The notes beneath the pieces were generated by a model. The model worked only from the letters and a program-made list of their open reading frames with translations, searched no databases and was not told the origin of the DNA. A DNA stretch of 64,000 nucleotides, from the NCBI GenBank assembly GCA_014163555.1, contig JACJGO010000005.1:1-64000 (forward strand), written 5' to 3'. The stretch is from Flavisolibacter longurius. GTDB lineage: Bacteria; Bacteroidota; Bacteroidia; Chitinophagales; Chitinophagaceae. The stretch's first letter is position 1. Each line of letters begins with the position of its first letter. The position numbers and the translations under genes are program-made. Shown piece after piece: positions 1 to 64,000 of this stretch.

Positions 1-84
1 TGCAACAAATTGTTGAAACAAGTGTTTGCCGTCATGAAAGCAGAAACGCTCTACCAACCTAACTATGCGTCCGTCAGGCCCTAA
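1..84 (+). CDS. IS110-like transposase, C-terminal end only (cut by window edge)
   Basis: Frame 1 is open from the window edge to a TAA at 82-84. It encodes 27 residues containing KLLKQVFAVMK and ending NYASVRP. The 'NKLLKQ-FA-V+' pattern followed by a short tail resembles the C-terminus of IS110/IS116/IS902-family transposases of Bacteroidota. These enzymes combine a RuvC-like DEDD domain with a C-terminal transposase_20 domain and move circular intermediates without inverted repeats. Only the tail is visible, so intactness and family cannot be settled. A recombinase remnant lies 1 kb downstream, which fits an accessory patch. Confidence 0.45.
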   Translation, partial: CNKLLKQVFAVMKAETLYQPNYASVRP

Positions 85-141
85 AAACTGTATTTTTTTC
101 TTGGAAATTTACACAGTTCATGTTGGCTGAAGGGTTAAAAG

Positions 142-915
142 CTAAATGCGTGTTCCAACAAATATTTTTCTGCCTGTTTTTGGATGTAAATAATAAATCT
201 TCAAGGTATCAGAAACGAGTTCAGCAAAGCTCCTTCCAGAAAGAATGTTGCTACCATTACCAAATTGACAGGACTTGTAGCCCATCTCAGGCATTTGACC
301 ATAACTTAGTTCTGGATATTGCCTAGCTTTTTCACTGGTAGTGTCCCTGAATCCTTTAGGGAAGTTGCTGATATAATAAAAGTTTTTTGAGCCAACAATA
401 CTTACATCATATTTAGAACTGTCAAAGTAATCAACCCTGACGGTGAATGTATCGTTCTGGCTTGTAGTAAACGCTCCTTTGTAATGTCCCACCATAGGAC
501 TAATCGTAAGAACAGATTTATCGACTTGCTCGACAACAGTTAGCGTTTTTACACCCTTGTATATACCGCTATCTTGTGGAAAGCATCGCGTATTAGGGGT
601 AGCCCTGCTCACGAATTGAACATTAATCGTTCCCAACAAATTAAAAAAACTTAAAGAAAAGTCGGAAGAGCTAAACTCTCTTGGGTCAGAGCCAATTTTC
701 CAAAGCGTGGATTGATAAGGCTTTAGTGCTACAAAGTTGACATAATTGTCCCTAAAAATGGTATCAGCATAAAAAGCAGTATCACTTAACTGTTCCTTGA
801 AAGCAAATTCAGCTTTAGGTGGCATCATTCCTTCACAAGAATTTGTGTCCTGTTCTTTGCAGCAACTGAACACAAGTGAGGCAATTCCAAAAAATACAAT
901 CACGGAAAGACGCAT
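142..915 (-). CDS. hypothetical lipoprotein
   Basis: This is a 257-residue protein of no family I recognise. A short hydrophobic N-terminus ends in a lipobox-like LVFSCC (Cys18/Cys19), so it should be exported and lipidated. The rest is polar and rich in aromatic residues and beta-prone stretches, with isolated cysteines (for example in CFPQDSG and KSCQFGNG), as in small secreted beta-sandwich lipoproteins of Bacteroidota. It stands alone between a transposase remnant and an integrase remnant, so it may be accessory cargo. No catalytic motif is visible. Confidence 0.6.
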   Translation of the reverse strand: MRLSVIVFFGIASLVFSCCKEQDTNSCEGMMPPKAEFAFKEQLSDTAFYADTIFRDNYVNFVALKPYQSTLWKIGSDPREFSSSDFSLSFFNLLGTINVQFVSRATPNTRCFPQDSGIYKGVKTLTVVEQVDKSVLTISPMVGHYKGAFTTSQNDTFTVRVDYFDSSKYDVSIVGSKNFYYISNFPKGFRDTTSEKARQYPELSYGQMPEMGYKSCQFGNGSNILSGRSFAELVSDTLKIYYLHPKTGRKIFVGTRI

Positions 916-1075
916 GTCGAATCTATAAAGCTTATCAAAATAAACGAACCGGCGATATCCTTTCAGCCAACAGTAGTATTAACGAATAAGCCGAAACTAC
1001 ATTATTTTTCTAACTTGCTCAGGTTCATTACTTACCCCTTTCGTTTTTTGGATAGAAGGGTTTCGTTAATCCAAT

Positions 1076-1252
1076 CTACCCTTCCCGGCTTTTGCCCGCA
1101 TAAAGAGCGTCCAGTGGATTAACAATGGTAATTAATTCTTCCTTTTTCACATGTAAATACCGCTCGGTCGTTTTTATGCTAACATGCCCCAACAGGTCTT
1201 TGATGTAACGAATGTCAATTCCTTTCACCAGCAGATGCATGGCAAAAGAATG
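1076..1252 (-). pseudogene. tyrosine recombinase (phage integrase family), C-terminal remnant
   Basis: The reverse strand from 1252 to the TAG at 1076-1078 reads HSFAMHLLVKG, then DLLGHVSIKTTERYLHV, then a tail ending GKSREG. This is the catalytic end of a XerC/D-type integrase: the HxFAxHLL box, the LLGH histidine and the nucleophilic tyrosine in TERY are present. The preceding LRH arginine motif and everything N-terminal are missing; upstream sequence in the same frame (GPVFPW) does not continue the fold. It is therefore a truncated remnant without its own start, a likely scar of a former integrative element. Confidence 0.75.
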
Positions 1253-1343
1253 CCAGGGGAATACAGGCCCGAATCTTTCCTGATCCCAACCTTTCCATTG
1301 CTTGCAAATTTGCCGCTGCCGGCAGGCGTTTTCTCCCTGTCTT

Positions 1344-1449
1344 CTTCGTACCCGCTTCGTACCTTCTTCGGTGTTTCTTCGGATGGTCTTCGGTTGACAC
1401 CGAAGCGGTACCGAAGAGGGTACGAAGCAGCACCGAAGAACATCCGAAG
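1344..1449. repeat. 11-bp phased CTTCG/CGAAG dyad array
   Basis: CTTCG occurs at 1344, 1355, 1366, 1377 and 1388, and its complement CGAAG at 1401, 1412, 1423, 1434 and 1445. Both arms therefore have an exact 11-bp period around a dyad centre at 1396/1397. The six-base spacers differ. Each right-arm spacer is close to the reverse complement of the left-arm spacer of the same rank (TACCTT/AGGGTA, GTGTTT/CAGCAC, GATGGT/AACATC), a constant offset of 57 bp rather than a simple nested hairpin. Function is unknown. Confidence 0.9.
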
Positions 1450-1481
1450 AAAGGGGTAAACTTCCCAGGAAAAATTACGAT

Positions 1482-1582
1482 GGGCAAAACGGGGCAATTG
1501 GGGGCAAAGAGGGACGAATAAGGGCAACAGGGGGCAAGCGGGTACAAAAATGGGGAAAAGAGGACAGAAAGGGCCAAAAGGG
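1482..1582 (+). repeat. quasi-periodic G-run array, G-quadruplex-prone
   Basis: Runs of two to five G start at 1482, 1491, 1500, 1511, 1522, 1530, 1540, 1552, 1562, 1571 and 1580, about 8-12 bp apart, mostly followed by CAA or ACAA. The first four runs have loops of 6, 5 and 6 bases and satisfy the canonical G3+N1-7 rule for an intramolecular G-quadruplex. The repeat is imperfect and non-coding. It directly follows the CTTCG/CGAAG array. Confidence 0.75.
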
Positions 1583-1717
1583 TACAAACTGGCGGCAAAC
1601 ACTACCTGTCCCCACAAGGGCTGCTTATCTTGGCCAACAGGTACCTCAAAAATCCGTTCTTTGAAAAGGCTAGCCCCAAATAAATCCGGACGTTAGCTTT
1701 CAAAAATGCTGGTAATC

Positions 1718-4165
1718 CTAGAACCATTTGCCCCGGCGCTTGTCCCAAGTTGTAAAGCCCACCTTAAACTGGATAGGGTTGCTGAACTGGTTGGCCACCG
1801 AGGTGGTAACGTAAATGCCTACCTTAAATTTATCCAGGGGATTAAAGGGCGACTGGAACGCTCTTTCCACGCCAAAAAACAGTTCGGCATAACGCAGGTT
1901 CCGTTCCTGGGTAATTAAAAACCCGGTACCGGCAATTTCCCGGAGTTGCAGCTTTTTCAGCAGGGGAATTTTGTTTAGCAAAAAGCCGTTGAACTCGTGC
2001 ACCAGGTGGCCCTCGTAAAACCCTTTGATAGTATGAAAGGTAGAGTCCAGGGCCTGGAAGGAATTGTGCGGGTTCATGAACAGGAAAGGATCGCCCCGGC
2101 GCTGGAATTTGTAATCGATCAGCCTAAGGTCCTTTGTGTTTAAAAAACTCCCTGTTTTTACCGTGTACCGCGATACGCCCAGCAGCCCCATATTAATCTG
2201 CTGCTGAAGGCCTGCCTCCAGGTAGTCAAAGTCCACATCCGAAGCCAGTATGCCCGGTATGCCTTTGCGCCATTCCACGAACAGGGTTGGCCATTTCGAT
2301 CCGAGGATGATCTTTTCCAGCGGTTCTCGGCGGTATTGCTGAAACGGCGTGTACTCCAGCCGCACCTTTCCGTACAGGGCATTGTAAGGCTCAAACGGAA
2401 TGGGCTGGTTGTTGTCCAGCACATCGCCCAGCAGGCTGTCCACCAGCTTTCCGGTTTTGTAATTGCTTACCGACCGGCGCAGGGCCATGCCCAGTTCATT
2501 GCGCAGGAAAAGGCCGTTAGCCAGCTCCAGGCCATGCCCGATACCCACTTCGTTGTTCAGGTAAATGTTACTCCGCTTGATCATGTTGATGTAGGCATCG
2601 CCTTCGAAAATAAACTGGAACTCCCGCTTGGCCGTGATGGTATAATACCCCCGGTTGAAGGGGTTGTACATGCGGTTGATGTCGAAGGATCCGTTCACGT
2701 CTTTGTTGCGCAGGCCATAACTCAGGCTGGCGTTGACAAACAGGTTTTTCCGGCTGGGATAAAACTTCCCATACCCGATAGAGGCATTCAGCCGGCCGCC
2801 GCCAAAGGCAAAGGGCGAATAAAGGGAGATGAGCGGCGGAAGGTACCAGCTCCGCTCTTTCTGCCGGTTGTAAAGCGTTTGGCCAAAAAAGCCGATCTTC
2901 TTCCAGGTAATGCGGCTGATCTCCGCGGCAATGGAATCTTTATAGCGTTCCGTTTGCGTAATGGCAAAAAGCGAATCGCGGTACTGGATAAAATCAGCTT
3001 CCCGTGCCGACAGGGTCTCGCGGCGGGCTTCTTTCCAAAAGGCACTGTCGCGGTGGTAGGCCTTTTCCGTGGTCAGGCTCACCTCATTGCCAAAATGCCG
3101 GCGGGGAAAGGTTTTATTCAGTTCATAATCGGAATAATTTACAACCGTCTGGCCCGTAATGCGCTTGTTGCGGCCATCGGCATAATAGGTGAATTTCTGC
3201 TGGTTCAGCATCCAGGCCCTGTTGTCGAAATAATCGTACTGCTGTTCCACTTCGAAAAATGAGTGCTCCTGCAGGTGGTATTGCGGAAAGCGAAACCGGA
3301 CATACAGAATGTTCCAGGTGCTGTCCGAAACCGTCAGTTCGCCTTCCACCGTGGCGTTGGTGAGGGCCCGGGGTTTTACCGAAATGGTGTACAGCTTTTC
3401 GCGGCCGCGGCGTTCAATGCGGATGGTTTTAAATTTATAGGCAATCAACCCTGTATTACTTACCGGCGATACAAATGGGGTAGGGGAGATACGCGGAACC
3501 GAAATAAGGTTGTTGTAAAAATTAAAATCCCCATCGGTGGTGGTGGTATAAAACAATAGCTTATCGGGACCACTTGTTTTTACACCCAGCCGCTCTTCTT
3601 TGATACGGTTGGCGGCATCCTTGTCCACCTTCAACAGAATTTCTTTGATGACGGAAACGGTGGGTTCGGCCGTTTCCTGGCCTTTCCCGGTAAACGTAGA
3701 GTCCTGCTGCACTGCCTTTATATAGGCTTTGTAAGAATAGGATTTCACCACGCTGCTCACACTGTCTTTTTTCTCCACCAGGGTTTTCATGATCTCGTCG
3801 GCGCGGTCCTTCAGTTTAACTTTGATCACCACCTCCGACAGCGTGGTCTTTTCTTCGTCGTCCTGGAGAATAACGTTCTGCAGAATCTCCTCGTTCACCA
3901 CCACAGGAAGAATAGTGGTTTTGTAACCCACCATGCTCACTACAATCTCATAGGTGCCTTTGGAAATAAACAGCTCGTAGCTGCCGTCATCTTTGGAAAG
4001 CGTTCCCACGGAGGAGGTTTTCAGGTGTACGCTAACGTTAGCCAGCGGTTCCATTTTGCTGTTGGTGATCTTTCCATAAACCTTTACAACCTGGGCCTGC
4101 AGGCCGGTAGCAAAAGCCAGGGATAAAAAAAGGAGAAAAAGCGCTTTGCGCAGATACGGTGGCAT
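1718..4165 (-). CDS. DUF5686 / CarboxypepD_reg-like outer-membrane protein
   Basis: The 815-residue protein has a signal peptide ending around LQAQ, then a carboxypeptidase-regulatory-like Ig fold (about residues 25-110; GKITNSKMEPLANVSV, SVGTLSKDDGSYEL, VSMVGYKT), then a long DUF5686 region. The C-terminal half has alternating beta-strand patterns with frequent aromatic residues and ends in WDKRRGKWF, which fits an outer-membrane beta-barrel with a terminal aromatic residue. Proteins of this family are common in Bacteroidota outer membranes and resemble TonB-dependent transporters without a plug; the substrate is unknown. It is a single gene, with no SusD partner nearby. Confidence 0.85.
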   Translation of the reverse strand: MPPYLRKALFLLFLSLAFATGLQAQVVKVYGKITNSKMEPLANVSVHLKTSSVGTLSKDDGSYELFISKGTYEIVVSMVGYKTTILPVVVNEEILQNVILQDDEEKTTLSEVVIKVKLKDRADEIMKTLVEKKDSVSSVVKSYSYKAYIKAVQQDSTFTGKGQETAEPTVSVIKEILLKVDKDAANRIKEERLGVKTSGPDKLLFYTTTTDGDFNFYNNLISVPRISPTPFVSPVSNTGLIAYKFKTIRIERRGREKLYTISVKPRALTNATVEGELTVSDSTWNILYVRFRFPQYHLQEHSFFEVEQQYDYFDNRAWMLNQQKFTYYADGRNKRITGQTVVNYSDYELNKTFPRRHFGNEVSLTTEKAYHRDSAFWKEARRETLSAREADFIQYRDSLFAITQTERYKDSIAAEISRITWKKIGFFGQTLYNRQKERSWYLPPLISLYSPFAFGGGRLNASIGYGKFYPSRKNLFVNASLSYGLRNKDVNGSFDINRMYNPFNRGYYTITAKREFQFIFEGDAYINMIKRSNIYLNNEVGIGHGLELANGLFLRNELGMALRRSVSNYKTGKLVDSLLGDVLDNNQPIPFEPYNALYGKVRLEYTPFQQYRREPLEKIILGSKWPTLFVEWRKGIPGILASDVDFDYLEAGLQQQINMGLLGVSRYTVKTGSFLNTKDLRLIDYKFQRRGDPFLFMNPHNSFQALDSTFHTIKGFYEGHLVHEFNGFLLNKIPLLKKLQLREIAGTGFLITQERNLRYAELFFGVERAFQSPFNPLDKFKVGIYVTTSVANQFSNPIQFKVGFTTWDKRRGKWF

Positions 4166-4348
4166 CGGGCAAAATTCACTTTTTTATGGCCGGGTCCACC
4201 TTAAGCAGTTCTTAAAATTTGGGGAAACTGCCTTTGCGAAAAACAAACTGTCGCCGGTTTAATTTTTAAAAACCATTCATCAATTTACAGCGCCGCTCAG
4301 GCAAAATTTGTCGAGCCATTGGTGCGCCGAAAATTGATTTTGCTTTTG

Positions 4349-4648
4349 TTAAATCTTGCCTTCGTACAAGCGCAACCGGGTCCGCAAACTGTTTACTTCC
4401 TGCTGCAGGCTTTCCACTTTACTGAGCAGGTGGTAAATGGCATCGATGCCTTCAAGGTTGATGTGAAGGTCATAATGCAGGCGCACCAATTTTTCCAGCG
4501 CCTCCAGTTGTGCCGGCGAAAGCAGCAGGTCGTCTTCCGTTGCTTCTGCTTCCACCAGGCCGTAGTCACGCAGGGCCTGTACAAACGTGATCTCGATCTG
4601 GTGATGCCGGCAAAAGGCCTGGGCCGAATAAAAATGGGTTTCTTCCAT
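4349..4648 (-). CDS. cbpM: CbpM-type chaperone modulator
   Basis: This 99-residue protein has the MerR-like layout of CbpM. Residues 7-36 look like a winged-helix recognition region (YSAQAFCRHHQIEITFVQAL), followed by an LSPAQLEALEKLVRLHYDL helix and a C-terminal coiled coil (VESLQQEVNSLRTRLRL). In gamma-proteobacteria CbpM binds the J domain of CbpA and inhibits its co-chaperone and DNA-binding activities. It lies directly after the cbpA-like gene on the same strand with a 6-bp gap, the usual cbpA-cbpM arrangement, so an operon is likely. Confidence 0.85.
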   Translation of the reverse strand: MEETHFYSAQAFCRHHQIEITFVQALRDYGLVEAEATEDDLLLSPAQLEALEKLVRLHYDLHINLEGIDAIYHLLSKVESLQQEVNSLRTRLRLYEGKI

Positions 4649-4654
4649 GGCAGG

Positions 4655-5557
4655 TTATTTTTGTAAACGGGCCAGTTGGCCGAAAAGCTCTTTTTCTTTT
4701 TCGGAAAGCGTTGTGGGAATGCTGATGTGAAAGCGAACATAGAGGTCGCCCTTTTCTCCTTCCTTTTTATACACCGGGAAACCTTTTCCTTTCACTCGTA
4801 ACGTGCTGTCGTTTTGGGTGCCCGGCGCCACTTTCAGCTTTATTTTTCCTTCCAGGGTGTCCACGGTGGTTTCGCCGCCCAATACAGCCGTGTACAGGTC
4901 TAGGATTGCCGTGGTGTAAAGATCATTTCCCAGCCTTTTAAATGTGGGGTCTTCCTTTACCCGGAAGGTTATGTAAAGGTCTCCGGCAGGGCCGCCGTTT
5001 ACACCGGGTGCACCGTATCCCTTGAGCCGGATCTTTTGGCCATCTTCCGCACCGGCGGGGATGGTAATGCGTACTTTTTTGTCGTTGATGGTAAGCGTTT
5101 GCTGGTGGGTGGCGGCGGCATTCCGAAGTCCCAGTACCAATTCTGCCTGGTAATCCTGGCCTTTAAAGCCAGTACGACTTTGCCGGTGGCCACCACCGCC
5201 AAACATGGACTGAAAAAAATCGGAGAAACCATCAAAATCGTCGGAGCTGAAATGGCCGCCATATTCCCCTTCGCCAAAATTAGGATAACCGCTACCGCGC
5301 TGTTGTTTGCGGGCCTGTTCAAACTGTTCGGCGTGTTTCCAGTCCTTGCCGTACTGGTCGTATTTTTTGCGCTTTTCCGGGTCGCTCAGCACTTCATTGG
5401 CCTCGTTGATCTGCTGGAAACGTTTGTGGGCTTCGGCATCATTCGGGTTCAGGTCGGGATGATACTTGCGGGCCAGTTTGCGGTAGGCCTTTTTCACCTC
5501 ATCGTCCGAAGCGTTTTTGTCGATGCCGAGAATTTTATAGTAGTCAACAAATTCCAT
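4655..5557 (-). CDS. cbpA: CbpA/DnaJ class II co-chaperone
   Basis: The 300-residue protein starts with a J domain (residues 5-70) carrying the HPD motif at 33-35, which stimulates DnaK ATPase. A Gly/Phe-rich linker follows (about 85-130, [14 protein letters not shown]), then the two beta-barrel substrate-binding domains of DnaJ_C ([38 protein letters not shown]). There is no CxxCxGxG zinc finger, so it is class II (CbpA-like) rather than DnaJ. The length matches CbpA, and cbpM follows. Confidence 0.92.
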
Positions 5558-5648
5558 CGCCGTTTCGTTTTAAGGTTTGGATGAAAAATGCATTCTGTTG
5601 TGAAAAACGAAAACCAGTTTTTTAATAAAGGACAGGAGCGGATCGTAG

Positions 5649-6074
5649 TTAAAACCGGTTCGCCACTTCCACCTGGTACATTTCGTGCAGCAACCGCTGC
5701 ACCGCCATGCTTTCTGCTTCGTTCACATACAGCAGGCCGGCTAGCTTATTCAGCAGGATCTCTTCACCAAACGACACACGGTTGTTGCGGTAAACAATCT
5801 CCGCACAAAAAGCAAACAGGGCCATCCGGTAAGTCGCATCAATGGCATGAATGAGGAAAATAAGATAGCCCGTTTCATCCGAAATCTGCCTGTAATACGA
5901 CTGGTAAGATTTCATTTCTTCTTTCAGGTTCAGTTCCTTGTTAACGCCTTTGGCCACAAAGGAGGCGGAAATAAAATCCAGTTCTTCTTCCTGCATTTCG
6001 CCATCCTTGAGACAGCAATGAAAGGCCAGGTGAACCAGTGCCTGGTCGGAGGTATTGATCGCTTCACGGTACAT
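5649..6074 (-). CDS. TerB-like helical protein
   Basis: The 141-residue protein is all-helical by composition and has the TerB-like opening LVHLAFHCCLKDGEMQEEELDFI, in which an acidic pair follows a 'hA..DG.h...E...h' pattern, and a second similar half (ALFAFCAEIVYRNNRVSFGEEILLNKLAGLL). TerB folds bind metal through clustered acids and occur in stress-response proteins, but the acidic signature here is degenerate, so the assignment rests on overall pattern only. It sits 90 bp upstream of cbpA on the same strand and could be co-transcribed. Confidence 0.55.
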   Translation of the reverse strand: MYREAINTSDQALVHLAFHCCLKDGEMQEEELDFISASFVAKGVNKELNLKEEMKSYQSYYRQISDETGYLIFLIHAIDATYRMALFAFCAEIVYRNNRVSFGEEILLNKLAGLLYVNEAESMAVQRLLHEMYQVEVANRF

Positions 6075-6329
6075 TGATAAATCCCTTTTTTGTGAAGGTA
6101 AACAGGAAGCGATAAACTTTTGACAGGTTTCCTACATCCGGTTATTATCAATTTGCAAACTTGCTGGTTCCATTGACAAAATAGCCTTTTCCTGTAGGGT
6201 GATTTGCAGATACTGTAGTGTTTTTGCACACAAAACACAGTTGAATTATAGGCTGAAGTTCGGCTACAAACAAAAAGGGACGGGCATTGGAGAGGAACCG
6301 GCATTGTGCCACATCCTGCCGAAAGAGGC

Positions 6330-6337
6330 TATCTTTG
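6330..6337 (+). promoter_or_regulatory. -7 promoter box (TATCTTTG) for doxX-like gene
   Basis: Exact match to the Bacteroidota -7 consensus TAnnTTTG. Transcription would start near 6342, leaving a leader of about 33 nt before the ATG at 6375 and ruling out the longer in-frame start at 6306. Confidence 0.6.
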
Positions 6338-6374
6338 TGAAAGCTCTTTATTTCTTCATTTAAAACATTGCTAT

Positions 6375-6809
6375 ATGAATGCCATTCAGCGTATAGAACA
6401 GTGGGGCGAATCCCATCATCCCCGTTACCTGGACATAGTGCGTATAGCGTTGGGTGTTTTCCTTATTATAAAAGGCGTGGAGTTTGCCAACAACAGCAAT
6501 ACGCTTTCGGCCCTTGTTGCCCGCCAGGTTTCGTTCAGCGGTTTTTTACTTCTCCTGCTTACCCACTACATCATCTTTGCGCATATTGCCGGCGGCTTTC
6601 TTATTGCCATTGGCCTGCTTACCCGGCTCTCCTGCATTGTGCAATTACCGATACTGGTGGGAGCCATATTTATGGTGAACTGGGATGTGACCGAGCATTT
6701 TGGCAGCCTGCTCCTGACGCTGGTGGTGTTGGCGTTGCTGGTGCTATTTGCCATTGTAGGCAACGGACCCTGGTCGCTGGAACAGGCCTTTGAAAAAGAC
6801 GACCGGTAG
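6375..6809 (+). CDS. DoxX family membrane protein
   Basis: From the ATG at 6375 the product is 144 residues with four hydrophobic segments. The first is IVRIALGVFLIIKGVEF, the conserved DoxX first helix, and the third ends in GLLTRLSC, also typical of the family. DoxX/DoxD-like proteins are small inner-membrane proteins linked to quinone-dependent redox chemistry or respiration in some species; the substrate here is unknown. The longer frame from 6306 adds 23 polar residues lying upstream of the likely promoter box, so I chose 6375. Confidence 0.82.
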   Translation: MNAIQRIEQWGESHHPRYLDIVRIALGVFLIIKGVEFANNSNTLSALVARQVSFSGFLLLLLTHYIIFAHIAGGFLIAIGLLTRLSCIVQLPILVGAIFMVNWDVTEHFGSLLLTLVVLALLVLFAIVGNGPWSLEQAFEKDDR

Positions 6810-6842
6810 GATCCCGGAGCGGTTATCTTAACAGGATAAAAA

Positions 6843-6865
6843 TACAGGCAGCAATCCTGCCTGTA
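6843..6865. terminator. hairpin between convergent genes
   Basis: A nine-bp perfect stem (TACAGGCAG/CTGCCTGTA) with a 5-nt loop lies between the ends of the DoxX gene and the DUF1028 gene. Adjacent T-richness is modest, so it is a probable bidirectional terminator. Confidence 0.6.
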
Positions 6866-6878
6866 ACCTTCTCTATCG

Positions 6879-7871
6879 CTATAAGGAGGGGTTGATCAGC
6901 TTTTGAAAGTCTGCGTCCTTCACGGTCAGCAGGCCGGCTTTGGGCAGGCGCCTTGTCAGATCTTTCCAGTTTTTATCTTTCAGGTAAATGCGCTTCAGCA
7001 TGGCAGCAGCTTTGGTGACCTCTCCCTTGTTGGCCAGGGTAATGGCGGTCCAGTATTGCATCTCCAGGTTTTGCGGAAACATTTTCATGGCAGTGTTGTA
7101 GGCTTCCATTGCTTTTGGCATGTCGCCTTTTTCCACGGCCACATCACCGGCATTCATATGCTCGTAGGCAACCTGAAGGGTGTACAACCGGCGCAGCTCT
7201 TTCAGGGGCAGGGCAGCATCCTCCACCCGCAGGTCCACCAGCCGTTCATTCCAGGGTTCCCCTTTTGACCGTGTCGGAACCACGAGCAAGGCAGCCGATT
7301 GTTTGCCGCGAATATCGCCACCGCTGCTTTCGGCGGCTTCCAAGGCCAGCAACATGCGGTCGGCCAGCGGCCTGCCCTTGCTTTTTTCAAAGGCAGCGGC
7401 CATGGCGGCAGGCACTTTATTGGTCAGCATCATATTGGCCTGCACGGAAAACTGGGCGCCTTTTAAATGCCCTGCAAATTCAATACAGCCTTTTCCCGTG
7501 TGTACGGCAACGTTACCCATGGTATCCACAATGGCCACCTGCCGCACCTCCCGCCCTTCGTCGGTGGCCAGCAGGCTGTCCAATGCCTGCTGTGCCGTGA
7601 GGCCGCTTTTCAACAGGGCCAATCCGCGAGGCCCGAAGGATTTGTTGGTGAACGATTGTGTGGCAATGGCTCCCACACCGGCTTCGGCCCAGCTAACTGC
7701 TGTACCCACCGAAAACCAGTGGCTTTGCACCGCTACCGCCAGCTCCCCGGTTTCGGGGTCCCTGGCTACAATGGAATAGGTATGCGCCAGGGGCGATTCT
7801 GTTTGGTAAACCTGTGCCTGCAGGCCTATTTGAACAAATCCCAGGAGGGAGAGGAAGAGGATCTTTTTCAT
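6879..7871 (-). CDS. secreted DUF1028 protein with C-terminal TPR-like helices
   Basis: The 330-residue protein has a signal peptide (MKKILFLSLLGFVQIGLQAQ) followed by a DUF1028 domain. Recognisable pieces are THTYSIVARDPETGELAVAVQSHWFSVG-type N-terminal strands, AGVGAIATQSFTN and GLTAQQALDSLLATDEGREVRQVAIVD. DUF1028 resembles the N-terminal-nucleophile hydrolase fold, but its substrate is unknown. Residues about 235-310 form TPR-like helices (AYEHMNAGDVAVEKGDMPKA, AYNTAMKMFP), a common C-terminal extension in secreted Bacteroidota members. It is single-gene and convergent with the DoxX gene. Confidence 0.87.
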   Translation of the reverse strand: MKKILFLSLLGFVQIGLQAQVYQTESPLAHTYSIVARDPETGELAVAVQSHWFSVGTAVSWAEAGVGAIATQSFTNKSFGPRGLALLKSGLTAQQALDSLLATDEGREVRQVAIVDTMGNVAVHTGKGCIEFAGHLKGAQFSVQANMMLTNKVPAAMAAAFEKSKGRPLADRMLLALEAAESSGGDIRGKQSAALLVVPTRSKGEPWNERLVDLRVEDAALPLKELRRLYTLQVAYEHMNAGDVAVEKGDMPKAMEAYNTAMKMFPQNLEMQYWTAITLANKGEVTKAAAMLKRIYLKDKNWKDLTRRLPKAGLLTVKDADFQKLINPSL

Positions 7872-8044
7872 GTGTTTGTGTTCGATTCCAAGATACGATG
7901 GAATGGTGAGGGATGAGAGGTGAATGGTGGGTAGGAAGGTTTATTTTCTATTGGATTCGATCCCTTCTTCAACCTACATACATCAATAGTACATAGCTGA
8001 TTCCCCTAAGGGCTGGCTGGCGTATTAATTGATGAAATGTTTGC

Positions 8045-9025
8045 ATGCAAAGAAATGAAATAACCTTAGCACAATATGTGGTTGTAATTACCGGTGCCTC
8101 CAGCGGCGCCGGAAGGGCTATGGCACTGGAGCTGGCAAAGCGGGGTGCCACAGTAGTACTGGCTGCAAGGCGGGAGGAAGCCTTAAAAGAAGTGGCTGCC
8201 GATTGTGAAGCGTTTGGCGGCACTGCCCATGTGGAACTGTGTGATGTAAAAGATGGACAGGCCATTCAGGCGCTGGCAAATAATACCATAGCAAAATTTG
8301 GCCGCATTGATGCCTGGGTCAACAATGCCGGTGTGCTGGCAGCCGGTACGCTGGATGAAATACCGGCGGAAGTAAACGAGGATGTGATTCGCACCAACCT
8401 TTTGGGATATATGCACGGCGCCCAGGCTGTGTTGCCCATATTCAAACAGCAGGGATACGGAACCCTGATCAACAATATTTCGGTTGGCGGCTGGATTGCC
8501 ACACCTTATATGGCAGCCTATTGTGCCAGCAAATTCGGCCTTCGTGGGTTTTTTGAAGCCCTGAAAGGAGAGTTGCATGCCTTCCCGGACATTCATATCT
8601 GTGACCTGTACCCGGGATTTTTGGACACACCGGGCATGCAGCATGCGGCCAATTATACCGGCAAGCATATTCAACCCGCCCCACCGGTGTATGATCCCCA
8701 AAGGGTGGCCCGGGCGGTGATTTCGTTGCTGCTGCATCCGAAAAAGAAAAAGGCGATTGGCAGTGCAGCTATATTTCTAAAGATGGCCTATGCGCTTTTC
8801 CCCGGTTTCAGTCGCGATATGACGGGGATGGTTATCCGTACGTATCTGAAAGGGGCGCCGGAATCAGAAACCACCAGCGGTAATATCCTTTCCACGGTAC
8901 CCTATGGCACGAGCATCAGCGGGGGCTGGGAAACCTATTTCAATACCGGTATCAAACGCAAACTTCCCTTGTTATTGGCTGGTCTTGCCGTGGTTGGACT
9001 CCTGGCCCTGCAGCGCAAAGACTGA
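8045..9025 (+). CDS. SDR family oxidoreductase with C-terminal membrane tail
   Basis: The 326-residue protein has a classical short-chain dehydrogenase Rossmann domain. It shows VVVITGASSGAGRAMA (TGxxxGxG nucleotide-binding loop), the NNAG motif in DAWVNNAGVLAAG, a catalytic Ser (NNISVGGW) and YCASK (YxxxK). NAD(P)-dependent oxidation or reduction of an unidentified alcohol or ketone is expected. Residues about 305-322 form a hydrophobic helix before LQRKD, suggesting membrane attachment. The last 54 bp overlap the 3' end of the convergent glycosyltransferase gene. Confidence 0.88.
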   Translation: MQRNEITLAQYVVVITGASSGAGRAMALELAKRGATVVLAARREEALKEVAADCEAFGGTAHVELCDVKDGQAIQALANNTIAKFGRIDAWVNNAGVLAAGTLDEIPAEVNEDVIRTNLLGYMHGAQAVLPIFKQQGYGTLINNISVGGWIATPYMAAYCASKFGLRGFFEALKGELHAFPDIHICDLYPGFLDTPGMQHAANYTGKHIQPAPPVYDPQRVARAVISLLLHPKKKKAIGSAAIFLKMAYALFPGFSRDMTGMVIRTYLKGAPESETTSGNILSTVPYGTSISGGWETYFNTGIKRKLPLLLAGLAVVGLLALQRKD

Positions 9026-10501
9026 CCGCAGCCAGATGGGTTTTGGAAGACTAAAACGCCACCGCCAGCGAATGGTGATGGAATGGTAAAGCAGGGTGCC
9101 CAATCCGGCCAGCATAAACACAAACAGCATGAGGTAGAAATAATCCTGCAGGTAAATGCTGATGCCGACACCACCCAGAAAATAGAAAAACAGAACCAAC
9201 TCCGCAAGGAGTGTGCTGTTTTCTTTTTTCAGAAAATAGGAGGTGCTGGCTGCCTGTTGCGTAGCATATTTCGGCGTACGGATAAAGGCTGATGTTTTGC
9301 CAAACATGCCCTGCAAAACGGAAAATGTATTCTGCACCGATAGGCCCATATATACCACCATAAAGGCCGGGTAATACAGCCAAAACCATCTATCCTTATT
9401 TTCTTTTTGTCCATGGTAAAAGACAAGCGTCAGCAGCAAAAGGTTAATGCCACCGATTGCTGCGGCATTGGTTAGGGTAATAAATTCCGGGGCTGTATGT
9501 CGCAACAACAGGAGGGGTATGGTGAGCAGGCTGGAGATCAGCAGGCAGGGAAAAACAAAACTGCTGGTAAGATGAAAAAATGAATGCAGCTTTTTGCTAA
9601 ACGGTTCTCCGGACAGTGCCACCTGTCTGCCATTCTTCCGGCAAACCTGCAGGATGCCTTTGGTCCACCGTGCCTGCTGTACCTTGAATGCATCCATGGT
9701 AGAGGGCAGCTCAGCCGGAACCACAACCTCGTGTACATAGGTAAGTTTCCAACCCTTTAATTGAGCCCTGTAGGAGAGATCAAGGTCTTCGCTTAAAATA
9801 TTGCCGTCCCAGCCGCCGGCATCTTCAATGCAGCTTTTTCGCCAGATGCCTGCTGTACCGCAAAAGTTCGTATAGTGACCACCGTTATACCGACCGGCCT
9901 GCTCAATGGAAAAATAGGTGTCTAAGAGGTAAGATTGGATGCGGGTCAAAAAGTTCTGTTCCTGGTTGAGGTGTCCCCACCGGGCTTGTACCAGCCCAAT
10001 CTTCGGATCGGAAAAATGGGGCAGTAGGTCCAGCAGGTAGGTAGGCGAGGGGCGGAAATCCGCATCAAAGATGGTAACCAATTCGCCCCGGCAGAAAGGC
10101 AGGCTTTCCTGCAAAGCGCCGGCCTTGTAGCCCTTGCGGTCTTTGCGCCGTACAACCCTGGAGGCAACACCCCTGTTCAGCAGTTCCATCACCTTGCGGT
10201 CTACCAGGTAAACCGTTTCATCGGTAGAATCATCCAGCACCAGGATCTCGAATTTATCTGATGGGTAATGCAGCGCTGCCAGGCAGTCGAGTAAGCCTTC
10301 CACCACATACTTTTCATTGTACACCGGCACCTGGATGCTGACAAATGGAAAGTCGCCATTCAATGCTTTAACCTTTTTCTCTTTTTTCCTGCGGGATAGC
10401 CACCACAAGTGAATCTGGTTAATTGCATTGGCCAGCAACCAGATCATCAACAACGAATACATTCCAAACAAAACATAGCCTGCTTCTTTCATACTGCTCA
10501 C
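8972..10501 (-). CDS. GT2 family processive-type membrane glycosyltransferase
   Basis: The 509-residue protein has an N-terminal membrane helix, then a cytosolic GT-A domain, then four or more C-terminal helices, the layout of cellulose synthase/CESA-like and ceramide glucosyltransferase-like enzymes. Motifs are VSIQVPVYNEKYVV, the nucleotide-binding DDSTDE, DADFRPSP (DxD), SEDLDLSYRAQLKGW (catalytic acid) and QQARWTKG (Q(Q/R)xRW). It should transfer an NDP-sugar to a polymer or lipid acceptor; the sugar is not predictable. No bcsB- or PilZ-like partner is adjacent. Confidence 0.88.
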   Translation of the reverse strand: MSSMKEAGYVLFGMYSLLMIWLLANAINQIHLWWLSRRKKEKKVKALNGDFPFVSIQVPVYNEKYVVEGLLDCLAALHYPSDKFEILVLDDSTDETVYLVDRKVMELLNRGVASRVVRRKDRKGYKAGALQESLPFCRGELVTIFDADFRPSPTYLLDLLPHFSDPKIGLVQARWGHLNQEQNFLTRIQSYLLDTYFSIEQAGRYNGGHYTNFCGTAGIWRKSCIEDAGGWDGNILSEDLDLSYRAQLKGWKLTYVHEVVVPAELPSTMDAFKVQQARWTKGILQVCRKNGRQVALSGEPFSKKLHSFFHLTSSFVFPCLLISSLLTIPLLLLRHTAPEFITLTNAAAIGGINLLLLTLVFYHGQKENKDRWFWLYYPAFMVVYMGLSVQNTFSVLQGMFGKTSAFIRTPKYATQQAASTSYFLKKENSTLLAELVLFFYFLGGVGISIYLQDYFYLMLFVFMLAGLGTLLYHSITIRWRWRFSLPKPIWLRSVFALQGQESNHGKTSQ

Positions 10502-10529
10502 TTTTCCGGTTCACAAAAACGCCCCTATC

Positions 10530-10967
10530 TTATTTTGATAAATGCCGGTGTAAGGCATCCAGTGCTTCCTGCCAGCCTTCTTCATGCGGTTTGATGGCAT
10601 GTTCCTGCTCTATATTTTCCTGCGTTATCCGAAGTGTACTTTCTTCTCCTTCTTCTTTGAATTCTATTGTCAGCAGGTAATCGCCGTTGTGCAGGCTTGC
10701 TTCAGGGAATTGCCATATCCAGCTATAAACCAGCTTTTTCCCGGCCTCTGCTTCTTTATAGGTGCCCGTTACCGCAAGGTCGTCTTCAAACCGGTAGCGT
10801 ACCTTGCCACCCTGACGGATGTCATTATCTACTTCTTTTAATTGTTTACCCATCGGTTTCCACCACTGCTTTAATTGTTCAGGTTCTGTCCATGCTTTGT
10901 AGAGTTCTTCTTTTGAAACTGGAAAACGTTTTGACAGCTGAACCACGGCCTTATTTGCATTGCTCAT
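10530..10967 (-). CDS. SRPBCC / AHSA1-like domain protein
   Basis: From the ATG at 10967 the product is 145 residues and matches the AHSA1/SRPBCC helix-grip fold: FPVSKEELYKAWTEPEQLKQWW near the N-terminus, then GGKVRYRFEDDLAVTGTYKEA, then a C-terminal helix (HEEGWQEALDALHRHL). Such proteins bind hydrophobic ligands or activate Hsp90-like partners; no specific role is visible here. The frame is open to 11024, but its first 19 residues are atypical for the family, so I chose the internal start MSNANKAVVQ. Confidence 0.85.
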   Translation of the reverse strand: MSNANKAVVQLSKRFPVSKEELYKAWTEPEQLKQWWKPMGKQLKEVDNDIRQGGKVRYRFEDDLAVTGTYKEAEAGKKLVYSWIWQFPEASLHNGDYLLTIEFKEEGEESTLRITQENIEQEHAIKPHEEGWQEALDALHRHLSK

Positions 10968-11075
10968 ATCGGGAAATTTTATATGGTCTGTGGATACTTC
11001 AAATACTGTGCATAATAGAAGCAAGAGGCCTTTTGCTTAATTAAATACTGTATAAACATTGGATGCATCAAACAA

Positions 11076-11099
11076 AAAAGCCCCTGTGTGGAGGCTTTT
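11076..11099 (-). terminator. rho-independent terminator
   Basis: Stem AAAAGCC/GGCTTTT with a 10-nt loop; on the minus strand it is followed by a run of T. It is placed just after the small gene ending at 11125. Confidence 0.55.
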
Positions 11100-11124
11100 C
11101 TTCATGTATTATTTGTGATTGCGT

Positions 11125-11355
11125 TTACGAACGGTCTGTTCGCTCATTGGAACTTTCGTTTTCCATCCGGTCGCCGCTGCCACCCGTTTCACGGATGGAA
11201 GAAACGTCGCTGGATTTTTCACCGATCTGACTGGCGATATCCTCCTTTCTACTACGGTTAGTATTTTGATTTTGTTGTTCAAATCGTTCCCGTCCGGTTT
11301 GCTCTGCACTACCACTGCCTCCTGCTGCTTGTAGAAACTGATCTTTCTGTGCCAT
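11125..11355 (-). CDS. small hydrophilic, probably disordered protein
   Basis: The 76-residue frame has no family I recognise. It is almost free of hydrophobic residues and rich in Gln, Glu, Arg, Ser, Gly and Asn (GGSGSAEQTGRERFEQQN, SRKEDIASQIGEKSS), as in intrinsically disordered or stress-associated small proteins. Support for it being real comes from its clear position between a terminator-like hairpin and an upstream gap, and from a composition unlike a random frame. A longer overlapping frame (11109-11393) reads as a shadow. No ribosome-binding site stands out. Confidence 0.5.
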   Translation of the reverse strand: MAQKDQFLQAAGGSGSAEQTGRERFEQQNQNTNRSRKEDIASQIGEKSSDVSSIRETGGSGDRMENESSNERTDRS

Positions 11356-11440
11356 AAGAATCTTTTTATTACAGGCAGCAACGTTAGTGCCATTTAATTA
11401 ACGACAAAGGCAGTAAAAGAGGTGAGAGCCTGAAAGGATT

Positions 11441-12547
11441 TTATTGCGTTACCCATTTAATGCAAACCGGGCTACCAACGGCTATACGTCTACCCGTATC
11501 GGTAAGCTTACCGGTTGCTTTGTTCACGGAAAAAACGACAATCGCATCGCTGCGTTGGTTGGCTACCAGAAGAAATTTACCCGAAGGATCGAAATTAAAA
11601 TTGCGGGGTGTTTTTCCCAGCACCGACTGATGTCCTACCAACGTCAGCTTTCCATCGGCCGTACTGATTTTGAAAATGGCGATTGTGTTGGATTCATCCC
11701 GGTTGGAGGCGTAAAGAAACTTTCCATCCGGCGATACATGGATATCGGCACTGGTAAAACTCTTCTTAAAATTTTTCGGAAGGGTTGAAATGGTTTGTAC
11801 TTCCTGGAGCAAACCGTTCTGTACCCGGTAAGCGGTTACTGTGCCGGAAAGTTCGTGCAGCAGGTACGCCCATTTAGACGTAGGGTGCACCGTAAAATGG
11901 CGTGGACCGGCGCCGGCAGGTGAGGCCAGGCTGGTGTCCTTTGGTGTCAATTCACCGTTCTGCTCATTAAAGGCATAGATCATCAATTTATCAATGCCCA
12001 GGTCGGGAACATACAAGGTTTTGTTGTCCTTAGATAAAACGGTTGCATGCACATGCGGACCATTCTGCCGGTCTGTGGGTCCTTTGCCTTTGTGTTGCTG
12101 CATATCGACAGATGTGCCCAGGCTGCCGTTGGCCTTTACGGGCAACACGGCTACGGTGCCGCTGCTGTAATTGCCAACAATCACCCATTTACCGGTTTTA
12201 TCCACCGTTACATAACAGGGATGTTCGCCCATGGCGGGGGACTGGTTTAGTGGCAACAACTTGCCCTTGTCCTTGTTGAAGCGAAAAGCCGACACTTTTC
12301 CACCGCCTTCGCCATTTCCCAGTTCATTGGCCGCATAAACAAATTGCTGATCCGGAGAAATCGCCAGATAGGATGGATTGGGTGTGACGGCAGAATCCAC
12401 CAGCGTAGCGGACCCATTGGCGCTAAACCTGTAAACATAAACGCCCCTGCTTTTTTCACCGGTATAGGTGCCAACGAGGAGGTAAGGTTGAGCAAAGGCG
12501 GCGGTCATCATAACAGTACTGAGTAGCGTGAAGAAAATCTTTTTCAT
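11441..12547 (-). CDS. secreted lactonase-family seven-bladed beta-propeller
   Basis: From the ATG at 12547 the product is 368 residues with a signal peptide (MKKIFFTLLSTVMMTAAFAQ) and a lactonase (6-phosphogluconolactonase YbhE-type) propeller. Recurrent blade motifs are visible: LLVGTYTGEKSRGVYVYRF, PSYLAISPDQQFVYAANE, GPRHFTVHPTSKWAYLLHE, DIHVSPDGKFLYASNRDESN, PRNFNFDPSGKFLLVANQ. Cytosolic relatives hydrolyse 6-phosphogluconolactone, but a secreted form must act on another lactone or only bind ligands. The frame extends to 12640, but the signal peptide fixes the start. Confidence 0.87.
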   Translation of the reverse strand: MKKIFFTLLSTVMMTAAFAQPYLLVGTYTGEKSRGVYVYRFSANGSATLVDSAVTPNPSYLAISPDQQFVYAANELGNGEGGGKVSAFRFNKDKGKLLPLNQSPAMGEHPCYVTVDKTGKWVIVGNYSSGTVAVLPVKANGSLGTSVDMQQHKGKGPTDRQNGPHVHATVLSKDNKTLYVPDLGIDKLMIYAFNEQNGELTPKDTSLASPAGAGPRHFTVHPTSKWAYLLHELSGTVTAYRVQNGLLQEVQTISTLPKNFKKSFTSADIHVSPDGKFLYASNRDESNTIAIFKISTADGKLTLVGHQSVLGKTPRNFNFDPSGKFLLVANQRSDAIVVFSVNKATGKLTDTGRRIAVGSPVCIKWVTQ

Positions 12548-12727
12548 ATGTATTGCAGGCCTTGAAGGTATTGTTTTTCCGGGAGGTTCTTGCAGCAGCA
12601 AACTTTCGTAAACCAAGGTAAGTCCAATTTTTATTGGCACTTCTATCGTTGCACAATCACCAAGTGATGTTCGTCAAATTACAGGGGTGGCCTCAACTTT
12701 GTAAGAAAGGTTTTAAAAGAAAGGCAT

Positions 12728-12997
12728 ATGATAGAAAAACAAACAATCAACGGGCGGGATGTGTGGTTGAAAGTGGATCCTTACCATGTAGAGCGAGATA
12801 ATCCCAATATTATTCCGACAGAATATTTTACGGCAACCTATTATTTCCAGGAACCTGCAGATGATACGCAGGGTGGCGAACAGGTAAAGGATGAAGACGG
12901 CGAAACAAAGTTGTTTGAATCACCAGTGGCAGCGCTAACCTATGCCTGGAAAAAGCTTGGCGGATCGGCACAGGATGCACCGAACAATTCCAATTAG
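12728..12997 (+). CDS. small conserved-looking hypothetical protein
   Basis: The 89-residue soluble, acidic protein has an aromatic-rich N-terminal half (VWLKVDPYHVERDNPNIIPTE, FTATYYFQ) and an acidic middle (GGEQVKDEDGETKLF), then an amphipathic helix (SPVAALTYAWKKLGG). I recognise no family. The codon-like composition, the ATG behind a purine-rich GAAAGG and the lack of a competing frame support a real gene. It precedes the CheY-like gene by 124 bp on the same strand. Confidence 0.6.
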   Translation: MIEKQTINGRDVWLKVDPYHVERDNPNIIPTEYFTATYYFQEPADDTQGGEQVKDEDGETKLFESPVAALTYAWKKLGGSAQDAPNNSN

Positions 12998-13121
12998 GAA
13001 CAGGCATTCCCCATTTCCACGGTAAAATCATCTTGGAACGATTTTTTCTTTACCACCCCTTACGATTGCTTCCCTATTGGAACACACCATTCACCAAATC
13101 GTTTGATTAAAAAAATGCAAC

Positions 13122-13514
13122 ATGACGAACACAACTCTTGAAGCCAAAAAAGCAAAAAAAGTACTGATCATTGAAGACGAAGGCGACATGTGCCTGCTGT
13201 TGAATATTATGCTGAACGGCAAAGACATGGAGCTTGACCATGTAAAAAAACTTTCGGCTGCTGAAGAATATCTACAAAAAGAGCAACCTTCGGTGGTGAT
13301 CCTGGATAACAAGCTGCCCGATGGATTTGGAATCGATTTTATTTCCCATATTAAAAAGAATTATCCGAATATCCGGATCATTATGATTTCCGGCTATGAT
13401 GGTTCCGCCAAAGATGTGGCCATTGAGAACGGCGCTGATATTTTCCTCGAAAAGCCGTTCACCAAAAACCAGCTTTACGAAGCCATTGTAGAAATGATGA
13501 AGGAAAACGTTTAA
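13122..13514 (+). CDS. stand-alone response regulator receiver (CheY-like)
   Basis: The 130-residue protein is a single receiver domain. It has the acidic pocket (E18, D19 in IIEDEGDM), a phospho-acceptor Asp62 (VVILDNKLPDGFG), the conserved Ser/Thr position (IMISGYDG) and Lys111 (LEKPF). With no output domain it probably acts by protein interaction or as a phosphorelay intermediate. No kinase is adjacent; the LytS-type kinase 2.5 kb away has its own LytTR regulator. Confidence 0.9.
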   Translation: MTNTTLEAKKAKKVLIIEDEGDMCLLLNIMLNGKDMELDHVKKLSAAEEYLQKEQPSVVILDNKLPDGFGIDFISHIKKNYPNIRIIMISGYDGSAKDVAIENGADIFLEKPFTKNQLYEAIVEMMKENV

Positions 13515-13530
13515 TCTGGTGCACAGAATA

Positions 13531-13564
13531 AAAATGCCCGGGACATTGTTCCGGGCATTTTTGT
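13531..13564. terminator. bidirectional rho-independent terminator
   Basis: Stem ATGCCCGG/CCGGGCAT with a 9-nt loop, flanked by A5 on the left and T5 on the right. It lies between the convergent receiver and SGNH-hydrolase genes. Confidence 0.85.
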
Positions 13565-13583
13565 TTTCCTGTGGAAGTATTAT

Positions 13584-14255
13584 TTATTTCTTCAGGTAAG
13601 GCTGCATAACCTTTTGCCAGATGCGGTAGCCTTCCGCATTCATGTGCAGGTTATCGCTTACAAAAATATCGGTGCGCACCTTGCCCTTGGCGTCGAGCAT
13701 AGCCGGATAAACATTTATAAAGCCGGCATTTTTCTGGCCTTTCAAGAAAGCCTGGATAGAGCGATTGGCTTTTTGAAATTTATCCAGGAAGGCTGCACGG
13801 GAAGGACTGGGCTTCATCGCTACATAATGAATGGCTGCCTGCGGAAAGTTTTGGCGAATCATACCAAACAAAGTTTTGAACCGTTGCACCACGGTCTCGG
13901 GTTGCATGTCGGAAGTATAGGAAAGGTCATTCTCGCCACAATAGATCACCACCTGTTTGGGTGCATACGGCATCACCACATCGTAGAAGTAACGAATAAC
14001 ATCGGTGATCTGCGAGCCGCCGAATCCCCTGTTGACAATGTTGTAACCGGGAAAATATTCCTGCACATCATTCCAGCGGGTAAACGAAGAACTGCCAATA
14101 AAAAGAATGGGGTTGGAAGGATGTTTTACGGCGCTGTCTTCTTTTTTGAATTTTTGAATATCATTCCAGAAGGGCGGACAGGGATTTTGGGCTATTGCGG
14201 AAAAATGGATGAACAAGAGTACAGCAAAAAATAAAAAAGCACGTTTCATATACAT
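13584..14255 (-). CDS. secreted SGNH/GDSL-family esterase
   Basis: The 223-residue protein has a signal peptide (KRAFLFFAVLLFIHFSAIA) and all four SGNH blocks: ILFIGSSSFTRW (block I Ser), NRGFGGSQITD (block II Gly), YCGENDLSY (block III Asn) and DNLHMNAEGY (block V Asp/His). It should hydrolyse an ester, probably acetyl groups on glycans, in the periplasm or outside. Two in-frame ATGs lie 6 bp apart, and the one giving MKRAF is equally possible. CTAAGATA at 14283-14290 is a one-mismatch -7 box on the minus strand. Confidence 0.9.
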   Translation of the reverse strand: MYMKRAFLFFAVLLFIHFSAIAQNPCPPFWNDIQKFKKEDSAVKHPSNPILFIGSSSFTRWNDVQEYFPGYNIVNRGFGGSQITDVIRYFYDVVMPYAPKQVVIYCGENDLSYTSDMQPETVVQRFKTLFGMIRQNFPQAAIHYVAMKPSPSRAAFLDKFQKANRSIQAFLKGQKNAGFINVYPAMLDAKGKVRTDIFVSDNLHMNAEGYRIWQKVMQPYLKK

Positions 14256-14333
14256 GGCGTTATCGGTGTTTGAATGGAAACGACTAAGATACGGAGGAGC
14301 ACTTTAAATGATGTTAAGGAAAGTGAAAGCAAC

Positions 14334-15068
14334 CTACCGTTTCAGGAAACGGCCGTTCAGAATGCGTTCCATCACGTCGTCGCGACTGGAACGGCTGATG
14401 GGAATATGGTGTTCACCGATGCGCACTTCGTTGCCTTCGATATTGTCGATCCTGGCGATGGATACCAAAAACGATTTGTGGGTTTTGATAAAGGCATCGG
14501 CAGGCAAAAATTCTTCGATGGATTTAAAGGTGAGATAAGTGACGTATTTTTTTGTTTTGGTATGAATGGCTACATAATTCTGCAAGGCTTCTGCAAAAAG
14601 AAAATCCTCAAAAAAAATTTTCACCAGTTTGTTATCTGCCTTGATAAAAAAATAATCACGGTTGGGTTGGTGACTTGTTTCTATAACATTGGCCTGCCTG
14701 ATTTCATAAAATTCTTTTGCCCGCAGGGCCGCTTTCAAAAAACGTTCAAACGAAATGGGTTTTACCAGGTAGTCCAGTGCATTAAGTTCAAAGCCATCGA
14801 GAGCATATTGCGGGTAAGCCGTTGTAAAAATTACCGGTGGTGCCTGTTGCAATGTTTTGAGAAAATCCAGCCCGGTGATTCTTGGCATTTGAATGTCGAG
14901 AAAAATAAGTTGCGCTTTTCCATCGCCGATCAGCCCTGTTGCTTTCAGGGGTGAATCAAATTCTGCTTCCAGTTGTAAAAAGTTGGTATCCTGTATGTAT
15001 TCTTTCAACCCTTTGCGGGCAAGCGGCTCGTCGTCTATGATTATGGCCCGAATGGGTTGCATGGTCAA
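14334..15068 (-). CDS. LytTR-family response regulator
   Basis: The 244-residue protein has an N-terminal receiver (D12, D13, phospho-acceptor Asp58 in LIFLDIQMP, Lys in YLVKPIS) and a C-terminal LytTR DNA-binding domain (about 135-240: DYFFIKADNKLVKI, YVAIHTKTKKYVT, THKSFLVSIARID, PISRSSRDDV). LytTR regulators bind direct repeats upstream of targets through beta-strand insertion. It overlaps the histidine kinase gene by 4 bp, so the two form one translationally coupled two-component operon. Confidence 0.95.
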   Translation of the reverse strand: MTMQPIRAIIIDDEPLARKGLKEYIQDTNFLQLEAEFDSPLKATGLIGDGKAQLIFLDIQMPRITGLDFLKTLQQAPPVIFTTAYPQYALDGFELNALDYLVKPISFERFLKAALRAKEFYEIRQANVIETSHQPNRDYFFIKADNKLVKIFFEDFLFAEALQNYVAIHTKTKKYVTYLTFKSIEEFLPADAFIKTHKSFLVSIARIDNIEGNEVRIGEHHIPISRSSRDDVMERILNGRFLKR

Positions 15069-16087
15069 AGTTTAAGTTTGAGCTGCACACGGTACCAGCC
15101 ATCGGTTTCGGCAACTTCGAGTTGGTGTTTCTGCGGGTACAACAATTCCAGCCGCCGCTTTACATTGGTCAGACCAATGCCTCCGTAGGGTTGCGAAGAA
15201 ACTTTCGCTTCTGTTGTATTTTGTATGGAGAACTGCATCTCGCCATTCTTCCGGGTCAAAGCAATGGAAACGGTATTGCGGCTTCCGTTACTGAAATGGG
15301 AGAGGTGCTTGAACGAATTCTCCACGAATGGAAGCAGGAGAAGGGGCTCAATGGCAAAACCTTTTACGCTGGGTTCAATCTGCACGGTTACATCGCAGTT
15401 TTCGATGCGCAGTTGTTGGAGGCCAATATAATCCTGCAGGTAACTGATCTCTTTTTCAATGTCAATTTTTACATCTTTTACTTCGTACAACTGGTAGCGC
15501 AGCATTTCCGAAAACTTGTGCAGGGCCCGCCGGGCTTCCGCGTTGTTTTTGTCAATAAGGAAATAGACAGCGTTGAGGGAATTAAAGAGGAAGTGTGGAT
15601 TGATTTGCGACTTAAGAAAATTGAGTTCGGTTTCAGCTTTTTCTCTTGCAATTTGCAGCAACCGTTTTTGCGCCGCATTGTAGTCTGTAAGCAGTTTTAC
15701 CGCCATACCGGCTATCACCAGAAATATATGCGGAAGAATGTTGTCGTAGATCTTTTGCTTGATACCGGTGGTCCAATTGTAAACACCGGCATCGTTGATG
15801 ATGGTGCCCACGAGAAAGAGCTTTCCGTAACTGCTGGCAGCAACCAGCGAAAGAAGGAGAACAGAGAACAGGACATATTTTTTCCGGTACAGAAAACGTG
15901 GGATCAGCACATAGTTGGCAATGCCCACCAGCAGGGCAAGGTCCACCACTTTCACCAGCGTAACCAGGAACGCCTGTTGCCAGGTAGCATAATCCTGGTA
16001 GCGCAGGTAATACCAGATAGCACCCAATACCAGCCAAAAGCAAAGGTGATGAAGTTTGTAGTGCAAAAAGGTTTGGCGAGACATCAT
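15065..16087 (-). CDS. LytS/YehU-type sensor histidine kinase
   Basis: The 340-residue protein has four hydrophobic membrane segments (about 15-125), a short coiled coil, and a His_kinase (PF06580-type) domain with phospho-accepting His165 in SQINPHFLFNSLNA. The HATPase region follows (FVENSFKHL N-box; GGIGLTNVKRRLELLY G-box). It has no separate periplasmic sensor domain, so the signal is probably sensed in the membrane. The downstream LytTR regulator overlaps by ATGA. Confidence 0.94.
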   Translation of the reverse strand: MMSRQTFLHYKLHHLCFWLVLGAIWYYLRYQDYATWQQAFLVTLVKVVDLALLVGIANYVLIPRFLYRKKYVLFSVLLLSLVAASSYGKLFLVGTIINDAGVYNWTTGIKQKIYDNILPHIFLVIAGMAVKLLTDYNAAQKRLLQIAREKAETELNFLKSQINPHFLFNSLNAVYFLIDKNNAEARRALHKFSEMLRYQLYEVKDVKIDIEKEISYLQDYIGLQQLRIENCDVTVQIEPSVKGFAIEPLLLLPFVENSFKHLSHFSNGSRNTVSIALTRKNGEMQFSIQNTTEAKVSSQPYGGIGLTNVKRRLELLYPQKHQLEVAETDGWYRVQLKLKL

Positions 16088-16161
16088 AGACGAAAATAAA
16101 TCTACAACTTCTGTTGCGGATATCCCTTACACGTATCGCTTCTTTTTGCTGATGACCTGCA

Positions 16162-16190
16162 CAAAAAAAGAGCCCCAACGGCTCTTTTAG
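16162..16190 (-). terminator. rho-independent terminator after mqnE
   Basis: Stem AAAAGAGCC/GGCTCTTTT with a 5-nt loop. On the minus strand it runs into T7, as expected for the end of the mqnE transcript. Confidence 0.85.
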
Positions 16191-16229
16191 TTATTTATTC
16201 GCTTGCATTGCAGAAGGCTCAAAATTTAC

Positions 16230-17354
16230 TCAATATTCCTTCACCACGTTGTAAAGAGTATCCCGTTCTACCGGCTTGCGTTTTACCTGCTTGATCAGAG
16301 CCACCAGGTCTTCGGTGCTCATGGCGGGGTTTTGTTCTTCGGCGCCGGCCATGGAGTAGATCTTTGTCGTATCGTCGATAGTGCCATCGATATCATCCAC
16401 ACCATACGCAAGAGAAAGCTGCGCATTCTTCCTGCCCAGCATCGGCCAGTAGGCTTTTAGGTGGGGGAAGTTATCCATAAAGAGACGGGCAATGGCATAC
16501 ATGCGAAAATCTTCCACCACACTCACTTCCGGAACGTTACTCATGTCGTTATCGCCATTGCGGAATTTAAGCGGAATGAAAGTGTTGAATCCACCGGTCT
16601 TGTCCTGCAGGCTGCGAAGGCGTTGCATATGATCAACACGGTGGCTGTATTTTTCAATGTGCCCGTAAAGCATGGTAGCATTGCTGTGCATTCCGGCATT
16701 GTGAATGGCTTCATGAATGGCCAGCCAGCCAGCGCCATCAACTTTGTCGGCGCAAATCTGGCTGCGGATTTCTTCATCGAAGATTTCAGCACCACCGCCG
16801 GGAATGGAATTTAACCCGGCTTCTTTCAGCAACTGAACGCCTTCGGCAACGGACAGCTTTGCCTTGCGGAACATATAATCCAGTTCCACCGCGGTAAAGC
16901 CTTTAATGTGCAGGTCAGGACGGTGGGCTTTGATCCTTTTCAGCAATTCGGCAAAAAAGGAAAGATTCATTTTGGGGTGAACACCCCCTACAATGTGTAC
17001 CTCTGTTACCGGTTGACCATCGTATTTTTTTACAATGGCCATCATGTCGTCAATGGAAAGTTCCCAGCCTTCTTCCTTGTGTGCATATAACCGCGAGTAG
17101 GAGCAGAAGTTGCAGGAAAACACACAAACGTTGGTTGGCTCGATATGAAAATTGCGGTTGAAAAAGACCGCATCGCCATGCAGCTTTTCTTTTACAGAAT
17201 TGGCCAGTGAACCCACAAAGGAAAGACTGCCCCTTTCAAACAGCAAAAGACCATCTTCTTCGCTTAGCCGTTCGCCGGCATATACCTTATCAGCTAGGGT
17301 TTGCAGGGCCGGAATTTCCTGGCGGAAAAGAACCCTTTCTTCGGTCGCTATCAT
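16230..17354 (-). CDS. mqnE: aminodeoxyfutalosine synthase (radical SAM)
   Basis: From the ATG at 17354 the product is 374 residues. It has the radical-SAM cluster CVFSCNFC (Cys77, 81, 84), HIVGGVHPKMNL, FTAVELDY and GLNSIPGGGAEIFDEEIR. That last motif separates MqnE from its paralogue MqnC. MqnE joins 3-(1-carboxyvinyloxy)benzoate to SAM-derived adenosine to form 6-amino-6-deoxyfutalosine in the futalosine route to menaquinone. No other mqn gene is in the window. The upstream 18 codons are excluded because a -7 box (17359-17366) abuts this ATG. Confidence 0.93.
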   Translation of the reverse strand: MIATEERVLFRQEIPALQTLADKVYAGERLSEEDGLLLFERGSLSFVGSLANSVKEKLHGDAVFFNRNFHIEPTNVCVFSCNFCSYSRLYAHKEEGWELSIDDMMAIVKKYDGQPVTEVHIVGGVHPKMNLSFFAELLKRIKAHRPDLHIKGFTAVELDYMFRKAKLSVAEGVQLLKEAGLNSIPGGGAEIFDEEIRSQICADKVDGAGWLAIHEAIHNAGMHSNATMLYGHIEKYSHRVDHMQRLRSLQDKTGGFNTFIPLKFRNGDNDMSNVPEVSVVEDFRMYAIARLFMDNFPHLKAYWPMLGRKNAQLSLAYGVDDIDGTIDDTTKIYSMAGAEEQNPAMSTEDLVALIKQVKRKPVERDTLYNVVKEY

Positions 17355-17358
17355 GCGG

Positions 17359-17366
17359 CAAAGGTA
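17359..17366 (-). promoter_or_regulatory. -7 promoter box (TACCTTTG) abutting the mqnE start codon
   Basis: Minus-strand TACCTTTG is followed by CCGC and then ATG. Transcription from this box would begin within about 2 nt of the start codon, predicting a leaderless mqnE message. Confidence 0.6.
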
Positions 17367-17403
17367 GGGAAGGATAAAGGAGTTCGAAACCTGTAGAAAC
17401 GCA

Positions 17404-17427
17404 ATCATCCCTCCAGGGAGGGATGAT
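17404..17427 (-). terminator. terminator-like hairpin after the M43 protease
   Basis: Ten-bp stem ATCATCCCTC/GAGGGATGAT with a 4-nt loop, 65 bp beyond the protease stop. The T-run on the minus strand is weak (TGCGTTT). Confidence 0.55.
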
Positions 17428-17491
17428 TTTTCTCAACTTCTTTCTGTAAAATTTATTTAACTGAAAACGGTGCGGAAAACCCGCAATGGTG

Positions 17492-20400
17492 TTATTGCTT
17501 CAGTATTTTCTGCGTCACCGTTTTCCGTCCATCCGAATAGCTTACCTCCACCAGGTACATGCCCGAAGCTGCGTTGGCCAGGTTCACAGGTTCCTGCCTG
17601 TTGGCATTGCCCGTAAACTGTTTCAGCCATACCGTTTGACCAGCCATGTTCATTACCCGGATGCTCTGCAGGGCCGTTGGCGTTTGGTAATGCCAAACAG
17701 TAAAGGAAGTGGTAAACGGCGCCGGGAATACGAGCACACCTTCTTCCTTTAGTTTCGCCGGCAGGATTTGGGTGGTGAATTGAATGTTGTCGAGGTAAAG
17801 ATTGTTTTCATTGTTATTCGTTGCCCGGAAGAATACAATCAACGGATTGGGCCCGATAAATGGTGACAGGTCGATGGTTTCTTTGCGCCAGTCACTGGCC
17901 GATTGCGGAACGAAGGCCGTTGTTTGCGCACTTGCGCTGGTCTGAAGATCGGTTCCCCATTTTTTGTACACAGTGGTAAAGCTGTTGCCGCAGTCCTGCG
18001 TTACCAGCAACTCCAGCGTATCGAGGGGTACATTGGTTTGTTGGCTAAACAGGCTTGCTGCTACATCAAACGTCAGTTTTGATGAATCAGCGGTACCAAA
18101 ATCAAGGACGGGTGAAACCAGGTCATCCACCTGGCCTAATGCTGTGTATTCAAAACTGTTCAGGAAGGCAGAGCCGGTATTGCCATTGCCGGTATGGCTG
18201 TATTGCCAGGTAGTGGAGCCATCACTATTCAACACACTCCAGTTGGCTGGTGGGAAAATAATGTTTGGAAATGTTTGCGTCAGCGGTGCTTTGTCGGTTC
18301 CCGGAACGGCAAAACTTACCTGCAGGGTGTCGTTGGAAAGGTTGATATCATCAATGCCTTTTGCTGTGATCAAGCCGGTTGCATTTACCTGGAAGGTATA
18401 TGTGCCGGGTGTTAGTCCGGCTATTGCCGGTAACGTGATGGTGGATTCTGCACCGTTTGCCAGGCTAAGCCCATTCACGGCATGTGTCACTGTCGATCCA
18501 TTGTTCAGCGTATACACTAACGTAAAGGCTTTGACCGTATCTGTACCGCGGTTCCGTACCCTGATGGAAGGAGTTACCGAAGGTGAGCATAAAAAACGGC
18601 CCGGTTGCTGGATGGAAACCAGTTCAAGGTCGCGTTTGTAAACAGCGGTTACATTGATGTTATCGATAAAAATATTGTTTCCAAAATCATTGGTATTGCG
18701 GAATGACAGGCCTAAACTTCCGGATGCAATGTTGGCCGCATTGATGACAATGCGTTCCGTACGCCAGTCGCCTGATACCGGTGCCAGGTAATCCGCAGAA
18801 GAACTGCCGGCTGTTGCCAACTGTGCGCCTTTTTTATTGTAAACGGTAGTAAAGCTGTTGGAGCAATCCGTTGTTGCCAATACACTAAGGCCATCGTTTG
18901 ACGAACCGGAAACGCCGGCAAAGTTTTTATGCGCCACATCAAATGTTACCACCACAGAGTCGGCGCCGGCCACCCCGATGATGGGTGTATGCAGGTCATC
19001 GTTTTCGCCGGTCAGGTTGTTATTGAAATTATCAAAGAATGCGGCGTAATTGCTGTTGCGGCCCGGTGCCTTCCGAACCCAGGTTGCGTTGTTATTGCTG
19101 TTGCTTATGCGCCAGCCGGCAGGTGGGAAGGCGGTTTCAAACCCTTCGGTGAACGGAGTAGGGATTGGCTGCACCACGGCAAATGTTTTTTGCAGGGTAT
19201 CATTTGAGAGCCGGGTATCTCCTGTTCCTGAAACGGTTACCGGGTCAAAACTAAACAGGGTAATCGTATGCTGTCCGAAACCGGTGTTTCCCGTTGGTAA
19301 TGCCACGGTTGTAGAGGCGCCGGGTTGAAGGGTTTGCGAATAAGTTTGTTGCTGAACCGGGCCATTGTCGATCCGGTATCCCACTTTGAAAGCGGATACC
19401 GCTTCTGATCCCATGTTTTCAACCGTAACCGATGGAGTAATTGAACCTGTACAGGCAGTGGCAGCCGGTGAAACAATTGCCTGAACCCTTAGGTCACGGG
19501 CACCCACTTTAACCAGGTTGATGTTATCGAGATGTACCAGGTTGCCATAACCGCTGATGCTGCGGAAAACAATAACCAGCTTGCCGCTGGCCAGTAAGTT
19601 GCCATCCAGCGATACGGTTTCTGTACGCCAGTCCGTTTGTTCCGGGGATTTAAATTCCGTTTCTGAAGACCCGGCTGTGGCCAGGGCAGCCCCTCCTTTG
19701 TAATAAACCCTTGTGAAGGTTTGTCCGCAATCAGCTGATACCAGTACCGCCAGGGAATCGTGGTATTCCGGGTCCGGATAGTTTTTATGCGCCAGGTCGA
19801 AGGTTAAGAAATAGGTCGATGCCGGATCAACGTTGATAGACGCACTGCGCAAGTCATCGCGGTGGCCTACGCCTTCGTAATTGTAATTATCGATGGTCAG
19901 CTTACCGGCAGAACCATTTCGACCGGGAGTGGTGTGTACCCAGGTAAAATCAAAATCAGGATTGTCGATCGTCCAGTTTTGCAAAACCGTTTCAAACCCT
20001 TCATTGACCGGTGTAGCAATGGGTGCCATGACCGACAAGGTCTGGGCATAACTGTCGTTGGTGGTTACCGCATCGGTACCACCGTTGGGAGCTCCTGTAA
20101 AGAAGCGGAAAGAATGTGTTCCCTGTCCAACCGCGATGGCTGGAAACGAGGCCACATAGAATCCGCCGTGCGGAATATTGACGGCAACGGTTTGCGTGAT
20201 GGCAGCACCGTTGTTGAGGGAATATCCAACAGTCAGCGAGGTGATGGTCGTCAGGCCGTTGTTTACAACCCTGAATTTAGGCGTGATGGTTCCGGGACAC
20301 CCCAGCGAATCCGGGTAATAAACGGCGTTGCAACCTGTCAATTCAAACCCGCCGGGACTAACAGACGTCAGTGCAGATACATCCAGCGCCGGAGCATTGG

Positions 20401-21484
20401 CCGGTGGCTGGCAGCCCAGTGAGTTTTTAAGGCCGGGACGGGTATTGTCCAAAACCCATTCCATCCGCGACACCTGCTTGCTGGTAAACATGGTCAGGCA
20501 GGCATCGTAGGTATAATCCATGTAGTTCTGGTACATTTTACCTGGCGAAACGGCAGTGCAGCCGTCGGTTTGCACACCGCTAAGACAGTTGCCGGAGGCA
20601 TCGCCCTGGTTAGGGGTATCACCAATATCTGCTGTACCATTGGCCTGGCCGGCCGGATTGAACAGACCTGTCGGCAGCGAAAAGCTGGTGGTCGTGGGTA
20701 GTTGGTCGAAATCATCGCCGGTACAACCGCCATTGTCATCACCCCAGATATGGTAAAGGCCAAAATAATGTCCGATTTCGTGGGTGGCCGTGCGGCCGCG
20801 GTTATAAGGCGCTTTTGTATAGCAGGATGAAGTACCAAAGGCTTCGATGTTCAGCACCACGCCGTCATTTGTTCCGGCGCCGGGCCCGATGTTATCGGCA
20901 TAACCGAGAATGCCTTGTCCTGTCATGTCTTTGCCCACCCAAATGTTCAGGTAGGAAGCCGGGTTCCAAGCATCCAGTCCACCTTTGGCTGCATATTTAA
21001 TGGGATCCTGCATTTCGTTTACGTCTGAGCCTGTAGTACTGCTCCGGCGTTCAATACCTGTAGTTAACTGGCCGCCGGGAGTACGGCGGGCCAGGCAAAA
21101 CCGGATGCGGCTATGTCCACGAAGGCTGTAAAAACCAGAGGCATTCGTGCTGTCGGGGTTTGCGCCGGAAAAGTCAAGGTTGAGGCGGTCGATCTGTGCC
21201 TGTACATCGGCGTTGGAAACAAGGTATGGATTGGGAAGTACAATGTGAACAACTACTGGGATCGTTACTTCATTTTCGATCCGGTAGGCGCCCTGGTCGG
21301 CACCGGTGCCCCCGTTGCGGGTACGGCCTTCCGATGGTGTACGGCTGGCGGCATAATTATCTTTGTAAAGCTGCAGCCGGTTCATGGTGGCGCAACGTTG
21401 CACGGTATTGGATTTTTGTTGTGCAAAGGTGGAAAGAGTAAACAGAAGCCCCAGGCAAAGGACTATAGACGGAACGGCTTTCAA
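17492..21484 (-). CDS. secreted M43 zinc metalloprotease with T9SS type A sorting domain
   Basis: The 1330-residue protein has a signal peptide ending near TFAQQ and an M43 (pappalysin-like) catalytic domain with zinc site HEIGHYFGLYH (His235, Glu236, His239, His245) and a Met-turn near YQNYMDY. Three tandem modules follow (about 365-660, 661-940, 941-1240). Each pairs a CARDB-like fold (PSVTVENMGS, PSIRVRNRGT) with a jelly-roll of the cleaved-adhesin/MAM type (EGFETAFPPAGW, TWVRKAPGRN). Residues about 1245-1330 form the type A sorting domain ending TQKILKQ, so it is exported by T9SS and cleaved or surface-anchored. It likely degrades or binds extracellular protein. Confidence 0.93.
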   Translation of the reverse strand: MKAVPSIVLCLGLLFTLSTFAQQKSNTVQRCATMNRLQLYKDNYAASRTPSEGRTRNGGTGADQGAYRIENEVTIPVVVHIVLPNPYLVSNADVQAQIDRLNLDFSGANPDSTNASGFYSLRGHSRIRFCLARRTPGGQLTTGIERRSSTTGSDVNEMQDPIKYAAKGGLDAWNPASYLNIWVGKDMTGQGILGYADNIGPGAGTNDGVVLNIEAFGTSSCYTKAPYNRGRTATHEIGHYFGLYHIWGDDNGGCTGDDFDQLPTTTSFSLPTGLFNPAGQANGTADIGDTPNQGDASGNCLSGVQTDGCTAVSPGKMYQNYMDYTYDACLTMFTSKQVSRMEWVLDNTRPGLKNSLGCQPPANAPALDVSALTSVSPGGFELTGCNAVYYPDSLGCPGTITPKFRVVNNGLTTITSLTVGYSLNNGAAITQTVAVNIPHGGFYVASFPAIAVGQGTHSFRFFTGAPNGGTDAVTTNDSYAQTLSVMAPIATPVNEGFETVLQNWTIDNPDFDFTWVHTTPGRNGSAGKLTIDNYNYEGVGHRDDLRSASINVDPASTYFLTFDLAHKNYPDPEYHDSLAVLVSADCGQTFTRVYYKGGAALATAGSSETEFKSPEQTDWRTETVSLDGNLLASGKLVIVFRSISGYGNLVHLDNINLVKVGARDLRVQAIVSPAATACTGSITPSVTVENMGSEAVSAFKVGYRIDNGPVQQQTYSQTLQPGASTTVALPTGNTGFGQHTITLFSFDPVTVSGTGDTRLSNDTLQKTFAVVQPIPTPFTEGFETAFPPAGWRISNSNNNATWVRKAPGRNSNYAAFFDNFNNNLTGENDDLHTPIIGVAGADSVVVTFDVAHKNFAGVSGSSNDGLSVLATTDCSNSFTTVYNKKGAQLATAGSSSADYLAPVSGDWRTERIVINAANIASGSLGLSFRNTNDFGNNIFIDNINVTAVYKRDLELVSIQQPGRFLCSPSVTPSIRVRNRGTDTVKAFTLVYTLNNGSTVTHAVNGLSLANGAESTITLPAIAGLTPGTYTFQVNATGLITAKGIDDINLSNDTLQVSFAVPGTDKAPLTQTFPNIIFPPANWSVLNSDGSTTWQYSHTGNGNTGSAFLNSFEYTALGQVDDLVSPVLDFGTADSSKLTFDVAASLFSQQTNVPLDTLELLVTQDCGNSFTTVYKKWGTDLQTSASAQTTAFVPQSASDWRKETIDLSPFIGPNPLIVFFRATNNNENNLYLDNIQFTTQILPAKLKEEGVLVFPAPFTTSFTVWHYQTPTALQSIRVMNMAGQTVWLKQFTGNANRQEPVNLANAASGMYLVEVSYSDGRKTVTQKILKQ

Positions 21485-21807
21485 AGCAGGACAATTTAAA
21501 TGATAAATGGATTTCTCACAGGCGTTTCAATTACAATAATACTTTATTCATGGCGAGGGGACAAAAGTTTTCGGCAAAAGCCCCGCTGGTTACGGCTTTG
21601 CCGGCAATGAGGGAGAACCCTTGGCAGGAAATCTCAAAATCAGAACCTTTGAAAAGAAAAGCCCTGATGAAAAATAACCGGCATTTTATAAGTTAGCAGT
21701 TCAAACTCTGTGTATACGAACAGTGGGGTATTGGGCAAGACCAGTTTGTCATTGCACTATCAAAACGTACGATTTTTTAAAAACAAACCATCCAAAACCA
21801 AAAGCTC
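21485..21807. other. intergenic region between divergent M43 and DUF4256 genes
   Basis: This 323-bp region must hold both promoters. I see no exact TAnnTTTG. At 21572-21603 there is an imperfect hairpin (CGGCAAAAGCC/GGCTTTGCCG, one bulged A, 11-nt loop) that would lie in the 5' leader of the M43 gene. Nothing else is recognisable. Confidence 0.5.
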
Positions 21808-22377
21808 ATGGCCGTTAAAAGCAAAAAAACACTTCACACCGAACCAGACCAGGATTTGCTTCCAGTACTGAAAGCTCGGTTTGAGAAAAACAAAAACCGC
21901 CACCCGACTATCCGTTGGGAGGATGTACAAAAAAGGCTGGATGCCCATCCGGACCGTATGTGGTCGTTACTGGAAATGGAAAACACCGGTGGCGAACCTG
22001 ATGTTATTGGACATGATGCGGAAACGGGTCAATATATTTTTTGTGATTGTGCGGCAGAAAGCCCGGCTGGCCGCCGCAGTTTTTGTTACGACTTGGAAGC
22101 CCAGAACGAAAGAAAAGAAAACAAACCAGCCAACAGCGCCGTGGAGGCGGCCCGTGGGATGGGCATCGAACTCCTGACAGAAAACGACTATCATGAACTG
22201 CAAAAGCTTGGAAATTTTGACCTGAAAACATCGAGCTGGCTGAAAACGCCTGATGCGATTCGTGAACGTGGCGGGGCAATTTTTGGTGACAAGCGTTATG
22301 GCCGTGTTTTTATTTACCACAACGGTGCACAATCTTATTATGCGGCAAGAGGTTTTCGTGGCTTACTCAAAGTTTAA
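21808..22377 (+). CDS. DUF4256 domain protein
   Basis: The 189-residue soluble protein matches DUF4256: LLPVLKARFEKNKNRHPTI and W-DVQKRLDAHPDRMWSLLEME near the N-terminus, TGGEPDVIGHD, FCDCAAESPAGRRSFCYD and a C-terminal YYAARGFRGLLKV. The family is widespread in bacteria with no known function. Conserved Cys and Asp residues in FCDCAAES could bind metal, which is inference. It is monocistronic. Confidence 0.85.
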   Translation: MAVKSKKTLHTEPDQDLLPVLKARFEKNKNRHPTIRWEDVQKRLDAHPDRMWSLLEMENTGGEPDVIGHDAETGQYIFCDCAAESPAGRRSFCYDLEAQNERKENKPANSAVEAARGMGIELLTENDYHELQKLGNFDLKTSSWLKTPDAIRERGGAIFGDKRYGRVFIYHNGAQSYYAARGFRGLLKV

Positions 22378-22588
22378 AATTTGTTTGCTTCTGGAAACGA
22401 AACATTCATGGTTTGAAGGGTTCTGTTTCCCGTTTGCTGACAGCCCTTGAATTGTTTGTTGACAAACTTACTTCTGAAGGTGATTCATTTCAGAATTCGA
22501 TTGTAATGGACTGATCTATTACAAGTACATTGAAAAAATTCTAACCATACTTCCTGATAAAAAAAATACAATCCTCAACACCATTCCC

Positions 22589-23107
22589 ATGGAGTTTTTA
22601 TTGCGTCCCTGGCAGCTTTCTGATCTATCTTCCCTCGTACGTTACGCCAACAATTGGAGCATCGCCAAAAACATGACGGACAAATTTCCGCATCCATATA
22701 CGGAAGAAAATGGCAACGCCTTTATTGCATTTGCCAACAGTGAGGTGCCGGTTCACATATTCGCTATCACGGTACAGGATGAGGCGGTAGGAGGCATTGG
22801 TATTCACCCGCAGGATGATATCCATCGCAAGAATGCGGAATTGGGTTACTGGCTGGCGGAACCCTTTTGGGGCAAAGGCATTATCAGTAAAGCCATTCAT
22901 CAAATGGTCAATTTTGCATTTGATACATATGATATTAGCCGGGTCTTTGCTCGTCCGTTTGGTACTAACCTGGCTTCGCAGCGGGTGCTGGAAAAAAATG
23001 GCTTTTTACAGGAAGGCCGCTTTGAAAAAGTGCTGTACAAAAACGGTGAATACCTTGACGAATTGATTTACGCAGTGAGAAGGGAGATATGGGATAGGAA
23101 GTCCTGA
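22589..23107 (+). CDS. GNAT N-acetyltransferase (RimJ/RimL type)
   Basis: The 172-residue protein has the acetyltransferase_3 pattern. It begins LRPWQLSDLSSLVRYANN, has GGIGIHP and ELGYWLAEPFWGKGI (motif A, acetyl-CoA pyrophosphate loop), VNFAFDTYDISRVFARPFGTNLASQRVLEKNGF (motif B), and ends in a beta-strand with LYKNGEYLDELIYA. It should acetylate an amine such as a protein N-terminus or small molecule; the substrate is unknown. It converges with the ATP-grasp ligase gene. Confidence 0.88.
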   Translation: MEFLLRPWQLSDLSSLVRYANNWSIAKNMTDKFPHPYTEENGNAFIAFANSEVPVHIFAITVQDEAVGGIGIHPQDDIHRKNAELGYWLAEPFWGKGIISKAIHQMVNFAFDTYDISRVFARPFGTNLASQRVLEKNGFLQEGRFEKVLYKNGEYLDELIYAVRREIWDRKS

Positions 23108-23176
23108 TTATATAACAATGCAAGATTATATTGTTCAACCGAATTGTAGGAGAGTGGTTGCTACACTTAAATTTTT

Positions 23177-24739
23177 TCAGTTCGCTTTCTCCAATACTAC
23201 TACCGTTTTCTCGTAAAAAAAGGAAGCCCTTTCCGGCGTTGCCCCGATACAAACCAGGCCAAGTTTGCCATACTGCGACAAAGCGCTGATCAGGTGAAAC
23301 ATAACACCTTCCTGCAGGGTGCTGTCGTACAGCAATTCATTGCACATGGCAATATCAATCAGGTCGTGCGGTGTTAGTCCTTTGTAGCGGTCATCCTGCA
23401 GGTTGTCGGTACAGATATAATAACGGCGTTGTCCATTGGAAGTTAAAAAAACGGCGGCCTCCGCATCATACGAACCGCAGGTGAGAAACTGCAGCATTAA
23501 ATAGGGGTGCGTAGTACCGCCCTTTCGAAGGTTTATTTCTATGGCATAATGCTTCCAGATTTGGCCTTCTTTCACGCTGATAAAATCAATAGCAAATCGC
23601 CCCAGTACACCGTAATGTCTTAACTCTTCCGCCAGTTTTTTTCCAATCACAGCCAGTTCTTTTGCATAGGCTGCATCGGCCGGGAACGAAGCACCCAAAT
23701 AAACCTGTCCGTTTTCACCGCCCAGCACCTGGTCGTGGGTAGAAATTACATCTGCCTGTCCCAGCGGATTGATACGGCATTGAACGGAGGGAGAGTGTTT
23801 GATTTCCCCTTCAATAAATTCTTCCACAATGCCACCTTCCATTTTAAATTTTTGCAGAAAGGTTTCCAGCGTCAGGTCTTTTGCCACAATCTGTAGTTGT
23901 TTTGCAAAGTGGTCGCAGATCCAGATTTCCAGTTCAGGGCTTTGCGGTGCACCGGCGAATGAAAAAACCGCATTGCCTTCTCCGGAAAAGCCTTCATTGA
24001 TCTTAACGACAGCTTTGCGAAGCGAAGGGTTGTCCAGTTTTAATTGAAGCAAAGCATCCACGATGTCTGACTTGGTATAAAGATCTTCAAACCCTTTTGG
24101 CGTATCCATTCGGCAAGACCGGAAAAGCTTGCGGCCATTGCTTTTGTTGCCAAGGTTTGACAGGTCAGGATCACAACCATACACCGGCAATTGCAGGGCA
24201 ATGGCCAGTTTGCGTTCGGCTTCCGTAACGGTAAAGCAACTCAAATGCGCCACATGATGCTGGGGAATGCTGCTGCTGATCCGTTGAATCAGTCGCGGAC
24301 GTTGCAGGATCTTTTCGGTCAGCGATTTATTGGAAGAATCGAAACAACTGAGTAAGGTTAACCGTTGCCGGGCATGATAGGCCGTAATGCCGGGAAGGAG
24401 ATGAAGGTAATAATCCACTATCACAGGGTCGATGGGCATGCTGGTTATATAAACAACATGTGTATGCGGCATGCGCAACAGTAACAGGAGGCAAAGCATT
24501 CGTTCTTCATAATACGTAACGCCTTCAATCTTCTGCAGGATTTCGGTATCCAAGGTCAGGCTGGGAATAACCACAACTGATTTGGGGGCCAGTTTATCCG
24601 GGAAAAATTGTTCGAACTGCGCTGCAAAACTTTTCTGCAGCCTTGCGTAGTTTGTTCTTTCCGTATCTTTTTGCCCTTGAACGGCAATCGGTTCAGTCTT
24701 CTGCGGCAGAAGTGAAAAGCCGGCGATAGCGTGTTGCAT
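23177..24739 (-). CDS. PGM1-like ATP-grasp peptide ligase
   Basis: The 520-residue protein resembles the ATP-grasp ligase family of Streptomyces PGM1, which joins an unusual N-terminal amino acid to a ribosomally made peptide during pheganomycin synthesis. Visible pieces are VVIPSLTLDTEILQKIEGV, YYEERMLCLLLLLRMP, VVKINEGFSGEGNAVF (ATP-grasp lysine and flexible loop) and AIEINLRKGGTTHP (metal-binding Glu/Asn). The DLSNLGNKSNGRKLFR segment precedes the ATP-grasp fold. It should form an amide or peptide bond with ATP. No precursor peptide or export gene is adjacent, so the product is unknown. Confidence 0.8.
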   Translation of the reverse strand: MQHAIAGFSLLPQKTEPIAVQGQKDTERTNYARLQKSFAAQFEQFFPDKLAPKSVVVIPSLTLDTEILQKIEGVTYYEERMLCLLLLLRMPHTHVVYITSMPIDPVIVDYYLHLLPGITAYHARQRLTLLSCFDSSNKSLTEKILQRPRLIQRISSSIPQHHVAHLSCFTVTEAERKLAIALQLPVYGCDPDLSNLGNKSNGRKLFRSCRMDTPKGFEDLYTKSDIVDALLQLKLDNPSLRKAVVKINEGFSGEGNAVFSFAGAPQSPELEIWICDHFAKQLQIVAKDLTLETFLQKFKMEGGIVEEFIEGEIKHSPSVQCRINPLGQADVISTHDQVLGGENGQVYLGASFPADAAYAKELAVIGKKLAEELRHYGVLGRFAIDFISVKEGQIWKHYAIEINLRKGGTTHPYLMLQFLTCGSYDAEAAVFLTSNGQRRYYICTDNLQDDRYKGLTPHDLIDIAMCNELLYDSTLQEGVMFHLISALSQYGKLGLVCIGATPERASFFYEKTVVVLEKAN

Positions 24740-24848
24740 GTGACCGTTTGGTTTCCTTAAAGGAAAACATCTTTTTCTTTTTTTAGTATGACGGCTTTAA
24801 GATGGTAATATGATTCTGGACAGTTTTTTTACATATACAATAAAGGAT

Positions 24849-26597
24849 ATGCGAGTAGGTGTTTTGGCCTGTCTTTTTCTTCTTCAATCATTGTCAGCCC
24901 TGGCACAGCCGAAGGTTGTACATAAAGCCATTGATGCCGTGCTGAAGGAGATGCGCCAATTCGACCGGGATAAATGGAAAAGCGACAGCGCAGCCGGAAA
25001 GGTTTTGGGGTCGGTCAACGAAGAAGCCTACCAGCAGCGATACCAGTTCTACAAACAGGTGGCCGAAAAACTTAATCGCATTGATAAAAACAGCCTTTCG
25101 TTTGATGATCAGATAAACCTGGAGCTTCTGCAACACGAAGTATTGGATGAACTTTCTACGGTTCGTTTTCAATCCTACCTCAACCCAATCCTTTCCGACT
25201 GGGGGTTTCATACATCGCTTGCCGGAAGAACTAATGCCACCATCCGGAATAAAAAAGAAGCAGAAGCTTATCTGCGTCTGCTAAATGATATACCCCGCTA
25301 CGTGCAGGAACATCTGGCCCTGATGCGTAAAGGGTTGGACCTTGGTATCAGCCAACCCAAGGCCATACTTCAAGGGTATGAGGCTACCTATCGGCAGCAT
25401 ATCGTTGATAGCATTGAAAATTCGGTATTCTGGAAACCGTTTCAGAAACAGCCTGCGGCTGTTATTGCTGATGATTGGCGCAACCTGCAGGAAGAGGCAA
25501 AGCTTTCCATTCAAAAAAATGTAATTGGCAGTTACCAGGCAATCGATTCGTTCTTCACACACGAATACCTGCCCCGCACCCGTACAACGTTGGGTGCATC
25601 GCTCTTCCCGAACGGCAAATCATTTTATGACGACCGTGTGCGGCATTACACTACCACCAGCATGTCGGCAGAAGAGGTGTATGCCATTGGCCTGAAAGAA
25701 GTGGAACGGATCAAACGGGCCATGGACAGCGTGATCAGGGCAGTAAACTTTACCGGCGGGTTTCAGGCGTTTATCAACTACCTGCGTACGGATCCGAAAT
25801 TTTATCCGAAGACAGGAGAGGACCTGCTGAAAGAAGCTTCTTTTATTGCAAAAAAAGTGGATGGCAAGCTGCCTTCCCTTTTCGGAAAACTTCCCCGGCA
25901 GCCTTATACAGTAACACCGGTTCCGGATTACCTGGCACCCACATTTACCACCGGCCGTTATTCGGGAGCACCTATCAGCAGCACCCGTCCCGGTGAATAT
26001 TGGGTGAACACCTACAATCTTCCCAGCCGTACCCTTTACACGCTGGAAGCCTTAACCCTGCACGAGGCAGTTCCTGGTCACCACCTGCAAACGGCACTGG
26101 CACAGGAACTCGACCACTTGCCGGAATTCAGGCGGCGGCTTTATATCAATGCGTTTGGAGAAGGGTGGGGGTTATACAGTGAATACCTGGGTCATGAGAT
26201 GGGATTTTATAAAGATCCCTACAGCCTGTTTGGAAGACTCACCTATGATATGTGGCGGGCCTGTCGACTTGTGATTGATGTTGGCATTCACATAAAGGGG
26301 TGGACAAGGGAACAGGCCGTAGCTTACCTGGCCGAACATACGGCGCTTTCGCTGCACGAAGTGAATACAGAAGTGAACCGCTATATTTCCTGGCCGGGAC
26401 AGGCACTGGCGTATAAGATAGGTGAGATAAAAATAAAAGAACTGCGGCTAAAAGCGGAAGAGGCATTAAAAGAAGATTTTGATGTCCGGGCTTTTCATGA
26501 TATGATTCATTCCAACGGATCGGTAACGCTGGCAGTTTTGGAGAAAATGACAGAACGGTTTATACAGGAACAAAAAACAAAACAGAAAAAGCGTTGA
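24849..26597 (+). CDS. secreted DUF885 family metallohydrolase
   Basis: From the ATG at 24849, with AAAGG upstream, the product is 582 residues. It has a signal peptide (MRVGVLACLFLLQSLSALAQ), a helical N-terminal half and the DUF885 active-site motif LTLHEAVPGHHLQ, a gluzincin-type HExxxH-like site, with YINAFGEGWGLYSEYL further on supplying a probable Glu ligand. DUF885 enzymes are suspected carboxypeptidase-like hydrolases. The longer start at 24810 would put 13 residues before the signal peptide, so I prefer the internal ATG. Confidence 0.88.
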   Translation: MRVGVLACLFLLQSLSALAQPKVVHKAIDAVLKEMRQFDRDKWKSDSAAGKVLGSVNEEAYQQRYQFYKQVAEKLNRIDKNSLSFDDQINLELLQHEVLDELSTVRFQSYLNPILSDWGFHTSLAGRTNATIRNKKEAEAYLRLLNDIPRYVQEHLALMRKGLDLGISQPKAILQGYEATYRQHIVDSIENSVFWKPFQKQPAAVIADDWRNLQEEAKLSIQKNVIGSYQAIDSFFTHEYLPRTRTTLGASLFPNGKSFYDDRVRHYTTTSMSAEEVYAIGLKEVERIKRAMDSVIRAVNFTGGFQAFINYLRTDPKFYPKTGEDLLKEASFIAKKVDGKLPSLFGKLPRQPYTVTPVPDYLAPTFTTGRYSGAPISSTRPGEYWVNTYNLPSRTLYTLEALTLHEAVPGHHLQTALAQELDHLPEFRRRLYINAFGEGWGLYSEYLGHEMGFYKDPYSLFGRLTYDMWRACRLVIDVGIHIKGWTREQAVAYLAEHTALSLHEVNTEVNRYISWPGQALAYKIGEIKIKELRLKAEEALKEDFDVRAFHDMIHSNGSVTLAVLEKMTERFIQEQKTKQKKR

Positions 26598-26662
26598 TGG
26601 TATTACAGGATTGGCAAATGTGAAAAACTATTTTCGTCGCTTTTTTAGAAATTGAAAACTGC

Positions 26663-26670
26663 TATCTTTC
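26663..26670 (+). promoter_or_regulatory. near-consensus -7 box (TATCTTTC)
   Basis: Seven of eight positions match TAnnTTTG, about 20 bp upstream of the nucleoside-permease ATG. No -33 box is evident. Confidence 0.35.
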
Positions 26671-26693
26671 ACGACTAATTAATTTGCCTGCAG

Positions 26694-27986
26694 ATGAATG
26701 TCAAGTTCCGACTAACCTTGATGAGTTTTCTTCAGTTTTTTGTTTGGGGTGCCTGGTTGATTACAATAGCGACCTATTTTTTTGGCAGCGAAATGGCAAA
26801 TATTGAAAACCCGGGAGCCAAGTTTGGCGCCATTTTTTCCACACTGGCCCTTTCTTCCCTTTTTATGCCGGCACTTACCGGCATCATTGCTGATAAATGG
26901 ATGGATGCGGAAAAACTGTATGGCATTCTTCACCTGCTTTATGCCGGTTTCCTTTTTTATGTACCGCAGGTAACTGACGCCGATACACTCTATTATGTCA
27001 TATTCGGCGCCATGATCTGTTACATGCCCACCATCTCGCTTTCCAATTCGATTGCATATACCATATTAAAACGCGAAGGTTATGATGTGGTAAAAGTGTT
27101 TCCACCGATCCGTGTATGGGGGACTATTGGCTTTATCGTGGCCATGTGGATCACCAACCTGACCGATAGCAAGGCAAACGCCAACCAGTTTGTTATTGCA
27201 GGCATCGCTGCTGTTGTACTGGGATTGTTCTCTTTTACCCTGCCAAAATGCCCGCCGCAAAAAACCATTTCAAAAGGCGCTGGCATTGTGGAGCAATTGG
27301 GTTTGCAGGCTTTTAAGCTGTTTGGCAAATACAAAATGGCGCTGTTTTTCCTTTTTTCGATGTTGCTGGGTGCAGCCCTGCAACTGACCAACATGTATGG
27401 TGATACGTTTTTGGATGATTTCAAAAACAATCCGGAATACGGGCCGGATTCATTTGTGGTAAAATACTCCACCATCATCATGTCCATCTCTCAGATGTCG
27501 GAAACCTTGTTCATCCTCACCATCCCGTTTTTCCTGAAGCGGTTTGGCATCAAGAATGTAATGCTGTTTTCCATGCTGGCCTGGGTGTTGCGCTTTGGCC
27601 TGTTTGCTTATGGCAACCCGGAAGAAGGTCTTTGGATGATCATTTTATCCTGTATTGTGTACGGAATGGCCTTTGACTTTTTTAATATCTCCGGATCACT
27701 TTTCGTGGAAACAGAAACCGATCCCTCCATCCGTTCCAGTGCGCAGGGGTTGTTCATGATGATGACCAATGGTCTGGGCGCCTTCTTGGGCAGTATGGTC
27801 AGTGGCTACGTGATCGATTCCTATTTCACGGGACCCAATGGTGAAAAAGAATGGCAGGATATCTGGCTTTCGTTTGCGGCATATGCCATGGTGGTTGCCA
27901 TCTTGTTCCTATTCTTATTCCGGCACAAACACAGCCGGGTGGAAGAACTGGAGCATACCGGCGCCAAAGAAATAAAACTGCATTAA
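26694..27986 (+). CDS. nucleoside permease (NupG/XapB-type MFS)
   Basis: The 430-residue protein has about twelve membrane helices and the nucleoside:H+ symporter signature. This includes a start of the form LTLMSFLQFFVWGAWLITI, then FMPALTGIIADKWM, PTISLSNSIAYTILK, FPPIRVWGTIGFI and a final FGMAFDFFNISGSLFVE-like segment (here YGMAFDFFNISGSLF). It should import nucleosides by proton symport at the inner membrane. No nucleoside-catabolic gene is adjacent, so the specificity is not resolved. Confidence 0.9.
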   Translation: MNVKFRLTLMSFLQFFVWGAWLITIATYFFGSEMANIENPGAKFGAIFSTLALSSLFMPALTGIIADKWMDAEKLYGILHLLYAGFLFYVPQVTDADTLYYVIFGAMICYMPTISLSNSIAYTILKREGYDVVKVFPPIRVWGTIGFIVAMWITNLTDSKANANQFVIAGIAAVVLGLFSFTLPKCPPQKTISKGAGIVEQLGLQAFKLFGKYKMALFFLFSMLLGAALQLTNMYGDTFLDDFKNNPEYGPDSFVVKYSTIIMSISQMSETLFILTIPFFLKRFGIKNVMLFSMLAWVLRFGLFAYGNPEEGLWMIILSCIVYGMAFDFFNISGSLFVETETDPSIRSSAQGLFMMMTNGLGAFLGSMVSGYVIDSYFTGPNGEKEWQDIWLSFAAYAMVVAILFLFLFRHKHSRVEELEHTGAKEIKLH

Positions 27987-28169
27987 TTCATATCCAGACA
28001 GTATTTCTACCGCAGGAATGTATACTGCCATCAACGAAAAAATGGCAAAGCTGAATTAACAGAAGTCCCCCGGCTTTTAACAAATGTGTGGGTGAAAAAT
28101 CCCGCGTTTTTACCGATTTTAGAAGAGCAGACTACTATCTTCCACATAAAGGACGGTACCTGAGTGAAA

Positions 28170-28922
28170 ATGAAAACGCGGATCCTCTACTTTGTTCTCC
28201 TGTCAGTAATATTTGCCGGTTGTATCAAATCTATGGCAGTTGACCAAGATTTTTTTGATCCCAACTTTCACCTACAACCGGCCGGCAGCTCCGCCAAAGC
28301 GTTGTTAAGCGATAACGTTTTTAAATCCTTGCACATTGAAGTGCAGTACATGCCCGGCGCAAAACCAACTGAAGCCACGCTCACCAACATGACCAAATTT
28401 TTGGGAAAGCACCTGCGCAAGCCTGGAGGGATTTCGTTTACCCTGACAGAAATACCTGCTTCCACTGACACCATCATTAGTTTAAAAGATGCCATGGAGC
28501 TTGAGGACAGGCACCGCACCCGGTTCAGCACAACCAATGAAATGGCTGTTTATGTATTGTTTGTAGACGGCTATTACAGCAAACCAGACCTTCTTGGCTC
28601 CGCTTACCGGAATACGTCTGCTGTTTTGTTTGGCCGGCATATTCAGGAAAACTCCGAAAAGTTTAAAAAGCCCAGCCGGACCTATCTTGAGTCAAGAGTA
28701 TTGCAGCATGAATTCGGGCACCTCCTGGGACTGGTAAATATTGGTACCGATGCAAACGATGATCATCATGATAAGGAACACGAAAAACATTGCACAAATA
28801 AATATTGCCTGATGTATTACTTGGCGGATACGGAAGATTATCCCAGTGTGCTGGTGCGTCAAAAACCACCCGAACTGGATGCAGACTGCATCAAAGATCT
28901 GCGCGCAAACGGCGGGAAATAA
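28170..28922 (+). CDS. lipoprotein with zincin-type metalloprotease motif
   Basis: From the ATG at 28170 (a GTG two codons upstream is possible) the 250-residue product has a lipobox FAGC and is likely lipidated. Near the C-terminus it has QHEFGHLLGLVN (HExxHxxGxxN), then an acidic/His-rich loop (DDHHDKEHEKHC) and NKYCLMYY, a Met-turn-like segment bracketed by cysteines. This matches putative membrane metalloproteases of Bacteroidota, in which the usual third His of metzincins is replaced. It is probably a zinc peptidase on the cell envelope; the substrate is unknown. Confidence 0.78.
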   Translation: MKTRILYFVLLSVIFAGCIKSMAVDQDFFDPNFHLQPAGSSAKALLSDNVFKSLHIEVQYMPGAKPTEATLTNMTKFLGKHLRKPGGISFTLTEIPASTDTIISLKDAMELEDRHRTRFSTTNEMAVYVLFVDGYYSKPDLLGSAYRNTSAVLFGRHIQENSEKFKKPSRTYLESRVLQHEFGHLLGLVNIGTDANDDHHDKEHEKHCTNKYCLMYYLADTEDYPSVLVRQKPPELDADCIKDLRANGGK

Positions 28923-28962
28923 ACTTTAAGTATAAAAAGGAAAATTTAATTCCTTACAAAAG

Positions 28963-28994
28963 AAAAAACCCGGAAGTGACTTCCGGGTTTTTTC
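28963..28994. terminator. bidirectional rho-independent terminator
   Basis: Perfect stem AAAAAACCCGGAAGT/ACTTCCGGGTTTTTT with a tiny loop lies between the convergent metalloprotease and trxA genes. A- and T-runs on both sides make it functional in both directions. Confidence 0.9.
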
Positions 28995-29012
28995 TATCCA
29001 ACACGCAAATGA

Positions 29013-29333
29013 TTAGTTAGCGTGGGCTTCGATTTTTTTCACAAAATTTCCTTTGGGTTGAGCGCCTACCAGTTTGTCCACAACCTGTCCGTTTTTAATG
29101 AACAGAATGGCAGGAATAGACGTAATGCCATAGTTCATGCTGACCTGCGGGTTTTCATCCACATTCAATTTGCCAATATTCACCTTGCCATCGTATTCCT
29201 TCGACAATTCGTCAATAACCGGCCCGATTGCACGGCAGGGTCCGCACCATTCAGCCCAAAAATCTACAATCGTTAATTTATCTGATTTAAGTACTTCCGT
29301 TTCAAAATTTGAGTCTGTGAAAGCTTTTGCCAT
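29013..29333 (-). CDS. trxA: thioredoxin
   Basis: The 106-residue protein is a full thioredoxin fold. The active site WCGPC has Cys30 and Cys33, followed by the conserved buried Lys region ([16 protein letters not shown]) and the cis-proline ([12 protein letters not shown]). It reduces cytosolic disulfides with electrons from thioredoxin reductase. There is no signal peptide. A -7 box TAAATTTG at 29371-29378 gives a leader of roughly 35 nt. It is monocistronic, bounded by a strong terminator. Confidence 0.96.
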
Positions 29334-29370
29334 AGTAGTATGATTTTAATATTTAGCAACGATAATTCCG

Positions 29371-29378
29371 CAAATTTA
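29371..29378 (-). promoter_or_regulatory. -7 promoter box (TAAATTTG) for trxA
   Basis: Exact TAnnTTTG on the minus strand, 38 bp upstream of the trxA ATG. It lies within the trxA-dnaE intergenic region. Confidence 0.55.
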
Positions 29379-29416
29379 AGCCCAAACCTAATTTCTGCCT
29401 GATTGACAGGAGGCCG

Positions 29417-29513
29417 GTTTAATGTTTTGCAATCTGTTTTGTTTTCGTATTGTTAACGCAAATAAAAAACCCCCGCACGGTCAACAACAAAAGCTTAAAA
29501 CAAAACATTAAAC
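29417..29513. repeat. 13-bp perfect inverted repeat bracketing 71 bp
   Basis: GTTTAATGTTTTG (29417-29429) and its exact complement CAAAACATTAAAC (29501-29513) enclose an AT-rich core containing a C-rich CCCCCG. The right arm touches the dnaE stop codon. It could be a terminator-like long stem or a degenerate mobile-element end. Confidence 0.6.
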
Positions 29514-32500
29514 TTACGCTGTAGTTACCCTAACATCGATCTCCGGTTTTTGTTCCAGGAAGGTGATCATTTCATGGTTCATTTCAAATCCATGCCCATT
29601 GGTTTGCAAGGCCGCCTTCCAATTGTTCTTGGGTTCAACCACTGTAATGCGCACCGATGAATTGCCGGGAAAGGAACGCAGGTTCGTCTCAAAAAATTCT
29701 ATCATGTCCTTCTCCACATTTCGAACATCCACTTCCAACTGCAATTGTTTTGTTAACTGCCGTTTTATGTTTTCCGCCAATGTAATGCTGGTCACCTTGA
29801 ATTCATATTCCGGTTTGTACATCCGTTGCTTAAATCCACCGCAGATCAGTACGGCAGAACCTTGCAGCAGGAACGCCTGGAAACGAACATAATCATCGCC
29901 AAACAACACCAATTCGGTTTTACCGGAATAATCTTCCAGCACATAAGAACCAAACTTGTTGCCCTGCCGGGAGATGCGATGGTTGGCGGTTGACACCAGG
30001 CAAAGCAGCTTGAAGCTTTTCCCTTGCGCTGATAACGTAGGCGAGTCTTTTACTTCATTAAAATCGGCAATCGGTGTAATGCCGTAATGTCTCATTTCAA
30101 ATTTGTAGTGGTCCAGCGGATGCCCACTGAGGTAAATACCCGCCACTTCTTTTTCCCTATCCAGTTGCTCGGTCAGCGACCAGGGCGGACAGGCAGGAAT
30201 TTGTGGTGGTTTGATATCTAGAACGGCCGGCAAATCACCAAACAAGGTATTGGATGTATTCAGGGTTTGCGATTGTACAATGTTTCCGTACTTGATCATT
30301 TTCTCCAGGCCGGTCTGGGTTTCGCCTTCAGGTATTGTTGTGTACTGTGCACGGTGCAGTTGCGGGAAGGTGTCGAAGGCGCCTGCGTACACCAGGCATT
30401 CCAGCGTTTTTTTGTTGACGGTGCGCTGGTTGATGCGGCGCATAAAATCATACGGATCTTTATAAAATCCTTCTTTTTCCCGCTCGAGGATAATGCTTTC
30501 CACAGCAGCTTCTCCCACGCCTTTCAAGCCACCCAAACCAAAACGGATTTCTCCTTTTGCATTTACAGCAAATCCTTTCCGCGATTCATTGATGTCGGGG
30601 CCCAATACCTTAATGCCCATGCGCTTGCACTCCTCCATAAAAAAGGTGAGCTTTTCAATGGCGTTCGCATTGTTTAGCACCGCGGCCATATATTCGGCTG
30701 GGTAGTGGGCTTTCAGGTAAGCTGTCTGGTACGCAACAAAGGCATAACAGGTGGAGTGCGACTTGTTGAAAGCGTATTGGGCAAAGGCTTCCCAGTCGGT
30801 CCAAACCTTTTCCAACACTTTGGCAGGATGCCCTTTTGCCACGGCGCCGTCGATGAAACCCTTCTTCATCTTGTCCAGCGTCTTACGGTCTTTTTTACCC
30901 ATCGCCTTGCGCAGTACGTCGGCATCTCCCTTGGAAAAACCACCGATCTTTTGCGCCAGCAACATCACCTGTTCCTGGTACACGGTAATGCCATAAGTTT
31001 CTTTCAGGTACTCCTCCATCTCCGGAAGGTCATACACTACTTCCTCGCGGCCGTGCTTCCGGTCAACATATTGGGGGATGTAAGCCATTGGGCCTGGACG
31101 ATACAGAGCATTCATGGCAATAAGATCGGCAAACTGGTCGGGCTTCAGTTCTTTCAGGTATTTCTGCATACCCGGGCTTTCAAACTGGAAGGTGGCGATG
31201 GTTTCGCCTTTCTGGTAGATCTCGTAGGTTTTTTCATCATTCAGCGGAACATCATCTATTACGATGTCAATGCCATGATTGGCCTTGATCATCTCCAGTG
31301 CATTTTTGATGATGGTCAGGGTTTTTAGCCCCAGAAAGTCCATCTTGATAACACCGGCATCTTCGATGATTTTTCCTTCGATCTGTGTAACCAAAAGTTC
31401 AGAGTCTTTGGCTGTACAAACCGGGATAATGTTCATCAGGTTGTAGGGGGCGATGATGATACCGGCTGCGTGGATTCCCGTATTCCGTACAGAACCTTCC
31501 AGGCGCTCGGCTTCTTTCAGCACCTGCGCTCTTATGTCGTTCCCGTTATAAATCTCACGGAGTTTTTTTACGTTTTCTATGTCGTCCGATCCGTAACCCT
31601 CTTTATCCTCCAGGCTTTTTTCGCCTTCTTTTGCAGTGATCGGCGCATGCAGCACCCGCCCCAATTCTGTTCCAGGTTTATCCGGTACCAATTTTGCCAG
31701 CGCATTGGATTCCGCCAGCGGCAGGTCCAGCACACGGGCCACGTCCTTGATGGACATTTTGGCGGCCATGGTACCGTAGGTTACAATCTGCGCTACCTGG
31801 TTACGACCATATTTTTCCACCACGTAATCAATCACCTTCTGTCGGCCTTCGTCATCGAAGTCCGTATCAATATCCGGCATTGATTTCCGGTCGGGGTTTA
31901 GGAAACGCTCAAACAGCAGGTCATACTTGATAGGGTCGATGTTGGTAATTCCAATGCAATAGGCAACGGCCGACCCGGCTGCCGAACCGCGGCCCGGACC
32001 AATAAACACACCCAGGTCACGACCGGCTTTAATAAAGTCGGAAACAATCAGGAAGTACCCGGCAAAACCCATGGTTTTGATCGTATGCAATTCAAAGTCA
32101 AGGCGCTCCTGGGCTTTTTCATCAATCTCGCCCCAGCGTTCTTTGGCGCCTTCAAAGGTCAGGTGTTTTAAGTATTCCCATTGATTCAGGTTGGCATCGC
32201 CATGCACCTGGAATTCTTTTGGGATGGGGAAGGCGGGGAGAAGAATGTCTTTTTTCAGGTTCAGCAATTCAACCCGGTCAACAATCATATTGGTATTGTC
32301 AATGGCTTCAGGAACATCGCTGAACAGTTTTTTCATTTCATCAACGCCTTTGAAATAAAACTGGTCGTTTGGAAATTTAAAGCGTCGGTTTTTGTGCGCT
32401 GCATCGTCGTTCACAAAATCATCCAAGCCCGGCGTGCTTTGCTTTTCACCCGTGTTGATACAAAGGAGAATGTCGTGGGCATTGTAATCATCGCGGTCGG

Positions 32501-33149
32501 TATAGTGACTGTCATTGGTGGCAATCACCGGTACGTTGTATTTTTTGGCAAACTTCAGCAGCACCTGGTTGATGGTTTCCTGCTCCTGCATGTTGTGGCG
32601 CTGCAGCTCGATGAAATAATCTTCGCCAAACATATCCAGCCACCACTTGAATTCCTTTTCGGCCGCCTCTTCGCCGTCATGCAAAATGGTTTGCGGTACG
32701 TAGGCCCCAATGCAACAAGTGGTAGCGATCAGCCCTTCGTGGTATTGTTCAATGAGCTGTTTGTCGATCCGGGGATATTTGCTGTACATCCCCTCCAGGT
32801 ACCCGAGAGAAGTTAATTTAATAAGGTTTTGATAGCCGGTGGCGTTTTTTGCCAGCAGCACCTGGTGGTAGCGTTCATCGCGTTGCTCTTTGGAAAAGGT
32901 TTTGCGGGTGCGGTCTTCCACCACGTAAAATTCGCAACCCACCACCGGTTTCACCTTTACGCTGCCATCGTCATTTTTGTGTTTATAGGCTTCCGAAACA
33001 AATTCAAAGGCGCCGAACATATTGCCGTGGTCGGTAATGGCAACGGCCGGCATGCCTTCCTTGATAGCTTTTTTATAGAGTGCCTGGATATTGGCGGCAC
33101 CATCGAGTAATGAAAACTGCGTATGGACATGTAAGTGTGAAAATTTCAT
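29514..33149 (-). CDS. dnaE: DNA polymerase III subunit alpha
   Basis: The 1211-residue protein is the replicative polymerase catalytic subunit. It opens with a PHP domain (HLHVHTQFSLLDGAANI, AITDHGNMFGAFEF). The C-family polymerase palm contains GRGSAAGSAVAYCIGI and the catalytic aspartates in MPDIDTDFDDEG, then the fingers with KSHSTCYAFVAYQTAY. A helix-hairpin-helix region (FGLGGLKGVGEAAVE) and a C-terminal OB fold (LLCLVSTANHRISRQGNKFG) follow. Length and order match DnaE1. It is transcribed alone, divergent from the NlpC/P60 gene. Confidence 0.97.
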   Translation of the reverse strand: MKFSHLHVHTQFSLLDGAANIQALYKKAIKEGMPAVAITDHGNMFGAFEFVSEAYKHKNDDGSVKVKPVVGCEFYVVEDRTRKTFSKEQRDERYHQVLLAKNATGYQNLIKLTSLGYLEGMYSKYPRIDKQLIEQYHEGLIATTCCIGAYVPQTILHDGEEAAEKEFKWWLDMFGEDYFIELQRHNMQEQETINQVLLKFAKKYNVPVIATNDSHYTDRDDYNAHDILLCINTGEKQSTPGLDDFVNDDAAHKNRRFKFPNDQFYFKGVDEMKKLFSDVPEAIDNTNMIVDRVELLNLKKDILLPAFPIPKEFQVHGDANLNQWEYLKHLTFEGAKERWGEIDEKAQERLDFELHTIKTMGFAGYFLIVSDFIKAGRDLGVFIGPGRGSAAGSAVAYCIGITNIDPIKYDLLFERFLNPDRKSMPDIDTDFDDEGRQKVIDYVVEKYGRNQVAQIVTYGTMAAKMSIKDVARVLDLPLAESNALAKLVPDKPGTELGRVLHAPITAKEGEKSLEDKEGYGSDDIENVKKLREIYNGNDIRAQVLKEAERLEGSVRNTGIHAAGIIIAPYNLMNIIPVCTAKDSELLVTQIEGKIIEDAGVIKMDFLGLKTLTIIKNALEMIKANHGIDIVIDDVPLNDEKTYEIYQKGETIATFQFESPGMQKYLKELKPDQFADLIAMNALYRPGPMAYIPQYVDRKHGREEVVYDLPEMEEYLKETYGITVYQEQVMLLAQKIGGFSKGDADVLRKAMGKKDRKTLDKMKKGFIDGAVAKGHPAKVLEKVWTDWEAFAQYAFNKSHSTCYAFVAYQTAYLKAHYPAEYMAAVLNNANAIEKLTFFMEECKRMGIKVLGPDINESRKGFAVNAKGEIRFGLGGLKGVGEAAVESIILEREKEGFYKDPYDFMRRINQRTVNKKTLECLVYAGAFDTFPQLHRAQYTTIPEGETQTGLEKMIKYGNIVQSQTLNTSNTLFGDLPAVLDIKPPQIPACPPWSLTEQLDREKEVAGIYLSGHPLDHYKFEMRHYGITPIADFNEVKDSPTLSAQGKSFKLLCLVSTANHRISRQGNKFGSYVLEDYSGKTELVLFGDDYVRFQAFLLQGSAVLICGGFKQRMYKPEYEFKVTSITLAENIKRQLTKQLQLEVDVRNVEKDMIEFFETNLRSFPGNSSVRITVVEPKNNWKAALQTNGHGFEMNHEMITFLEQKPEIDVRVTTA

Positions 33150-33329
33150 CAGGTCTCCTCTTGATCTAAATCATTAAAACTGAAGCTGTAAAGGCTAACT
33201 TCGTGCAAGTTACAGCGGTTGTGGGCAATAACCCTTGCACAGTTCCGTTGAAAGAAATCCACATAGTGTGGGAAAAATGGAGCAAACCTCCTATTTTCGT
33301 CCCTCACCGAGAACGTAAAAACAAGCCAC

Positions 33330-34034
33330 ATGGTAAAACCAATCCTGATCCTAGCCACGATCTTGTTCTTTATGGGAGCATTCTCTTCCGTATCCGCACA
33401 AACCTCAGCTAAACAAGTTAGCACCAATCTTTCTAAAGCAAATTATAAATTTCTCGAAGACATTGCAATAGAACCAGAGCCTTCAGAACCTGTTCGGGTA
33501 GCGGTTCCTTCCGTAAAAAAAGACCTGCTTTTTGCCGCCGCCAAAACCAACACCAACGTTAGCATCGAGTCCGCTGACGCCTTACAATTTAAATATTCGC
33601 TTTTGCTGGATGTTGAGGTAGAGTTGCTGAAAAACATGAACCTGCTTCGCTTGATCGAAGACTGGTACGGCACCCGTTACCGTTACGGCGGCAGCAACAA
33701 AAGCGGTATCGACTGTTCGGCCCTCATGCAGGTCTTCTTTGCATCGCTCTATGGAATTGCGCTGCCCCGCACGGCAAAAATGCAATACGACTACAGCCGG
33801 TCCATTTCCCGCACAGAATTAAAAGAAGGCGATCTTCTTTTCTTTAATACAACCGGCGGTGTTTCGCATGTAGGCATGTATCTCACCAATAACAAATTTG
33901 TGCATGCCTCTTCATCCAACGGCGTCACCGTATCGGACATGTTTGAGCCTTATTATGCCAACCGCCTGATCGGAGTAGGAAGAGTGCTGCAGGAAAACAC
34001 ATCGACGCAGGAAACCGTTTCCCTCAGCCGATAA
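33330..34034 (+). CDS. NlpC/P60 (C40) cell-wall hydrolase
   Basis: The 234-residue protein has a signal peptide (ILILATILFFMGAFSSVSA), a linker of about 80 residues and a C-terminal NlpC/P60 domain. Catalytic residues are Cys129 (SGIDCSALMQ), His180 (GVSHVGMYL) and the polar third position His192 (KFVHASSSNGV). These enzymes cut the D-Glu-diaminopimelate bond of peptidoglycan stem peptides in the periplasm. It is followed at once by a strong terminator. Confidence 0.93.
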   Translation: MVKPILILATILFFMGAFSSVSAQTSAKQVSTNLSKANYKFLEDIAIEPEPSEPVRVAVPSVKKDLLFAAAKTNTNVSIESADALQFKYSLLLDVEVELLKNMNLLRLIEDWYGTRYRYGGSNKSGIDCSALMQVFFASLYGIALPRTAKMQYDYSRSISRTELKEGDLLFFNTTGGVSHVGMYLTNNKFVHASSSNGVTVSDMFEPYYANRLIGVGRVLQENTSTQETVSLSR

Positions 34035-34053
34035 AATATTATTTACAAAAGTT

Positions 34054-34082
34054 AAAGCCCCGGAATGATCCGGGGCTTTTTT
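34054..34082. terminator. rho-independent terminator
   Basis: Ten-bp stem AAAGCCCCGG/CCGGGGCTTT with a 6-nt loop and trailing T-run. It ends the NlpC/P60 transcript and may also serve the convergent flippase gene. Confidence 0.9.
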
Positions 34083-34236
34083 ATGGTTGGATCAGTTCTA
34101 TCCTTTTCGCCTGAAATGATCTCAATAAAAACGCTACCATATCGCTTGGATATTAGTCTCTTTACGATTCATAATCCTTTAACAGAACTTGGATATTTGG
34201 AGGAATGGATTTCTATTTTATGTTTCCCTCTGTTGC

Positions 34237-35739
34237 CTAAGCAAGTTTTATTCTTTTCTTCAAGGTCTGCCAAATGGGATTCACATCTTCTGAAAGTTTC
34301 CATAAAACAGTGAAGAATGCAAAGGGAATTAAGAAAACAAGGCTTCGGATGACAAGCCAATGCAACCCCGTAAAATCGCGGAAAGGAAGATAGGCCAGCA
34401 GAAAGCAGGCGCCGGCCATCAAAAGAGTATAAAGCGTTTTGCGGGTGAAGGGCTGCATGCCAAACTTGCGGTACAAAAACAGGAAGCGGATAATGTTATA
34501 AACCGTAAAAGAAATCAGGTTGGCGAGGGCCGGACCGTACATGCCGAGGCTTCGCGTCAGGAAAAAATTCAGCGGGAGCATGAGTCCCAGCAAAACAAGC
34601 CCGGATATAAATTCAAACCGCCAGAAACTTGAGGTTCCAATGATCTGTGAATTCACCCCCGTGCCCATATCGATAATGCGGGTCAGTCCAAAATAAAAGA
34701 AAACCCATTTTGCTTCCAGGTAAGCAGGTTGCAGCTCAAAAGTCCGGATGCCATCTTCAAAATTGATCCATATAAGGCTGAACATAGCACAGGAAAAAAG
34801 CAACTGGTTGATAGAAGAACGTTGGTAAATCCGTTGAATGCGATTGTAATCTTTTTCCCGCCAGGCAGCAGACAGCGGACCCGTTGCCGCAGAGACAACA
34901 GCCCGTTGGGGCGCCTGTATCAGACTGGTCATGTACTGGCCAAAAGTGAAGATTCCAGCGGCACCAATTCCATTGGGCAGAATGGCGGCGATAAAAAGCG
35001 TATCTATAACGGAGGAGAGACTAAAGATGAGGCCACCGCTCCAGACAAATCCCACCAATACTTTGATCTTATTTTTAAAACGGCGGGTAACCTTGCTAAT
35101 GCGGAATGCAAAATTCAGGTGGCCCTGTATTCCAAGGTAAACAAACAGAAAAAGCATCAGCCCAACGTACACAAATGAATACAGGCCAATAAAAGTGCTG
35201 AAATTGTTGATCACACCAAACATGGTCAGCGCAATCAATATGGTAACAAAGGCACGGAACATGACCTCTTTCAGTACATTGCTCAACACAGCTTTCTGCA
35301 ACTGCCAGGTGTACATATCCAGCACCATAAAAATGGTAAAACCAAAGCCAAAGGGAAAAAGCCAGTAATAGTATTGCAATAGCTCAGGAGAATTGTTGAA
35401 AATATTGCTGACAAGCGTTTCTTTAAAAAGCAGTCCCAAAACAATCACCGGCAGAAAACCGATACTGGGAATCACCAGCGCAATGGTCAATAAATCATTC
35501 TGACTGCGGGGCAGATGCGCTTTGTAATAGGGAAAAAACTTGGTGACGAAAGCCGGCATAGCCACACTGGAAAGCGAATACATGAGCTGCGCTACGGCCA
35601 CAAAAATGGCGGTCAGGCCAAACTGCTCTTTGGTAAATCCTCCCTGCCGGGTAAACAGGTAAGTGTTGAGAAAGCCTATGGCAAAACCAACATACACCAC
35701 CATCGATGAAATAAGACTTTGCCTGCGGATGGTGCTCAT
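34237..35739 (-). CDS. Wzx-like polysaccharide flippase (MATE/MOP superfamily)
   Basis: The 500-residue protein has about twelve to fourteen hydrophobic helices and the polysaccharide-synthase layout. It begins RRQSLISSMVVYVGFAIGFLNTYLF, contains AQLMYSLSSVAMPAFVTKFFPYY and IIDMGTGVNSQIIGTS, and has a second-half repeat (ANLISFTVYNIIRFLFLYRKFG). Such proteins flip undecaprenyl-linked oligosaccharides or teichoic-type precursors across the inner membrane. It stands alone here, without glycosyltransferases next to it. Confidence 0.87.
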   Translation of the reverse strand: MSTIRRQSLISSMVVYVGFAIGFLNTYLFTRQGGFTKEQFGLTAIFVAVAQLMYSLSSVAMPAFVTKFFPYYKAHLPRSQNDLLTIALVIPSIGFLPVIVLGLLFKETLVSNIFNNSPELLQYYYWLFPFGFGFTIFMVLDMYTWQLQKAVLSNVLKEVMFRAFVTILIALTMFGVINNFSTFIGLYSFVYVGLMLFLFVYLGIQGHLNFAFRISKVTRRFKNKIKVLVGFVWSGGLIFSLSSVIDTLFIAAILPNGIGAAGIFTFGQYMTSLIQAPQRAVVSAATGPLSAAWREKDYNRIQRIYQRSSINQLLFSCAMFSLIWINFEDGIRTFELQPAYLEAKWVFFYFGLTRIIDMGTGVNSQIIGTSSFWRFEFISGLVLLGLMLPLNFFLTRSLGMYGPALANLISFTVYNIIRFLFLYRKFGMQPFTRKTLYTLLMAGACFLLAYLPFRDFTGLHWLVIRSLVFLIPFAFFTVLWKLSEDVNPIWQTLKKRIKLA

Positions 35740-35823
35740 TTTCTGAACCGGAATTTGGGTGGACTAAAACAAAGGAGAATAGAAAGGTTTGCCTGTATCG
35801 TTCTCATTATGACCGCAAAGAAA

Positions 35824-37470
35824 TCATAGTTTCTTTAGATTGATGTAAAAGTTTTTGTCAACACGGAAGGCCTGTCCAGGGCGGTGTGTGAATGTCTTCC
35901 AGGTTTCTGCTGGCGTCAGCCAGGTTCCATCTTCCAGTTTCACAGGCATATTAAATCCGGCGATCACATTTGCCCAGCGGTATTGAATGTTTTTACCGGA
36001 CTGACGGTATTCCAGTCGCGGAATTTTTGTGGTACGCAGGTACTGGTCAAAAACCTTTCGCAGGTTTTTCCCGCTCTTTGCCTGGATGAATTCTTCTACT
36101 TCTTTCCCTGATACGGTTTGATGATAAAACGTTCTGTTCAATCCCCATAAGATCTGCCGGAAAACAGCATCATTATTCATGATTTGCCGGATGGTGTGAA
36201 TGATATTGGCACCTTTAAAATACATATCGCCACTGCCTTCATAACGAACACCGAATTTTCCAACTACAGGCCTGTCATTCAAAATGCTTTTACGCAAGCC
36301 CTGCGTATAGGCATTGGCCGCTTCTTTTCCCCAAAAGCTTTCAATAAATAGCGATTCGGAGTAATCAGTAAAGCCTTCATGCACCCACATGTCGGCTTTG
36401 TCATTAGCCGTAATGCTATTACCAAACCATTCATGACCGGTTTCGTGCACGATGATATAATCCCATTTCAAACCCCAGCCCGTTCCTGATAGATCGGTGC
36501 CGCGATAGCCGTTTTGAAATCCGTTGCCGTATGCCACGGCACTTTGGTGTTCCATGCCCAAGTAAGGCGACTGCACCAACTGGTACCCATCCTTATAAAA
36601 AGGATACGGCCCAAACCAATGCTCGAATGAGCGAAGGGTTGGCTTTACCTGGCTAAATTGTTTCTTGGCTTTTTCCATTTCGAAATCCAGCACCCAGTAG
36701 GTAAGGTCCAGTTTTCCTCCTTCACCTTGCAGCGTATCGCTCCAATTGGTATAATGACCAATGTAGGGAATGATGTTATAAGTATTGATGGGAGAGGTAA
36801 CTTCCCAGGTAACCCTTTTTTTTCCATTGCCAGAAGGTTGATCTTTCAGGCGGCCATTTCCAACAGCCATCAATTCGTCCGGTACAACCACAGTAAGGGT
36901 TGCACCTTTATCGGGTTCATCGCTCCAAAGATCTTTGCAGGGATACCAGGCAGAGGCGCCGTCATCTTCACAGGCAACACTCATCCAGGGGCGGCCTTTG
37001 CTGTCCCGCGTCCAAATCCAGCCGCCATCCCAGGGTGCATTAACCGCCTCTTTGGGCTTGCCATGATAAATGATGGTAAGCGACTGACTGCTGCCTTTCT
37101 CTGCTTTGGGGAGCTGAATAAAATAGTGCGGGCCTTCGTTGTAAAATTTCTTTCGATCCGATTTATCCAAAAAAACTCCGTTGTAAAAAATGCTGTCGAT
37201 TTGCAACGGCGCCTGGAGATCTACCTGAAGGTAGGCATGGGGTTGATCGGTTATAATTTTATAGCGGATGGTTGTTTTTCCTTGTATGGTTTTGGTGGAA
37301 AAGTCCGGTGTAACAGTGATGGCATAATGTTCTACATCCCACCAGGCCCGCTGCGGTGTATTGCTGCCGAAAATCGTGTCCAGTCGTGAAAAGGTTTGCT
37401 TTTTCGGTTGCGCAAAAACCAAACACGAAAAGTGCAGGCATAACAAAAAGAAAAGCAGGAATTTTTTCAT
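35824..37470 (-). CDS. secreted M1 family aminopeptidase
   Basis: The 548-residue protein has a signal peptide (MKKFLLFFLLCLHFSCLVFA) and an M1 catalytic domain. The exopeptidase motif is GMEHQ (305-309, a variant of GAMEN) and the zinc site is HETGH (342-346) plus Glu365 (WVHEGFTDYSESLF). An N-terminal beta-saddle domain precedes it. The C-terminal HEAT-like domain is short, as in small secreted Bacteroidota M1 enzymes. It should remove N-terminal amino acids from peptides in the periplasm or outside. Confidence 0.92.
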   Translation of the reverse strand: MKKFLLFFLLCLHFSCLVFAQPKKQTFSRLDTIFGSNTPQRAWWDVEHYAITVTPDFSTKTIQGKTTIRYKIITDQPHAYLQVDLQAPLQIDSIFYNGVFLDKSDRKKFYNEGPHYFIQLPKAEKGSSQSLTIIYHGKPKEAVNAPWDGGWIWTRDSKGRPWMSVACEDDGASAWYPCKDLWSDEPDKGATLTVVVPDELMAVGNGRLKDQPSGNGKKRVTWEVTSPINTYNIIPYIGHYTNWSDTLQGEGGKLDLTYWVLDFEMEKAKKQFSQVKPTLRSFEHWFGPYPFYKDGYQLVQSPYLGMEHQSAVAYGNGFQNGYRGTDLSGTGWGLKWDYIIVHETGHEWFGNSITANDKADMWVHEGFTDYSESLFIESFWGKEAANAYTQGLRKSILNDRPVVGKFGVRYEGSGDMYFKGANIIHTIRQIMNNDAVFRQILWGLNRTFYHQTVSGKEVEEFIQAKSGKNLRKVFDQYLRTTKIPRLEYRQSGKNIQYRWANVIAGFNMPVKLEDGTWLTPAETWKTFTHRPGQAFRVDKNFYINLKKL

Positions 37471-37523
37471 AAAGACGATTTCACGTTTATAAAAGGAATC
37501 GTTTGCTAATTTAGACGGTTACT

Positions 37524-39173
37524 GTGATTCCCATGTTCCGTGCAACCCAATATTTAACCTTTCGCATTTTGATACTGCTTTCTTTTTTTTCCTGCTATAG
37601 CGGAGAAAAAGAAGAAACCGCTGTTTTTCATTACAATGAAAGCACCGGTGTAGCTTCAATTGATCCGGCCTTTGCCAAAAATCAGTCGATCATGTGGGTG
37701 ATCCACCAGGTGTACAATACGCTGGTGGAAGTTGACAGCAACCTGCATATCGTTCCTTCACTCGCCAGGCGCTGGGAAATTTCTGAAGACAAAAAAACCT
37801 ACACGTTTTTCTTGCGAAATGATGTGGTTTTTCATGATGATCCCTGCTTTCCTGGCGGGAAAGGCCGGCGCATGACAGCGAGGGATGTTGTGTATAGTTT
37901 TAATCGCATTATTGACCCAGGTACGGCCAGCCCGGGCTCATGGGTCTTCAACGGTAAAGTGGACAGCATCGATGCCTTTACCGCCATCAATGACACTACG
38001 TTTCAGCTCAACCTGATCAACCCTTATAATCCTATCCTAGGTATTCTATCGATGCAATATTGTTCGGTGGTTCCGGAAGAAGCCGTAAAAAAATATGGAG
38101 CCGACTTTCGCAGGCATGCAGTGGGTACCGGACCCTTTCGTTTTGTAGATTGGGAAGAAGGCCAGGCCCTGATTCTGAAAAAAAATGCATCCTATTTTGA
38201 AAGGGACAGCACTGGCAATCGCCTACCTTACCTGGATGGTGTAAAGGTGAGTTTTTACGATAGCAAGGCTACCGAGTTTTTGCTTTTCAGGCAAGGCAAG
38301 CTGGATTTTATCAACGACATTGATGCCTCTTTTAAAGATGAAGTGCTAACGAAAAGCGGCACCTTACGCAAAGACTGGCAGGAAAAGATAAAGCTGCATA
38401 CCAGCCCATACCTTAACATCGAATATTTTGGGATCCTGGTAGATGAAGAAAACCCAATTGTAGAAGACTCGCCGTTGCGGTTAAAAAAAATAAGGCAGGC
38501 AATCAATTATGGGTTCGACAGGGTAAAGATGGTTCTTTACCTGCGCAATTCGTTGGGCATACCGGCTACGGCCGGATTTGTTCCGGCCGGCCTACCTTCC
38601 TTCGATTCGACAGAAGTAAAAGGCTACACATACAATCCGCAACTCTCCCGAAAGCTGTTATCCGAAGCTGGCATCAACGCTGGAAATGCACCGGCTATCA
38701 AGCTTTACACCATTCCGATTTATTCAGACATTGCCAGTTACATTGCCCGGCAACTGGAAGAAATCGGCTTACAGGTACAGGTGGATGTGGTGCAAAAATC
38801 CTTGTTACTGGAACTAACATCGAGTTCACGGGCTTCTTTTTTCCGCGGTAGCTGGATTGCCGATTACCCGGATGCGGAAAATTATCTTTCCGTTTTTTAT
38901 TCTAAAAACCCGGCGCCTCCGAATTATACACGGTACAATAACCCAGCATTTGATGCACTGTTTGAAAAAGCCATTGCCGAAACAAATGATTCGCTTCGTT
39001 ACCGTCTTTACCGGCAGGCCGACCAGATGATGATGGAGGATGCACCGGTGGTACCACTTTGGTACGATGTGGCTGTTCACCTGGTACAGCCCTGGGTGAC
39101 CAACTTTCGTCCCAATGCATTAAACCTACTGGAGCTTAGGCATACACGGGTAGGAAAAGGGGAGAGGGAGTAG
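37524..39173 (+). CDS. SBP_bac_5 (OppA/DppA-type) lipoprotein, orphan
   Basis: The 549-residue product starts at GTG 37524 or ATG 37533 and carries a lipobox LLSFFSC. It matches family 5 solute-binding proteins: LARRWEISEDKKTYTFFLRNDVVFHD, MTARDVVYSFNRI, HAVGTGPFRFVDWEEGQ, LPYLDGVKVSFY and YNPQLSRKLLSEAG. These bind oligopeptides, dipeptides or similar ligands for ABC importers. No ABC permease or ATPase genes are adjacent on either side, so either the importer is elsewhere or the protein works without one. Confidence 0.9.
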   Translation: MIPMFRATQYLTFRILILLSFFSCYSGEKEETAVFHYNESTGVASIDPAFAKNQSIMWVIHQVYNTLVEVDSNLHIVPSLARRWEISEDKKTYTFFLRNDVVFHDDPCFPGGKGRRMTARDVVYSFNRIIDPGTASPGSWVFNGKVDSIDAFTAINDTTFQLNLINPYNPILGILSMQYCSVVPEEAVKKYGADFRRHAVGTGPFRFVDWEEGQALILKKNASYFERDSTGNRLPYLDGVKVSFYDSKATEFLLFRQGKLDFINDIDASFKDEVLTKSGTLRKDWQEKIKLHTSPYLNIEYFGILVDEENPIVEDSPLRLKKIRQAINYGFDRVKMVLYLRNSLGIPATAGFVPAGLPSFDSTEVKGYTYNPQLSRKLLSEAGINAGNAPAIKLYTIPIYSDIASYIARQLEEIGLQVQVDVVQKSLLLELTSSSRASFFRGSWIADYPDAENYLSVFYSKNPAPPNYTRYNNPAFDALFEKAIAETNDSLRYRLYRQADQMMMEDAPVVPLWYDVAVHLVQPWVTNFRPNALNLLELRHTRVGKGERE

Positions 39174-39188
39174 CACTTGCCGGGAAAA

Positions 39189-39366
39189 CGGTAAGACGTA
39201 AAGTGATTTTGCTATAACTATTTAAATTTTCCAAATCGCCTCTCAACAAAACATTATAATCTATCGCTTCAAAATGTTGTAGGCGGAAATTGTTGAAGTA
39301 TTCCTTTTTGATCCGATCTAAATAAGATTAGTTCGTTTTAATCTTATTTCTCTTTCCGTCTTACCG
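39189..39366. mobile_element. MITE-like element with 15-bp terminal inverted repeats
   Basis: CGGTAAGACGTAAAG (39189-39203) and CTTTCCGTCTTACCG (39352-39366) are inverted repeats matching at 14 of 15 positions, 178 bp end to end. Inside are nested pairings (CGCCT 39237-39241 with AGGCG 39281-39285; CAACA 39244-39248 with TGTTG 39275-39279) and a perfect 11-bp hairpin (39320-39330 with 39339-39349). There is no coding capacity and no clear target duplication. It begins 15 bp after the binding-lipoprotein gene. Confidence 0.5.
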
Positions 39367-39389
39367 CCTTACCAGCTACAAACAAAAAA

Positions 39390-39405
39390 GGCCGCAAATG
39401 CGGCC
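39390..39405. terminator. bidirectional rho-independent terminator
   Basis: Stem GGCCGC/GCGGCC with AAAT loop, flanked by A6 and by a T5 run after CC. It lies between convergent genes. Confidence 0.8.
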
Positions 39406-39410
39406 CCTTT

Positions 39411-40865
39411 TTAGAATGGTTTTTTCGGTGTTGATTTGAGTGGTGGCAATTTATAATTATCCAGCACACTGTTTTGTGCCATCATCTTTTCAATGTCTTC
39501 CACGCTGCGGGGAGAAAATGCGGATAGCAATTCATAGCCGTTTTCCGTGATCAGGGCATCATCTTCAATCCGTACGGCAATACCCCACCATTTTTTATCG
39601 CAGTCGCTGTCAGGCATAATATAGATACCCGGCTCAATGGTGATGACCATGTCTTTTTTCAGCGGACCATATTCGCTTTTATCGTGTACATCCAGTCCAA
39701 TATGATGGCCCAAACCATGCGGGTAATATTTGCGGGCATCTTCTTTTTTCTTGGTAATACCCAGCTTAAAAAGGCCGTCGGCGATAACATCAAAGGCTGC
39801 TTTATTGGCCTGCTGCCAGGTTGAGCCGTCTTTCAATGTTTTGAAAGCTGCTTCCTGGGCATCGTATACCAATTGATAAATAATTTTTTCTTCAGGAGAA
39901 AACTTTCCCTTGGCCGGGATAGTTCGGGTAACATCTGCTGTATACCCGTGATAAGCTGCACCTACATCCATCAGCAGAAGATTGTTACCAATACGGGTGC
40001 GGTTGTTTTCTGTATAGTGAAGAATACAACCATTTTCGCCGGCACCAACAATGGAACCATACCCAACATGTTCGGAACCGTATTTTTTATGCACGTATTC
40101 CTGCAAGCCCTGGATTTCCAGTTCTGACATATCGGGACGCAGGGTTTTCATCACTTCGTTATGTCCCATGCAAGAAATTTCCACCGCCTTGCGCAAGAGG
40201 TACATTTCTTCAGGAGTTTTCACTTCCCGTAATTGGGCTGTTATTTTCTGAAATGTTTTGTGGTCAACCAGGTTATTACCAGCTTCACCCACATTGGCTA
40301 CGGTTTTAAAATGTTGCAGCATGTTAAAGAGGTCACCGGCCCCACGACCTTTGCGTACATCATCGGGCAAAGCATCTACCAATACTTTAGAAATGCGGTT
40401 GCGGTCGATTGCAAAGTCTTTGAATTTATCGCCGGTGTAAACTGTTTGTACACCCAATTTTTCTTTTACACCCTGTGTTCCCAAACGACGTCCGGTCCAT
40501 TGTTCGGCCCTGGCATTTTTTTCCTGCACAAAGAAAACTTCTGTAAATGTAGTTCCGTCAGCTCCGGTTTGCGGTTCCTTGAAAAGCATGAGAACCGCGT
40601 GGGGTTCTTTGTAACCGGTGAAATAATAAAGGTCACGGTTGGGGTGGTAGTTGTATTCTACATCTTCTGAAAAGACCCGTGTGGGTGCAGCAAAAACAAC
40701 CATCACACTGCTGTCGGGCATCAGGGCTCTGGCAGCTTCCCGACGGCTTTTGTGAAAAGATGGCGTCAGGTAATCAGTTGGCAGGTCAGCTTGGGCAGAA
40801 GCACAAAACCAGGTAGCGGAAAAAAAGAATACAAGAAGGTAGTACCGGAAATTCAATTGACGCAT
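39411..40865 (-). CDS. secreted aminopeptidase P family protein (M24B)
   Basis: The 484-residue protein has a signal peptide (LLVFFFSATWFCASAQA), an N-terminal creatinase-like domain (YNYHPNRDLYYFTGYKEP) and a pita-bread catalytic domain. All five metal ligands are visible: Asp in LLMDVGAAY, Asp in YTADVTRTI, His in HGLGHHIGL, Glu in ITIEPGIY and Glu in VRIEDDALI. It should cleave Xaa-Pro bonds with two metal ions, in the periplasm given the signal. Structured non-coding elements lie just beyond both ends (39189-39366, 40924-41027). Confidence 0.93.
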   Translation of the reverse strand: MRQLNFRYYLLVFFFSATWFCASAQADLPTDYLTPSFHKSRREAARALMPDSSVMVVFAAPTRVFSEDVEYNYHPNRDLYYFTGYKEPHAVLMLFKEPQTGADGTTFTEVFFVQEKNARAEQWTGRRLGTQGVKEKLGVQTVYTGDKFKDFAIDRNRISKVLVDALPDDVRKGRGAGDLFNMLQHFKTVANVGEAGNNLVDHKTFQKITAQLREVKTPEEMYLLRKAVEISCMGHNEVMKTLRPDMSELEIQGLQEYVHKKYGSEHVGYGSIVGAGENGCILHYTENNRTRIGNNLLLMDVGAAYHGYTADVTRTIPAKGKFSPEEKIIYQLVYDAQEAAFKTLKDGSTWQQANKAAFDVIADGLFKLGITKKKEDARKYYPHGLGHHIGLDVHDKSEYGPLKKDMVITIEPGIYIMPDSDCDKKWWGIAVRIEDDALITENGYELLSAFSPRSVEDIEKMMAQNSVLDNYKLPPLKSTPKKPF

Positions 40866-40923
40866 AAAAGCAGAATTTCCTCTAAAATAAGGAGAAGAAC
40901 GTATACAGCGAAGCTTGCGTAAA

Positions 40924-41027
40924 CACGAATTGCATGAGCGGTTTGCCAGGGTTCGGCATTTTCCCCCACTACAGGTTTACTGTAGGCAGAAAAATGCATA
41001 CACGCCAAACCTATCCTGCAATTCGTG
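40924..41027. repeat. four-helix nested hairpin element
   Basis: Four helices nest perfectly within 104 bp: CACGAATTGCA (40924-40934) with TGCAATTCGTG (41017-41027); GGTTTG (40940-40945) with CAAACC (41006-41011); GCATTTT (40956-40962) with AAAATGC (40991-40997); CTACAG (40969-40974) with CTGTAG (40980-40985) around a GTTTA loop. It lies between two minus-strand genes, upstream of the aminopeptidase. It could be a structured RNA leader, a REP-like repeat or a DNA hairpin mobile element. Confidence 0.7.
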
Positions 41028-41040
41028 CAAAAATTCCTGT

Positions 41041-41316
41041 TTACTCTTCGTCTTCTTCGTAATAAGATTCTTCGTTATTGCTATTGTATTGTTTTTCCCA
41101 GGCCTCAACTTTCTGATCATCCAGGCATTCAATAATATCATAGATCGGATCAGTTTTCCGGCGCCACTCGGTAATCAACTCATCCTGGTATTTAAAAACA
41201 TAAAGACAATGGTCGGTTTCCACAGTCACTTTTACTAACTCAATAATGGAATCAAATTCCTCCTGCACCAGGTAATAACATCCGGGTTCCAGCAATCCAT
41301 ACGAATACATTTTCAT
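41041..41316 (-). CDS. small acidic hypothetical protein
   Basis: The 91-residue protein begins MKMYSYGLLEPGCYYLVQEE, has a compact beta/alpha-looking core (SIIELVKVTVETDHCLYVFKY, then a helix with IYDIIECLDDQKVEAW) and ends in a Glu/Asp/Tyr-rich tail (EESYYEEDEE). GGAGG lies 6 bp before the ATG. I do not recognise a family. The small folded core plus acidic tail suggests a binding or modulator protein, which is inference only. Confidence 0.65.
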   Translation of the reverse strand: MKMYSYGLLEPGCYYLVQEEFDSIIELVKVTVETDHCLYVFKYQDELITEWRRKTDPIYDIIECLDDQKVEAWEKQYNSNNEESYYEEDEE

Positions 41317-41756
41317 CCTCCGTTTTAGGTGGTTATTAACTTAATCACATTCAGTTTAATGGGTAGTAAGCGTCTATCGGGGTTAGTAAGCTCTTCTCAT
41401 TCAGAACCTCAAATTCCTTTTGCTCATGGCCCAAAATTAGGGGTTTTATCATTCTCCCAAATTGTGCTTCCCTAAAAAAAATATAAGGTTATAACGTGTT
41501 GGTAATCAATGAAAAAAATGTTGATTTGGAACAAAAAATATTTTTCTAAAAAACTAATTTATTTAGTAAAATAGCCGCCAAAAAACCTTATATTTGCCTG
41601 CTTTTGAAACCATCATTTTCGAGCTATTTTCCGGCATCCACCTTTAATTCATCCATACAATCCTTGCCGTCACGGCAAGGAACCGCTGTCCTGAAAATGC
41701 ACTCTCTTGATTGGAGACAAGAGCCTATTTTCGCAAACTGAGATTTTAAAAATCCT
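41317..41756. other. intergenic region upstream of parE
   Basis: This 440-bp region holds the divergent promoters of the small acidic gene and parE. It contains a repeated TAGTAAGC near 41375 and 41391, very AT-rich DNA (41500-41570), a -7 box at 41589, and two hairpins in the predicted parE leader: CCTTGCCG/CGGCAAGG (41662-41680) and CTCTTG/CAAGAG (41704-41723). No open frame in it looks like a gene. Confidence 0.5.
41589..41596 (+). promoter_or_regulatory. -7 promoter box (TATATTTG) for the topoisomerase IV operon
   Basis: Exact TAnnTTTG. Transcription should begin near 41600, giving a leader of about 155 nt with two hairpins before parE. Confidence 0.6.
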
Positions 41757-43664
41757 ATGGCAGAAACAAAAAAGAACCTATTCGAGTACACAGAAGACAG
41801 TATCCGAAGTCTTGACTGGAAAGAGCACATCCGGCTTCGCCCGGGAATGTACATTGGTAAATTGGGCGACGGATCCAGTCCTGATGACGGGATTTATGTA
41901 CTCGTAAAAGAGGTGATCGATAACTGTATTGATGAATACACGATGGGCCACGGCAAAGTGGTAGAGATCGCTATCAAAGACAAAACCGTAACCGTACGCG
42001 ACTATGGCCGTGGCATTCCCCTTGGAAAAGTGGTGGATGTGGTGAGTAAGATCAATACCGGGGCGAAATACGACAGCAAGGTTTTCCAGAAAAGCGTCGG
42101 TCTTAATGGCGTGGGTACAAAAGCTGTCAATGCCCTCAGTCAATATTTTCTGGTGTCTTCGCACCGCGACGGCAAAGTGAAAACCGCAGAATTTGAACGC
42201 GGAAACCTGGTAAAGGATCACAAAGAAGCCAAAACGGACGAGCAAAATGGTACGCTGGTGCAGTTTATACCGGACGATACCATCTTTAAAAACTTTCATT
42301 TTCTTCCCGAATATCTTGAAAAACAAATCTGGAATTACTGCTTCCTGAATGCAGGATTAAAGATTTCATTCAACGGGAAAAACTATATCAGCCGTAACGG
42401 CTTGCTTGATCTTCTGACTCGTGAGACCAATGCCGATACCGCTCCGGAAGGGCTACGTTATCCCATCATTCACCTCAAAGGAGATGACATTGAAATTGCC
42501 CTCACGCATAACAATGATTATGGTGAGGACTATCATTCATTTGTAAACGGACAGCACACCACACAAGGTGGAACGCACCAGGCAGCTTTCCGCGAAGCGT
42601 ATGTAAAGGTGATCCGTGATTTCTTTAAAAAAGATTACGATGCAGCCGATGTTCGCCAGGGTATTGCAGCGGCTGTTGCCGTACGGGTGGTAGAGCCGGT
42701 TTTCGAATCGCAGACAAAAACAAAACTGGGTTCGCTGAACGTAGATGAAGGCGGTCCGAGCATGCGACAGTTTGTGTATGAATTTTTGTCAAAGCAACTC
42801 GACAACTTCCTGCATAAAAATCCCTCGGTAGCCGAGGCGCTGAAGAAAAAAATTGAACAAAGCGAACGCGAACGGAAAGAACTGGCCGGTATTAAAAAGC
42901 TGGCCAATGAAAGGGCTAAAAAAGCCAATTTACACAACCGAAAGCTACGAGATTGCCGCGTTCACTTTAACGATGAGCCGCCGGCAAAAAACAAACAGGA
43001 ATTTTTTGCAACGCAAAAGGAGACGACCATCTTTATTACAGAAGGCGACTCGGCCAGTGGCTCTATTACCAAAGCAAGGGATGTGGAGACCCAGGCTGTT
43101 TTCAGCTTACGCGGAAAGCCCCTGAACTGTTTCGGCATGACAAAAAAGATCGTTTACGAAAACGAGGAGTTGAACCTTTTGCAACATGCCCTGAACATTG
43201 AAGAAGGCATGGACGGCTTGCGTTTTAACCGCATCGTAATTGCAACCGATGCCGATGTGGATGGCATGCACATCCGCCTGTTGATCATGACCTTCTTCCT
43301 TCAGTTTTTCCCTGACCTGGTAAAGGGTAACCACATTTACATATTGGAAACGCCGCTCTTCCGGGTACGCAATAAACAGCAAACGATTTACTGTTATTCC
43401 GAGCAGGAAAAGCAGGCAGCGGTCAAAAAGCTGGGCAACAAACCGGAGATCACCCGCTTTAAAGGTTTGGGTGAAATTTCACCGGATGAATTTGGCCGCT
43501 TTATTGGCGAAGATATGCGGCTTCAACCCGTGATCATTGAACATGGCGATCACCTGCAACACCTACTGGAATATTACATGGGTAAGAATACACAGGAAAG
43601 ACAGGAATTCATCATCAACAACCTGAAAATAGAGTTGGATACGGTGGAAGAAGTTGTAGCCTAA
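41757..43664 (+). CDS. parE: DNA topoisomerase IV subunit B
   Basis: The 635-residue GHKL-type ATPase has the GyrB/ParE motifs: [18 protein letters not shown] (Asn and Glu for ATP and magnesium), [23 protein letters not shown] and the Toprim domain [13 protein letters not shown] with [12 protein letters not shown]. GyrB commonly carries an extra C-terminal segment near the Toprim region in Gram-negatives, and this shorter form with a dedicated A-subunit partner 0.9 kb downstream fits ParE. With ParC it decatenates daughter chromosomes. A gyrase label cannot be fully excluded without comparison to the genome's gyrB. Confidence 0.88.
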
Positions 43665-43686
43665 CTAATGAAACTGCAAGTGAATT

Positions 43687-44544
43687 ATGATACATATTGT
43701 ATTTCAGGAAGCTGACATTGAGGTGCTGAAAAAAGCGCAGGAACTGGATGAAAGCCTGGCCGGTGATATACGGATTGTGCGGGATGATTTTGCGGTAGGC
43801 CCCATTCAGAATATTTATGAAACGGAAGGCTACCAGGCCAGAAGAGATTATTGGAAGGCCCAGATTGATTATTCGCCTTACAATACCGAAGACCTGCTGC
43901 ACCTGGTGGATGACCGTTTGATGGTACACAACCTGAAAAAATCGTTGGACAAAGATGCAAAGGAAGAAGTTTGGATCTGGATGGGACAGAACCAGCACGA
44001 TGTGTGCGGGTACTACTGGCTTATCTCTCAACTGAAAGATTACCAGGGGCGCATATCCGTTCTGTACCTGAACAACCTTCCGTTCATTAATGAAAAGGGA
44101 GCGATTTTTTACCCCAGTGCCCTGCACCAGATTCAACCCAAAGAATTTCTGAAAGCAAAAAAGCTAAGCCGGAAAGTTACGCTGAGTGAATTTGAAGTGG
44201 ATCCGGACGAATGGACAAAACTGATGGAGGAAAATGCACCGGTACGAATTCTGGAAGGTGGAAAAAAGATTGTTAGCAAAGACGATGACTTTTACGATAA
44301 GGACATTCTTGCTGGTCTCACCAACGAAGCACAGAAAGGAAACAGAGCCTTGCAAAGCATACTTTCGAAAATGAAGATCAAGACCGGAGATGTAACGCTG
44401 CTCAACCGATTGAAAGTTTTAGCAGAGGAAGGGAAGATTGACTTGACCGGTGAACCGGCGAAAGGATGGAAGGAATTTGACGTAAAACTGAAATCGGCAG
44501 CACCGGCTCAAAGCGAAACAGCAACCGAAGTAAATATCCAATAA
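43687..44544 (+). CDS. DUF1835 domain protein between topoisomerase IV genes
   Basis: The 285-residue soluble protein begins with a DUF1835 domain (MIHIVFQEADIEVLKKAQEL, IRIVRDDFAVGPIQNIY), has VWIWMGQNQHDVCGYYWLIS and LYLNNLPFINEKG, then a C-terminal region like DUF3658 (DDFYDKDILAGLTNEAQKGNRALQSIL). Function is unknown. It sits 22 bp after parE and 61 bp before parC, all on one strand, so it is almost certainly in the topoisomerase IV operon. A role linked to chromosome segregation is inference from position only. Confidence 0.85.
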   Translation: MIHIVFQEADIEVLKKAQELDESLAGDIRIVRDDFAVGPIQNIYETEGYQARRDYWKAQIDYSPYNTEDLLHLVDDRLMVHNLKKSLDKDAKEEVWIWMGQNQHDVCGYYWLISQLKDYQGRISVLYLNNLPFINEKGAIFYPSALHQIQPKEFLKAKKLSRKVTLSEFEVDPDEWTKLMEENAPVRILEGGKKIVSKDDDFYDKDILAGLTNEAQKGNRALQSILSKMKIKTGDVTLLNRLKVLAEEGKIDLTGEPAKGWKEFDVKLKSAAPAQSETATEVNIQ

Positions 44545-44605
44545 TTACTGACTAAGGAGAAAAAAAATATCTACAAGGTTAGATTCAAATCGAGCACTAC
44601 GAAAA

Positions 44606-47116
44606 ATGAAAAACAAAAATTTCGAACACGTACAAACCGACCATGGAATCAACGGACAGTATAAAAACTGGTTTCTTGATTACGCTTCCTATGTAATTCT
44701 GGAACGTGCCGTTCCGGCTGTGGAAGATGGTCTGAAACCTGTTCAGCGCCGAATCCTGCACGCCATGAAGGAAATGGATGACGGCCGTTTTAACAAGGTG
44801 GCCAATATCATCGGGCAAACCATGCAATACCACCCACACGGTGATGCTTCTATTGGTGATGCCCTGGTGAACATGGGTCAAAAAGACCTGCTGGTAGAAA
44901 CGCAGGGAAACTGGGGTGATGTACGCACCGGTGATGATGCGGCTGCCTCCCGTTACATTGAGGGTCGCCTGAGCAAGTTTGCGCTGGAAGTGGTCTTCAA
45001 CCCCAAAACTACCGTTTGGCAACTGAGTTATGATGGCCGGAAAAATGAGCCGGTTACGCTTCCGGTGAAATTCCCTCTTTTGCTGGCACAAGGTGCCGAA
45101 GGGATCGCTGTAGGCCTTTCCACCAAAATTTTACCCCACAACTTTATCGAGCTTTGCGAAGCTTCTATAAAATATCTCAAGGGCCGCAAGTTTGACCTGT
45201 ATCCCGACTTCCAGGCAACTGGTGCCATGATTGACGTGACCGATTACAACAACGGTCAGCGTGGCGGCAGGGTAAAGGTTAGGTCCCATATTGAGGAGCT
45301 GGATAAAAAAACATTGCTGGTCAAAAGTGTACCCTACGGTGTAACCACTACGGGCCTGATGGACAGCATTGTGAAAGCCAATGATGCCGGCAAGATTAAA
45401 ATCAAAAAGGTAACGGACAACACGGCGGCAGAAGTTGAGATCCAGGTGGATCTGGCGCCGGGGATTTCACCGGATATTACCATTGATGCCCTGTACAAGT
45501 TCACTGATTGTGAAGTATCCATTGCACCCAATGCCTGTGTAATCATTGATCAAAAGCCGCATTTTGTTTCAGTTCAGGACTTGCTGAAAGTTTCTGCCGA
45601 CAATACCAAAAACCTGTTGCAGCGAGAACTGGAAATCCGGTTGGGTGAATTGAACGAAAAATGGCACTATACTTCTCTCGAAAAAATCTTCTTCGAAGAA
45701 AAGGTTTATAAAGAGCTGGAGAAGAAACACGAAACCTGGGAAAAGGTGATCGTGGCGATCGACAAAGCCTTTGGTCCTTTCAAACCAAGGCTAAAGCGTG
45801 AAATCACCCGTGAAGATATTCTGAAGCTGACCGAAAAACCCGTTCGCCGTATCTACAAACTGGATATCGACGAACTGAATGCGCAGATCAAAGACCTGGA
45901 AACGCAGATCAAACAGGTAAACCACGATTTGGCTCACCTGACAGAATATGCCATTGCCTATTATGAAGGATTGCTGAAAAAATATGGGAAGGGTCGTGAG
46001 CGAAAGACAGAGATCAAAGTGTTTGAAACCATCGAAGCCAAACACGTAGCTATCGCTAATACCAGGATCTACATTAACCGGAACGAAGGCTTTATTGGTA
46101 CTTCACTGAAAAAAGATGAGTTCCTGGTAGAGTGTTCTGACCTCGATGATATTATTGCTATCACCAAGCGGGGTGTCATGAAAGTGGTAAAGGTGCAGGA
46201 CAAAGTCTTTATCGGTAAAGACATTTTATATGCCAACGTTTTCCGCAAGGGTGATGAACGCACAACGTACAACCTGATTTATACAGATGGCGCCTCAGGT
46301 GTCACATTTGCCAAACGGTTTAATGTAACCGGTGTTACCCGCGATAAAGAATACGATCTTACGAAAGGCAGCGACAAGAGCAAAGTCCATTATTTAACCA
46401 TTAATCCAAATGGCGAAGCGGAAGTGGTTCGGGTTATTTTGAGCCCGGCGTGTACGGCCCGCATCAAAGAGTTTGATTTTTATTTTGAAGAGCAGGAAAT
46501 CAAGAGCCGTGGCAGCATCGGAAACCAGGTAACCAAATATCCTGTTCGCGCCGTAAAGTTCAAAGAAGCCGGTGTGGCGACCTTAGGAAGCATTAAGCTT
46601 TGGTTTGATGATAAATTCGGCAGATTAAATCACGATGGAAAGGGAATTGAACTGGGCGATTTTGATGCAGAAGACCGCATCCTTGTGATCAATGGCGATG
46701 GCTCATATGAGATCATCGACCAGGAACTAACACAGCGTTTCAACCCGGAAGAAGTGATGCTGGTGGAAAAATTTGATCCGGAACGTGTGATCACAGCCGT
46801 TTACCTGGATGCGGAAAAACAGCAATACAATGTCAAACGCTTCCGCATTGAAACCAACACCATGAAGCAGAAGTTTACCTTTATCAAGGAAGGAAAAGGC
46901 AACCTGCTCGAGGCAGTTTCCACCGAAACAGAACCGGTGCTGATCGTTCAAACCGGAAAAGGTTCGCAGGTACGCAGCTCGAAATATAAGATTGCAAAAC
47001 TGGTGGATGTCATGGGCTGGAAAGCCGTCGGCGCCAAACTGGTGGACTTCAATAAGAACACCATGATGGAGTGGGAGGTGAAAGAAGGTGCGAAGACACA
47101 GGCTGAATTGTTTTAG
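44606..47116 (+). CDS. parC: DNA topoisomerase IV subunit A
   Basis: The 836-residue protein has the type IIA breakage-reunion domain. It shows the winged-helix region with HPHGDASIGDALV (quinolone-resistance region, 76-88) and catalytic Tyr117 (AAASRYIEGRL), which forms the covalent DNA link. A coiled-coil and C-gate follow (DLETQIKQVNHDLAHLTEY), then a beta-pinwheel C-terminal domain with degenerate blades (AITKRGVMKVVKV). The GyrA-box that marks gyrase is not evident, which agrees with ParC. It ends the parE-DUF1835-parC operon. Confidence 0.9.
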   Translation: MKNKNFEHVQTDHGINGQYKNWFLDYASYVILERAVPAVEDGLKPVQRRILHAMKEMDDGRFNKVANIIGQTMQYHPHGDASIGDALVNMGQKDLLVETQGNWGDVRTGDDAAASRYIEGRLSKFALEVVFNPKTTVWQLSYDGRKNEPVTLPVKFPLLLAQGAEGIAVGLSTKILPHNFIELCEASIKYLKGRKFDLYPDFQATGAMIDVTDYNNGQRGGRVKVRSHIEELDKKTLLVKSVPYGVTTTGLMDSIVKANDAGKIKIKKVTDNTAAEVEIQVDLAPGISPDITIDALYKFTDCEVSIAPNACVIIDQKPHFVSVQDLLKVSADNTKNLLQRELEIRLGELNEKWHYTSLEKIFFEEKVYKELEKKHETWEKVIVAIDKAFGPFKPRLKREITREDILKLTEKPVRRIYKLDIDELNAQIKDLETQIKQVNHDLAHLTEYAIAYYEGLLKKYGKGRERKTEIKVFETIEAKHVAIANTRIYINRNEGFIGTSLKKDEFLVECSDLDDIIAITKRGVMKVVKVQDKVFIGKDILYANVFRKGDERTTYNLIYTDGASGVTFAKRFNVTGVTRDKEYDLTKGSDKSKVHYLTINPNGEAEVVRVILSPACTARIKEFDFYFEEQEIKSRGSIGNQVTKYPVRAVKFKEAGVATLGSIKLWFDDKFGRLNHDGKGIELGDFDAEDRILVINGDGSYEIIDQELTQRFNPEEVMLVEKFDPERVITAVYLDAEKQQYNVKRFRIETNTMKQKFTFIKEGKGNLLEAVSTETEPVLIVQTGKGSQVRSSKYKIAKLVDVMGWKAVGAKLVDFNKNTMMEWEVKEGAKTQAELF

Positions 47117-47134
47117 CTTTTACAAAACGATCTA

Positions 47135-47166
47135 AAAAAAGTCCATCGGTTTCGATGGACTTTTTT
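47135..47166. terminator. bidirectional rho-independent terminator
   Basis: Perfect stem AAAAAAGTCCATCG/CGATGGACTTTTTT with a 4-nt loop lies between convergent parC and smpB. Confidence 0.92.
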
Positions 47167-47167
47167 C

Positions 47168-47602
47168 TTATTTGAGATAACGTTTCATCTCCCGTTCGGT
47201 ATCCTTCTGCTTAATGCTTTCCCGTTTGTCGTGAAGCTTTTTGCCTTTTGCCAATCCAATCTCCACCTTCACCAGATTTTTTTCATTTAAAAACAGCCGG
47301 AGCGGGATGATTGTATATCCTTTTTCTTTGATCTTGGCTTCCCATTTTTTGATTTCCCGCTTTGTTATTAAAAGCTTTCGGTCGCGAATGGGATCATGGT
47401 TATTCACCGTTCCAAATGTGTATTCAGCAATGTGCATGGCTTTTAACCAAAGCTCGCCTTTGTGAAAAATACAATAGGCATCGGCAAAGCTGGCCTTTCC
47501 GGCCCGCAAGGATTTTACTTCTGTTCCCAGCAAAGAAATGCCGGCAAGCAGTTTGTCATCAATAAAATATTCAAAATAGGCTTGTCTGTTCTTTATCTCC
47601 AT
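47168..47602 (-). CDS. smpB: SsrA-binding protein
   Basis: The 144-residue protein matches SmpB end to end: NRQAYFEYFIDDKLLAGISLLGTEVKSLRAGKASFADAY-type core in pieces, KGELWLKAMHIAEY, then RKLLITKREIKKWEAKI and the basic C-terminal tail KGKKLHDKRESIKQKD. SmpB binds tmRNA and brings it to stalled ribosomes for trans-translation. The tmRNA gene is not in this window. Its ATG shares one base with the stop of the upstream gene (TAATG), so translation is probably coupled. Confidence 0.95.
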   Translation of the reverse strand: MEIKNRQAYFEYFIDDKLLAGISLLGTEVKSLRAGKASFADAYCIFHKGELWLKAMHIAEYTFGTVNNHDPIRDRKLLITKREIKKWEAKIKEKGYTIIPLRLFLNEKNLVKVEIGLAKGKKLHDKRESIKQKDTEREMKRYLK

Positions 47603-49107
47603 TATTCGATTCCCCTTTCATCAAAGCGCAAAATATGATATTTTCTTTCACTCATGTAGCCAATATAAAAGTAACCGTTCATATAGAAAAAATGGCTGTT
47701 CTCTGTTTCAATGTTTCGCATTTGCATTTGCGACTGCAATCGATCCCAAACGGTATAGTTGCCCTTCGCTTGAGAAAAATTCAAATCCGATAGTGATACC
47801 GCAGCCGGAAAACCAATAAAGGTCGATGTACATACCCCTGGAAATGTCACCAACATATAGCCGTAGGTGTTGGGTGCCGCATTGATAAAATAGGTTCCGA
47901 CAGCGGATAAGGTAAAATTTAAAAGCGTGGTTGCATTGATGATCTGCTTGAACGGGGTAGCAAACATCAGGTAAAGTTTAGAGTCCTGAATATAGCCCGA
48001 TAGGCCAAGCTGGTTAGTAGCGGATGTTGCTTGAAAATTTTGAAAGGTTTCATCATTCAGGTCTGCCTTAGACCAAAAACTCCCTGTTTTCTGTAAAGGG
48101 CCTGTTGCAATACCACCAATGTTTTCGTTACTGATAATGAGGGTTTTTAGCTGTTCCTCTGTTGTAGTATTATAGAGGTTCAGCAACATTTTTTTGTCCT
48201 GGAAATGAGCCGTCACTAGCAGCGAATCGATCAGCAGGGAATTGGAAGAATGGTAAGATCCGGAAGCGGCATCCTGCTGTACAAAACGTTGCAATCGATA
48301 ATTAAAATCATCCAAATGGATCGAAATCAGATAGGTATTCAGGTTATTGGAATTGACCGTAAAAACCAGTTTGTCTTTCTGAAAATAGGCCTTGGTTCGG
48401 ACAGAATGGAAAAGCGGGTGATACCGAAGGTTATTCTGGTACACCGCAAAACTTCCTTTCCTGAAAATATCTGCAAACGTTTTCACTTCCGTGGACAAAA
48501 TCTTATTCGACAGCTTCCCAAATCCGTCGTTCACAATTTCGATCTCGGTTTTGTTTACGTTTTGTCCTGCTTTCTTTTTATAAATACAAACTTTATTGGT
48601 CGATTCCAGATAGGTGATGAGTAAAACTGCTCCGTTCCGATCGGTACAGCCAATTATTTTTTCAATCGCATTGCTTTGAATGGTATCCGTAACAAGAGAT
48701 TGGCCAGTACTTATATTTGTTTCTGTTATAAAAAAATCATTCGAAGATCGTTCCCTTGTGATTTCAACAATCCATCGCGTATCAAAATGGCCGCCGATCA
48801 GGTAATTCTTAGATAAGAGCGAAGCTATCTTTTCCGGAAGGGGGTGCGAACGTTTGTACGTATCGTCGGTGGCTTCGGCAGATACGGGCTGGTTTAAAAG
48901 ATGGAGAGGGGTCTGGCCTGCTCTGACCACGATCCGGTTCACAAAATCCTTTGAATAATACGTAACAAGAACGGCATTTAAGCTTTCATTGATAAGATTG
49001 TTTGCCGTGGTACGTTTTGGCAATTCATACCCCTCATAAAAGGATTGCTGACCAAAACAGAATAGGCACGAGAATACGGCCAGGAATCCAGCAGTTTGTT
49101 TTAGCAT
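47602..49107 (-). CDS. large secreted hypothetical protein coupled to smpB
   Basis: From the ATG at 49107 (another ATG lies two codons upstream) the 501-residue product has a signal peptide (LKQTAGFLAVFSCLFCFGQ). It has no family I recognise. The rest alternates short beta-strands and loops (FAVYQNNLRYHPLF, TAHFQDKKMLLNLYN, YFINAAPNTYGYMLVTFPG), which suggests a beta-propeller or beta-sandwich exported to the periplasm or outer face. It lies between accD (14-bp gap) and smpB (1-bp overlap), so the three genes likely share one transcript. Confidence 0.7.
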   Translation of the reverse strand: MLKQTAGFLAVFSCLFCFGQQSFYEGYELPKRTTANNLINESLNAVLVTYYSKDFVNRIVVRAGQTPLHLLNQPVSAEATDDTYKRSHPLPEKIASLLSKNYLIGGHFDTRWIVEITRERSSNDFFITETNISTGQSLVTDTIQSNAIEKIIGCTDRNGAVLLITYLESTNKVCIYKKKAGQNVNKTEIEIVNDGFGKLSNKILSTEVKTFADIFRKGSFAVYQNNLRYHPLFHSVRTKAYFQKDKLVFTVNSNNLNTYLISIHLDDFNYRLQRFVQQDAASGSYHSSNSLLIDSLLVTAHFQDKKMLLNLYNTTTEEQLKTLIISNENIGGIATGPLQKTGSFWSKADLNDETFQNFQATSATNQLGLSGYIQDSKLYLMFATPFKQIINATTLLNFTLSAVGTYFINAAPNTYGYMLVTFPGVCTSTFIGFPAAVSLSDLNFSQAKGNYTVWDRLQSQMQMRNIETENSHFFYMNGYFYIGYMSERKYHILRFDERGIE

Positions 49108-49121
49108 CCACAAGGGTAAAA

Positions 49122-50036
49122 CTAATTTTGGAAAAGACTAAGGACCTTGGTCAGTTTCGTCTTTAGTTCGGGTCTTGGTACAATAAAGTCAAGAAAACCA
49201 TGTTCCAGAATAAACTCGCTGCGCTGGAAACCTGGGGGTAGATCTTTTTTAATGGTTTCTTTAATTACCCTTGGACCGGCAAAGCCAATCAGGGCGCCGG
49301 GTTCGGCAATATTTAAATCACCCAGCATACCAAATGATGCGGAGATCCCACCAAACGTAGGATCGGTGAGCAGTGAAATATAAGGTATGCCGGCATCAGA
49401 TAACTGCGACAACTTACCACTGGTTTTTGCCAGTTGCATAAGCGAGAATGCACTTTCCATCATGCGGGCTCCACCACTTTTGCAAATGATAAGGTAGGGA
49501 ACTTTGTGCTCCAGGCAGTAATCCACGGCCCGGCTGAATTTTTCACCCATCACGCTGCCCAGTGAGCCTCCGATAAATTCAAAATCCATAGCGGCAACCA
49601 CCAGATCCTGTCCGTTTACTTTACCTGCTGCCACCCGCATACTGTCTTTCAGATCTGTTTTTGACCAGGTTTCTTCCAGTCGTTTTTGGTATGGCTTTAA
49701 GTCGGTAAACCCTAAAAAGTCTTTGGAGCGAATGTTTTCAAACAGCTCGGTAAACTCGTTATTGTCAAATAGAATTTCATAATATTCTTCGCTGCCGATC
49801 CGGTGGTGATAGCCACATTTGGGGCAAACAAAAAGGGCTTCCCGCAAATCGTTAACGGTGCAGATATAATTACATTCCGGGCATTTGGACCACAAACCCT
49901 CTGGTGTTTCTTTTTTCTCCGAAGAAGGGGTAGTAATGCCTTTTTTCAATCGTTTAAACCAGTTATCTCTTGCTTCTGTATTCTTACCTTCTTCGCCGGC
50001 GAGATTTGATTCAAAATCTTCAAACTGTGATACCAT
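49122..50036 (-). CDS. accD: acetyl-CoA carboxylase carboxyltransferase subunit beta
   Basis: From the ATG at 50036 the product is 304 residues. An N-terminal zinc ribbon (WSKCPECNYICTVNDL then FVCPKCGYHHRIG) precedes a crotonase-fold carboxyltransferase domain with GGARMMESAFSLMQLAKTS, DPTFGGISASFGMLGDL and EPGALIGFAGPRVIKET. With AccA it moves the carboxyl group from biotin to acetyl-CoA, the first step of fatty-acid synthesis. accA is not here. The frame extends to 50057, but a -7 box at 50057-50064 places that start at or before the transcript start. Confidence 0.95.
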   Translation of the reverse strand: MVSQFEDFESNLAGEEGKNTEARDNWFKRLKKGITTPSSEKKETPEGLWSKCPECNYICTVNDLREALFVCPKCGYHHRIGSEEYYEILFDNNEFTELFENIRSKDFLGFTDLKPYQKRLEETWSKTDLKDSMRVAAGKVNGQDLVVAAMDFEFIGGSLGSVMGEKFSRAVDYCLEHKVPYLIICKSGGARMMESAFSLMQLAKTSGKLSQLSDAGIPYISLLTDPTFGGISASFGMLGDLNIAEPGALIGFAGPRVIKETIKKDLPPGFQRSEFILEHGFLDFIVPRPELKTKLTKVLSLFQN

Positions 50037-50056
50037 TATTGGAAATTGATTGAGCA

Positions 50057-50064
50057 CAAATATA
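50057..50064 (-). promoter_or_regulatory. -7 promoter box (TATATTTG) for the accD operon
   Basis: Exact TAnnTTTG on the minus strand, 20 bp before the accD ATG at 50036. It should drive accD, the unknown secreted gene and smpB. Confidence 0.6.
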
Positions 50065-50188
50065 GGAGTAAGTAGGAAGTTTACCGTTCATGGCATGCTG
50101 ATGAAAGTTGTTTTGCGTTTGCTCTCTCTGCCAGAGGTCTGGGTAATAATAAAATTGTATCCCAAGTAGGTAGATGGCATATAAAAAA

Positions 50189-50210
50189 GCCGCTCCCAAA
50201 TAGGAGCGGC
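50189..50210 (-). terminator. rho-independent terminator
   Basis: Stem GCCGCTCC/GGAGCGGC with a 6-nt loop. On the minus strand it runs into T6, ending the coiled-coil protein transcript. Confidence 0.85.
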
Positions 50211-50239
50211 GTACTTTTATTGGAATTGGAAAATGAGAC

Positions 50240-51220
50240 TTAAAGTCCTAAGAATCCACTCTTGCGCAGGCTGCGATTGCCTTCTGCAATTTTAAATCCG
50301 TTGTGGAATACTTCGATCTTGTAGTTTCCTGTTTGGAACTTATCCTGGCGCAGCGGTAAACTTACCGTTTTGCGTGTACCTTGCTCGTACTCAATGCTGG
50401 CTTTCGATGTAAATTGCTTTTCGCCATCATTGCGGGTTGACAATACACCTGAACCCATAGAAGGATTAGTGATCACTTGGCCATCAGGAGCCGTTACCAC
50501 TACATACATATCAGCAGGACCTGATTGGGCAATGCGGTTCTCCACATCAAACGATACAATCAGTTTGTTTACTTTCTTTGCTTTGTCGGTTTCTTTTTCT
50601 TTTCCGTTTCCTTTTTCGTCGATACCCTTGATCTGGAAGTTAGAAGCAGAGAACGTAGAACCTACGTCAACTGTGCGGGTCAGGGAATCTTTCTGCTGGG
50701 TTGTTGTCTGCAGGTCAGTAGTTAATTGCTGTTTTTCATACGTCAGAACGGTGTTTGAGCTGGCCAGTTGCTGGTTTTCGCCCATCAGTCTTGCTACTTC
50801 CATTTCAAGACCTGAAATTTTATCGTTCAAAGACGCAATCAACGTACGGGCTCTTTTCAGATCGGCCGCAGAAGCATTCCGGTTGCGGATAATGCCGTTG
50901 ATCTCGTTTTTCAGCTTTACAATTTCAGTTTGTCTTTCTGTCAATTGACCTGTTAATGAGTTGTTGCTGCCTACCAGAGAATCCAGGCGGGTCAAGGCAT
51001 CATTGTAAATTGACTGAACAGAATCGCGGGCTGTAGATGCACTCGAAACTTCGGCAGATTTCACCTGTAGTGTTTCCTGCGTTTTGTTTTTGTCATATAA
51101 TACATACCCCCAGGTACCCAGTAAACCCGCTGCCAGTAAGCCAATTAAAACATTGCGTGAATTATTGTTAGGCTTGTTTGCCGGCTGTGTTGATGAAGAC
51201 GGATAATTTGTGTTTGCCAT
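50240..51220 (-). CDS. membrane-anchored coiled-coil protein of unknown function
   Basis: The 326-residue protein has a polar Asn/Ser-rich N-terminus, one membrane helix (NVLIGLLAAGLLGTWGYVLY, about 24-43), a coiled coil from about 60 to 180 (heptad-like KLKNEINGIIRN, LIASLNDKISGLEMEVARL, TDLQTTTQQKDSL), a charged Lys/Glu linker (EKGNGKEKETDKAKK) and a C-terminal beta-sandwich (NKLIVSFDVENRIA, DMYVVVTAPDGQVI, NYKIEVFHNGFKIAEG). This architecture suggests a periplasmic or cell-envelope organiser. I recognise no named family. Confidence 0.75.
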   Translation of the reverse strand: MANTNYPSSSTQPANKPNNNSRNVLIGLLAAGLLGTWGYVLYDKNKTQETLQVKSAEVSSASTARDSVQSIYNDALTRLDSLVGSNNSLTGQLTERQTEIVKLKNEINGIIRNRNASAADLKRARTLIASLNDKISGLEMEVARLMGENQQLASSNTVLTYEKQQLTTDLQTTTQQKDSLTRTVDVGSTFSASNFQIKGIDEKGNGKEKETDKAKKVNKLIVSFDVENRIAQSGPADMYVVVTAPDGQVITNPSMGSGVLSTRNDGEKQFTSKASIEYEQGTRKTVSLPLRQDKFQTGNYKIEVFHNGFKIAEGNRSLRKSGFLGL

Positions 51221-51267
51221 GGTGAATGATTTTAGTGTTGAATGAAACGTTTGGATGGATTGAGATG

Positions 51268-51275
51268 TATTTTTG
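51268..51275 (+). promoter_or_regulatory. -7 promoter box (TATTTTTG) for holA
   Basis: Exact TAnnTTTG. Transcription would start near 51280, about 58 nt before the ATG at 51338 and downstream of the longer open-frame start at 51242. Confidence 0.55.
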
Positions 51276-51337
51276 ATTTTTGCGCACTATTTCGAAAACC
51301 GTGCCAGAAAATTAGCGAACCATTATTAAACCACCGC

Positions 51338-52342
51338 ATGACACCGGAGAAAATTATAGCCGACCTGAAGAAAGCAGCCTTTAAACCTGTTTACTGGCTG
51401 GAAGGGGAAGAAGATTATTTTATTGATCAGGTTATTCTGTTTGCAGAACATCATATTCTTTCAGAAAGCGAAGCCGGATTCAACTTAACAATATTTTACG
51501 GCCGGGACACTGCCTGGACGGATGTAATAAACGCTTCCCGGCGGTACCCGATGTTTGCCGAAAAACAGGTGGTTATTCTGAAAGAAGCGCAGGATATGAA
51601 GAGCATCGAAAAGCTGGAAGCTTACCTTGAAAAGCCTCTTAATTCTACGCTCTTGTTTGTTGCGTACAAAGGCAAAAAAGTGGATGGCAGAACCAAACTG
51701 GCGAAATTGATAAAAGAAAAAGCGGTGCACATGACCGCAAAAAAGATCTACGATAATGCGCTGCCCGAATGGACATCGGACCTTGTAAAATCTAAAGGGT
51801 ATTCTATTACGAAAAAAGCATTGTTTTTATTAATCGATCATATAGGAAACGACCTGAGCCGGCTTAGCAATGAAATTGATAAACTGGCGCTAAATATTGC
51901 AGGAAAAACGGCCATCACCGAAGACGAAATTGAAAAGTTTGTTGGCGTAAGTAAAGAGTTCAATGTGTTTGAATTACAGCAGGCCATTGCCCAGCGTGAC
52001 TTGTACAAAGCGGTTCGTATTGTCAATTATTTCGGATCAAACCCGAAAGCAGCGCCGTTGCAACTGGTGTTTCCTTCCCTCTATAACTTTTTCAGTAAAG
52101 TGCAGGTGGTATATACGGTTACATCACGGGATGAAAAAACAGTGGCGTCGGCCCTGGGTGTAAATGCATTTTTTGTAAAAGATTATGTATCTACTGCCAC
52201 ACGTTTTACTTATCCTGAAATTGAAAAGATTCTGTTGCTTCTGTATGAATACAACCTTCGCAACCTGGGGGTAAATGATGCCGGCACTGATGACGCAGAT
52301 TTGTTGAAGGAAATGGTGGTGAAAATGATTGCACCGCTATAA
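51338..52342 (+). CDS. holA: DNA polymerase III subunit delta
   Basis: From the ATG at 51338 the product is 334 residues and matches HolA. It opens MTPEKIIADLKKAAFKPVYW-like with LEGEEDYFIDQ, has ISRRYPMFAEKQVVILKEAQ-type strands (here NASRRYPMFAEKQVVILKEA), a helical lid (LSRLSNEIDKLALN), IEKFVGVSKEFNVFELQQAI and a C-terminal collar domain. Delta opens the sliding clamp within the clamp loader. The 32 residues upstream are not family-like and precede the predicted transcript start. It converges with ribF, overlapping by 6 bp. Confidence 0.9.
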   Translation: MTPEKIIADLKKAAFKPVYWLEGEEDYFIDQVILFAEHHILSESEAGFNLTIFYGRDTAWTDVINASRRYPMFAEKQVVILKEAQDMKSIEKLEAYLEKPLNSTLLFVAYKGKKVDGRTKLAKLIKEKAVHMTAKKIYDNALPEWTSDLVKSKGYSITKKALFLLIDHIGNDLSRLSNEIDKLALNIAGKTAITEDEIEKFVGVSKEFNVFELQQAIAQRDLYKAVRIVNYFGSNPKAAPLQLVFPSLYNFFSKVQVVYTVTSRDEKTVASALGVNAFFVKDYVSTATRFTYPEIEKILLLLYEYNLRNLGVNDAGTDDADLLKEMVVKMIAPL

Positions 52343-53257
52343 ATTAGCAAGGCTATCTGCTTTGTCTTTATGAAGCTGTTCTATCAATTCATCCAATGAA
52401 TTGTATTTTTCTTGCTCCCGGAGATATTCTCTGACGTACACGCGAATGATCTTTCCGTAAATATCCCTGTCAAACTCAAAAATATTTACTTCTACCCGTT
52501 CGTCGGACCGCGTAAGCGTTGGGCGGTTTCCTATGCTCAACATGCCTTTTTTCTGTTCGCCCTCCACATCAACATACACCGCATACACACCGTGACCTAA
52601 GTGAATTTTATCTTTATCCGTGTACGCTAGGTTCGCTGTCGGGTAACCCAGCTTGCGACCCAGCTGATCACCTTGCACCACCAGCCCTTCAAAGAAAAAA
52701 TCATAGCCCAAAAGTTTGTTGGCCGTGGAAATATGACTTTCTAAAATAGCATTGCGGATTTTTGTCGAGCTGACATCCACTTCGTCCAGTACATGCTTGG
52801 GTATCTCCAGCAGGGTATAGCCGTATACGCCGGCCATTTCTTCCATCAACCTGTAATCGCCGGTGCGGCCTTTTCCAAAGCGGTGATCGTAGCCGATAAT
52901 GATCGTAGCCGGGTTAAAGTTTTTGATCAGAAAATCAGATATGTATTCTTCTGCACTTTGCTCGGCAAAAATTTGGGTGAAAGGAACCACCACAAGGTGA
53001 TCGAGGCCTGCCTTCCGGAGCAATTCAATTTTTTCTGTCAGGGTGTTCAACAGTTGCAGGGGCTTGTCGGCATGAACAATTTTCCGAGGATGAGGATGAA
53101 AAGTAACCAGCACGGATTCGCCCTGCACTCGGTTTGCTTCATCCTTCAACGCAGCAATGATCTTTTGGTGCCCTTGATGTACGCCATCAAATGTTCCAAT
53201 GGTGACGACCGCATTGGTAAAAGAGGGAAGATCCGTTGTGGAATGATGTACCTGCAT
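52337..53257 (-). CDS. ribF: bifunctional riboflavin kinase / FAD synthetase
   Basis: From the ATG at 53257 the product is 306 residues. The N-terminal FMN adenylyltransferase domain has VTIGTFDGVHQGHQKI (nucleotidyl-transferase HxGH), LVTFHPHPRKIV and IIIGYDHRFGKGRTGDY. The C-terminal flavokinase domain has LGYPTANLAY and GVYAVYVDVEG, then GMLSIGNRPT. It makes FMN and then FAD from riboflavin. A -7 box TATCTTTG at 53267-53274 sits only 9 bp before the ATG, so the leader is a few nucleotides long and the upstream frame extension is excluded. Confidence 0.95.
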   Translation of the reverse strand: MQVHHSTTDLPSFTNAVVTIGTFDGVHQGHQKIIAALKDEANRVQGESVLVTFHPHPRKIVHADKPLQLLNTLTEKIELLRKAGLDHLVVVPFTQIFAEQSAEEYISDFLIKNFNPATIIIGYDHRFGKGRTGDYRLMEEMAGVYGYTLLEIPKHVLDEVDVSSTKIRNAILESHISTANKLLGYDFFFEGLVVQGDQLGRKLGYPTANLAYTDKDKIHLGHGVYAVYVDVEGEQKKGMLSIGNRPTLTRSDERVEVNIFEFDRDIYGKIIRVYVREYLREQEKYNSLDELIEQLHKDKADSLANL

Positions 53258-53266
53258 AGGAAGGCG

Positions 53267-53274
53267 CAAAGATA
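53267..53274 (-). promoter_or_regulatory. -7 promoter box (TATCTTTG) for ribF
   Basis: Exact TAnnTTTG on the minus strand; the ATG follows after 9 bases. This predicts a very short 5' leader. Confidence 0.6.
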
Positions 53275-53486
53275 GGTAGGAGAGAGTTGAACTGAAGAAT
53301 ATCGAACAGAGAAACAAGGATAAGTGATGTATTACATACTTAGCTTTTTCATTATCTAAATACTAAATTTTAGAAACAGGATAAGACTGAAGTCCGTAAA
53401 CAATCCATGCATTCGTACAGAGTTCGCGTATAATCTTTTCAATATACTTCATTCTTTGTTCCTCGATTCGATATTTCTATCCTCCT

Positions 53487-53494
53487 TACTTTTG
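53487..53494 (+). promoter_or_regulatory. -7 promoter box (TACTTTTG) abutting the purM start codon
   Basis: Exact TAnnTTTG followed by CGGC and ATG, the same layout as mqnE. It predicts a leaderless or nearly leaderless transcript. Two 11-bp palindromes lie upstream (53327-53337 and 53363-53373). Confidence 0.6.
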
Positions 53495-53498
53495 CGGC

Positions 53499-54686
53499 AT
53501 GTCGTTATACTCCAAGCGTGGTGTTTCTGCCCAAAAAGAAGAAGTGCATGCCGCTACAAAAAACATTTCCAAAGGATTGTATCCTAAAGCATTTTGCAAG
53601 CTGTATGATGATGTCCTGGGAAGGGATAAAGACTGGGTGAATGTGATGCATGCCGATGGTGCAGGCACTAAAAGTGCGCTGGCTTATTTATACTGGAAAG
53701 AAACCGGTGATCTGTCGGTTTGGAAGGGCATTGCACAGGATGCCATCGTGATGAACCTGGATGACTTGCTTTGCGTTGGCATATACGACAATTTGCTTTT
53801 TTCTTCGTCCATCGATCGTAACAAAAACCGCATTCCCGGCGAGGTGTTGCAGGCCCTGATTGAAGGCACGCAGGAATTTTTTGATGAAATGAGCCGGCAT
53901 GGTGTCACCATTCACTTCATGGGTGGCGAAACCGCTGATGTAGGGGATGTGGTTCGCACCGTTGCGGTAAATGGAACCATGGCTGCCCGCTGGCAACGTG
54001 ACAGAATTGTTACGAACGAAAAAATAAACCCGGGAAATGTGATTGTTGGTCTTGCCAGCTTTGGCCAGTCGGTATACGAAAATGATTACAACAGCGGCAT
54101 TGGCAGCAACGGACTAACCAGTGCACGGCACGATGTGCTCAATAAATTTTATGCGCAAAACTTCCCGGAGAGCTATGATGATATGCTTGATGAGGAGGTA
54201 GTTTACATTGGATCCAGTCGCCTGACTGATGATCTGGATGTAAACTTTCGCGGGGAGACCTTTCAAACCACTGCAGGTAAATTAATACTTTCTCCCACCC
54301 GCACATTTGCACCTGTGGTGAAGACTATTTTGGAAAACCATTTCGAATCCGTAGCAGGCTTGATTCATTGCAGTGGCGGGGGTCAAACAAAATGTATGAA
54401 GTACATGCCCGATGGCGTTCGTGTGATAAAAGATAACCTGTTTGCAGCGCCAAAAATTTTTAACCTCATTCAGCAAAGCAGCGGAGCCGATGATCGGGAA
54501 ATGTACCAGGTGTTTAATATGGGTTGTCGACTGGAAGTTTATACAGATGAAAAAAGTGCTGATGACATCATCAGCACAGCGAATAATTTTGGAATTGATG
54601 CACAGGTAATCGGAAGGGTTGAAGAAGCAGCCGGCAACACCCTTTCTCTAACAACAGCAAGGGGAACGATTGATTACAGCTTTTGA
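53499..54686 (+). CDS. purM: phosphoribosylformylglycinamidine cyclo-ligase (AIR synthetase)
   Basis: The 395-residue protein is a PurM-family enzyme. It shows YSKRGVSAQKEEVHAAT, VMHADGAGTKSALAYLYW, DAIVMNLDDLLCVG, FMGGETADVGDVVRTVAV and GLASFGQSVYENDYNSGIGSNG, then GLIHCSGGGQTKCMKY and EMYQVFNMGCRLEVY near the end. It converts FGAM to AIR with ATP, step five of purine synthesis. It is longer than the roughly 345-residue enterobacterial form, as in other Bacteroidota. Its stop is directly adjacent to that of the convergent M56 gene. Confidence 0.93.
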   Translation: MSLYSKRGVSAQKEEVHAATKNISKGLYPKAFCKLYDDVLGRDKDWVNVMHADGAGTKSALAYLYWKETGDLSVWKGIAQDAIVMNLDDLLCVGIYDNLLFSSSIDRNKNRIPGEVLQALIEGTQEFFDEMSRHGVTIHFMGGETADVGDVVRTVAVNGTMAARWQRDRIVTNEKINPGNVIVGLASFGQSVYENDYNSGIGSNGLTSARHDVLNKFYAQNFPESYDDMLDEEVVYIGSSRLTDDLDVNFRGETFQTTAGKLILSPTRTFAPVVKTILENHFESVAGLIHCSGGGQTKCMKYMPDGVRVIKDNLFAAPKIFNLIQQSSGADDREMYQVFNMGCRLEVYTDEKSADDIISTANNFGIDAQVIGRVEEAAGNTLSLTTARGTIDYSF

Positions 54687-56405
54687 TTATTTACCGGTAA
54701 TAACAAACGTGATTGGTTGCGTATGGTATGAGTTAACGGGTCTTCCATTCTGTTCCGCCGGGTTCCATTTGGGTGAATTCGGTATGATTGCCAAAACATG
54801 TTTGGCAAAATCATATCCCGGATCGTTTAGCGCCGTAAAATCAGTTAAATTCCCATCTGTTTTTACAATAAATCGAACATTTACAGTGTAGGTATTTGGC
54901 TTTGCTCCGTTTTTAGCGGCTTCTACAACAATGGGCTGCAGGTTTTTTTCTAAAAATGCCCGCCATGCCTGCGTATTGACAGAGGCTGGCTTTTCCGCTT
55001 TCTCAAACACTTTCTCAAGCTTTTCTTGTGTAACGCTGTTATCACCTTTTTTCATTGTGATTTCAACAACGCCGTATTTTCCTTTTTCGCCATATTTACT
55101 CGTTGCAGTCGCATCTTTTAAAACATTGATCGCCTGGATATCGTTCGGATTAATGCGGCTCATCTCTTCTTTGGAGATTTCCTTTCCATCCAGGATATAA
55201 AGCGGCTGTTTGGAGGTATCGGATGAAGAAATTTCGCGACCGCGAATAACGACCCCGGAAATATTTCCCTTTACGTTTTCTTTTGCTGCATCGTTATTTA
55301 ACAGGCCACGCTTTACAGCTTCTGCTTCCGTCAAGGTTTCTGCGCTGCCGTCGGTGTAGGTAATAGTCAGTTCATTTATTTTCTTTTCACCCTTTTTCCT
55401 GACATCAATAGAATTAATTTGTTTTTTGTCTTTTGGAATGGTGTCAGTAGAAATAAATTGACTGCTAGCAGCCGGCAATTCCCTGACAACAGAATTTGCC
55501 GAAAGAAGAACTTGTTGAGATTTCTTTTCAGGTGTACGGACCGAAAAGGCGAATGTAATGAAAGCTATGATTGGTAAAGCAATGGTGCGACCAGCATAAT
55601 TTAATTTGGAATTGTTTTGTTTCGTAAGCATAAGGATTCTGCGTTTTATAGACGTTTGAAAAAATGGATTGGTGATTGCGTGGTAGTGCTGGGGATAGGC
55701 CGTTTGTAAAACCATGGCAGCAAAGGCATCGGCCCCGGCTTCACCCACCGCCTTTTGATCGGCAATAAATTCATGAATGTATTTGATCTCTTTACGGATC
55801 AGCCAGAAAAAGGGATTGCACCAGAACAAGGCAATGACCATTTCCATCAGGAGTTTATCCAGCGTATGTTTTTCCTGGACATGCACCAGCTCATGTTGGA
55901 AAATCTTTTGCCCGGTTTCTGTTTGCAGCGGTATTTCCCGGTTCCAGAATATATAATCCAGGAAAGAAAAGGGTGCTCCTTTTACATCGGTATTGATAAA
56001 TTTAATTTTCTGTATAATGCTGATGGTATGGGTTCGTATGATGGTAAAAATTTTATGCAGCGAATAAAACAGCGATAACAGAAAAAACAGCGAAACACTC
56101 CCATAAACAAGCATCCACAGAGATTCCGTTGTTATGTTCTTTTGATTGGTGATAACGATCTCCTCCAGGTAGTTGTCTGCAGATTGCCCGATCAATATAA
56201 ATTGTATGGCACCTTTTTGTGCACCCGCGTTCTGAAAGACTTCTACCTGCAACAAAGGCAGCAGCAGCGAAACAAAAACGGCAGTCAATAAATAAAACCG
56301 GTTCCATTGGTGAAAAACCCTGTTTCGCAAAAAGAAGAAATAATACAGGAACAAAACGCCGGAGCAAACCAGGACCTTCAGGAGATAAAAAGCAAGTGCC
56401 ATCAT
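54687..56405 (-). CDS. M56 (BlaR1-type) peptidase with TonB-plug-like and TonB C-terminal domains
   Basis: The 572-residue protein has membrane helices (about 7-25, 38-55, 97-118), a cytoplasmic M56 zinc peptidase with HELVH (171-175) and Glu212 (HEFIADQKA), and a further helix near 277-291. A long exported part follows: VVIRGREIS then PLYILDGKEIS and NDIQAINVLKDATATSKYG (about 386-455), which resembles the TonB-dependent-receptor plug, then a TonB-like C-terminal domain (about 475-570). It probably senses an envelope signal and cleaves the co-encoded BlaI repressor. The genes overlap by 4 bp. Confidence 0.88.
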   Translation of the reverse strand: MMALAFYLLKVLVCSGVLFLYYFFFLRNRVFHQWNRFYLLTAVFVSLLLPLLQVEVFQNAGAQKGAIQFILIGQSADNYLEEIVITNQKNITTESLWMLVYGSVSLFFLLSLFYSLHKIFTIIRTHTISIIQKIKFINTDVKGAPFSFLDYIFWNREIPLQTETGQKIFQHELVHVQEKHTLDKLLMEMVIALFWCNPFFWLIRKEIKYIHEFIADQKAVGEAGADAFAAMVLQTAYPQHYHAITNPFFQTSIKRRILMLTKQNNSKLNYAGRTIALPIIAFITFAFSVRTPEKKSQQVLLSANSVVRELPAASSQFISTDTIPKDKKQINSIDVRKKGEKKINELTITYTDGSAETLTEAEAVKRGLLNNDAAKENVKGNISGVVIRGREISSSDTSKQPLYILDGKEISKEEMSRINPNDIQAINVLKDATATSKYGEKGKYGVVEITMKKGDNSVTQEKLEKVFEKAEKPASVNTQAWRAFLEKNLQPIVVEAAKNGAKPNTYTVNVRFIVKTDGNLTDFTALNDPGYDFAKHVLAIIPNSPKWNPAEQNGRPVNSYHTQPITFVITGK

Positions 56406-56764
56406 TTTTTACCTTTTTTGAGTTGGGCTAATAGGATTTCAAGTTCTTCTACGCTCAGGTTGTTTTCTTTCACCATAAACGAAACAGCATCACTGAAAGA
56501 ACCGCCAAAATATCCCTTGACTAAATTTTTTATCGATGACTTTGAGTAGGCTTCTTTGCTGACCAGAGGATAATACTGGTGTTGCCGGCCGTAAACATGA
56601 ATGCCAACAAATTCTTTTTCGACAAGAATTTTTAAAATGGTGGAAACCGTGTTCTGGTGCGGCTTTGGGGCTGGCAGGGCATCCAGAATATCTCGGATAA
56701 ATCCTTCTTTCACCTTCCATACCGCCTGCATAACCTGTTCTTCTGCCTTGGTTAATGTTTTCAT
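56402..56764 (-). CDS. BlaI/MecI-family transcriptional repressor
   Basis: The 120-residue winged-helix protein begins LTKAEEQVMQAVWKVKEGF and contains NTVSTILKILVEKEFV (recognition helix) and a C-terminal dimerisation helix bundle (VSFMVKENNLSVEELEILLAQL). BlaI-type repressors dimerise on palindromic operators and are inactivated by cleavage after signalling through the M56 partner. The partner gene follows with an ATGA-type overlap. Twin AACTAA-N4-TTAGTT palindromes lie 27-62 bp upstream, so self-regulation is likely. Confidence 0.93.
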   Translation of the reverse strand: MKTLTKAEEQVMQAVWKVKEGFIRDILDALPAPKPHQNTVSTILKILVEKEFVGIHVYGRQHQYYPLVSKEAYSKSSIKNLVKGYFGGSFSDAVSFMVKENNLSVEELEILLAQLKKGKK

Positions 56765-56790
56765 GATTTTTGATTACAAGCCCAAGTTAT

Positions 56791-56826
56791 AACTAATGTT
56801 TTAGTTAAGCAACTAATTTTTTAGTT
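56791..56826. promoter_or_regulatory. twin palindromic operators upstream of blaI-like gene
   Basis: AACTAA-TGTT-TTAGTT (56791-56806) and AACTAA-TTTT-TTAGTT (56811-56826) are identical in their half-sites and spaced exactly 20 bp start to start, about two helical turns. Both lie between the BlaI-type gene and ftsE, next to a near -7 match (TAACTTGG on the minus strand). They are probably repressor binding sites. Confidence 0.7.
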
Positions 56827-56889
56827 TTTGAAAGAAATAACGGTGCCTTGCATTTTCTTGTTTTATTTTGCGGCAAATAAATTTTCGGG

Positions 56890-57576
56890 ATGGCGGAAGC
56901 AATTATTGAGATTCAGAACGCAAATATTTACCAGGGTGATAATTTGGTTTTGCAGGATGTAAATCTGCAGGTGAATAAGGGTGAGTTTGTTTATCTGGTT
57001 GGTAAAACCGGCACCGGAAAATCCAGCCTTCTCAAAACCTTATATGGTGAATTGCCGCTGAGAGAAGGACAGGCCAGTGTGGTGGGCTATAACCTGAAGG
57101 GCATGACCTGGAAAACGGTTCCTTATCTCCGCCGTAACCTTGGCGTTGTATTCCAGGATTTTCAATTGCTGACAGACCGAAACGTGCATGAAAATCTCAA
57201 ATTTGTTTTAAAAGCAACAGGCTGGAAAGATGATAAGCTGATGAATGAAAAGATTGCAGATGTGCTTGAAAAAGTAGGTCTCAAATCAAAAGGGTTTAAA
57301 ATGCCGTTTGAAATGAGCGGCGGTGAGCAACAGCGTGTTGATATTGCCAGGGCCTTGTTGAATTCTCCAAAACTAATTTTGGCCGATGAGCCTACCGGTA
57401 ACCTTGATCCCGAAACTTCGGATGAAATCATGAATCTCCTGATCCACATTGCGAAGGACTATGGTACGGCTGTTTTAATGGCAACCCACGACTACATTGT
57501 TATTCAGAAATACCCGGCGCGGCTGGTGAAAACCGAGAATGGGAAGGTTATCGACAATGCTACCATTGTTCACTAA
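56890..57576 (+). CDS. ftsE: FtsE-like ABC transporter ATPase
   Basis: The 228-residue ATP-binding subunit has Walker A (GKTGTGKSS), [16 protein letters not shown] (Q-loop, FtsE-like), the signature [16 protein letters not shown] and Walker B ([13 protein letters not shown]), then the H-loop ATHDY. FtsE pairs with the membrane protein FtsX to control septal peptidoglycan hydrolases during division. No ftsX follows: the next gene is convergent and overlaps by 17 bp, so the partner must be elsewhere. Another MacB/LolD-like partner cannot be excluded. Confidence 0.87.
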
Positions 57577-58675
57577 GCACTAAACCATTTTTCCGGTTAT
57601 TATAAATGGCTAATACAGTAGCCCTTTCTTCTTTTTCCTGTTCTGTAAACTCTTTTTGCATTAGCGCAAGAATTTCTGCTTGCCATTGTTCACCCTCTTC
57701 AGCCACAACCACTCCTTCCTTAATCCGGCTGCCTGCAATGCCATGATGATTGGTGATGCAAAACCGTCCATTCAGCAGGGCATTCAGTAGTTTTAATTTT
57801 ACACCGGTCCGGTTCATGGAAGGCAACACATTGATGTGCGCATCTCTTACCAAAGCATTGATCTCATCAATGGGTGGATTATTAACCAGTTTTATATTGG
57901 CATAACGTTTTGCCTTGGAAGCAATCTTCGGAGGAATATTTTTTCCTGCAATAACAAAGGGAACCTTTATCCGGCTGAAAACATTTTCCATCAGCCAGAT
58001 AGCACCTTCTTTATTTTCCGAAACCGATAAATTTCCGTGATACAAACAATATTCGCCCTTTCCTGTCAGGGTGGTTTGCCTTTGCCAGGGCAAAAAGCAG
58101 GGAAGAAAAAACAGGTCTTGATAATGGTACTGGTTTTGAAAAACCGCTATATCAGATTCGGAAAGGCAGGCAAGTTTGATCTTTTTATCTAACGTATTCT
58201 GAAACCGGTTAATCAACCGGCTTTCCCATGCATAATACATTTTTTTGAGCAACGATCGTTCTGAAGCGGCCAGGTGTTTATAATAGGCTGCTTCTTCATT
58301 GTGCATGCGTAGAATGATTCGTTCTTTTTTTTCAATTAAGGGCACAAGTCCTGCACAATGCAAACCTTCAAGAAGAATCGGATGCCTGTCTTTATTGAGT
58401 CGATCGGCTAGTTCCCGGTTGATACGAGACTGAACAATAAAAGGTACCGATAGTGGAAAGGAGGAGGCGAAGCTTTTCCGCTTGTAGGCATGAATCTCCT
58501 GACAGAAGGTCTCTATTCCCGCAGTATGCCGGCTCGGATGGTAAGCATAATAATGGAGAATTATTTTTTTGCCGGTTTCATGCAGGGCTTTCACTTTGTA
58601 AAACATGTCGATCGCTCCACCGTAATCAGGCGGCGAAGGGGCGTCGAGACAAACAATATGAATGGTATCACTCAC
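57560..58675 (-). CDS. glycosyltransferase (GT4-like)
   Basis: From a GTG at 58675 the product is 371 residues. The start overlaps the upstream stop as GTGA, typical of coupled genes; an ATG at 58729 would force a 58-bp overlap. It has a GT-B layout: IHIVCLDAPSPPDYGGAIDMF (N-terminal donor-independent domain with PxxGG loop), LRMHNEEAAYYKHLA, LYHGNLSVSENKEGAIWL and HINVLPSMNRTGVKLKLLNALLNGRFCIT (C-terminal nucleotide-sugar domain). It is the last gene of a three-gene sugar operon. The donor and acceptor are unknown. Confidence 0.8.
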   Translation of the reverse strand: MSDTIHIVCLDAPSPPDYGGAIDMFYKVKALHETGKKIILHYYAYHPSRHTAGIETFCQEIHAYKRKSFASSFPLSVPFIVQSRINRELADRLNKDRHPILLEGLHCAGLVPLIEKKERIILRMHNEEAAYYKHLAASERSLLKKMYYAWESRLINRFQNTLDKKIKLACLSESDIAVFQNQYHYQDLFFLPCFLPWQRQTTLTGKGEYCLYHGNLSVSENKEGAIWLMENVFSRIKVPFVIAGKNIPPKIASKAKRYANIKLVNNPPIDEINALVRDAHINVLPSMNRTGVKLKLLNALLNGRFCITNHHGIAGSRIKEGVVVAEEGEQWQAEILALMQKEFTEQEKEERATVLAIYNNRKNGLVLSEQW

Positions 58676-59757
58676 GGTAAAACCTGCTGGTAAAATTGAA
58701 GTAAAAGCTTTTCTTCCGACTGCCAGCAATAAATTTCTCTTGCCTGCAGCGCATTGTGGTGCATTTCGTTCAGCAATCTTTTGTTCCTCATGGTTGCATT
58801 GATAATATTAGCTACGGCAGAAACAGAAAGTTCGTCCAGTAAAACGGCAATCTCAAAATGTGCATTGATCTTTTGGTACTCTGGGAAGTTCATAGCAACC
58901 TGGGGAAGGCCCGCATGCATGTATTCCAGGAACTTGTTGGGCAGGGCATAATATTGATTGATTCCTTCTTTTTCGGCAAGGCCGATACCGAGTGCTGCCC
59001 TGGCAGCAATTTCACGCAGTTGCTGGGGGAGAAGCATGCCTTTCAATTCTACTTTTTCCTCTACGCCATGTTGTTTTATGAGTGCTTTGAGTTGCTCCAT
59101 AAAATTCCCGTCGCCACAAACCACCAGTTTGTATGGGATCTCTTTCATGGCGGGTATTAGGTATTCAAATCCCCTGGCTTCGTTCACAGCACCCAGGTAC
59201 ACGAGAAATTCTTGCCTTGGCACTTCAATCGAAGGCCTCAGTACCGGCAGGTTTCGGATCACTTTATAGTTTCGGCTATATTTTTCCCTGAATGTATCCG
59301 CCAGTCCGGAACTAACGGTGTACCCCAGGTGAAAAGACGGAACAGCAAAACGTTCGATAGCTTTCCAGAATTTTCTGACCAGGCTTCGTGTACGAACTTC
59401 TTTTAATTCCGTGAAATATTCATGCGCATCATAAATGCGGGGAATGCGTTTAAGCTGCGATATAAATAAACAAGGTAAGATTGTATCCAGGTCAATGGCA
59501 CAAATAACAGACGGTTTTTGTGCCACGAGAAAAAAGAAAAGCCGGATGTTGTATTCGGTATAAAATAAAAATCCTTTGTTGAAAAAACAACGCAGCCGGA
59601 ATTGTTCAAAGACTTCTTTTTGCAACGGACGCGATGTAGGCCACTCCCTGCCCACCAGCGTTACCCTGTAACCACCTTTGGAAAGCGAAGTACAGATCCG
59701 GTGCATACGCTGATCAAACAGCAGATCGTTGGTAACGGTAAAATAAATATGCTTCAA
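58672..59757 (-). CDS. glycosyltransferase family 4 protein
   Basis: The 361-residue GT-B enzyme opens MKHIYFTVTNDLLFDQRMHRI, has YDAHEYFTELKEV in the N-domain and the C-terminal donor site: LVYLGAVNEARGFEYLIPAM, VVCGDGNFMEQLKAL, ALGIGLAEKEGINQYYALPNKFLEYMHAG-type E-x7-E region (here LPNKFLEYMHAGLP). It should transfer an NDP-sugar retaining its anomeric form, probably in O-antigen or exopolysaccharide synthesis. It begins 3 bp after the oxidoreductase gene and overlaps the next glycosyltransferase. Confidence 0.88.
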   Translation of the reverse strand: MKHIYFTVTNDLLFDQRMHRICTSLSKGGYRVTLVGREWPTSRPLQKEVFEQFRLRCFFNKGFLFYTEYNIRLFFFLVAQKPSVICAIDLDTILPCLFISQLKRIPRIYDAHEYFTELKEVRTRSLVRKFWKAIERFAVPSFHLGYTVSSGLADTFREKYSRNYKVIRNLPVLRPSIEVPRQEFLVYLGAVNEARGFEYLIPAMKEIPYKLVVCGDGNFMEQLKALIKQHGVEEKVELKGMLLPQQLREIAARAALGIGLAEKEGINQYYALPNKFLEYMHAGLPQVAMNFPEYQKINAHFEIAVLLDELSVSAVANIINATMRNKRLLNEMHHNALQAREIYCWQSEEKLLLQFYQQVLP

Positions 59758-59760
59758 GCG

Positions 59761-60753
59761 TCAGGAAATGGCTTTGTAAATTTTTTCAATGGTTTCAACA
59801 GTTTTCAGTCCGTCGTAGGCACCGGTAAATGATTGATCATTTTTATCAAGGACCTGCAGGAGATGGTCATAGACTTCTCTGTGATGACTCATGGAACCTT
59901 TGTACTGTTCGTATTCATTGGCGCTTTTTTGTGGCAGCGAAAATGGCATTAAAACCTCCGTTTCACTGTACTGCACTTCGTTCAGGTACTCACCGCCAAA
60001 CCGGATGGTTCCTTTTTCGGCAACCAGCGTAAGCGCAATTTCATGATTTTTTCGAAAGCTGTTTACCGACCAGTGCAGATTTCCCAGCGTTCCATTTTGC
60101 ATCCGGAGCGCTGCAACACCGGTATCTTCAAATTCAATACTGCTCGCATGCGCAGCATTGTTCTTAAACCCTTTTATCTCTTCAATATCCCCCAACAACC
60201 AAAGCAAGGCATCGATGTAATGACTGAACTGTGTGTATAACGTTCCTCCATCCGGAAATAATTTTCCTTTCCAATCCTGGTAGTAAGAATCCGGGCGGTT
60301 CCAGAGGCAACTCATATGAAAACTATATATCCGCCCCAGGTTTTTCTCCTGAATAGCTTTTTTTAATTCCTGTAGCAAAGGGTTGTACCGTGTTGATTTT
60401 ACTACAAACAGCTTTCGGCGGCAAAATTTTTCCGTTTCAATAATCTGCCAGGCAGCCGCAGTGGTAAGACAGAGTGGCTTTTCGCAAAGGACATGCTTTC
60501 TTGCCTGCAAGGATTTTATGGTATGTTCAGCATGCAATCCATTGGGGGTGCAGATCGATACCACGTCCACTTCATTTTCTACCTGCAACAATTCCTCGAT
60601 CGTTGCATATGCATTGGCACAGTATCGGGCTGCAAAACCCTCCCGCTTTTGTTTCACCACATCACATACGGCAACCAATTTTCCTACCCGGGCCATATTC
60701 TCAGCATGTTTACCGGCAATTTTCCCGCAGCCAATCAAGGCAAATTTCTTCAT
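59761..60753 (-). CDS. Gfo/Idh/MocA family sugar oxidoreductase
   Basis: The 330-residue protein has an N-terminal Rossmann fold (FALIGCGKIAGKHAENMARV), the EKPL motif (VLCEKPLCLTT) that contributes the catalytic lysine, and the GFO_IDH C-terminal beta-sheet domain (DGGTLYTQFSHYIDALLWLLG). The pattern resembles WlbA/WbpB-type UDP-sugar 3-dehydrogenases used for amino-sugar synthesis in lipopolysaccharides, but the substrate is not proven. It is the first gene of the sugar operon, followed by two glycosyltransferases. Confidence 0.88.
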   Translation of the reverse strand: MKKFALIGCGKIAGKHAENMARVGKLVAVCDVVKQKREGFAARYCANAYATIEELLQVENEVDVVSICTPNGLHAEHTIKSLQARKHVLCEKPLCLTTAAAWQIIETEKFCRRKLFVVKSTRYNPLLQELKKAIQEKNLGRIYSFHMSCLWNRPDSYYQDWKGKLFPDGGTLYTQFSHYIDALLWLLGDIEEIKGFKNNAAHASSIEFEDTGVAALRMQNGTLGNLHWSVNSFRKNHEIALTLVAEKGTIRFGGEYLNEVQYSETEVLMPFSLPQKSANEYEQYKGSMSHHREVYDHLLQVLDKNDQSFTGAYDGLKTVETIEKIYKAIS

Positions 60754-60814
60754 GGCGCCAAAAATAAGCTCTCTGCTGCTGGTTTTTGTGAGGGTATCGG
60801 AATAGCTAATAAAA

Positions 60815-60840
60815 AAAGTCGCTCAAGATTGAGCGACTTT
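60815..60840 (-). terminator. rho-independent terminator after the TonB-dependent receptor
   Basis: Stem GTCGCTCA/TGAGCGAC with a 4-nt loop. On the minus strand it runs into T7. Confidence 0.88.
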
Positions 60841-60862
60841 TCATTTATGAGTTGGAAAGCTT

Positions 60863-63481
60863 TTAGAAATTGTTTGTACCCATATCCACGTTGCCTTCGG
60901 CACGGGTGTTTTTGCGTTTGAACAGCGATGCATCCATTTTACCGAAGCGGTAATTAAAGTTCAGGCGGAAAACCTGGGGATCTCTCCGGCGTTGAACATT
61001 CTGGATGGAAAACGGTGTTTCGGTGTACTGATCGAAAAGACGGGTGCGGAAGATGTCGTTTACGTTCAGCGACAGCGACGCTACGTTGTTCTTCATAAAT
61101 TCAAAACGAACCGCAGCATCCACACCATAATTCGGACGGATAAAGCCCTGGGCAGCCGAACTGGGACCTCCCATAAAACCACCCCCGCCGCCACCAAAGC
61201 CGCGACCACCACCACCGCCGGGTGAAGAAATGATGCGTGACTGATAATCACCGGAAAGCTGTAGCGAGAAATTCTTCGGCAGCCGGAACGAGTTATTCAG
61301 CTTAAAGAAATAACTAACAAACTGGTCAGGATCGGGTTGGTTTTCCAGGTCGATTTTGGCAGTGAACAGGTTGGCGTTAGCCGTCATGTCCCAGAATTTC
61401 GTGATCTTATTCCGGCTGGTCAGTTCAAGACCCGTGATATAGCTGCTGTTGGCATTCTCAAAGGTGTTGATGAAAACATCTCCTTTTACCACTGTATCAA
61501 ACTCAAACGTCTGCAAACGGGTGATCAGGTTGTTGGTATGCTTGTAATAAGCCGAGATCAAAAGGTTATCGCGGTTCTTAAAAAGCTTGGAATAAGAAAC
61601 TTCAAATGAATTGGTAAACTCAGGCTTCAGGCCAGGATTACCACGGCTGAAGTTGAGCGAATCGGAATAATCAACAAAGGGGAACAACTGGAAGAAGTTC
61701 GGCCGGTTGATACGACGGCTGTAATTAAATTGCAGGTCGTCAAAATCGCTCAGCTTCTGGCTCAGGAATACACTCGGGAAAAGACTGACGGGGAACGAAA
61801 TGTCAAAGGTCTGTCCTTTGTTCGGTAGCGTTCCTTCATACTCGGAGCTTTCCACACGCAAACCAAGCTGGTAGCCGAAATCCTTGATGCGGTTGCTGAA
61901 CGTTGTATAGGCAGCGTACACATTATCGGTACTATTGTACAAGATGCTGTTCAATCTTCCGCCGATCTGGATGTTGTTCAGGCTATTTACTTTCCGCATT
62001 TGCGCCCTGGCACCAAATTCAATCTTTGAATTTTGCGAAAGGGGATTGGCATAATCCGTTTGCAAGGTTACGTTTTCGTTGTTGCCGGAACCATATTGTG
62101 TTTGGTTATACCGTGAACGCAAGGGATTGTTATTCTCGTCGAAATAATCTGTATAAATCAGACCGTTATTTTCGTTTTTGCTTTTGTTATACGTTACGTC
62201 GGCTGTCCACTCATGACCCGCTTTCGGGAAATTGTGCTTAAAGCTTGCCTGTGCACCTTTATTCCGGAAGTTGAATTCAGAATTGGAGATACGGTTTTGA
62301 AATTCGGTATAAAAACGGGAATCAATACCTGCCATGTTTTTGGTAAAGGAATCAACCCGGATATTGCTGATATTATCCGGCTCCATTCCACCCCGGGCAA
62401 AATTTCCGGTTACCGTTAGAGTATTGCGGTTGTCGATAAAATAATCAATACCAAACCGGCCAAAACCAAACTGGCCTTCTCCGACATTACGATCTTCCTG
62501 AACACTTTGGTTATTTCGAGACAGGTTGATGGTTTTTCTGTCTGTGGTGCCAGTGCTAATGCTTTTGCGTTGCATATACATTCCGCTGGCAAAAACATTG
62601 ATCTTTCCCTGACGAATGTTCAGGTCGCCACCGCCGCCAACTTTCCAGCGTGAATCAATATTGGCCCGTAAGTTTCCGCTGTAACCAACACGACGGTTTT
62701 TCTTCATGACAATATTCAGGATGCCGGCTGTTCCGCCGGAAGCGTCAAATTTTGCGGAAGGGTTCGTGATGATCTCAATGCTTTCAATTGCATCAGCAGG
62801 AATTTGCTCCAATGTCATTGTCGTTGGACGACCATCAACGAATATAGTAGGGGAGGTATTCCGTAAGGTAACGTTCCCGTCAATATCCACGTTTACAGAA
62901 GGCACATTCTTCATCACATCTACAGCCGTACCGCCGGCAGACGTAATGTTTTTATCGACACTGAAAATCTTACGATCGATGCCCATTGTCAGTGAAGGGC
63001 GGGATGCCGTGATGGTTACATTTCCCATCACTTTTTCATCCACCTCAATAGCAATGTTGCCAAGGTCTTTATCCAGGGCGCCCAGCATTGCCGACATATC
63101 GCCACCCTGCATGGCATCGCGGTTGGGCATTTCAAAGGCTACCTGTTTTTGAAAGGGTTTAAAACCAATACCGCTTACTTTTAATTGGTAGCGTCCCATC
63201 AGCGGAACATTTTCAACAGAAAAATTGCCGCCTTTATCGGTCAGCATTCCACCAATAATTTCTTCTTTCATTTTTTTGGAAGCAGTATCCATACGGCTGG
63301 TTACCAGCGTCACTGAGGCCGCTTCTATTCCCTTGTTGCCGGCATCAACCACCTTGCCATAAAACCGCCCGGTTGGCATTTGTCCGCCAGGCCGGGCGCC
63401 CCGCATCATCGGGTTTTGGGCTTGGGCCATGTTTGATAGGGTAATGAGAGCGAAACTCATCAAAGCAATAATTTTCTTCAT
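60863..63481 (-). CDS. TonB-dependent receptor-like outer-membrane beta-barrel protein
   Basis: From the ATG at 63481 the product is 872 residues. It has a signal peptide (MKKIIALMSFALITLSNMAQAQ), a CarboxypepD_reg-like domain (GRFYGKVVDAGNKGIEAASV), a plug (VTITASRPSLTMGIDRKIFS, VMKNVPSVNVDIDGNV, IFVDGRPTTMTLEQIPADAI, GGTAGILNIVMKKN) and a barrel (FSRGNPGLKPEFTNSFEVSY). It is the OMP_b-brl_3 type without a SusD partner. A glycine-rich stretch near residue 765-790 (GGGGRGFGGGGGG) interrupts the barrel. The frame extends to 63517, but a -7 box at 63500-63507 excludes that start. Confidence 0.92.
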   Translation of the reverse strand: MKKIIALMSFALITLSNMAQAQNPMMRGARPGGQMPTGRFYGKVVDAGNKGIEAASVTLVTSRMDTASKKMKEEIIGGMLTDKGGNFSVENVPLMGRYQLKVSGIGFKPFQKQVAFEMPNRDAMQGGDMSAMLGALDKDLGNIAIEVDEKVMGNVTITASRPSLTMGIDRKIFSVDKNITSAGGTAVDVMKNVPSVNVDIDGNVTLRNTSPTIFVDGRPTTMTLEQIPADAIESIEIITNPSAKFDASGGTAGILNIVMKKNRRVGYSGNLRANIDSRWKVGGGGDLNIRQGKINVFASGMYMQRKSISTGTTDRKTINLSRNNQSVQEDRNVGEGQFGFGRFGIDYFIDNRNTLTVTGNFARGGMEPDNISNIRVDSFTKNMAGIDSRFYTEFQNRISNSEFNFRNKGAQASFKHNFPKAGHEWTADVTYNKSKNENNGLIYTDYFDENNNPLRSRYNQTQYGSGNNENVTLQTDYANPLSQNSKIEFGARAQMRKVNSLNNIQIGGRLNSILYNSTDNVYAAYTTFSNRIKDFGYQLGLRVESSEYEGTLPNKGQTFDISFPVSLFPSVFLSQKLSDFDDLQFNYSRRINRPNFFQLFPFVDYSDSLNFSRGNPGLKPEFTNSFEVSYSKLFKNRDNLLISAYYKHTNNLITRLQTFEFDTVVKGDVFINTFENANSSYITGLELTSRNKITKFWDMTANANLFTAKIDLENQPDPDQFVSYFFKLNNSFRLPKNFSLQLSGDYQSRIISSPGGGGGRGFGGGGGGFMGGPSSAAQGFIRPNYGVDAAVRFEFMKNNVASLSLNVNDIFRTRLFDQYTETPFSIQNVQRRRDPQVFRLNFNYRFGKMDASLFKRKNTRAEGNVDMGTNNF

Positions 63482-63499
63482 GCGTAAAATTTGGATGTG

Positions 63500-63507
63500 C
63501 AAAAGTA
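63500..63507 (-). promoter_or_regulatory. -7 promoter box (TACTTTTG) for the TonB-dependent receptor
   Basis: Exact TAnnTTTG on the minus strand, 18 bp before the ATG at 63481; a short leader of roughly 14 nt is predicted. Confidence 0.55.
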
Positions 63508-63666
63508 AACAGCCCAAATGGCAAGAGGTTGTTCCATTAACTTAATTTAACCTTGAAACAGAGTGTTGATAAAGCAGGCTTTTACGCTGTAAACCGCCAC
63601 CACCCCAAGTATGACCGTGTGGCTGGAGAAAATTGGTGCGATTAATTTTAACGCTTCTTTGCAGTA

Positions 63667-63696
63667 AAAAGCCTGTCAGAAAACTGACAGGCTTTT
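63667..63696 (-). terminator. terminator after tRNA-His
   Basis: Perfect 13-bp stem AAAAGCCTGTCAG/CTGACAGGCTTTT with AAAA loop and minus-strand T-run, directly behind the tRNA 3' end. Confidence 0.9.
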
Positions 63697-63697
63697 G

Positions 63698-63772
63698 GGT
63701 GGCTAACCGGGCTCGAACCGGCGACCCTCAGAACCACAATCTGATGCTCTAACCAACTGAGCTATAACCACC
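63698..63772 (-). tRNA. tRNA-His (anticodon GTG)
   Basis: On the minus strand the sequence folds as a cloverleaf. The acceptor is GTGGTTA/TAGCCAC with one G-U pair, the D arm has AGCTCAGTTGGTTAGAGC, the anticodon stem TCAGA/TCTGA encloses loop TTGTGGT with anticodon GTG, and the T arm has GGTTCGAGCC. An extra G at 63772 opposite the discriminator C73 is the G-1 identity element of histidine tRNA, encoded in the gene. CCA is not encoded. A -7 box and a strong terminator bracket it, so it is transcribed alone. Confidence 0.96.
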
Positions 63773-63786
63773 ATTTTTGGAGAGTG

Positions 63787-63794
63787 CAAAAATA
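63787..63794 (-). promoter_or_regulatory. -7 promoter box (TATTTTTG) for tRNA-His
   Basis: Exact TAnnTTTG on the minus strand 15 bp before the tRNA 5' end, with a TTTG at 63810-63813 as a possible -33 element. From 63795 to the window end I see no gene. Confidence 0.55.
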
Positions 63795-64000
63795 ATGGAT
63801 TGATGAATACAAATGAAACGCTGGAAAAAAATTCTTTCTCTCCGGAAACGAATCTTCAGAACGTGCCCGTCGAATTAGTTTCATTCTCGTTTTGAAAACC
63901 TAAAAAAGAATTCAACAAAACAAAAGCATCAAATAAAACTGATGTCACTTTCATTTGCTAATCACGAATGCTTTTTGAGATAGGCTTACCTGACACAAAT

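Follow-up and report, generated by a model that had tools for sequence, protein, structure and literature searches.

BrickBuilt of Porphyromonas gingivalis is a dispersed intergenic minisatellite/MITE whose 23-nt units are flanked by a leader and a tail (PMC4596501). ParR of plasmid R1 requires two or more 11-bp repeats and, on parC, seeds a solenoid-shaped segrosome (PMC9426499). REP/REPIN elements, which are mobilised by RAYT, are short dispersed intergenic palindromes, some of them containing CTTCG. REP/REPIN elements are not known to have 11-bp phasing.

Here we describe a non-coding array of ten CTTCG cores that extends over ~106 bp in Flavisolibacter longurius. The array lies in a 64-kb stretch of DNA (the window), which is the start of a 320-kb contig of the 5.66-Mb genome and begins at the contig end. 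Arrays of this kind resemble BrickBuilt in being dispersed, intergenic, non-coding tandem units of Bacteroidota with a leader, a tail and a variable unit number. BrickBuilt units are 23 nt long with no spacers between them, and its TIRs are close to those of IS5-family elements, whereas the arrays described here have 11-bp units with an invariant core, free spacers and mirrored arms. The window array has a period of 11, and dispersed copies are found in three relatives (genomes G005, G007 and G015) and not in its own genome. With parC the array shares a series of 11-bp repeats, one per helical turn, here in exact 11-bp steps; in parC the repeats are direct and sit beside parM on a plasmid, whereas the present array is mirrored and chromosomal. 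parC/ParR is proof that such platforms exist, and the resemblance would be one of working rather than of membership. The arrays also differ from REP/RAYT systems in that Y1_Tnp is absent from two array-rich genomes.

Results

A mirrored array of CTTCG cores in the window

The left arm has CTTCG starting at positions 1344, 1355, 1366, 1377 and 1388, with TACCCG, TACCTT, GTGTTT and GATGGT as spacers; CGAAG starts at positions 1401, 1412, 1423, 1434 and 1445 in the right arm, where the spacers are CGGTAC, AGGGTA, CAGCAC and AACATC (Table 1). The symmetry axis falls at 1396/1397, and the CpG-to-CpG distance is 10 bp across the centre as against 11 bp within the arms. This layout of five CTTCG and five CGAAG in 11-bp steps around one axis, first described in a sequence-only reading, was confirmed by the sequence, by shuffles and by a lag scan. 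CTTCGN6CTTCG occurs eight times in the window, all within the array; 100 dinucleotide shuffles averaged 0.08 occurrences and never had more than 1. The lag-11 self-match reaches 0.62 at 1342-1451, which is the window maximum at this lag (mean 0.246, sd 0.047). The longest run of one pentamer is five in the array; the best run of any pentamer at a spacing of 7-30 was three in each of five Markov resamples. The 50 core letters are all unchanged, whereas 21 of the 48 letters in the spacers differ from the majority letter of their column. The probability of unchanged cores at the spacer rate is ~3e-13, a figure from a biased test, since it was the cores that drew attention to the array. The spacers are dissimilar among themselves, with a mean pairwise identity of 0.38.

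Table 1. Features of the array and its flanks in the window.
Feature	Position	Strand	Evidence
Tyrosine recombinase gene, 3' remnant, 58 codons	1079..1252	-	PF00589 E 1.6e-9; homologue identity 93%
Left arm, five CTTCG cores, exact 11-bp steps	1344..1392	+	Sequence, shuffles, lag scan
Centre, 8 nt, GTTGACAC	1393..1400		Sequence; gap comparison among dyads
Right arm, five CGAAG (minus-strand CTTCG), exact 11-bp steps	1401..1449	-	Sequence, shuffles
Looser block, 10-11-nt period, GGGCAAA / GGGTACAAA type units	1477..1610 (about)		Lag scan, frame view

The neighbours of the array in the window are the recombinase remnant and long ORFs at 142-915 and 1718-4165. The 'recombinase debris' remarked on beside the array is real, as the PF00589 match and the homologue show: the remnant encodes the last 58 residues of the protein, and a 446-aa protein from a sister genome has 93% identity to it over residues 389-446. 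Because the remnant is still so close to an intact homologue, loss of the gene looks recent. The remnant is cut at the RHxxR region. It lies ~90 bp from the array. A clear 11-bp array was found at one of 11 other loci of this recombinase family, ~1.1 kb off (1.8-3.2 kb fetched at each), and the family is present in 18 of the 18 genus genomes searched, the CTTCG pattern in only some. To judge from these sequences, the proximity of the remnant is probably incidental and not part of the system. The looser block has a lag-10 match of 0.59 at 1482-1590 and a lag-11 match of 0.48 at 1491-1600, and by eye it resembles the outer units beside the arrays of relatives, with a period closer to 10 than to 11.

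Arrays of the same period in other genomes

The window array is the sole place in its own genome (G000) where CTTCGN6CTTCGN6CTTCG occurs. The same three-core pattern is present in 8 of the 98 genomes searched, the own genome included. Matches exceeded those of a reversed control in G005 (67 vs 4), G007 (50 vs 2) and G015 (24 vs 0); G006, G011, G012 and G040 gave one or two matches each, a level reachable by the control alone. The control fired elsewhere too, with two hits against one match in G012 and 17 against none in G031. Four CTTCG at 11-bp steps recur in at least 120 stretches in named genomes; sorted by hand among the matches listed, 85 of these are from Bacteroidota and 35 from elsewhere, and several of the 35 are plain tandem repeats by eye. 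Viral contigs contained the four-CTTCG pattern in 47 stretches and the gap-8 dyad pattern in one. A 60-kb viral contig (L366) carries a TTCG/CGAA dyad at 7301-7360, with 3 + 6 cores and a gap of 8, and has phage-like frames nearby.

Sampling of 600 kb of G015 irrespective of the motif gave 11 lag-11 hits and 8 lag-22 hits, which are unequal in conviction. The lag scan gave a single weak lag-11 hit in 352 kb of G000 and none in G003 or G012, with 100 kb scanned of each. No similar DNA was found in the plasmids searched, and when the whole window region was compared by DNA similarity with 18 genus genomes, the own copy alone was convincing, other matches being at E 0.03 or worse. The search of the host genome and its relatives for period-11 CTTCG-N6 arrays that the sequence-only reading had proposed found such arrays in relatives; its suggestion of an amplifying repeat family holds for G005, G007 and G015, where the arrays are dispersed, and not for the own genome, where the array is single-copy. 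We recognised no paper on 11-bp arrays in Bacteroidota in a literature search. The arrays form a genuine class that has apparently been little noticed so far.

Mirrored arms and helical phase

The arrays follow a common plan, in which TTCG cores in exact 11-bp phase and free spacers make up one arm or a mirrored pair. Among 28 distinct dyads that have three or more cores in each arm, the window's being one of them, the central gap is 8 in 19, 9 in five, and 11, 18, 29 and 30 in one each. The gap is 7-9 modulo 11 in 27 of these 28 dyads and in 44 of 50 with at least two cores per arm, counts in which the dyads are not independent, several coming from one genome and L152/L153 being copies fetched by the dyad pattern (gap 3-16). 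With such a gap the CpG steps stay in helical phase where the strand flips, and both arms therefore share one phase. Five further genomes of the phylum have dyads; four of them fit the gap rule (8, 19, 18 and 29), the exception being G688 with a gap of 5. Strict dyads are uncommon. With the window's dyad counted in, a pattern of two cores per arm and a gap of 3-16 was matched in 2 of 294 genomes of the family, and one of three cores per arm and a gap of 1-30 in 6 of 395 genomes of the phylum. By eye the arrays of G005 and G007 are one-armed.

The exact 11-bp period claimed for the window holds in the arrays of relatives as well. A variable-gap search of G015 with CTTCGN{3,9}CTTCGN{3,9}CTTCG gave 29 matches, of which 24 had both gaps of 6 and the other five had gaps of 6 and 5; in most other genomes the matches were few, mixed in spacing and no more numerous than in the reversed control. 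CTTCG pairs in random stretches of G015 numbered four at 11 bp, three at 10 and two at 12. CTTCG repeats of other periods were also seen, 13 bp (CTTCGGGCCGACA) being favoured in G020 and 7 bp (CTTCGTA) occurring in G010.

Beyond the CTTCG block, arrays often carry on in register with different units, which by eye are CCGTACNNNAG-like in G005, TCATANNNNAC-like in G007 and TACCCTTTTCC-like in G015. A pyrimidine-purine step at the CpG phase is present in 0.71 of 160 outer units of G005 and in 0.45 of 60 of G015, and G005 has an equally strong step (0.79) two bases from the CpG phase. A general pyrimidine-purine rule was rejected; it fails in 85 Bacteroidota loci, in which, once CG is left out, TA/CA/TG are near expectation (ratios 1.0-1.6).

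Spacer pairing and predicted folds

Spacers of equal rank in the window resemble each other's complements, as had been claimed: 17 of 24 positions match when spacers are paired by rank, as against 5 of 24 in hairpin register, and the rank pairing has the top score of the 24 possible pairings. The crossing helices proposed on this ground did not carry over to other arrays. Across 26 dyads (window included), the identity out of seven positions was 3.89 for same-rank pairs (71 pairs), 3.76 for hairpin pairs (71) and 3.63 for other pairs (84). Spacers elsewhere do not pair by rank, which is how the suggested test of co-variation between equal-rank spacers came out, and rank pairing with crossing helices was rejected, having no support outside the window copy. 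Judged by the refuting condition set in the sequence-only reading, random spacers and a random period in other copies, its spacer claim fails and its period claim stands. The rank match in the window may be an oddity of one copy, due to chance. Compensatory pairing of spacers across the dyad was likewise not found in these 26 dyads, and the absence of general spacer pairing rules against a hairpin as the general structure.

The predicted RNA fold of the window array is an ordinary nested, shifted hairpin with z = -5.74, and none of 200 shuffles was equally stable. In 900-1900, Rfam gave seven matches at E up to 1, all below the gathering score. Near-perfect hairpins, whole or central, are seen in rumen Bacteroidales (L041, L095 and L129), and palindromic centres of the form GGAAAAA...TTTTTCC in L060, L085 and L108; the loci of Chryseobacterium and Cloacibacterium have palindromic centres. 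Some arrays are near-perfect hairpins by default, because their spacers are near-identical.

Genomic neighbours

Simple ORF calls place the arrays between genes at 37 loci of G015 and G005; at L174 and L193 a short frame also crosses the array. As raw counts, 13 of these loci lie between divergent genes, 21 between tandem genes and two between convergent genes, with one undecided. A comparison of neighbouring ORFs singled out DUF6266, which is present in 5 of the 198 genomes searched at order level and in 25 of the 395 searched at phylum level. Lag-11 matches of at least 0.55 within 500 bp of DUF6266 genes were found upstream at 8 of 24 loci and downstream at 1 of 24, the 24 being those of 35 for which a script found the start, with L159, L289, L292 and L297 probably on the wrong ORF. 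The loci with upstream arrays were drawn from L155, L160, L280-L307 and others.

A profile of our own built from nine sequences found DUF6266-like frames at eight places among 250 array loci (many redundant), with the array on the upstream side; at L101 the open frame extends back through the array, and at L060 there is a broken remnant with a weak match (E 0.001). Two loci with DUF6266-like frames and arrays, L061 and L112, are from Chloroflexi. The frames in L014 and L061 gave no Pfam match, and that in L112 was recognised by our own profile alone. The DUF6266 profile had no match in G005 and G007, the two most array-rich genomes. DUF6266 was rejected as the cognate binder, as it is a neighbour of arrays and yet absent from these two genomes. 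Its predicted model, from three sequences, is poor (mean pLDDT 46.6). In viral contigs 235 stretches fit the DUF6266 peptide pattern and none was confirmed, and a literature search found no paper on DUF6266.

Mobility and other repeat families

The 20 copies fetched from G005 have 4 to 8 CTTCG-type units and a common tail with a mean identity of 0.90 over 60 nt (19 compared). Two loci of G270 (L212/L213), ~234 kb apart, have in common only an array of ~230 bp, which is in opposite orientation and has unrelated flanks; in one copy the central 126 bp runs the other way relative to the arms. On the sequences compared, each array seems to be moved or copied as a unit, and internal flips seem to be possible. 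Y1_Tnp had no matches in G005, G007 and G040 and is present in G000, G015 and G270. Since neither the Y1 transposase nor DUF6266 was found in G005 or G007, neither is needed for the arrays.

Degenerate arrays of other periods, chiefly 7 bp, are common in array-bearing genomes, the lag-7 counts of G012 being inflated by runs of N. By eye, 7-bp arrays of CATTCAC and TCACGTC type (L243-L245, L260-L263) directly adjoin 11-bp arrays in G007. A second dispersed family in G015 consists of GTACCTCTTCT-like units with a common flank, GTAGGTAAGTCCGTACCAACTGCACAGA (L263, L268, L316, L329, L330 and L334).

Discussion

The sequences show an exact phase, invariant cores, free spacers and a centre that keeps the phase, and they show an intergenic position and a spread as a unit, each in two relatives. 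Taken together, the invariant cores, free spacers, single phase and phase-keeping centre are most simply read as a platform for an oligomerising protein. We therefore tentatively favour, while allowing that it may well be wrong, the reading that the array is a helically phased multi-site platform for a putative DNA-binding protein, belonging to a dispersed MITE/minisatellite-like family of Bacteroidota. Each CTTCG (half-site core TTCG/CGAA) would be the contact for one subunit. With all the cores on roughly one face of the helix, the subunits could bind cooperatively side by side and would bend or wrap the DNA, like ParR on plasmid parC. The mirrored centre would let two oligomers meet. At chromosomal sites, binding might organise the DNA locally or control a promoter downstream. 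Of the helically phased binding array suggested at the outset, the phasing is supported; its binding we infer from sequence. The arrays upstream of DUF6266 and DUF6266-like genes, the gaps of the G015 matches, the gene orientations at the 37 loci and the pyrimidine-purine steps in outer units of G005 and G015 would be in keeping with binding. Counted against it are the failure of a general pyrimidine-purine rule, the equally strong second step in G005, the mixed spacing in most other genomes of the variable-gap search, the one-armed arrays of G005 and G007, the rarity of dyads, the arrays of other periods and the absence of DUF6266 from G005 and G007; the pair counts in random G015 stretches and the reversed-control matches weigh slightly in the same direction. 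The relaxed helical turn is 10.5 bp, and 11 bp is slightly over it, so that the phase would drift along a long arm, a further point against binding.

The main rival, a plausible one that we are nonetheless inclined to doubt, is a functionless degenerate minisatellite of 11-bp units on MITE-like elements, in which the period would reflect nothing more than the length duplicated, in units that drift. The G005 copies, with their conserved tail and varying unit number, would be expected of it, as would the G270 pair, which is one array between unrelated flanks, the heptamer and 13-bp arrays within the same family and the degenerate arrays of other periods in array-bearing genomes. BrickBuilt, a 23-nt minisatellite inside a MITE, offers a published parallel (PMC4596501). 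What slippage would not be expected to produce is invariant cores among near-random spacers, mirrored arms and a gap that keeps the phase in several families. Structured RNA or a cruciform, with a long hairpin serving as terminator, attenuator or ssDNA signal, would account for the stable predicted fold and for the near-perfect hairpins and palindromic centres of the six numbered loci above. This is improbable, as hairpin-register spacers agree at 3.76 positions of seven against 3.63 for other pairs, no Rfam family reached its gathering score, genes converge around only 2 of 37 arrays and central gaps are for the most part those that preserve helical phase. How the arms are phased should not matter to a hairpin; it would matter to a protein on one face of the duplex.

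Could the array instead be a recombination or attachment site of the tyrosine recombinase, with the remnant as its trace? The remnant is close by and the central part of one G270 array is reversed with respect to its arms. An 8-bp centre between inverted arms is reminiscent of FRT/loxP-type cores. We consider such a site very improbable, because only 1 of 11 other loci of the recombinase family has a clear array, because the family is in every genus genome searched and the CTTCG pattern in only some, and because the window has the 58-codon remnant alone where a site might be expected beside an intact gene. Least credible is a mobilised REP-like element of a Y1 (RAYT) transposase. CTTCG-containing palindromes are REP features and two loci (L042 and L179) mix both kinds by eye; Y1_Tnp is absent, however, from G005 and G007, the most array-rich genomes found.

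Beyond the platform for a putative binding protein, the sequences permit a wider proposal, which we regard as unlikely in its full extent: a mobile non-coding family of chromosomal sites in Bacteroidota, with one TTCG per turn, that would be read by a putative wrapping or polymerising protein, would commonly mark or drive DUF6266 genes and would be centromere-like or nucleoid-organising. Bacteroidota are major bacteria of soil and gut, yet the literature searched says little about the repeats between their genes. The signature reported here, TTCG every 11 bp and sometimes mirrored about 8 bp, is simple to search for and recurs in several Bacteroidota families. It precedes genes of the uncharacterised DUF6266 family, on which it gives a first handle, and the array is a ready bait for the putative binding protein.
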